Source of the DNA: a virus
Direction: 5' to 3' (one strand)
DNA length: 20,576 nt
IMG/VR virus record: IMGVR_UViG_3300035703_000462
Span: 1 to 20,576 of that record
The position numbers and the translations under genes were made by a program. Shown here piece after piece: positions 1 through 20,576 of the stretch; within the stretch, counting starts at the first letter, position 1, and each line of letters begins with the position of its first letter. The notes under the pieces are model-generated. The model saw nothing but the letters and a program-made list of their open reading frames with translations. It did not search any database and was not told the origin of the DNA.

Positions 1-392
1 TGTATCTGCTCAAGGGTCCCAAACTGGGACTCGTCGGCGATCTCGACAATCTCGTCGGCGAGCGAGTCGGCGCGGTCTTCGTGCGCGCGTGCGTAGCGCT
101 GCATGAAATCTTTCTGCTCACGCAGCCATTTGTACACCGTGTGCATGCTGCGATCGTTCTGTCGGCACCATGAGCGCAGTGAGCGCCCTTCTGCTACCCA
201 TGTGCAGATGCTGTCGGCTTGCTCCGCTGTGTACTCACTGGGACGCCCTAGCGCCTTCCTGTGAGCCTCTGCAGCCTGTATCTCCCCTTCCCTTACCTTG
301 GCGAGCTCTTCTGCCTGTATGGCTTCCTTGGCTGCCCTACGCTCTGCGCGCTTCTCTGCTCTCGTCTGTTTGGGTGTTGCTTGCTCGCTCAC
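1..392 (-). CDS. Terminase small subunit, partial (C-terminus beyond left edge)
   Basis: The visible 130 residues are the N-terminal part of a phage small terminase, the DNA-recognition subunit that starts genome packaging with the large ATPase/nuclease subunit. A charged helical N-terminus (residues 1-48, many A, E, K and R) precedes the motif GRPSEYTAEQADSICTWVAE (49-68). A helix-turn-helix-like stretch follows (about 57-92, SLRSWCRQND then HTVYKWLRE), and then the typical RYARAHEDRADSLADEI (99-115). This order matches the Sf6/P22-type small terminase family. The start is GTG at 392-390, with GGAG six bases upstream. It is the fourth gene of a leftward series starting at 915, consistent with the start of a late morphogenesis operon whose large terminase and portal would lie off the left edge. 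The family assignment is confident; only the truncation limits it. Confidence 0.88.
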   Translation of the reverse strand, partial: MSEQATPKQTRAEKRAERRAAKEAIQAEELAKVREGEIQAAEAHRKALGRPSEYTAEQADSICTWVAEGRSLRSWCRQNDRSMHTVYKWLREQKDFMQRYARAHEDRADSLADEIVEIADESQFGTLEQI

Positions 393-410
393 GCGAACTC
401 CTGCGGCGTT

Positions 411-578
411 TTACTTTCGGGTATTTCCTGCCTGAATCTTGTTCAGCAGGTCGAACAGGGCGCGGACCTTCTCTTCGAGCACTGCGATCCTCAGGTGCGC
501 CTGTGCAGCGATCACGACCAGCGTGACGATGCCGACGATGATCTGCCAGCCTTTGGTGATTGCTTCGACCGCTTCCAT
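411..578 (-). CDS. Small one-helix membrane protein with C-terminal amphipathic helix (holin-like candidate)
   Basis: This is a 55-residue protein starting at ATG 578 behind a G-rich leader. Residues about 11-28 (WQIIVGIVTLVVIAAQAH) form one clear membrane helix. They are followed by a heptad-like helix (RIAVLEEKVRALFDLLNKIQ, about 30-49) and a basic tail ending NTRK. One membrane span plus a short coiled coil recalls XhlA-type or small class III holin-associated proteins, but no specific family is recognised. It ends 18 nt before the GTG of the terminase small subunit. In many tailed phages lysis genes sit just upstream of terS, so a lysis or membrane role is a reasonable inference only. Confidence 0.7.
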   Translation of the reverse strand: MEAVEAITKGWQIIVGIVTLVVIAAQAHLRIAVLEEKVRALFDLLNKIQAGNTRK

Positions 579-613
579 GCGACTGCCCCCCCGACAGCTG
601 TTGTGTGCGCGTG

Positions 614-769
614 TTACCTCTTGCGGCGTTTTGCCGTCTTCGCGCTCTCCCTGAAATCCTTCGCCGTGGGCGCGCCCTTGCTCCCCGGCGCTTTCATGCG
701 CTCACCTGAGCCTGCCTTGATCCGCTCGCGCTTGGCGTGGATGTTGGCGTATAGCCCGCGGGCAGCCAT
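614..769 (-). CDS. Small basic conserved phage protein
   Basis: This is a 51-residue, strongly basic protein. It carries the stretch LYANIHAKRERIKAGSGERM followed by a K/G/P/S/T-rich segment and a KRRKR end. I recall this pattern from many phage genomes near terS and lysis genes, where it is always uncharacterised. The ATG at 769 is two bases after the TGA of the upstream gene (774-772), with GGGAAG just before, so translation is probably coupled. No enzymatic motif is visible. The positive charge suggests nucleic-acid or capsid contact, which is inference. Confidence 0.7.
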   Translation of the reverse strand: MAARGLYANIHAKRERIKAGSGERMKAPGSKGAPTAKDFRESAKTAKRRKR

Positions 770-771
770 GC

Positions 772-915
772 TCAGCGCTTCCCGCGCTTGGCAAGGCACA
801 TGCCCGCCGCGCGACACGTTGCCGCGGCTTTGCAGTCCTTGCAGGGCTTGAATGCCCCGGACTTGATCTTGCCGCCGTCGCGGTAACCCGCCGGCTTCAT
901 CCCTTTCGCTCGCAT
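772..915 (-). CDS. Small cysteine-rich basic phage protein
   Basis: This is a 47-residue protein with ATG at 915 and a good ribosome site (GAGG, five bases before the start). It has many Lys, Arg and Gly residues and four cysteines arranged CKDCKAAATCRAAGMC. That spacing could bind zinc, but it does not match a zinc-finger family I can name. It is the first gene of the leftward late series (915, 769, 578, 392), and each later gene follows closely. The reading frame stays open upstream to about 1050, but the ribosome site and the small-protein character favour the internal ATG. Confidence 0.68.
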   Translation of the reverse strand: MRAKGMKPAGYRDGGKIKSGAFKPCKDCKAAATCRAAGMCLAKRGKR

Positions 916-1058
916 ACTTTCCTCGGTGCTGTTCAACAGCTGTGATGCCTGTTTTTCCCGCGCGGGAAATTCTTTGATCGCCCCTAGAGCCCTCAAGGAG
1001 GCGCTTAGTGAGTCAACCCATGGATGACCGCATTGTGGTCGTCCTTGCACAATCCCAT
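916..1058. other. Intergenic region upstream of the late operon, with a 16-bp palindrome
   Basis: This gap between the divergent late and right operons must hold the late leftward promoter, but I cannot place a convincing -35/-10 pair. It contains a perfect palindrome TTTCCCGCGCGGGAAA at 954-969, a copy of ACAGCTGT at 936-943, and, on the plus strand, AAGGAGG at 995-1001 followed by a GTG. If the late operon depends on a Q-like antiterminator, its binding element and pause site should be here. Confidence 0.4.
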
Positions 1059-1088
1059 TTGACTATCGGTAATACCAAACGGTATTGT
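1059..1088 (+). promoter_or_regulatory. Rightward sigma70-type promoter of the right operon
   Basis: A -35 TTGACT (1059-1064) and a -10 TATTGT (1083-1088) are 18 bases apart. The repressor palindrome at 1071-1086 fills the spacer and enters the -10, so bound repressor would block polymerase. Transcription should begin near 1095, three bases before the 5' strand of the structured RNA element. Motif matches only; no experimental support. Confidence 0.6.
1071..1086. promoter_or_regulatory. Repressor operator AATACCAAACGGTATT
   Basis: This is a perfect 6+6 palindrome with a 4-bp centre. It is the exact reverse complement of the 16-mer found at 12470 and 13372, next to the immunity genes, which is strong evidence for one shared repressor. 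It sits between the -35 and -10 of the right-operon promoter. Confidence 0.8.
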
Positions 1089-1097
1089 TCGCTCCGT

Positions 1098-1346
1098 GGC
1101 GGCGCTAGCTGCACTCCGGAGTGAGACCGGGGACGCGAACGGCTCGCGGTAAGTGGTCGGACTCCGGAGAAGCCAGCTTGAGCGCTGGATCGATGGGAAG
1201 GTCGGGTGGCGCCGACCGGTGAGGACCCGGGATGACCGGGACGAGCAATCGACGCTCGTTGCGCTGGAGTGGCTACGACCGGCGCTCACTTGTCGATGGA
1301 CGTCAGTCCCTGCCTCCTCAGGTGCGAGGGGGCAGTAGCGGACGCC
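1098..1346 (+). ncRNA. Candidate structured leader RNA, closed multi-hairpin fold
   Basis: The 290 nt between the promoter and the first gene (1378) contain no convincing reading frame but a dense series of perfect stems. A closing helix pairs GGCG (1098-1101) with CGCC (1343-1346) and GCTA (1104-1107) with TAGC (1336-1339). Inside lie seven hairpins: 1114-1169 (CTCCGGAGT with ACTCCGGAG, then GACC/GGTC, then CGCGA/TCGCG), 1173-1188 (CCAGC/GCTGG), 1200-1217 (GGTCGG/CCGACC), 1226-1240 (CCCGG/CCGGG), 1241-1259 (ACGAGC/GCTCGT), 1261-1285 (GCGCTGG/CCGGCGC) and 1310-1335 (CTGCCTCCTC/GAGGGGGCAG). The last stem abuts the closing helix. The predicted start of transcription, near 1095, coincides with the 5' end of the fold. 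I do not recognise a known RNA family: the RNase P, tmRNA and group I core motifs are absent. It could be a cis antitermination or translation-control leader, or a processed small RNA. Confidence 0.6.
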
Positions 1347-1377
1347 CTGTCCTGTTTCAACTCTCTAGGAGGTTCCC

Positions 1378-1485
1378 ATGGCTCTGTCTGATCCCTACAG
1401 CTTCTTCTCGCGTGAACGTCGCCCCGCCAAGAGCAAGCCTGCCAAGCGCAAGCCTGCTGCGAAGGGCAAGGCGGTGCGCAAGTGA
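1378..1485 (+). CDS. Tiny Lys/Pro/Ala-rich basic protein (histone-tail-like)
   Basis: This is a 35-residue protein with ATG at 1378 and a near-perfect ribosome site (TAGGAGGTTCCC before ATG). After MALSDPYSFFSRERRP it becomes a run of Lys, Pro and Ala (KSKPAKRKPAAKGKAVRK) like histone H1 tails or AlgP-type repeats, so it probably binds nucleic acid. It is the first gene after the structured leader. Its end overlaps the GTG of the next tiny gene by four bases. Confidence 0.65.
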   Translation: MALSDPYSFFSRERRPAKSKPAKRKPAAKGKAVRK

Positions 1486-1568
1486 AGCGCTGGTTCGTCG
1501 CTATCGCGTGGACGTTTTTGCCGAACGTCGTCTGGCTTGTCCCCCTCTACTTGCGGGGGTCGCTGTGA
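1482..1568 (+). CDS. Tiny membrane protein (28 aa)
   Basis: GTG at 1482 overlaps the previous stop (GTGA). The product, beginning MKRWFVAIAW and ending LRGSL, is one hydrophobic helix with a basic N-terminus, so it should sit in the inner membrane with Nin-Cout orientation. It depends on coupled translation, since its own ribosome site is weak. The next gene's ATG overlaps its TGA (TGATG). Function unknown. Support comes from the tight overlaps and the matching character of its neighbour. Confidence 0.5.
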   Translation: MKRWFVAIAWTFLPNVVWLVPLYLRGSL

Positions 1569-1648
1569 TGCCTGACCTGATCGGCTACGTCGCCTGTTTC
1601 ATTCTGCTCGCGCTGTGTGTGCGCGGCATTCAACAAGTTCGCATCTAA
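1568..1648 (+). CDS. Tiny membrane protein (26 aa)
   Basis: ATG at 1568 shares a base with the preceding TGA. The product (MPDLIGYVACFILLALCVRG, then IQQVRI) is a single membrane helix of about 17 residues with a short basic C-terminus. It is the second of two back-to-back one-helix micro-proteins, which could form a pair in the membrane. No family is recognised. Candidate roles such as superinfection exclusion or holin/antiholin are speculation. Confidence 0.5.
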   Translation: MPDLIGYVACFILLALCVRGIQQVRI

Positions 1649-1660
1649 CCGGAGGTTCCC

Positions 1661-1972
1661 ATGAGCTACATCAAACCGCCCTACGGCGTGATCATCTACA
1701 CCCGCTCCAACCGTGACGGCTCGATCGAGGCGAGCACCGACATCGGTGACAACGCCCGGTCATTCTCGATGCAGGTCGAGCACTCGGGCGCCCCTCGCTG
1801 CGCAGAAGCGCACGAAAGAGTGGCTCGCGAGCTGCTACGCATCATGCACGGCGGCTTGTTGCTCTCCCCGTGGGAGTGCGTCGCTATCGGGGACAACCCG
1901 AGCCGATACACCGGCAGCTGTTACGCCTTCGTGTTCGCGCGTGGCACCGAATGGGGCAAGGTGGCGGCATGA
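1661..1972 (+). CDS. Conserved hypothetical phage protein (103 aa)
   Basis: ATG at 1661 follows GGAGGTTCCC, the same ribosome-site sequence as at 1369. The 103-residue product is soluble, starts MSYIKPPYGVIIYTRSNRDG and ends GTEWGKVAA. It has no membrane span and no motif I can assign. Its stop overlaps the next start (ATGA). It belongs to the series of small right-operon proteins preceding the MoxR/VWA pair. Confidence 0.7.
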   Translation: MSYIKPPYGVIIYTRSNRDGSIEASTDIGDNARSFSMQVEHSGAPRCAEAHERVARELLRIMHGGLLLSPWECVAIGDNPSRYTGSCYAFVFARGTEWGKVAA

Positions 1973-2277
1973 ACTACGCAAACCGTCTAGGTTATTCCGA
2001 CGTCGAGCCCTACGAAATCGTCCGTCGCGTCAGTGACAAGACGTTCGATGTTCGCCCCATGCGCGCTGAGCGCGACCCTGAGTGGAAGCCTGAATTCGTC
2101 CCCGGCGGCTTCTGCGGCACCGTGGTGAATCAGAACTCGCAGCGCTGGCTGTACGAGTCTGACCCGTCGCAAGCGCTGGTCCGCATTCGGCTCGGCAAGC
2201 AGGGCTGGCGAGACGCCGGCGGCTCGCGCTACGCCATTTCGGCGACGCCCTTCAAATTCTACGACTACAACTTCTGA
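1969..2277 (+). CDS. Conserved hypothetical phage protein (102 aa)
   Basis: ATG at 1969 overlaps the previous TGA. The protein starts MNYANRLGYSDVEPYEIVRR and ends with the distinctive ATPFKFYDYNF. That ending and the central GGFCGTVVNQNSQRWLYESD recall a small phage protein family of unknown function. The mixed charge and aromatic content suggest a compact beta-rich domain. Translational coupling is likely. No function is assigned. Confidence 0.72.
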   Translation: MNYANRLGYSDVEPYEIVRRVSDKTFDVRPMRAERDPEWKPEFVPGGFCGTVVNQNSQRWLYESDPSQALVRIRLGKQGWRDAGGSRYAISATPFKFYDYNF

Positions 2278-2290
2278 CCCGGAGGTCACC

Positions 2291-2500
2291 ATGAGTACTC
2301 AGCTGGTTGTTCAGCATCGCCGTGTCTACGGCAACCCTGCCATCTACCCTGTCAACGAGACCGCACAGCTGTTTGCGTCGATCGCCGGCACCCGGACGCT
2401 ATCGCATCCGGTGCTCGAAGCCGCTGAGCGGCTGGGCTTTCAAGTCGTCGTCGAGCCTGAGCCGGTGTCGGCGTCAGTTGCTAAGTGGGTGCGCAAATGA
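2291..2500 (+). CDS. Small conserved hypothetical phage protein (69 aa)
   Basis: ATG at 2291 is preceded by GGAGGTCACC. Residues 14-40 contain NPAIYPVNETAQLFASIAG followed by TRTLSHPVLE. I associate this pattern with small phage proteins adjacent to replication or accessory genes, but with no known function. It ends KWVRK, and its TGA overlaps the start of the next tiny membrane protein. Confidence 0.68.
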   Translation: MSTQLVVQHRRVYGNPAIYPVNETAQLFASIAGTRTLSHPVLEAAERLGFQVVVEPEPVSASVAKWVRK

Positions 2501-2643
2501 ACAGCGCCCTTCGCCGTTTGCATGAGCGCAGACAATACCGTCTGCATGTTTTTCGCGTCGTTTGCGAGTGCTTGCTGTTAGTCGCCATGGTCGCGGCGCT
2601 GATCAGCACGTACGTCGCCGTCGATTTCGTCTCTCAACTCTAG
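2497..2643 (+). CDS. Small one-helix membrane protein (48 aa)
   Basis: ATG at 2497 overlaps the preceding TGA (ATGA). The first 18 residues are strongly basic (MNSALRRLHERRQYRLHVFR). A membrane helix of about 22 residues follows (VVCECLLLVAMVAALISTYVA) and then a short outside tail, VDFVSQL. The positive-inside rule places the N-terminus in the cytoplasm. It ends TAG at 2641-2643, and that TAGGAGA also supplies the ribosome site for the ATPase gene, so the two are tightly linked. It may anchor the MoxR/VWA module at the membrane; this is inference from position only. Confidence 0.58.
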   Translation: MNSALRRLHERRQYRLHVFRVVCECLLLVAMVAALISTYVAVDFVSQL

Positions 2644-2652
2644 GAGATCAAC

Positions 2653-3867
2653 ATGGACCTGAATCATCTCAACAAGTCGCAACTCAACGAGGTGTTGCGC
2701 CGTGTCACTGGTCGCGGTCGCGACCTTGCGCGTCACTCGAAGGGCGACATCATCCTGTCGCTCGACTCACTGCCTGAGGCGGCGGTCGCTGCTGCAGTGC
2801 AGTCGCTGGGGCTCATCACGGGCGCGTGGTCAGGGGCTGCGTCTGCCCAAGCTGAGCCAGCTGTCGAACAGCTGCCGCATATCGCACCGGTGGCGACCAA
2901 GTCGCTGGGCGAGATTTTCGGCATCCGCGGCAAGCATGCGGCACTGACCGTCGAGGTCTGGAATGACCCGGCAGCGCCGGCGCTTGACCCGCTTTACAAG
3001 TTCGAGCCTGAACAGCTGTCTTCCGCTGTTTCCGCGATCAAGCGCGGGCGCAACGTGTGGTTGGCTGGTCCTGCCGGTACCGGTAAGACCGAGTTCGTCA
3101 AGAACGTCTGCGCCGGCTTGGGTCGCGCGTTCGTGCGTGTGTCGTTTGACTCTGGCGCTGAGCGTTACGAGTTCATCGGCGGCGAGCGCGTCAAGAACGG
3201 CTCGACGGTCTACCAGCAGGGCGTCGTGCTTCGTGGCATGACTCGCCCGGGCGCTGTCGTGCTGCTCGACGAAGTGTCGTTCGCACGTCCGGAGTACCTG
3301 TCGGCGCTTCACGCCGTGTTGGAGCCTGAAGGCTGCGTGACCATCCCTGAGACGGGTGAGGTCGTGCGCAAGGCTCCGGGCGTCGTGTTCTTCGCTGCGG
3401 ACAACTCGAACGGTCGCGGCGACTTCTCCGGCATGTACGTCGGCGTTCGTGAGATGAACGTCGCGTTCGTCAACCGGTTCGCGAAAACGCTGGTGTTCAG
3501 CTACCTCGATCAGTCGGTCGAGGCGAAGGTGATCGCTGGTCGCGCCGGCTGCACTCAGCAGCTGGGCGAGGTGATCGTCAACTTCCTGACCGTCTGCCGA
3601 CAGGCTGGCGATCAGGCGCAGCTCGATCACGTGCCGACACTGCGCGAAGCGTTCTATCTCGCGGAGGCGCTGACCGATGGTCAGGCACCGCGCAAGGCGT
3701 TCGAGGAGTGCATGGTCAACCGTGCGTCGCCGGAGTCGCAGGAAGTCCTGCAGCAACTATGGCGGGCGAACGTGTCCGACTACGCCATCTCTGAGGCGCT
3801 CGACGGTCGGTCAACTCCTGACCCACTGCAACAGTCTGTCGAACAACCCACCGCGGAGGCTGCGTAA
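2653..3867 (+). CDS. MoxR/CobS-like AAA+ ATPase
   Basis: This 404-residue protein has a SAP-like N-terminus (1-40), a linker, and a MoxR-type AAA+ core. The Walker A is GPAGTGKT (139-146), Walker B is AVVLLDEVSF (201-210), the sensor-1 region is AADNSNGRGD (248-257), and VNRFAK (273-278) carries the probable arginine finger R275. The core resembles CobS, NorQ/CbbQ and GvpN. Such ATPases form hexamers and, with a VWA-domain partner, remodel or load metal/cofactor into target proteins. The next gene, overlapping by one base (TAATG), encodes exactly such a partner. Phage copies are often labelled cobalamin genes because of CobS/CobT similarity, but no cobalamin pathway is present here. ATG at 2653 has AGGAGATCAAC upstream. 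The target in the phage cycle is unknown. Confidence 0.88.
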   Translation: MDLNHLNKSQLNEVLRRVTGRGRDLARHSKGDIILSLDSLPEAAVAAAVQSLGLITGAWSGAASAQAEPAVEQLPHIAPVATKSLGEIFGIRGKHAALTVEVWNDPAAPALDPLYKFEPEQLSSAVSAIKRGRNVWLAGPAGTGKTEFVKNVCAGLGRAFVRVSFDSGAERYEFIGGERVKNGSTVYQQGVVLRGMTRPGAVVLLDEVSFARPEYLSALHAVLEPEGCVTIPETGEVVRKAPGVVFFAADNSNGRGDFSGMYVGVREMNVAFVNRFAKTLVFSYLDQSVEAKVIAGRAGCTQQLGEVIVNFLTVCRQAGDQAQLDHVPTLREAFYLAEALTDGQAPRKAFEECMVNRASPESQEVLQQLWRANVSDYAISEALDGRSTPDPLQQSVEQPTAEAA

Positions 3868-5936
3868 TGTCTAATCGCATCAACGGTGCCCGGGTTAAGG
3901 CTGCGGCTCGCGCTCACGCGAGCAAGCAGCTACGGAACCTTGGGTTCTATTTCGCTGATCATGCCGGCAGCGCGACCTTCAAAGGTCAGACTGCTTTCGC
4001 CAGCTGGACCTACGGCGCGCCCGGTGCGATCGAGAGCTATCGCATCAACTACCCGGCGCTGCCTGACAACGCCATGCTGTCGCGCCGCGAGGCTGACTTG
4101 ATCGCAGCGTACACGCTGCATGAACTAGGTCACGTCGCGTTCACCGACAACCACGTCGCGCGTGGCAGCGACCGCATCCTGTTCCACTTGTGGAACGGCA
4201 TCGAGGACGCCCGCATCGAGCATGCCGTGATCGTGTCTGGCAAGGCGCGCGGCGCTCGCTCGATGTTCAAAAAGCTGATGTCGAAGTACACGACGACGCA
4301 TCTCAGCGAGTCGTTCAACCCGACGTCGATCAACAGTGCTGCGTTCGCGCTCGCGCTGGTCTGTCGCGCTGCGTACGGCGACGGCAACGGCTTCGCCAAG
4401 AGCTTGCTCGCCCGCATCCCTGCGCCGCATCAGGCGTGGTATGCGCGAGCCGCTGAAGGCGTGGTCAGCTTGCCGCTCGATCGCAGCGGTACGGCGGGCG
4501 CTCTGCAGCTTGCCCGCGAGTTCTTAGATTCGTGGCTTGCCGCTTTCCCTGACGCGATCAAAAAGCCGGAGCCGGAACAGCAACAGCTGTCCGACGAGGG
4601 CGAGTCGGAAGACGACGGCGAGGAAGCCGGCGACGACGACAGCGACGAGTTCAGCTTTGGCGATCGGTCCGATCCGTACGACGACGAAGAGTCGGACGAC
4701 GACGAGTCGGGCGGCTTCGACAGCGACGACGCTGAGTCCGAGGCTGACAAGCTTGCCAAGCAAGAGCTCGAAGAGCAGCTTGCCGAAACAGCTGAGTCGC
4801 CTACTGAACAGGGTGACGACAGTCTGTTCGCTGGCGCTGACGACGAGCCGGAAGAGTCCGGCGAAGGCAGCGGCAGCGGTGCCGACGAGGCGCCGTACAA
4901 GCCTGTCGAACAGGACCAGTACGACGCGGAGAAAGAGCTCGCGCCTGAGCCCAACATCGACGACGTGTTCAAGTCGGCTCGCGAGCGCACTAAGAGCGCT
5001 GTCGACTTGCCGGCGAGTGTGCCTCCTGCCCGGTCGCACATGGCGCGCTGGCGCAACATGGCTGGCAAGGACGAGGCGGCGGTTCGTCGCGCGGCAAAGA
5101 AGCTGCACAAGGCGGCGTTGCCGGCGCTCAAGGCTCAGCTCTACCGGATTCTCAAAGCTCCGGAGATTTGTGGCTGGGACGCTGGCGCCATGGGCGGTCG
5201 CTTCGACGGCAAGCGCGCACCGCGCATGTTCGCGGGTAGCGAACAGGTGTTCAAGCGCCGCTGGCTGAGCGAGGGCATCGACACCGCGGTCTCGATCGTG
5301 ATCGACATGTCCGGCTCGATGTCCGGCGATTCGATCAAGCAGGCGGTCGACCTTGCGTACACGGTCGCTGAGGCTTGCGAGTCTGCACGCGCCGATGTCG
5401 AGGTGCTCGGCTTCCGCACGAACGGCGGGTACGGCGGCTCAAGTAGCGGCACGTACGGTCTCGACGGCGACTACCACTTGGGCACGGCGCAGTCGTCGGC
5501 AACGCTGGTCGTGGCGAAGACCTTCAAAGATAAGCTGTCCAAGGTCGCGCATCACTTCGCATTCCTGAAGCAGTGTGCAGGCGGCGGTACGCCGGACTAC
5601 ACCGCTGTGAAGGGCGTGTGCGAACAGCTGTCGCAGCTGCCGCACCAGCGCAAGGTCGTGATCGTGATCACTGACGGCTTCGGCGAATCGTCTAACAGCT
5701 ACTACGACGAGGCGGCGCAACGCTATCGCACGACGTACAGCATGAAGACGCTGTCCGATGCGTCGTACCAGCTGTTTGGCTGCGACGTGATCGGCTTCGG
5801 CATCTACTGCAATCCGCAGGAGTTCGCCGATGCGTATCCGATCGGTGCGCCGGTTCGTCTGTACGACCTGCACAAGACCGCGCTCAAGGGCGTGATCAAG
5901 CAGCTGGAGTTGCGCGACCACCGTCGCGTGGCTTGA
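3867..5936 (+). CDS. CobT-like metallopeptidase-VWA fusion protein
   Basis: This 689-residue protein has three regions. The N-terminal domain carries HELGH (85-89), a gluzincin-type HExxH motif, followed by NGIEDARIE (110-118), which could give the third metal ligand. The middle (about 236-345) is extremely acidic, rich in Asp, Glu, Ser and Gly, and probably disordered. The C-terminal VWA domain (about 472-670) has a complete MIDAS: DMSGS (480-484), GGGTPDYTA with T575, and ITDG with D603. The layout matches CobT and related VWA partners of MoxR ATPases, with an apparently intact protease motif. The TAATG overlap with the ATPase gene implies coupled, roughly equal synthesis. The likely role is substrate selection and processing by an ATPase-driven complex; the substrate is unknown. 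The acidic block should not be read as a frameshift, since the frame is continuous. Confidence 0.87.
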   Translation: MSNRINGARVKAAARAHASKQLRNLGFYFADHAGSATFKGQTAFASWTYGAPGAIESYRINYPALPDNAMLSRREADLIAAYTLHELGHVAFTDNHVARGSDRILFHLWNGIEDARIEHAVIVSGKARGARSMFKKLMSKYTTTHLSESFNPTSINSAAFALALVCRAAYGDGNGFAKSLLARIPAPHQAWYARAAEGVVSLPLDRSGTAGALQLAREFLDSWLAAFPDAIKKPEPEQQQLSDEGESEDDGEEAGDDDSDEFSFGDRSDPYDDEESDDDESGGFDSDDAESEADKLAKQELEEQLAETAESPTEQGDDSLFAGADDEPEESGEGSGSGADEAPYKPVEQDQYDAEKELAPEPNIDDVFKSARERTKSAVDLPASVPPARSHMARWRNMAGKDEAAVRRAAKKLHKAALPALKAQLYRILKAPEICGWDAGAMGGRFDGKRAPRMFAGSEQVFKRRWLSEGIDTAVSIVIDMSGSMSGDSIKQAVDLAYTVAEACESARADVEVLGFRTNGGYGGSSSGTYGLDGDYHLGTAQSSATLVVAKTFKDKLSKVAHHFAFLKQCAGGGTPDYTAVKGVCEQLSQLPHQRKVVIVITDGFGESSNSYYDEAAQRYRTTYSMKTLSDASYQLFGCDVIGFGIYCNPQEFADAYPIGAPVRLYDLHKTALKGVIKQLELRDHRRVA

Positions 5937-5954
5937 CAGCTGTTCAACAACAGG

Positions 5955-5973
5955 CGGGGGCGTTCAGCCCCCG
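5955..5973 (+). promoter_or_regulatory. Intercistronic GC hairpin just before a ribosome site
   Basis: The stem CGGGGGC (5955-5961) pairs with GCCCCCG (5967-5973) across a five-base loop. No T-run follows, so it is not a standard intrinsic terminator. It lies between the VWA gene stop and the GGGAG ribosome site of the GTG at 5984. It could slow readthrough, protect the upstream mRNA end or lower translation of the downstream genes. Confidence 0.5.
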
Positions 5974-5983
5974 GGAGAAATTT

Positions 5984-6181
5984 GTGAGTCAGTCCCAGAT
6001 ACGGGTCCCAGCTCATCGAGCTGCGGACCTCAAGCGCGTGGCTGATCTGGTCAGTCGGTTCTCCGCGAGGGGTAACCAAGTGACTCCGCAGTATGTGCTG
6101 CACCACCTGAAGTACGCCTACCAAGTCGGCTGGCGTGACGGTGCATTCCCAGAACTATTGAAGCAAGAGGAAACCGTATGA
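5984..6181 (+). CDS. Small hypothetical protein (65 aa)
   Basis: I chose the GTG at 5984 because GGGAG lies six bases upstream; the frame is open back to a TTG at 5933 without a ribosome site. The product starts MSQSQIRVPAHRAADLKRVA and continues with helical stretches (VTPQYVLHHLKYAYQVGWRD). It could be a ribbon-helix-helix or small helical protein, but the pattern is not decisive. Its TGA overlaps the next ATG. Confidence 0.62.
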   Translation: MSQSQIRVPAHRAADLKRVADLVSRFSARGNQVTPQYVLHHLKYAYQVGWRDGAFPELLKQEETV

Positions 6182-6444
6182 GTAACTCGATCTATATCGT
6201 TCACATCAAGACCGAGTCAGAAGGCTGGGTGCCGCTGGCGAAAAAGCCGACCGCACCCTACGTGTTCGACAGCGCTCGCGATGCGTGGCGCATGGCAGAC
6301 ATCTGCTACCCCGACCAGTGCCGCTCGATGCGGCTGGGCGGTGACGAGGTGGTCCGGGTCACCGTGCTGTCGCCCGATCGGTTCCGACAGCTGTTCCCTT
6401 CTCTGCCTACCCCTGAAATCCCACAACTGCTGGAGGCTACATGA
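6178..6444 (+). CDS. Hypothetical protein (88 aa)
   Basis: ATG at 6178 has GAGGAAACCGT before it and overlaps the previous stop by four bases. The product starts MSNSIYIVHIKTESEGWVPL, a beta-rich opening, and contains VFDSARDAWRMADICYPDQC in the middle. No recognised domain. It precedes, with an ATGA overlap, the HD hydrolase and may be co-produced with it; a functional link is not shown. Confidence 0.68.
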   Translation: MSNSIYIVHIKTESEGWVPLAKKPTAPYVFDSARDAWRMADICYPDQCRSMRLGGDEVVRVTVLSPDRFRQLFPSLPTPEIPQLLEAT

Positions 6445-6995
6445 CTAACGGCGAGGCGTATCGATTCGCCAAGGCTGCCCACGAAGGACAGCTGCGAGGC
6501 GACGGCTTAACCCCCTACTTCAACCACGTCCAGAGCGTCGCCCTGCTGGTTGCGTCTGCGGGCGGGACCGACGCGGCGATCGAGGCAGCTCTGCTGCACG
6601 ACACGATCGAGGACTGCGGCGTCACCCACGGTGAGCTGGTCGAGCGCTTTGGCGCCGAGGTGGCGAACCTTGTCGGCGAGGTCACTTTCCCCGCCGGCAC
6701 CCCGAATAGAAAACGGTTGCAGATCGAGGCGGTCCGCGGGATGACCCCGCAGGCTCGGCTGATCAAGCTTGCCGACATCATGGCGAACCTAGCAGACCTG
6801 CCGAGCGCCCAGTGGGACGCCGGTAAGCGTGAGCGGTGCCTGAAGCACCTACTCCGGATGCGGGAGGCGCTGCGCGGTACTCACTTGGCAATCGAGGATG
6901 CGTTCGACATCCTTTCGGACTCCATCGTCGAGGTGGTAATACCTAACGGTGGTCGAGGAGAGATGGAGATTCGCCATTTCGAGGGTGGCGTGTAG
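6441..6995 (+). CDS. HD-domain alarmone hydrolase (Mesh1/SpoT-hydrolase-like)
   Basis: This 184-residue single-domain HD protein carries the signature of the (p)ppGpp hydrolase family. AHEGQLRGDGLTPYFNHV (13-30) supplies R19 and the first metal ligand H29, ALLHDTIEDCGVT (50-62) supplies H53-D54 and E57-D58, and LIKLADIMANL (107-117) supplies D112. Length and motifs match the small alarmone hydrolases (Mesh1 type), which remove the 3' pyrophosphate of ppGpp-like nucleotides; some phage members neutralise toxSAS alarmone-synthetase toxins. ATG at 6441 is coupled to the previous gene and preceded by TGGAGGCTAC. It is the last gene before the terminator at 7039. Substrate preference (ppGpp versus ppApp) cannot be read from sequence. 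Confidence 0.85.
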   Translation: MTNGEAYRFAKAAHEGQLRGDGLTPYFNHVQSVALLVASAGGTDAAIEAALLHDTIEDCGVTHGELVERFGAEVANLVGEVTFPAGTPNRKRLQIEAVRGMTPQARLIKLADIMANLADLPSAQWDAGKRERCLKHLLRMREALRGTHLAIEDAFDILSDSIVEVVIPNGGRGEMEIRHFEGGV

Positions 6996-7038
6996 TTATA
7001 GTTGGATACACCCTCGCGGATAGATTAACAGGACCCTT

Positions 7039-7083
7039 GCCCCGGTGCAACAGCTGTGATACGGCTGTTGTACCGGGGCTTTT
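7039..7083 (+). terminator. Strong intrinsic terminator of the right operon
   Basis: A 16-bp stem, GCCCCGGTGCAACAGC (7039-7054) with GCTGTTGTACCGGGGC (7064-7079) and one G-T pair, encloses a nine-base loop and is followed by TTTT (7080-7083). It separates the rightward operon from the convergent leftward operon ending at 7088. The stem contains a copy of ACAGCTGT (7050-7057). Leftward transcripts would form the stem but lack a U-run. Confidence 0.87.
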
Positions 7084-7087
7084 CCGT

Positions 7088-7639
7088 TTATGGGTCAGTC
7101 AGCTGGGCGGTTACTTTCCGGCGGGCTGCCCGGAACGCATCCTCGATGATCTCCTTACCGAGATCGATGCGCTTCTCCCACCAGTCGCGAGTCGGGTCTT
7201 GGTCGTGTATCGACATTGTGTCTACACGCCACTCCCACGTAGGCATGAACACCCCTGTTCCCTCGCAGTGCGGACAGCTGTCGCTCTGCTTAGGCTGCTG
7301 GGCATCGAACGTGTACGACACCAGTCGATAACCTGTTCCGTTGCACGATCGGCAAATCCTAATCGTCCATTCGAGCAGCGCCTGTCGCGCGATCACCTCT
7401 GCGCGAAGCTTGCCGAATCCGATCCTCTTTCGGCGCCCAGCTCGAAGCAGGGTGTCCGTAAGCAGACGCAGTGTGCGATCGAGCTCGACCACGTGACCGG
7501 CAGAGATCAATGATTGCAGCGAAGCACCAAGCTGCGGGGCAAACGCAAGCGCGGCGACGACGTCGGCGTCTGTGTGGTGCTCGTCCTGTCTCAGGTTCTT
7601 TGAGTTAAGCGCCTGCCCTATGCGTTCATGTGTTGCCAC
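7088..7639 (-). CDS. Zinc-site protein, candidate late antiterminator (Q-like)
   Basis: This 183-residue protein starts at GTG 7639, where GGAGG is five bases upstream. An alpha-helical N-terminal half rich in Arg and Leu is followed by four cysteines as CRSCNGTG (96-103) and CPHCEGTG (122-129), spaced C-x2-C-x22-C-x2-C. DnaJ-type CxxCxGxG repeats and the zinc site of lambda-type Q antiterminators both look like this. It is the last gene of the leftward replication operon, directly after DUF1364 and nuclease genes. That is where Q sits in lambdoid phages, after the nin region, so a late-gene activator is the best guess. Against it, overall similarity to Q cannot be judged here. It overlaps the upstream gene by 14 nt. 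Confidence 0.6.
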   Translation of the reverse strand: MATHERIGQALNSKNLRQDEHHTDADVVAALAFAPQLGASLQSLISAGHVVELDRTLRLLTDTLLRAGRRKRIGFGKLRAEVIARQALLEWTIRICRSCNGTGYRLVSYTFDAQQPKQSDSCPHCEGTGVFMPTWEWRVDTMSIHDQDPTRDWWEKRIDLGKEIIEDAFRAARRKVTAQLTDP

Positions 7640-7964
7640 TATCACCTCCGAGTCGTGTGCGCATCAGCGGGATAAAGTCATCGAGCCTGAGCATCACAAC
7701 GGGACGAAGGTCGCCGTCGACGCGCATGATCACAACAGATACTTCGCCAGCTGTTGAACCTGTTTCGCACTGACGCATGAAGTCCATCACCGCCAGACTG
7801 CGACGGCGTTTCACCTCGATCCTGAACGGCGGCACGTTGATGTCCTCGCCAGAGTCGCGCGCTTGACCGAGCTTGCGCTTTACCTCGATACCGAGCTGCG
7901 CGCTCAAGTGCGCGGCAATCTCTCGCTCAGTGGCGGCTCCCCTTTGTCGTTGTAGTTTGCCCAT
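7626..7964 (-). CDS. PD-(D/E)XK nuclease, Holliday-junction-resolvase-like
   Basis: This 112-residue protein has GAATEREIAAHL (9-20), then GQARDSGEDI (33-42), then FRIEVKRR (47-54). These give E13/E15, D41 and E50-V51-K52, the order seen in small phage resolvase-like PD-(D/E)XK nucleases and VRR-related enzymes. It probably cuts branched recombination or replication intermediates. ATG at 7964 shares a base with the stop of the HNH gene (TGATG). The reading frame is open upstream, but the N-terminal methionine of the conserved MGKLQRQRG block is the natural start. Confidence 0.78.
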   Translation of the reverse strand: MGKLQRQRGAATEREIAAHLSAQLGIEVKRKLGQARDSGEDINVPPFRIEVKRRRSLAVMDFMRQCETGSTAGEVSVVIMRVDGDLRPVVMLRLDDFIPLMRTRLGGDSGNT

Positions 7965-8272
7965 CACTTCACCTCCACTCTGCCGCTGTCGAACAGCCAG
8001 CCGATTGTTTTCCGATGCGCCTCTTCCCAGATCGTGAGCTTCTCTTCGCGAGTCCAGTGACGACCTTGGTCCAGTTCCATGTGACATCTGTTGCACATAG
8101 CGGCGACACGGTAGTCGTGCGCCTTGATCCCCTTGCCCTTGTCGTCGCGCAGTTGATTCGAGTGCGCCGGCACGATGTTGCCGCCGCTGTTCCACGCGCC
8201 ACACACGAAGCACTCCGGCGCGTGGTGGATATGATCGAGCAGCTTGCGACTGCGGTAGTTCAAACAGCACAC
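7964..8272 (-). CDS. DUF1364-type HNH-like phage protein
   Basis: This 102-residue protein has paired metal ligands ECFVCG (20-25), VPAHSN (34-39) with H37, and MCNRCHMELDQG (59-70). They are joined by the conserved KGKGIKAHDYRVA (45-57) and followed by a helical C-terminus with WEEAHRKTIGWLF. This is the signature of DUF1364, a NinE-region phage protein family resembling HNH/Ref nucleases that bind zinc and probably cut or bind DNA during recombination. The start is GTG at 8272, with only a weak GAG upstream, overlapping the previous gene by 13 nt. Confidence 0.82.
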   Translation of the reverse strand: MCCLNYRSRKLLDHIHHAPECFVCGAWNSGGNIVPAHSNQLRDDKGKGIKAHDYRVAAMCNRCHMELDQGRHWTREEKLTIWEEAHRKTIGWLFDSGRVEVK

Positions 8273-8460
8273 CTCAGCTCGTTGATCTGACTCTCTAGCT
8301 CGCGCACCCGCCGCTCCAGCGACTTGATGTACGAGTCCTGCTGGCTCAGGTAAGCGCCCTGCGTATCGATCAGCTTGGCTTGTGCGATCGCGAGCGTGTC
8401 CGCTCGATCGACAGCTTCACGAAGCACGGCAAGCTTGGTTGATTCTGTCTGTGTATTCAT
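8260..8460 (-). CDS. Small coiled-coil protein (66 aa)
   Basis: ATG at 8460 overlaps the stop of the preceding gene by four bases (ATGA). The product is almost entirely helical with heptad spacing: KLAVLREAVDRADTLAIAQA early, and SYIKSLERRVRELESQINEL near the end. It should form a dimeric coiled coil. It may oligomerise or act as an adaptor for a neighbouring replication protein; no family is recognised. Confidence 0.68.
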   Translation of the reverse strand: MNTQTESTKLAVLREAVDRADTLAIAQAKLIDTQGAYLSQQDSYIKSLERRVRELESQINELRCAV

Positions 8461-8903
8461 AGGTCGTAGATGTAAGTCGATTTGTTCCTTACCCAGCTTT
8501 CCTGCGCTTGCATCTTTTGGTGGTGAAACTTGAACATGTCCACCTCGTTCACATCGCACTGGTGATACGGCTTGATGTACGCCTCGATAAAGTCTTCCAT
8601 GAATCCGTAGATGTACTTCCATTCATACTTCGGTAGCCGGCGGTATTTGTGATTTGTAGTGATAAGCAAACGCCCATCGATCAAGAAGCCATCGGCATGC
8701 GGCACGTAGTTCGTGACGCCAGCGCGCAGAAGCTTTAGCTCTAAGTGGGCACGGTGTATCCACATCGGATCGCGACGCGGGTAATCGCTATCGTCTGGGT
8801 ACTTTTGATAGAACTCATGGGAGCGCCGCGCTTCTTCTTCGAGCGCGCCCTCTAGCTTCTTGATACGAGCGTCCACAGCCTCTTGGGTGAAGATCATGTT
8901 CAT
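8457..8903 (-). CDS. Hypothetical protein (148 aa)
   Basis: ATG at 8903 overlaps the previous gene's TGA (ATGA). The N-terminus is helical (QEAVDARIKKLEGALEEEAR), followed by an aromatic-rich central part with LPKYEWKYIYGFMEDFIEAY and a His/Gln-rich C-terminal segment (MFKFHHQKMQAQ). I do not recognise a family. Middle position in the replication operon suggests an early role. It is written in the same codon style as its neighbours. Confidence 0.7.
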   Translation of the reverse strand: MNMIFTQEAVDARIKKLEGALEEEARRSHEFYQKYPDDSDYPRRDPMWIHRAHLELKLLRAGVTNYVPHADGFLIDGRLLITTNHKYRRLPKYEWKYIYGFMEDFIEAYIKPYHQCDVNEVDMFKFHHQKMQAQESWVRNKSTYIYDL

Positions 8904-9355
8904 AGGGCTGGCGTGAAGTATTGTTTGTACGCGCGGTACGGAATCTCGATGACCCGCTCGAACCTCTCCGCGACGTTGCCGTCGCGATCGATCTCGCCGC
9001 GAGAGTCGATCTCAAGATGGTCGAGCAAGAACTGTCGAGCGCTTTCCTCGCTGTTCACTGGCTCGAACGTGCGCGAACTTGCCCAGCTCCAGAACTCAGG
9101 GTCCTTGCAGAGCACGGCTGCTCGCTGCGCACCTGTTCGCCGCTGTTCAACAGGCTGTTCGTTCTCGTCGATCTGCACCATCACGCACATGAAGCGCTGA
9201 CCTGCGCGCTTGCCCTGTCGGATAGTGAAATCCTTGAACGGGTGAGTCTCGGTGTCTTCGCCGAGCAAGAACGTCACCGTCCTGCCACGGGTTGATGACT
9301 CCGCCCAGTTGAGGAGCATGAGCTCCCCCTGAAATGCAATCTTCTGTTCGTCCAC
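8900..9355 (-). CDS. Conserved phage protein of unknown function (151 aa)
   Basis: The start is GTG at 9355, behind GCGAGG with five-base spacing; an earlier GTG at 9373 overlaps the previous stop but has no ribosome site. The core AFQGELMLLNWAESSTRGRT and the following TVTFLLGEDTETHPFKDFT recall a phage protein family found in replication operons with no known activity. A KRAGQRFMCVMVQID segment follows. The second half contains WSWASSRTFEPVNSEESARQ, which may be a helical DNA-repair or replication accessory domain. Function not assigned. Confidence 0.68.
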   Translation of the reverse strand: MDEQKIAFQGELMLLNWAESSTRGRTVTFLLGEDTETHPFKDFTIRQGKRAGQRFMCVMVQIDENEQPVEQRRTGAQRAAVLCKDPEFWSWASSRTFEPVNSEESARQFLLDHLEIDSRGEIDRDGNVAERFERVIEIPYRAYKQYFTPAL

Positions 9356-9369
9356 TGTTGCCTCGCTAT

Positions 9370-9654
9370 TCACTGCTTGTATTTGGTCATCGAGCGCCGC
9401 TTCTCCGCCGCTGTCATACCGCTTCGCTTGGTTTTCGTGTCGTTTGGTATTGTCACAGCGCGCGGCAAAGGCACGTACGGCTCGCCGGGTGGAAAGTCTT
9501 TTCCCCATTCGCTGTCGCGGACCTTCAGGTACTTGATCTGCGATCCCGGGAAAGCCTCCATCATGGCGCGCATGTCCTTGAACATCTGGTCAACAGCTTG
9601 GTCCTCGTTACGAACAGCTGTGAAGTAGTCTTTGTCCGCTTGCGTGAACTTCAC
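9370..9654 (-). CDS. Hypothetical protein (94 aa)
   Basis: GTG at 9654 overlaps the helicase stop (GTGA), and AGGAG lies eight bases upstream. The first half is helical and acidic (QADKDYFTAVRNEDQAVDQM). The C-terminus is basic (KTKRSGMTAAEKRRSMTKYK). No domain is recognised. The gene contains one copy of ACAGCTGT and a partial operator-like sequence near 9441-9452. Confidence 0.65.
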   Translation of the reverse strand: MKFTQADKDYFTAVRNEDQAVDQMFKDMRAMMEAFPGSQIKYLKVRDSEWGKDFPPGEPYVPLPRAVTIPNDTKTKRSGMTAAEKRRSMTKYKQ

Positions 9655-10655
9655 CAGACGAACTCCTCTGCCTCCTCGTTCAAAGCTTTCGTCTCGGTGG
9701 CAATGATCCCCGGCACCTTGACTTGCGGCACCTCGAACATGGGTGGTCTACCTTCGATGCGCCTGTCGTGATAGCTGTTCGACGTCTTGTGAAACCACAG
9801 CTTGATCGTTGCCTCTTCGCCGCCGTCACGCTGCTTCACAATGATTACGCTGGCGTCGTAGGCGCGCTCCCATTCGGCGCGCTTCTCCATCGTCATCTCC
9901 TTGTCACCACGCTGCAGCTCGGCTTCTTTCTTTTTGTTGCGGTAGACGATGATCGCGTTGTCGACGCGATCAGTGATAGAGCCTGATCCCTTGATGTCGA
10001 ACTTGCCCGGGATCGTCTTCTCATCGAGCAGCTTGCGAACGTGATGCACGATATGAATATGCACACCGAGCTCGCGCGCGCTGGCGCATAGGTCAAACAC
10101 GAAATCCTTCTGCGAGTTGTAGTCGTCCTCGCCTGAGACACAGCACATCAGGTTGTCGATGAAGAAGTGCTGCACCTTGTGCTCTAGGGCAGCGTACTTA
10201 ACGATGCCGAGCATGTCCTTGTTCGAGGCTGAGCCGCGCACGTCGGCGTACCAAAGACGGTCACCGCACCACGCTAGGAAGTCCTTCACGTACTCCACAG
10301 GTGGGATGCCGCCCGCGGCTTGAAGGATCAGGCGCTTGTTCAGCGCCTCAGGCAGCAGCTCAAAGCTCGCGACGCCGCAGCGGTAGCCCTGCTGCATGAA
10401 GCCGAACATAACCTGTGAGATCACCATCGACTTGCCGTGCCCGTTCGCGCCCGCCCACACCGTAACTTCGCCCGGTCGGAACTGGATGTCTGCGTAACCA
10501 AATGGAAGTCGGGCATGGTTGCCGGCGTTGTCACCGAACATGCGCTCGATGGTCTCGTCGACGAAGTCCTGCGGGCGGCGCATCTTGTGGTTCTTCGTCT
10601 CGGTCGACTTCAGGTAAGCAGCAAAGTCGATCGAGTCAGGGATGGTGTTATACAT
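9651..10655 (-). CDS. Replicative DNA helicase, DnaB/Twinkle-like core
   Basis: This 334-residue RecA-fold helicase has Walker A GANGHGKS (69-76), a Walker B-like HFFIDNL, an HHVRK motif, and KGSGSITDRVDNAIIVYRNK in the position of the DnaB H4 region. There is no DnaB N-terminal domain and no primase domain, as in short phage DnaB-like or Twinkle-like helicases. ATG at 10655 has GGAG seven bases upstream and overlaps the previous gene by eight bases. A Met-poor Arg/Ser-rich extension upstream (to 10691) lacks a ribosome site and was not used. Together with the loader at 11097 it forms the replication initiation pair. Confidence 0.87.
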   Translation of the reverse strand: MYNTIPDSIDFAAYLKSTETKNHKMRRPQDFVDETIERMFGDNAGNHARLPFGYADIQFRPGEVTVWAGANGHGKSMVISQVMFGFMQQGYRCGVASFELLPEALNKRLILQAAGGIPPVEYVKDFLAWCGDRLWYADVRGSASNKDMLGIVKYAALEHKVQHFFIDNLMCCVSGEDDYNSQKDFVFDLCASARELGVHIHIVHHVRKLLDEKTIPGKFDIKGSGSITDRVDNAIIVYRNKKKEAELQRGDKEMTMEKRAEWERAYDASVIIVKQRDGGEEATIKLWFHKTSNSYHDRRIEGRPPMFEVPQVKVPGIIATETKALNEEAEEFVW

Positions 10656-11100
10656 ACGCGAACTCCGAGATCGCCTGATCGAAGTACTCATCCCACTCTG
10701 CGTTCTCGAACTGCATGTACGGCTCGAACTCTAAGCGCCAGTCCCACGTGCGACTGTCGTCGCGCGTCTGAACAGATTCGAGGGTCGGCATGTACGTCAC
10801 GTTGTATCCCTTACGCTCAGCGAGAAACCAAGCGCGCACCGGGAACGCTTCGCGGCAGATCTTCTCGAAGACCCCAATCGTCGCGTGTTCCGCATTGCAG
10901 ACCACCATTGCCGGCAGCTTCTTCAAGAATCGCCAATCGTAGTCCTTGCCCGGGATTGCTCTTACGAATGCGTAAGGTGCCACACTAAAACGTATTCGTG
11001 GTGGCAACAAAGAAACGATGACCAATTCTGGCGCAAGCTTGCGCATTCGGGAGAGGAGTATCGACTCCCCCCCGAACGGTAGGCGAGTCGAGTCGATCAT
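10648..11100 (-). CDS. Hypothetical replication-operon protein (150 aa)
   Basis: ATG at 11100 overlaps the loader stop (ATGA); a TTG two codons earlier is less likely. The start is MIDSTRLPFGGESILLSRMR, followed by a basic, hydrophobic stretch with PPRIRFSVAPYAFVR. There is a possible alpha/beta core (KLPAMVVCNAEHATIGVFEK) and an acidic, aromatic C-terminus. I do not recognise it. Its position between helicase loader and helicase suggests a replication role, but no catalytic motif is visible. Confidence 0.68.
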   Translation of the reverse strand: MIDSTRLPFGGESILLSRMRKLAPELVIVSLLPPRIRFSVAPYAFVRAIPGKDYDWRFLKKLPAMVVCNAEHATIGVFEKICREAFPVRAWFLAERKGYNVTYMPTLESVQTRDDSRTWDWRLEFEPYMQFENAEWDEYFDQAISEFAYV

Positions 11101-11537
11101 GTCCAAGCGCTCACGTCTTCCGTTTCGATCTCATCGAGGTAGCGCTTCTGACTGAGGTACGTAGCGGCATGCGGGACGAACTTGCCGCCATCGCGTGTCC
11201 ACTGCTCTGTGACTTTGATCGTGCGTAAGTGAGTCATCACTAGCTCGCGCTGAGCATGCAGTCGCTGACGCTTCCACAAGTCAAACGCGCGAGCTTTGCT
11301 GTCCTTACGTGGGTACTCAGTCCAGAACTCGGCGAACCCGTCTGCCAGCTCAGGCGATTCGCCTTCAGCTTCGACCGGCTTGTCCTTGCCGGCAAGGAAC
11401 TTGGAGATCTGGCTGGCTTGATCTTCGGAAAGTCGGATTGTGATTACGTCGTCTGCTGTATCGCCGATTGACTGGCTGATAACGAACTCGTCGCCTGAAT
11501 GCGTGATCGAAATCGGATAATGAGTGAGGCTGCGCAC
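11097..11537 (-). CDS. Replication protein, O/DnaT-like helicase loader
   Basis: The C-terminal half of this 146-residue protein has the replication-protein signature FAEFWTEYPRKDSKARAFDL (68-87), then W and a basic helix, then GGKFVPHAATYLSQKRYLDE (116-135). This pattern is found at the ends of lambda O-like and DnaT-like phage initiators that deliver helicase to the origin. The N-terminal part (SITHSGDEFVISQSIGDTAD) is beta-rich and unlike a winged helix, so the origin-binding part may be different or absent. The start is GTG at 11537 behind GGGAG at about ten bases. It is the first gene downstream of the operator-promoter at 11576-11618. Confidence 0.75.
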   Translation of the reverse strand: MRSLTHYPISITHSGDEFVISQSIGDTADDVITIRLSEDQASQISKFLAGKDKPVEAEGESPELADGFAEFWTEYPRKDSKARAFDLWKRQRLHAQRELVMTHLRTIKVTEQWTRDGGKFVPHAATYLSQKRYLDEIETEDVSAWT

Positions 11538-11575
11538 GATCCAATTACTCCCTGCAAAGTTTTTATGATAAGCGG

Positions 11576-11604
11576 AGTGTACGTAGCGGTATATGTTAAA
11601 TCAA
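11576..11604 (-). promoter_or_regulatory. Leftward promoter for the replication genes
   Basis: Reading leftward, -35 TTGATT (11604-11599), a 17-base spacer and -10 TACACT (11581-11576). The first two bases of the -35 are the last two of the operator at 11603-11618, exactly the geometry seen at 13372-13391. Transcription should start near 11569, ahead of the helicase loader gene. Confidence 0.55.
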
Positions 11605-11873
11605 TACCATGGGGTATTGTGCTTTTGTGTACTAGCAGGGCGGTCGATCGCGTCTTCTTTGAACGCCTTGATGATTTCAAGATTGCACTTGTCTTCGCAG
11701 AATCTGCGGGCAAGGTAGCGCTGGGCGCCGGTCCAGCTGTGATGCCTGATGTACCACTTGACTAGGTCCATCGAGGTCGTGCGCGTGTAGTCATCTGGGG
11801 ATCGGAATAGCGCTCGCAGGTTGACGAGCAGCTGTTCGTCAGGGGAAAGCATCTTCTTCACAGCTTTTTTCAT
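11601..11873 (-). CDS. Small early protein of unknown function (90 aa)
   Basis: ATG at 11873 has AGAGGTTCCCT upstream, echoing the GGAGGTTCCC ribosome sites of the right operon. The product starts MKKAVKKMLSPDEQLLVNLR and continues basic and helical (MDLVKWYIRHHSWTGAQRYL, then ARRFCEDKCNLEII). It has no recognised domain. Its last codons (NTPWY) are formed by the operator palindrome at 11603-11618, so coding and regulatory functions share the same bases. It lies downstream of a long structured untranslated region. Confidence 0.68.
   Translation of the reverse strand: MKKAVKKMLSPDEQLLVNLRALFRSPDDYTRTTSMDLVKWYIRHHSWTGAQRYLARRFCEDKCNLEIIKAFKEDAIDRPASTQKHNTPWY
11603..11618. promoter_or_regulatory. 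Repressor operator AATACCATGGGGTATT
   Basis: Both half-sites are perfect and the 4-bp centre is ATGG. It overlaps the last five sense codons of the gene ending at 11601 and abuts the leftward promoter -35. Confidence 0.75.
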
Positions 11874-12159
11874 AGGGAACCTCTGTAAGTAAAGGAAACA
11901 CTGAGATCCTTTACTTCCCTCTCCCTTCCCTCCCCCGCCCCCCTCCATGACCCCCCCACCCCCCATGCCCTAAGACACGGAGTTCCACAGTGGAGGGGCG
12001 ACCCAGCAGCTTTAGTTTTAGTTCGAGCCACCGCGCTCTCGTCCTGCAAGTGTGGACAGGATGAGAGAGTCGTCCCCCAGCGAACACCGCTTTACATTCC
12101 GGCTCAGCGATATCGAGCCTCGCCCCCCGATCGGGTTGGGGAGCACCCCACCTAATCGG
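11874..12159 (-). promoter_or_regulatory. Untranslated structured G-rich leader between Cro-like gene and next gene
   Basis: These 286 bases hold no credible gene. In leftward order, an imperfect hairpin at 12159-12127 (CCGAT/ATCGG outside, TGGGG/CCCCA inside) follows the Cro-like stop directly. An 11-bp stem, 12036-12046 with 12057-12067, comes next; it is perfect with one G-U only if transcribed rightward. Then an almost pure purine tract covers about 11967-11916, with six or more runs of three to seven G, able to form G-quadruplexes in the leftward RNA. Finally AGTAAAGGA (11888-11896) with TCCTTTACT (11907-11915) forms a hairpin just before the ribosome site at about 11880. It may act as an attenuator, an antitermination site or a translation switch. 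Confidence 0.5.
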
Positions 12160-12450
12160 TCAGCTGGCGTTCAGCTTGTTCTTCACAAATTCCCAGTCGA
12201 GCGCATCACGGCGCGCGACGAGGTCACGGAAGTCGAGCTTGCCGCCGCTGTGCTTGTCGATGGCGATCGCCATCTGCAGTGAAACCGTGTTCGCGTCTCG
12301 GTAAACCAAGCTGGTCACGTAAGCGCCGGACACGCCGCACGTGTGACCGAGGCGATCTCGCTCGATCTGTGTCAGCGACCGGATATAGGTCTTGTGCGGT
12401 GCCTCAAGCTGGGCGCCTTCTTGCGTCACAGCGAGTGCTTGGTCAGTCAT
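12160..12450 (-). CDS. Cro-like small DNA-binding regulator
   Basis: This 96-residue protein is divergent from the CI-like gene. A helix-turn-helix is visible in the centre: RDRLGHTCGVSGAYVTSLVY, then LQMAIAIDKHSGGKLDFRDL, which resembles the YdaS/Cro-type end where the last helix is followed by a D-rich RDLV. Two ATGs lie in tandem at 12453 and 12450; AAGGAG is three and six bases upstream respectively, so 12450 is preferred. As first gene of the leftward early operon with an operator in its leader, it fits the Cro role of reducing cI and early transcription during lytic growth. Sequence alone cannot separate Cro from a CII-like activator. Confidence 0.72.
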   Translation of the reverse strand: MTDQALAVTQEGAQLEAPHKTYIRSLTQIERDRLGHTCGVSGAYVTSLVYRDANTVSLQMAIAIDKHSGGKLDFRDLVARRDALDWEFVKNKLNAS

Positions 12451-12469
12451 CATCAGCTCCTTGCGCGGC

Positions 12470-12485
12470 AATACCGTTTGGTATT
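12470..12485. promoter_or_regulatory. Repressor operator AATACCGTTTGGTATT
   Basis: A perfect palindrome lies 20 bases before the Cro-like start, just downstream of the expected transcription start. An extra half-site GGTATT at 12495-12500 overlaps the -10 of the Cro-like promoter, and another half-site lies at 12597-12602 nearer cI. Together they could form a multi-site operator. Confidence 0.75.
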
Positions 12486-12492
12486 TTTTCGG

Positions 12493-12521
12493 ATGGTATT
12501 CACGCCATCGCGGGCGCGCAA
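12493..12521 (-). promoter_or_regulatory. Leftward promoter of the Cro-like gene
   Basis: Reading leftward, -35 TTGCGC (12521-12516), a 17-base spacer and -10 TACCAT (12498-12493), giving a start near 12486. The match is moderate; the location between the divergent regulators and beside the operator supports it. Confidence 0.45.
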
Positions 12522-12567
12522 GAAGGTCTTTGCGTTTTTTTAGGACACCATTCCGTTGCGGATCGAA

Positions 12568-12612
12568 ACTGTACGGTAGCGCATGGACAACCTTCTGGTA
12601 TTACCGTACAGT
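12568..12612. repeat. 11-bp perfect inverted repeat upstream of cI
   Basis: ACTGTACGGTA (12568-12578) and TACCGTACAGT (12602-12612) are separated by 23 bp, 44 bp before the CI start. The right arm overlaps a GGTATT half-operator. It may be a pair of sites for a second regulator such as the Cro-like protein, or a hairpin in the cI leader. I could not place the cI promoter itself with confidence. Confidence 0.55.
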
Positions 12613-12655
12613 GCGCTCGAACTCAAATAACTGTATGAGGTGAGAGGTAGCCAAG

Positions 12656-13312
12656 ATGAGTAGCATCTTCGATGTCCGTCGCGAGAACCTGCTATCGCTG
12701 ATCCGTGACTCGTACCAAAACAACCGGGCAGAGTTCTCGCGAAACACCGGGAAGAATCCGAACCTGATCAACCTTGTACTAACCAATAACCCAGAGTACC
12801 GGCGAAACATAGGTGAGAAGCTTGCTCGGGATATCGAGAAGCGTTGCGGTATTGCCGAGGGCTGGCTGGATTCGCCCCGCGGGATGGGTGTTCGGCGGGT
12901 TACAAAGATCCCCATCCTGACCGACGCAGGGGACGTCCCTGACCACGCCCCACTAGAGAGCGACTATCACGTGACCCTGCCAGTCGACGACCCTACGCTG
13001 GCTCTGCGCTCGACCGGGACGGGCAACCTCGTCATCGTTATTGCGCAGGAATCCTGCATGGCGCCCGCGTTCCATGTCGGAGACTATGTCTGGGTCGATC
13101 TTGGGGTGAAGAAAATCTCGGGCGACGGCATCTACGTGATCCGCATGTCGGACGGCAGCCTGTTCCGTCGCATTCAACAGCTGCCCACCGGGGAGTTGCG
13201 GGTCAGCACCGACGACCCCGCCTATGCTCCTCAGATCCTTAAAGGCAAGGCTATCTCCAGCCTCCGCATCATCGGCAAGGCAACCGCCTGTAGCCATCGC
13301 ACAGCCCTGTAA
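12656..13312 (+). CDS. CI/LexA-like phage repressor with altered S24 active site
   Basis: This 218-residue protein has an N-terminal DNA-binding domain (about 6-72, with RENLLSLIRDSYQNNRAEFS and ending IEKRCGIAEGWLDSP). A linker with IPILTDAGDV follows, where A91-G92 matches the usual Ala-Gly self-cleavage site. The C-terminal domain is S24-like: QESCMAPAFHVGDYVWVD (131-148) and SLFRRIQQLPTGELRVSTDD (168-187). In autocleaving LexA/CI proteins these blocks read SM and VKR; here the Ser position is C134 (preceded by S133) and the Lys position is R171. ATG at 12656 has GAGAGG upstream. It probably binds the AATACC-N4-GGTATT sites in this window and maintains lysogeny. RecA-stimulated cleavage may be lost or altered. 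A perfect terminator follows the gene. Confidence 0.85.
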   Translation: MSSIFDVRRENLLSLIRDSYQNNRAEFSRNTGKNPNLINLVLTNNPEYRRNIGEKLARDIEKRCGIAEGWLDSPRGMGVRRVTKIPILTDAGDVPDHAPLESDYHVTLPVDDPTLALRSTGTGNLVIVIAQESCMAPAFHVGDYVWVDLGVKKISGDGIYVIRMSDGSLFRRIQQLPTGELRVSTDDPAYAPQILKGKAISSLRIIGKATACSHRTAL

Positions 13313-13330
13313 GGGCGACTAGTCCATTTC

Positions 13331-13360
13331 GAACGACCAAAATCGGTCGTTCATTCTTTT
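13331..13360 (+). terminator. Intrinsic terminator after the repressor gene
   Basis: GAACGACC (13331-13338) pairs with GGTCGTTC (13345-13352) over the loop AAAATC, followed by ATTCTTTT. It lies 19 bases after the cI stop and isolates cI from the early promoter that follows. Confidence 0.88.
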
Positions 13361-13371
13361 TGCGTTTAGTT

Positions 13372-13387
13372 AATACCGTTTGGTATT
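13372..13387. promoter_or_regulatory. Repressor operator AATACCGTTTGGTATT
   Basis: This 16-mer is identical to the site at 12470 and, reversed, to the one at 1071. Its last two bases begin the -35 of the rightward early promoter. Confidence 0.82.
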
Positions 13388-13414
13388 GACAATAGGATTC
13401 TGCGCCCATAGAGT
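13386..13414 (+). promoter_or_regulatory. Rightward early promoter (recombination operon)
   Basis: A consensus -35 TTGACA (13386-13391), a 17-base spacer and -10 TAGAGT (13409-13414). With the operator overlapping the -35, repressor would exclude polymerase. It drives the genes from 13537 to 17628; the roughly 115-nt leader has no other clear element. Confidence 0.72.
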
Positions 13415-13536
13415 CCGTCTCCATGGAACGCGACGACGACGGACTGCAAGCGTGGCACTACCACGAAGAACTTCTTCAGCAGCAGTACGAGCTCTCGCAC
13501 CCCACCCCGGTTTTTCAACGTAGACAGGAGACGAAG

Positions 13537-14139
13537 ATGGGTTTAGTGGCAAAGGATTCTGGCGGAGACCGCAAGTTCGAGAACGCCCCCTCTGGCGCGC
13601 ATGCGGCGCGCTGCTTCCGTGTCATCGATCTCGGCACCCAGACCTTTCAGGTCGTGGGGGAGACGAAGCAGGCGCACCAGTGCCTGATCACGTGGGAGCT
13701 CGGCAAGACGATGGAGGACGGCAAGCCGTTCACCATCAGTGAGAAGTACACCGTGTCGCTACATGAGAAGGCAAAGCTGCGCAGCGTTCTTGAGAGCTGG
13801 CGCGGTCGCAAGTTCACTGATGCTGAGCGCAAGGGCTTCGATCTGAAGAACCTGCTCGGCAAGGTTTGCTTCTTGAACATCGTTCACTCGCAGCGTGGCG
13901 ATAAGACGTACGCCAACGTGGCAAGCGTCATGCCGGTGCCGGAAGGTATGCCCTCCCCAGCTCCTGTAAACGAGACGCTGTACTACGCAATCTCTGAGCA
14001 TCACCCAGAGCTGTTCGAGCGGGTGCCTAAGTACTACCGCGAGATGATCGCGAAGTCTCCCGAGTACCAGATGATGGACCTCGACAACGAGGCGGCTTCG
14101 CGCGGCAATGAGGACCCTAACGATGACATCCCATTCTGA
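13537..14139 (+). CDS. Phage ssDNA-binding-type protein with SSB-like C-terminal tip
   Basis: I chose ATG 13537 because AGGAGACGAAG precedes it; an in-frame ATG at 13423 would add 38 residues (LQAWHYHEELLQQQYELS) without a good ribosome site. The 200-residue product has the conserved phage blocks GAHAARCFRVIDLGTQTFQV, LHEKAKLRSVLESWRGRKFT and GFDLKNLLGKVCFLNIVHSQ. I know these from replication/recombination operons, where the protein is usually unannotated. It ends in acidic NEDPNDDIPF, the same DIPF tip that bacterial SSB uses to recruit repair and replication partners. An OB-fold ssDNA-binding function is therefore likely. It is the first gene of the operon with two nucleases downstream. 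Confidence 0.75.
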   Translation: MGLVAKDSGGDRKFENAPSGAHAARCFRVIDLGTQTFQVVGETKQAHQCLITWELGKTMEDGKPFTISEKYTVSLHEKAKLRSVLESWRGRKFTDAERKGFDLKNLLGKVCFLNIVHSQRGDKTYANVASVMPVPEGMPSPAPVNETLYYAISEHHPELFERVPKYYREMIAKSPEYQMMDLDNEAASRGNEDPNDDIPF

Positions 14140-14590
14140 AGTGCGGGCGCAAGAGTCAATCAAGGCGAAGGTGCTTTCGGCGATCAATACGCTTAGCGCA
14201 CCGTTTGACGCAAGCGTGATTGCTAGCTTGGCGAAGATCACGCCGAGTCAGGTAAGTCACTACCTCACCACGATGTACCAGCAAAAAAAGCTGCGCCGTG
14301 CCCGGGACGTCGGTGCACTGAAACGCCTGAAATTCTTGTACGCCAAGCCAGAGTGGGATCTTCCGGGGTACGACCTGATCGATCGTCGCAAGGCTCCGGC
14401 TTACAAGCGCAAGCGGATGAATGCGTATCGCTCGACTGAGTCTGTGGCGCAGCCAACGCGAGTGCTCCACGCTGCGCCACAGCTGTCGATTCGGCTGGCA
14501 AGTAAAGATCTCAGTCTATCGATTAGCGAAGCGAGAGCTTTGCACGACGAACTCGGGAAGCTCTTCGGTGACTTGGCGCGTCCGAGTTAG
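14123..14590 (+). CDS. Winged-helix/HTH protein (155 aa)
   Basis: ATG at 14123 overlaps the SSB-like gene by 17 nt; GAGG lies nine bases upstream. Residues about 13-55 form a helix-turn-helix of the MarR/winged type: LSAINTLSAPFDASVIASLA, then ITPSQVSHYLTTMYQQKKLR. A basic linker follows (RRKAPAYKRKRMNAYR), and a C-terminal helix with LSLSISEARALHDELGKLFG. It probably binds DNA as a regulator or replication accessory. No closer family is evident. Confidence 0.72.
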   Translation: MTSHSEVRAQESIKAKVLSAINTLSAPFDASVIASLAKITPSQVSHYLTTMYQQKKLRRARDVGALKRLKFLYAKPEWDLPGYDLIDRRKAPAYKRKRMNAYRSTESVAQPTRVLHAAPQLSIRLASKDLSLSISEARALHDELGKLFGDLARPS

Positions 14591-15107
14591 CGACGAAGAT
14601 CTCGCAAGGTTGCACGAAGTGACCACGAAGCGTTGCGAGACCAAGTCGAAGCATGCAGTCGCTACTCAAAAGTACGACCGCCGGCGAACCGACTGGGAGA
14701 TTTGCTACTTCGGGTTCATGGGGGAAGTCGGCGTCGCTCGCGCACTGTGCATCGAGCCCAACTGGTCGGTGCTCATTGGCGGCGATAGCGGCGCTGACAT
14801 TTCCTTCGGCGAGAACATGCTGCAGGTGAAGACGCCGCTGACGAAGCAGACCCAAGACTGGCTCTACTTCAACGACGAAGAGCGCTTCTCTGCAGAGTAC
14901 GGCGTCCTGTGCAACATCGACGAGTACGAGACGTCGGTTCTGATTCGAGGCGCTGTGCTCAAGGAAGACTTCCTGAGCCTGAGCGTAACGAAGAACTTCG
15001 GCTATGGCGAACGGATCGCGGTTCATGCGAGCCAGATGGCTCCGATGGATGACTTGATATCCGCATTGCAAGCCGTAAAGCAACAGACAGTAGGTGAACG
15101 ATGCTAA
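14568..15107 (+). CDS. Putative PD-(D/E)XK nuclease (179 aa)
   Basis: GTG at 14568 has GGGAAG upstream and overlaps the previous gene by 23 nt; the frame is open further upstream, but that part is a shadow of the HTH gene. The motif order GFMGEVGVARAL (49-60, E53), GGDSGADISF (71-80, D77) and MLQVKT (84-89, K88) fits a PD-(D/E)XK-type nuclease fold with Q in place of the usual acidic residue before K. DWLYFNDEERFSAEYGVLCN follows as a beta-rich core. It lies between the HTH protein and a RecB-like exonuclease, consistent with recombination. Catalytic activity is inferred from the motif only. Confidence 0.65.
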   Translation: MTWRVRVSDEDLARLHEVTTKRCETKSKHAVATQKYDRRRTDWEICYFGFMGEVGVARALCIEPNWSVLIGGDSGADISFGENMLQVKTPLTKQTQDWLYFNDEERFSAEYGVLCNIDEYETSVLIRGAVLKEDFLSLSVTKNFGYGERIAVHASQMAPMDDLISALQAVKQQTVGERC

Positions 15108-15934
15108 CCAATAAACTTAACTTGCCGAGCGCTGTGGTGACAGCTGTTCAGAACGATCCGTACAGCCGCGGCAAGAGTGACATCAGCGTGACCCAGCTGA
15201 TCACCCCGCCATACCAGCGCAAGCTGCGACAGACTGTTGAGTCTGTCGAAGACGTGGCTGACAAACTGTTCGCTCTGTACGGACAGATTGGGCACGGCAT
15301 TCTCGAACGCGCCGGCTTGAAGAACGGATCGGATGTAGAGAACAGACTGTTCTCCGAGGTGAGCGGGTGGACAGTGTCCGGACAGTACGACCTGATCGAA
15401 GACGGCGTACTCATGGACTACAAGTTCACGACCTTCTGGTCAGTGAAGGGCGACGAGCCAAAGCCTGAGTGGGTGCAGCAGCTGAATTTGCTGCGTGTGC
15501 TAGCAATACGGAATGGTATTGAAGTACGCGCATTGCGAATCATTGCCCTGCTGCGCGACCACCAGAAGTCAGCCGCCGAGCGTGACCCTGAGTACCCGCA
15601 GTTCCCGATCGTGCCGGTCGACATCCCGATGTGGGATCTCGACAAGGCAGAAGCGTTCATGTTGGAGCGCGTAAAGCTGCACCAGCAGGAAACCCCGGAG
15701 CCGTGCAGTGACGAGGATCGATGGTTACAGCCTGCCGTGTTTGCGCTGAAGAAGAACGGCGTGAAGAAGGCGGTGAAGCTGTTCAACAGTTTGCAGGACG
15801 CAGAAGCCGCAATGCCAGACGGCAAGGGCTACTTCGTTGAGCACAGACCGGGCGAGTACCGGCGCTGCGCGAGCTACTGCAACGTCAGTCACGGGTGCCC
15901 GGTATGGCAGAAGACACAAGAGACGCCGTTCTAA
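15101..15934 (+). CDS. RecB/Cas4-like PD-(D/E)XK exonuclease
   Basis: This 277-residue protein has the RecB-family nuclease pattern: GQIGHGILERAG with H65, SGQYDLIEDG with D97, and LMDYKFTTFW with D106 and K108. A C-terminal cysteine cluster, RRCASYCNVSHGC (C256, C260, C266), together with an upstream PEPCSDEDRW, could bind iron-sulfur or zinc as in AddB/Cas4. With the SSB-like protein it forms a phage recombination set, probably processing DNA ends. ATG at 15101 overlaps the previous stop by seven bases and has TAGGTGAACG upstream. It contains an operator-like palindrome at 15505. Confidence 0.82.
   Translation: MLTNKLNLPSAVVTAVQNDPYSRGKSDISVTQLITPPYQRKLRQTVESVEDVADKLFALYGQIGHGILERAGLKNGSDVENRLFSEVSGWTVSGQYDLIEDGVLMDYKFTTFWSVKGDEPKPEWVQQLNLLRVLAIRNGIEVRALRIIALLRDHQKSAAERDPEYPQFPIVPVDIPMWDLDKAEAFMLERVKLHQQETPEPCSDEDRWLQPAVFALKKNGVKKAVKLFNSLQDAEAAMPDGKGYFVEHRPGEYRRCASYCNVSHGCPVWQKTQETPF
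15505..15520. promoter_or_regulatory. Operator-like palindrome inside the exonuclease gene
   Basis: AATACGGAATGGTATT differs from the AATACC-N4-GGTATT consensus at one half-site base. It lies well inside a reading frame with no promoter I can see. It may be a weak roadblock site or chance. Confidence 0.35.
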
Positions 15935-16116
15935 CGGCGCGCGAATGGAGGGCGTGGCATGGCTTCCAGAAAAAAGATCTCAATAGCTGCAAAACGTGCG
16001 GCGTTGAAACCAAGAAAGGCACGGCGAACTGCGGCACCTGCGGCGCGCGGGCGCGCAAAGCGAAGCGATTACAAAGAGCTCAGGGACAACTCGCTGCGCC
16101 AGTTGCTGACCAGTGA
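15904..16116 (+). CDS. Zinc-ribbon protein (70 aa), overlaps next gene out of frame
   Basis: ATG at 15904 lies inside the end of the exonuclease gene, with only a weak ribosome site. The product has a four-cysteine zinc ribbon, SCKTCGVETKKGTANCGTCG (28-47; C29, C32, C43, C46), then a basic tail (ARARKAKRLQ). Over 15990-16060 this frame shows strongly GC-rich third positions, whereas the competing frame uses rare Arg and Lys codons. I take this frame as real there. It stops at 16116. Confidence 0.55.
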   Translation: MAEDTRDAVLTAREWRAWHGFQKKDLNSCKTCGVETKKGTANCGTCGARARKAKRLQRAQGQLAAPVADQ

Positions 16117-16306
16117 TGGTATCGACGAGCTCGTTATCTCCGATCTGCGCTCAATGCGTGACACCTTGGAAGAGGACTATCGGCGTCGTGTTGACGGCAG
16201 CGGCATGGCGATCTTCGAGCAGGACAAGCTCAAAGATTGCCAGCTACTCCTTCGCCACATCGAAGCGATGCGGATCGTGCTCGCCTATTACGGAGTGAAT
16301 GACTGA
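15959..16306 (+). CDS. Conserved phage protein, start uncertain (up to 115 aa)
   Basis: ATG at 15959 has an excellent ribosome site (GGAGGGCGTGGC), but its first 35 residues (basic, Ala/Arg-rich) are read from the same bases as the zinc-ribbon gene in another frame. From about residue 36 the codon use becomes typical, and the C-terminal block MRDTLEEDYRRRVDGSGMAI, then LLLRHIEAMRIVLAYYGVND, looks like a helical phage protein of unknown function. Either the two genes overlap by 158 nt, or the true start is further in (a TTG at 16103 is possible). Its stop, TGA at 16304-16306, precedes two hairpins. Confidence 0.6.
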   Translation: MASRKKISIAAKRAALKPRKARRTAAPAARGRAKRSDYKELRDNSLRQLLTSDGIDELVISDLRSMRDTLEEDYRRRVDGSGMAIFEQDKLKDCQLLLRHIEAMRIVLAYYGVND

Positions 16307-16341
16307 CGTAGTGAACGCACCCGCCCCCGGTGAATCACTAC

Positions 16342-16398
16342 AACCCAATGCGGTTGGGTTCCTAGAGCGGCGCGCCGGACGCCGAACCGCAGTCCGGC
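16342..16398 (+). promoter_or_regulatory. Two tandem hairpins in the leader of the DUF3310 gene
   Basis: AACCCAA (16342-16348) pairs with TTGGGTT (16354-16360), and GCCGGAC (16374-16380) pairs with GTCCGGC (16392-16398). Neither is followed by a T-run. They occupy most of the 112-nt gap between 16306 and the ATG at 16419, the longest gap inside this operon, and may regulate translation or mRNA processing. Confidence 0.45.
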
Positions 16399-16418
16399 AC
16401 TTATTCGGAGGATGATTT

Positions 16419-16817
16419 ATGACCGAGAAGTACGACACGATGATGACCGCCGAAGAAGAGCAGTTCTGGCGCGAGATGAATAAGCCTATTGCGACCTCTC
16501 CGGCGACAGATACGTCCCTGACTAAACAGCTGTTCGAAGACAGCTACACAATCACTGCGAGCCACCGCAACTACAGCCGCCCCTCAGCGCCAGCTCAAAA
16601 ACAAGACGCCGTTAATCCAGATCACTACAAGCGTGGTGGCATCGAGTGCATTGATGGCATTCGCGCTGCTCTGACTCCCGAGGAATTCCGCGGCTACTGC
16701 AAGGGAAGCGCGATGGCGTACCTATGGCGCGATGGAAAGAAGGACGACCCAGTACAGGAAGCCGGCAAGGCGAACTGGTACGTCACGTGGCTGCAAGGCA
16801 AGGACCCGCGCAAATGA
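16419..16817 (+). CDS. DUF3310 protein (phage nucleotide-kinase-like annotation)
   Basis: This 132-residue protein starts at ATG 16419 behind GGAGGATGATTT. An acidic, probably disordered N-terminus (1-60) leads to the DUF3310 signature: DAVNPDHYKRGGIECIDGIR (64-83), then ALTPEEFRGYCKGSAMAYLW. The final part, KANWYVTWLQGKD, matches the family's closing helix. DUF3310 members occur widely in phages and are sometimes called nucleotide kinases on weak grounds; biochemical function is unproven. The TGA overlaps the next ATG. Confidence 0.82.
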   Translation: MTEKYDTMMTAEEEQFWREMNKPIATSPATDTSLTKQLFEDSYTITASHRNYSRPSAPAQKQDAVNPDHYKRGGIECIDGIRAALTPEEFRGYCKGSAMAYLWRDGKKDDPVQEAGKANWYVTWLQGKDPRK

Positions 16818-17020
16818 CTTACGGCAGATACAACCCAAGGATTACGTTCGACCAGTACGTAATGCTGATGAAGCTGAGAGAGGCGACTGAACTTGAGCGC
16901 GGCACTTTCCAGAAGCTGGTGCGCGAGTGGGGAATCCCGCAGTCGACGCTGTCAACAGCTGTTAACCGCGGGATCAAGACGTACGAGTACAAGTTATGGA
17001 AGCAAGGTGTGCAGCAATGA
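16814..17020 (+). CDS. Small HTH-like protein (68 aa)
   Basis: ATG at 16814 overlaps the DUF3310 stop (ATGA). The sequence FQKLVREWGIPQSTLSTAVN, then RGIKTYEYKLWK, has the shape of a helix-turn-helix in a short protein of about 70 residues, a type common in phage early operons. It probably binds DNA. It contains ACAGCTGT at 16955-16962. Confidence 0.68.
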   Translation: MTYGRYNPRITFDQYVMLMKLREATELERGTFQKLVREWGIPQSTLSTAVNRGIKTYEYKLWKQGVQQ

Positions 17021-17241
17021 TTACTTTACGGGACTCCGCGGAGGCAGCACTGCGCTTGCTTGAAAGCTGGGCGCTGACGATCGACGGGGAGTGGGGTGAT
17101 GCTCGCTCGCTGGAAGAGCTTGAGGCAGACGGCGCATTGCCTGTCGAGATACTTCACCTGCGCTTCGCCATCGAGCAGCACGACGAGATGATTGCGGACC
17201 TGATCGAGTACATGAATAGCGAGGGCAAGAATGACCAGTAA
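17017..17241 (+). CDS. Small acidic helical phage protein (74 aa)
   Basis: ATG at 17017 overlaps the previous TGA. The acidic, helical product contains EAALRLLESWALTIDGEWGD and continues RSLEELEADGALPVEILHLR. This is a pattern I know from hypothetical proteins in early operons of several proteobacterial phages. No function is known. Confidence 0.7.
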   Translation: MITLRDSAEAALRLLESWALTIDGEWGDARSLEELEADGALPVEILHLRFAIEQHDEMIADLIEYMNSEGKNDQ

Positions 17242-17383
17242 TTCATGGAAGAAGGTCTTCGCAGCTGTGGTCGCTGTTACTTCGCCGATCTGGGTGATCC
17301 CAGCGCTTCTGTTGTTATTGGCGGTATTTGTCGTGGCAGCCGTGTACGAAGTGACGTGCCGCGCTGTGGGTGTTGTTCGGTGA
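17231..17383 (+). CDS. Small membrane protein (50 aa)
   Basis: ATG at 17231 has GAGGG at five-base spacing, inside the end of the previous gene (11-nt overlap). The product is MTSNSWKKVFAAVVAVTSPI followed by WVIPALLLLLAVFVVAAVYE and a short basic end, predicting one long or two short membrane helices. A longer frame over the same bases starting at 17245 is a shadow; only its end, from 17380, belongs to a real gene. A role in membrane exclusion or host takeover is possible but not shown. Confidence 0.6.
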   Translation: MTSNSWKKVFAAVVAVTSPIWVIPALLLLLAVFVVAAVYEVTCRAVGVVR

Positions 17384-17628
17384 CTGAAGACAAAATGAAA
17401 GTTGTCAGCATCGAGAAGCGCGTGAACTTGGACGCGGTCGATCTGCTGGAAGAGTGGCTGAGGCTCGCGCGGGAAGGCGAGCTCGATAGTGTTGGCTTGG
17501 TAGGCAGGCTGAAAAACGGCGACTACCTGACTGCATCTAGCAGCACGTCAACAGCTGTTTCGGATGCCGCGCTGTACTTTGAGATCGGCATGCGAAAGCT
17601 TGGGTTTGGGTACCGCGGTGAAACATAA
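17380..17628 (+). CDS. Hypothetical protein (82 aa)
   Basis: The start is GTG at 17380 (GTGA overlap) or ATG at 17395 (GAAGA upstream). The product has a beta strand and helix early (KVVSIEKRVNLDAVDLLEEW), a Gly/Asn/Ser/Thr middle (RLKNGDYLTASSSTSTAVSD) and ends GFGYRGET. No family is recognised. It is the last gene before the integrase promoter and carries ACAGCTGT at 17550-17557. Confidence 0.6.
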   Translation: MTEDKMKVVSIEKRVNLDAVDLLEEWLRLAREGELDSVGLVGRLKNGDYLTASSSTSTAVSDAALYFEIGMRKLGFGYRGET

Positions 17629-17642
17629 CACCTGCCCCGGAA

Positions 17643-17671
17643 TTGACATCGAATAAATACCTCATGGTAAT
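17643..17671 (+). promoter_or_regulatory. Integrase promoter with repressor operator
   Basis: A -35 TTGACA (17643-17648), a 17-base spacer and -10 GGTAAT (17666-17671). The palindrome AATACCTCATGGTAAT (17656-17671), one mismatch from the operator consensus, covers the spacer and the -10. Repressor binding would silence int in the lysogen. Confidence 0.6.
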
Positions 17672-17711
17672 CTCGATCCCGGGTACGCAGGCGCCGCTCT
17701 AGGAGTCAGCT

Positions 17712-18779
17712 ATGAGTGTGTACCTAAGAGGGCGTCTGTACTGGATCGAGGTGCGCGATCCGGCGGGTAATCGGATTCGGGAGTCAGCCGGAACCGATGA
17801 CCTGATTAAAGCTCAGGCGTATCACGACATTCGCGTTCAACAGTTGAGGCTTGGTCATACCAAAGCCCCAACGTGGAACGACGCAGTCGCGAGATGGATG
17901 AGCGAGCGCTCTGATAAACGATCGCTGGATCGTGATCGTCAGATGGCAGATTGGTTGGAGAAGTACTGGTCAGACATGACCTTCGGTTCTATCACGGACG
18001 ATGACATTCGCGCCGTGGTAGACAAGAAGCGCCGTGAGACTAGCGCCTCGAATGCGAATCACTATCTGAAGTTCATCAAGGCGTTGTTTAACAGATCGAT
18101 GGAGTGGAAGTGGGTTGCGTCGAACCCGGTGAGGATGAAGCCGTACAAGGTGAACAATCGCCGAGTACGGTTCCTGTCTGAGCAGGAGTACGCAAGGCTC
18201 ATTGGTGAGCTGCCACGTCACTTAGCGGTCATGGCGGAGTTCTCGGTGCTGACCGGTTTGCGGAGGTCCAATGTGACGGGACTGAAGTGGAGCCGGGTGG
18301 ACCTTGAGCGCCGCTTGCTGTGGGTGTCTTCGAGCGACTACAAGTCGGGTCGGGACCACGGCATGCCACTCAGTGACAGGGCGGTCGAGATACTTCGCGG
18401 AGAACAAGGGCAACACCCGTTGTATGTTTTTACCTACAACGGGAAGCCGGTGACTCAGGTCAATACGAAGGCTTGGCGCAAAGCCCTGAACCGGGCAGGC
18501 GTCAGTGACTTCAGGTGGCATGACCTGCGCCACACCTTCGCGAGCTATCACGCCATGAACGGAACCCCACTGCTCACGCTGAAGGCATTAGGAGGCTGGC
18601 AGAGCCTCGATATGGTGAACCGGTATGCTCACCTATCCTCGGAAGGATCGCGTCTGTACGTCGCTAATAGCGCTGTACAGGCATCACCGGGGGTGTGTGT
18701 GGGCGATGTGGGGAATGTGGGTGCGAAACCGGGCGCACCGGGCGACCACCAACCAGCTCAACTGCGCGTAAGTAGTTGA
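17712..18779 (+). CDS. int: Tyrosine-family phage integrase
   Basis: This 355-residue site-specific recombinase has an N-terminal arm-binding and core-binding part (1-155) and a catalytic domain. Its residues are all visible: R184 in TGLRRSNVTGLKW, K211 in SSDYKSG, H270 and R273 in WHDLRHTFAS, W296 in GGWQ, and nucleophile Y305 in NRYAHLS. ATG at 17712 has AGGAGTCAGCT upstream. A low-complexity Gly/Pro C-terminal tail follows Y305 by about 50 residues. It points toward attP, 15 bases beyond its stop, as in most tRNA-targeting phages. It should integrate the phage into a host tRNA-Arg gene and excise it with a directionality factor I cannot identify. Confidence 0.95.
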   Translation: MSVYLRGRLYWIEVRDPAGNRIRESAGTDDLIKAQAYHDIRVQQLRLGHTKAPTWNDAVARWMSERSDKRSLDRDRQMADWLEKYWSDMTFGSITDDDIRAVVDKKRRETSASNANHYLKFIKALFNRSMEWKWVASNPVRMKPYKVNNRRVRFLSEQEYARLIGELPRHLAVMAEFSVLTGLRRSNVTGLKWSRVDLERRLLWVSSSDYKSGRDHGMPLSDRAVEILRGEQGQHPLYVFTYNGKPVTQVNTKAWRKALNRAGVSDFRWHDLRHTFASYHAMNGTPLLTLKALGGWQSLDMVNRYAHLSSEGSRLYVANSAVQASPGVCVGDVGNVGAKPGAPGDHQPAQLRVSS

Positions 18780-18794
18780 ACTGTAAGGGGAAGG

Positions 18795-18840
18795 TGGCGC
18801 GCCCGGCAGGAGTCGAACCTGCGACCTACGGCTTAGAAGT
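18795..18840 (-). other. attP core: 3' half of tRNA-Arg (TCT anticodon)
   Basis: The minus strand from about 18840 to 18795 reads as the 3' part of a tRNA. It has the anticodon loop CTTCTAA, the stem strand GCCGT, a T-arm GCAGGTTCGACTCCTGC, the acceptor strand CGGGCGC, a discriminator G and CCA. No matching 5' half follows, so this is not a complete gene. It is the identity segment that restores the host tRNA after integration. Phage genes lie on both sides, which indicates attP rather than attL or attR. Confidence 0.8.
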
Positions 18841-18898
18841 GCGCTAAATTGTTTTCGTAATCAACAACTTGTGGCGCTTGCGTACCCACGCACTTCTA
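18834..18898. repeat. 10-bp inverted repeat at attP
   Basis: TAGAAGTGCG (18834-18843) and CGCACTTCTA (18889-18898) flank 45 bp. The left copy lies on the anticodon-loop edge of the tRNA identity region; the right copy is at the stop of the metallophosphoesterase gene. They may be core-type or arm-type recombinase sites. Confidence 0.6.
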
Positions 18899-20002
18899 CG
18901 ACCGCCTTCTTCGCCACGTGAGCCAATCGGCTGCCGCTTCGATGTCATGTTCGACGCGGACTAGACCAAGCTCACAAGCGAGGGGGTCAATGATGACGGT
19001 TGCGGACGGCGATATCAACCGGGACGGAAGTCCGAGCGCATCAGCGTAGCTATCCCATATCTTGTATGAGCCCAGCTGTAAACAGTGGGTCAACAGACCT
19101 GTTGCGGGTACACGAAGCATCTGGTAACCGCCCGTGTGCTTGTGCCCCGAAACCAACACGTGATCGTGGTGGGTTAGATGGGCGGCGCGAAGCTGTCCGT
19201 GGCTGGGGTTCCACATACTGTTACCCGGGAAGTCGTGTCGGGCGACGATGCGAACCTCTTGCTGGTTGGGAAATCTTAGGGCGAGCCGAACGGTGTGATC
19301 ACCGGTCAGGCTGACCTTGGATTGACGCTGTATCCAGCGCAGAGGATCGCCCGTGCCAGCCCAGTGGTCATGGTTTCCCTGAACCATGAAGAGCCACTTA
19401 CCGGTCAGATCCTGAACGAACCACTCGACCAGCTGCCATGACTGGCTTGCCGTGGTCTCCTGCTCACCCCACAGTCTCGCCAGACGCCCGATCCAGTTGT
19501 TCTGCACGTCACCGATACAGCCGGCGTACATACCATCTGTGGCTTTGATGACCTCCATGTCGCGCTGCAATGCGCCAAGGTCAGTACCAGAATCGTCGAC
19601 GTGCGGGTCACCGAACAGGCACACGGCGATCGGCTGGTTCGACTTCACCTTCACCGGGATCAGCTTGCGCGCCTGCTGGGCGTCGTCCTTGCGCTTGAAC
19701 TCCGCCTTGCGGCGTTCGATCAATTCCTTCACATCCAGCTTGCCGTCCGGCAGCTTAGGGAAGTCCAGCTCAGGCTCACTCGGAGGCGGTCGAGGGAAGT
19801 GCTCCCCCTTCTCTTCGCGAGCTGTGCGCGCAGGGTCGTAACCCGACTTGGGCACCGGGATACCGGCAGACCGCAGGCGACTAATCCGCGCATGCAAAGA
19901 CTGGGTGGACAAGCCGAGCTTCCGAGCTGCCTCGGCGCGAACGCCGTTGGTAGCCTTCAGTGCGGCAACTACTTCCTGATCACTTACTTTTAGTTCTGGC
20001 AT
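18896..20002 (-). CDS. HTH-metallophosphoesterase fusion
   Basis: This 368-residue protein starts with a helix-turn-helix (VSDQEVVAALKATNGVRAEA then ARKLGLSTQSLHARISRL; 6-44), like Fis-type or small-terminase HTHs. A linker rich in Pro, Lys and Glu (45-123) leads to a calcineurin-like phosphoesterase. All ligands are present: GDPH (131-134), IGDVQNN (163-169), QGNHDHW (208-214), ARHDF with H256, and SGHKHT (285-290). It probably cuts DNA or a phosphodiester in a sequence-guided way, or acts as a nuclease for packaging or repair. ATG at 20002 overlaps the previous gene by 23 nt. It ends at the attP inverted repeat, so it looks like the final gene of the leftward late unit. Confidence 0.85.
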   Translation of the reverse strand: MPELKVSDQEVVAALKATNGVRAEAARKLGLSTQSLHARISRLRSAGIPVPKSGYDPARTAREEKGEHFPRPPPSEPELDFPKLPDGKLDVKELIERRKAEFKRKDDAQQARKLIPVKVKSNQPIAVCLFGDPHVDDSGTDLGALQRDMEVIKATDGMYAGCIGDVQNNWIGRLARLWGEQETTASQSWQLVEWFVQDLTGKWLFMVQGNHDHWAGTGDPLRWIQRQSKVSLTGDHTVRLALRFPNQQEVRIVARHDFPGNSMWNPSHGQLRAAHLTHHDHVLVSGHKHTGGYQMLRVPATGLLTHCLQLGSYKIWDSYADALGLPSRLISPSATVIIDPLACELGLVRVEHDIEAAADWLTWRRRRS

Positions 20003-20300
20003 CGTTAAACTCGAATGTGGTTAAAGCCTGCTGTAAAAGCGCTCCGAGCTGGTCAACAAATTTTTCGTCACGCGATAGTTCGTGACTAATCATGTCGAGC
20101 ATTGCGTGTGTGAGCTCATGGCAGAACGTGTGCTGCACGACTGTCTGCTCACCATCATCCAGCAGCTCTATCCTGAGCTTGTCTGGCATCCAGATACCGA
20201 CGCAGGATTTCCTTTTCCAGCGTGACTTCGGTATCACCTTCACCGTTATCGTGTGTCCCATCAGCTGCAGCCGATGAGGTATGCCTGACGTGCTCGGCAC
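19980..20300 (-). CDS. HExxH metalloprotein, SprT/peptidase-like (106 aa)
   Basis: The start is GTG at 20300, with AGGAGG five bases upstream (an earlier GTG at 20306 overlaps that site). The product contains GHTITVKVIPKSRWKRKSCV, then EQTVVQHTFCHELTHAMLDM, with HELTH at 61-65 as the zinc-binding motif. The short length and single HExxH resemble small phage SprT-like or ImmA-like metallopeptidases; the third ligand is not obvious. It may process proteins during assembly. It sits between an unidentified gene and the metallophosphoesterase in the late series. Confidence 0.72.
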   Translation of the reverse strand: MPSTSGIPHRLQLMGHTITVKVIPKSRWKRKSCVGIWMPDKLRIELLDDGEQTVVQHTFCHELTHAMLDMISHELSRDEKFVDQLGALLQQALTTFEFNDARTKSK

Positions 20301-20312
20301 AATCACCTCCTG

Positions 20313-20576
20313 TTACTCCGGTGTATCTGGGTTTGCTCTGTAGAACTTCCTGTTGAATTCAACGTAGAGCCTGTTTTTCTTCTCAGCGATTTGAGCGAGG
20401 CGCTCTTCCGCTTCCGCAGCGCTGTAAGCACCAGCGGTACGTCGGTCGATAACCTTCACTTCGTCTGCTCGCAAAGCTGAAAGCTCGTTTCGATACCCGC
20501 GAACAGCGCTACCCATGGATGCGAGTGTGCGTCGCTCTGCGAACCGATCGCGCACGTCGTCGCGCTGCATGTACTC
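20313..20576 (-). CDS. C-terminus of a helical phage protein, probably truncated by window edge
   Basis: The frame is open to the right edge. An ATG at 20570 is available, but only six upstream bases are visible, so it may be an internal methionine. The 85 visible residues are charged and helical: FAERRTLASMGSAVRGYRNE, then AEAEERLAQIAEKKNRLYVE, ending FYRANPDTPE. This recalls the helical ends of very large virion or polyvalent proteins, but the identification is weak. It is upstream of the HELTH protein in the leftward series. Confidence 0.6.
   Translation of the reverse strand, partial: EYMQRDDVRDRFAERRTLASMGSAVRGYRNELSALRADEVKVIDRRTAGAYSAAEAEERLAQIAEKKNRLYVEFNRKFYRANPDTPE

Follow-up and report, generated by a model that had tools for sequence, protein, structure and literature searches.

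Evidence for a conserved, structured non-coding RNA at the head of an early operon in uncultivated phages

The early operon and its predicted promoter

The window, that is, the whole stretch of DNA analysed, is a 20.6-kb IMG/VR virus record (20,576 nucleotides) from an uncultivated bacterial virus, and all the phages compared with it are metagenomic contigs. The features on which the argument depends are the following.

1059..1088, + strand: sigma-70-like early promoter, TTGACT-18 nt-TATTGT, with a predicted start at about 1095
1071..1086: perfect operator palindrome AATACCAAACGGTATT, inside the promoter
1095..1352, + strand: predicted structured non-coding leader RNA, window type, about 260 nt, nine helices
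1378..1485, + strand: first gene of the operon, encoding a basic peptide of 35 residues
1661..6995, + strand: remainder of the early operon, with small genes, then the CobS/CobT-like pair, then more small genes
2653-3867: CobS-like AAA+ ATPase (early operon)
3867-5936: CobT-like vWA protein (early operon)
7039..7079, + strand: strong terminator-like hairpin closing the operon, 19 pairs and a T-rich tail
9651-10691: DnaB-like helicase
11985..12160, - strand: hairpin-rich non-coding stretch behind the cro-like gene (z -2.4), in the slot held by RF02932 in relatives
12160..12450, - strand: cro-like small gene, so called from its position beside the repressor gene and operator; orientation opposite to the repressor
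12656..13312, + strand: CI-like repressor gene (phrog_4, 5e-17)
17712-18779: integrase

The cro-like gene has no match in Pfam and is 68-79% identical in DNA sequence to its counterparts in related phages.

An earlier note, made from the letters of this DNA, had described a repressor-controlled promoter directly ahead of a run of hairpins. Both elements of such a promoter are predicted here: the sigma-70-like site, the sole one found in 900-7100, overlaps a perfect operator palindrome. Perfect palindromes AATACCnnnnGGTATT lie at 1071, 11603, 12470 and 13372, and with up to 3 mismatches the window contains 10 operator matches, compared with 2.0 expected by chance. The arrangement recurs in the relatives described below: the RNA is promoter-proximal in every locus read, and in 13 of 14 distinct loci the best promoter-like hexamer pair found by a script ends 2-6 nt ahead of the RNA start (10 nt in the exception, L011). 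These pairs score 7-10 of 12, those of L010 and L016 being the weakest. As the RNA-start anchors were set by eye at the first paired or conserved bases, this spacing is to be taken as a regularity and not as a mapped transcription start. The operators ahead of the RNA differ, with AATACCnnnnGGTATT in several loci and TGACAGTGCCTGTCA in the L256-L276 group.

Downstream of the RNA, an AGGAGG ribosome-binding site precedes position 1378. No convincing terminator was found between the RNA and the first gene in the three loci scanned, L013 having a weak candidate at 5412-5424, and no conserved intrinsic terminator that could serve as a target for the leader was found inside the operon. The first genes behind the RNA vary (basic peptide, hydrophobic peptides, other small proteins), and so does their spacing from it among phages with the same RNA. 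Some RNA-bearing operons, such as those of L256-L276, have no CobS gene in the stretch read; in that group the stretch includes a presumed DUF932-like gene. A conserved association with one particular downstream gene, as expected of a riboswitch or translation leader, was not found in these operons.

Several other features of the operons were recorded. In both window-type members the first gene after the RNA codes for a protein that is strongly basic (window 1378-1485; L010 4709-4909); no such first gene occurs in the other groups read, and the 35-residue peptide is not conserved in the phages with the pseudoknotted type of RNA. An N-like role for this peptide was considered and dropped, the peptide being confined to the window and L010. 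A small conserved protein with the pattern VYG.P.IYPV...AGTKTLT...LGY occurs together with the RNA in operons with little else in common (window 2291-2500, L013 5549-5818, L011 850-1068, and also L271, L262 and L267); the window copy matches neither Pfam nor PHROG. ARAGORN calls a tRNA-Asp within the CobT-like gene, at 4445-4541 of the window, which is probably a false positive.

Helices and relatives of the leader RNA

The dense run of hairpins reported in the earlier note is present on the + strand at 1095-1352, directly behind the promoter. The long-range stem said to enclose it, 1098-1107/1336-1346, had to be abandoned: it shows no covariation, relatives without the 5' strand keep the 3' strand (GCGGACGCC) almost unchanged, and the 5' strand overlaps the local hairpin 1099-1103/1108-1112. 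The minimum-energy fold was also replaced, as a working model, by the covarying helices. Its hairpin near 1241-1256 is missing in L010, the other window-type sequence, and the alternative pairing 1249-1253/1292-1296 has four compensatory changes relative to L010. The helices, all on the + strand and with their changes relative to L010, are as follows.

1099-1103/1108-1112: hairpin GCGGC-GCUA-GCUGC, invariant, by eye
1114-1119/1127-1132: hairpin CUCCGG-AGUGAGA-CCGGGG, 2 double and 1 single change, loop conserved
1134-1138/1144-1148: hairpin, 1 double and 1 single change
1173-1177/1184-1188: hairpin, 1 double change
1200..1217: hairpin GGUCGG/CCGACC, 2 single changes
1226..1240: hairpin CCCGG-GAUGA-CCGGG, GCGGC-GAUGA-GCCGC in L010, 3 double changes, by eye
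1249-1253/1292-1296: stem enclosing a hairpin, 4 double changes
1261-1267/1279-1285: enclosed hairpin, 3 double changes
1294..1352: 3' domain (64 bits), consisting of hairpin 1310-1319/1326-1335 and the motif UCAGnCC...GCGGACGCCC

By count, the listed helices contain 12 double and 7 single changes that preserve pairing. Four apparently broken pairs in hairpin 1226-1240 came from a one-base gap misplaced by the aligner; moving this gap by eye added 3 doubles, which raises the doubles to 15, beside the 7 singles, and leaves every pair intact. Six helices have at least two double changes, where 200 column shuffles gave 1.4 on average and at most 6, a count that by itself is suggestive but not decisive. 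The structure of the window type is convincing because nine helices agree without one broken pair, and some of the pairs are kept through G-U on the + strand. The two sequences differ by gaps of 1, 3 and 4 bases, in agreement with the absence of a reading frame across the RNA that had been noted earlier. The window type rests on these two distinct sequences, the window and L010 (L019 being a duplicate of the latter); scans of the viral collection gave only L010 and its duplicate contigs, and the window holds no second copy.

Folding energy was less informative. The region has a folding energy of -137 kcal/mol (z -3.75), lower than that of any of 200 shuffles, so the expectation that it would fold better than shuffled sequence was borne out, but the reverse strand folds equally well (z -3.61) and the measure is not diagnostic. 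Other windows of the same phage reach z -8.7 (mean -0.9, sd 1.5), and relatives with very strong covariation have z values of only +0.8 to -1.8, probably because nested folding ignores pseudoknots. We thus gave folding energy little weight.

Twenty-one loci were retrieved with the CobS-like protein as query, and the slot upstream of that gene was compared among them. In many of these loci homologues of the RNA lie at the same place. One group (L003-L009, L011, L013 and L157) has a 5' architecture unlike that of the window, namely an H-type pseudoknot followed by a multi-helix core. The 3' domain is common to the window, L003-L013, L256, L258 and L268, and is missing from L157. In the alignment of the pseudoknotted type (A4), 94.1% of cells pair and both sides have changed in 29 of 59 pairs, those of the H-type pseudoknot included, compared with a mean of 11.3 in shuffled alignments (0 of 500 as high) and 2-5 in slid controls; the helices were picked from nearly the same alignment, so that these counts lean towards structure. 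The covariance models provide a test without this bias, because the members that they find were outside model building. A pattern scan had given about 18 extra members (L256-L276 minus the chance hit L272), none of them used in the models. Of these unused members, L268, L256 and L258 are detected by the 3'-domain model R1 at 9e-12 to 6e-8; the core model R2 detects all 10 of the 10 new loci searched, at 8e-24 to 3e-19. With either model, each record searched contains one copy of the RNA at most.

In the members from L256-L276 the closing stem of the 3' domain is AAGAC/GUCUU or AAGGU/ACCUU, replacing CAGGGU/GCCCUG. The pseudoknotted group has a conserved boxA-like loop, G(U/C)UCUUU, and all distinct members aligned have a loop CUUUR whose sequence complements a conserved UAAAG. 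Since both motifs hardly vary, a contact between them is offered as a suggestion. A further set of loci, type III (L014-L020, L238-L245), also has a structured RNA in this slot, and some of its words are shared; its homology to the pseudoknotted type is plausible by eye, and the core model R2 does not detect it. In type III phages L015 and L020, at about 4500-6000, similar hairpin modules (e.g. GGTCGAAACCGG...GACGAGACC) are found repeatedly between successive early genes, immediately ahead of ribosome-binding sites. Two distant CobS-bearing loci, L186 and L187 (the same contigs as L021 and L022, respectively), likewise contain a long non-coding, GC-rich stretch in the 1.5 kb or so that precede the CobS-like gene. 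The slot of L186 carries the boxA-like CGCUCUUUC, and the folding energies of both are unremarkable.

The earlier note recognised no known RNA family, and cmscan of the whole window against Rfam 15 at the gathering threshold likewise gave no match for the RNA. Scans of 1040-1400 and of L013 5100-5480 with E values up to 5 returned chance-level matches only. Nucleotide searches with the window RNA, or with one of its pseudoknotted relatives, gave nothing real in phage and plasmid records, and when bacterial genomes were scanned for the pattern of the 3' motif, no convincing member appeared among the matches listed. A resemblance to RNase P, introns or tmRNA was considered and set aside, Rfam giving no match. 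In the literature we found no description of a phage RNA of this kind, and only the paper on HK022 put was relevant (PMC9378689). By these searches the RNA is a new family, absent from Rfam. Taken together, covariation, covariance-model matches in unused members and a position fixed relative to the promoter uphold the central idea of the earlier note, a real structured RNA that had not been recognised, and these sequence comparisons support the view that 1095-1352 encodes a genuine, conserved, structured and non-coding RNA.

A second RNA in the other early operon

Where the opposite early operon was read in related phages, a conserved structured stretch directly follows the cro-like gene. This stretch corresponds to Rfam RF02932 (Betaproteobacteria-1 RNA, function unknown), whose Rfam type is sRNA. 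The scores were 90.2 bits in L303 (1424-1541), 74.1 in L299 (1420-1542), 72.9 in L294 (1422-1542) and 69.1 in L296 (1421-1541), for a gathering cut-off of 49.4 bits. Ten of 30 records have RF02932 above the cut-off (G003, G004, G005, G007, G008, G011, G017, G022, G023 and G026), and the first seven of these also hold the leader RNA or its pseudoknotted counterpart. A DNA match places a cro-like gene just upstream of RF02932 in G003, G004, G005, G008, G011 and G017, and the sequence suggests one in G007; in G022, G023 and G026 the upstream gene was identified in no case. The RF02932 copies have 12 pairs changed on both sides, compared with 4.4 in shuffles, and a pseudoknot is among their helices. 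In the phages, conserved structure runs 3' past the Rfam model, with GURAAGG and a hairpin.

Neither RF02932 nor, above 49.4 bits, a match of the leader RNA to its model was found in the window, and covariance models detect no relationship between the two RNAs. The hairpin-rich stretch at 11985-12160 occupies the corresponding slot and may represent a further type of RNA. A promoter-like site follows RF02932 in L296 and L294, and for this reason the RNA may be dispensable there for the downstream genes. Outside the phages, 300 genomes from the order to which a Delftia genome belongs were searched, and 6 contained RF02932, 4 of them above the cut-off. In three of the four Burkholderiales loci read, no open frame on the same strand begins in the 1 kb downstream, and the leader RNA was not found in the four bacterial loci carrying RF02932. 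RF02932 and its bacterial occurrence are the sole basis for proposing Betaproteobacteria as the probable hosts of these phages.

Possible function and comparison with known systems

We propose, with a probability of about 0.42, that the leader RNA influences transcription elongation as HK022 put does, although it would be larger and differently folded. Transcription from the operator-controlled promoter would begin at or within a few bases of the 5' edge of the RNA, as judged from the predicted start, and the leader would fold while emerging from the polymerase and continue without a convincing terminator into the long operon of small genes and CobS/CobT-like genes. The folded leader, built from an upstream module of several types and an exchangeable 3' domain, would then act in cis on the elongation complex, and RNA polymerase would read through the long early operon. 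We favour an effect on transcription because the RNA begins at the predicted transcript start with no convincing terminator before the operon in the loci scanned, and because the presence of RNAs in both early operons parallels putL and putR of HK022. The independence of the RNA from the identity of the first gene, its position next to the promoter under different operators and the boxA-like loop of the pseudoknotted type all speak for such a cis effect. Against it, the window type and type III have no boxA-like loop, each phage has a single copy while the other operon holds an unrelated RNA, the leader is nearly four times longer than put (about 70 nt), and no conserved terminator was found inside the operon. 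The promoter-like site behind RF02932 in L296 and L294, and the bacterial loci where no same-strand frame starts within 1 kb of this RNA, also argue against it.

These last two observations fit better with a trans-acting phage RNA, cut or accumulating from the head of the early transcript and binding a host or phage factor, whose place behind the promoter would merely secure early, repressor-controlled expression. We consider this reading, the main rival, only somewhat less probable: the size of the RNA, its pseudoknots and conserved unpaired motifs (CUUUR/UAAAG) resemble those of RNAs working as particles, the second RNA is an sRNA in Rfam, and the leader is independent of the downstream gene, but neither a terminator nor a processing signal is seen at its 3' end, it is promoter-proximal in all loci read, and covariance models detect no link to RF02932. 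A 5' leader that stabilises the transcript or controls translation, shielding it from RNase or gating ribosomes at the first small genes, would account for a long untranslated region directly before AGGAGG. The earlier note had suggested translation control of the tiny genes; this is not favoured because unrelated first genes, at varying spacing, follow the same kind of RNA, and the elaborate conserved pseudoknotted core would exceed what stability needs, so that we hold such a leader to be improbable. GC-rich palindromes without function, arising by chance or as protein-binding DNA sites, would explain a folding energy that is alike on both strands and unexceptional for the phage; this reading is made very improbable by covariation that greatly exceeds the shuffled and slid controls, by base pairs maintained as G-U on the + strand and by model matches in unused members. 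The remaining probability goes to some other explanation.

The proposed effect on elongation may be part of a wider arrangement in which each early operon carries a large pseudoknotted RNA, the new RNA or RF02932, that alters RNA polymerase, or else some other host machine, with no phage protein involved. We regard this extension as rather unlikely; if true, early transcription would be under a novel form of control by RNA alone, and this would give the orphan family RF02932 a function. To our knowledge, very few RNA elements reprogram RNA polymerase unaided, and HK022 put is the standard example. The family described here is supported by covariation, stands at the start of early operons, has an exchangeable 3' domain and is accompanied by an RNA from an orphan Rfam family; it offers a testable case for more such elements, and RF02932 gains a genomic context behind cro in phages.

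EAR-type antiterminator leaders and riboswitches share with this RNA a large folded 5' leader before a long operon, but the leader RNA has no Rfam match, no visible expression platform and no conserved downstream gene. The boxA sites of nut and rrn resemble the pseudoknotted relatives in their boxA-like loop (UGCUCUUUA in L157) and promoter-proximal position; in contrast, the window type, L010 and type III have no boxA by eye, the leader RNA is far larger, and no N-like gene was identified. The closest parallel is HK022 put, which suppresses termination and pausing by binding the zinc-binding domain of the RNA polymerase beta' subunit. Put RNA is about 70 nt long, has two stem-loops and occurs as two copies with sequence similarity, of which putL lies at the PL start and putR about 270 nt beyond that of PR (PMC9378689). 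The leader RNA differs in its length of about 260 nt, its nine helices, the pseudoknots of the larger group and its single copy per phage, the other operon of ten relatives containing instead the pseudoknot-bearing RF02932, with which the leader shares no detectable sequence or model similarity. Like put, however, it lies directly behind an early repressor-controlled promoter (predicted from promoter and operator), and the other early operon of related phages has a structured RNA some 300 nt downstream.
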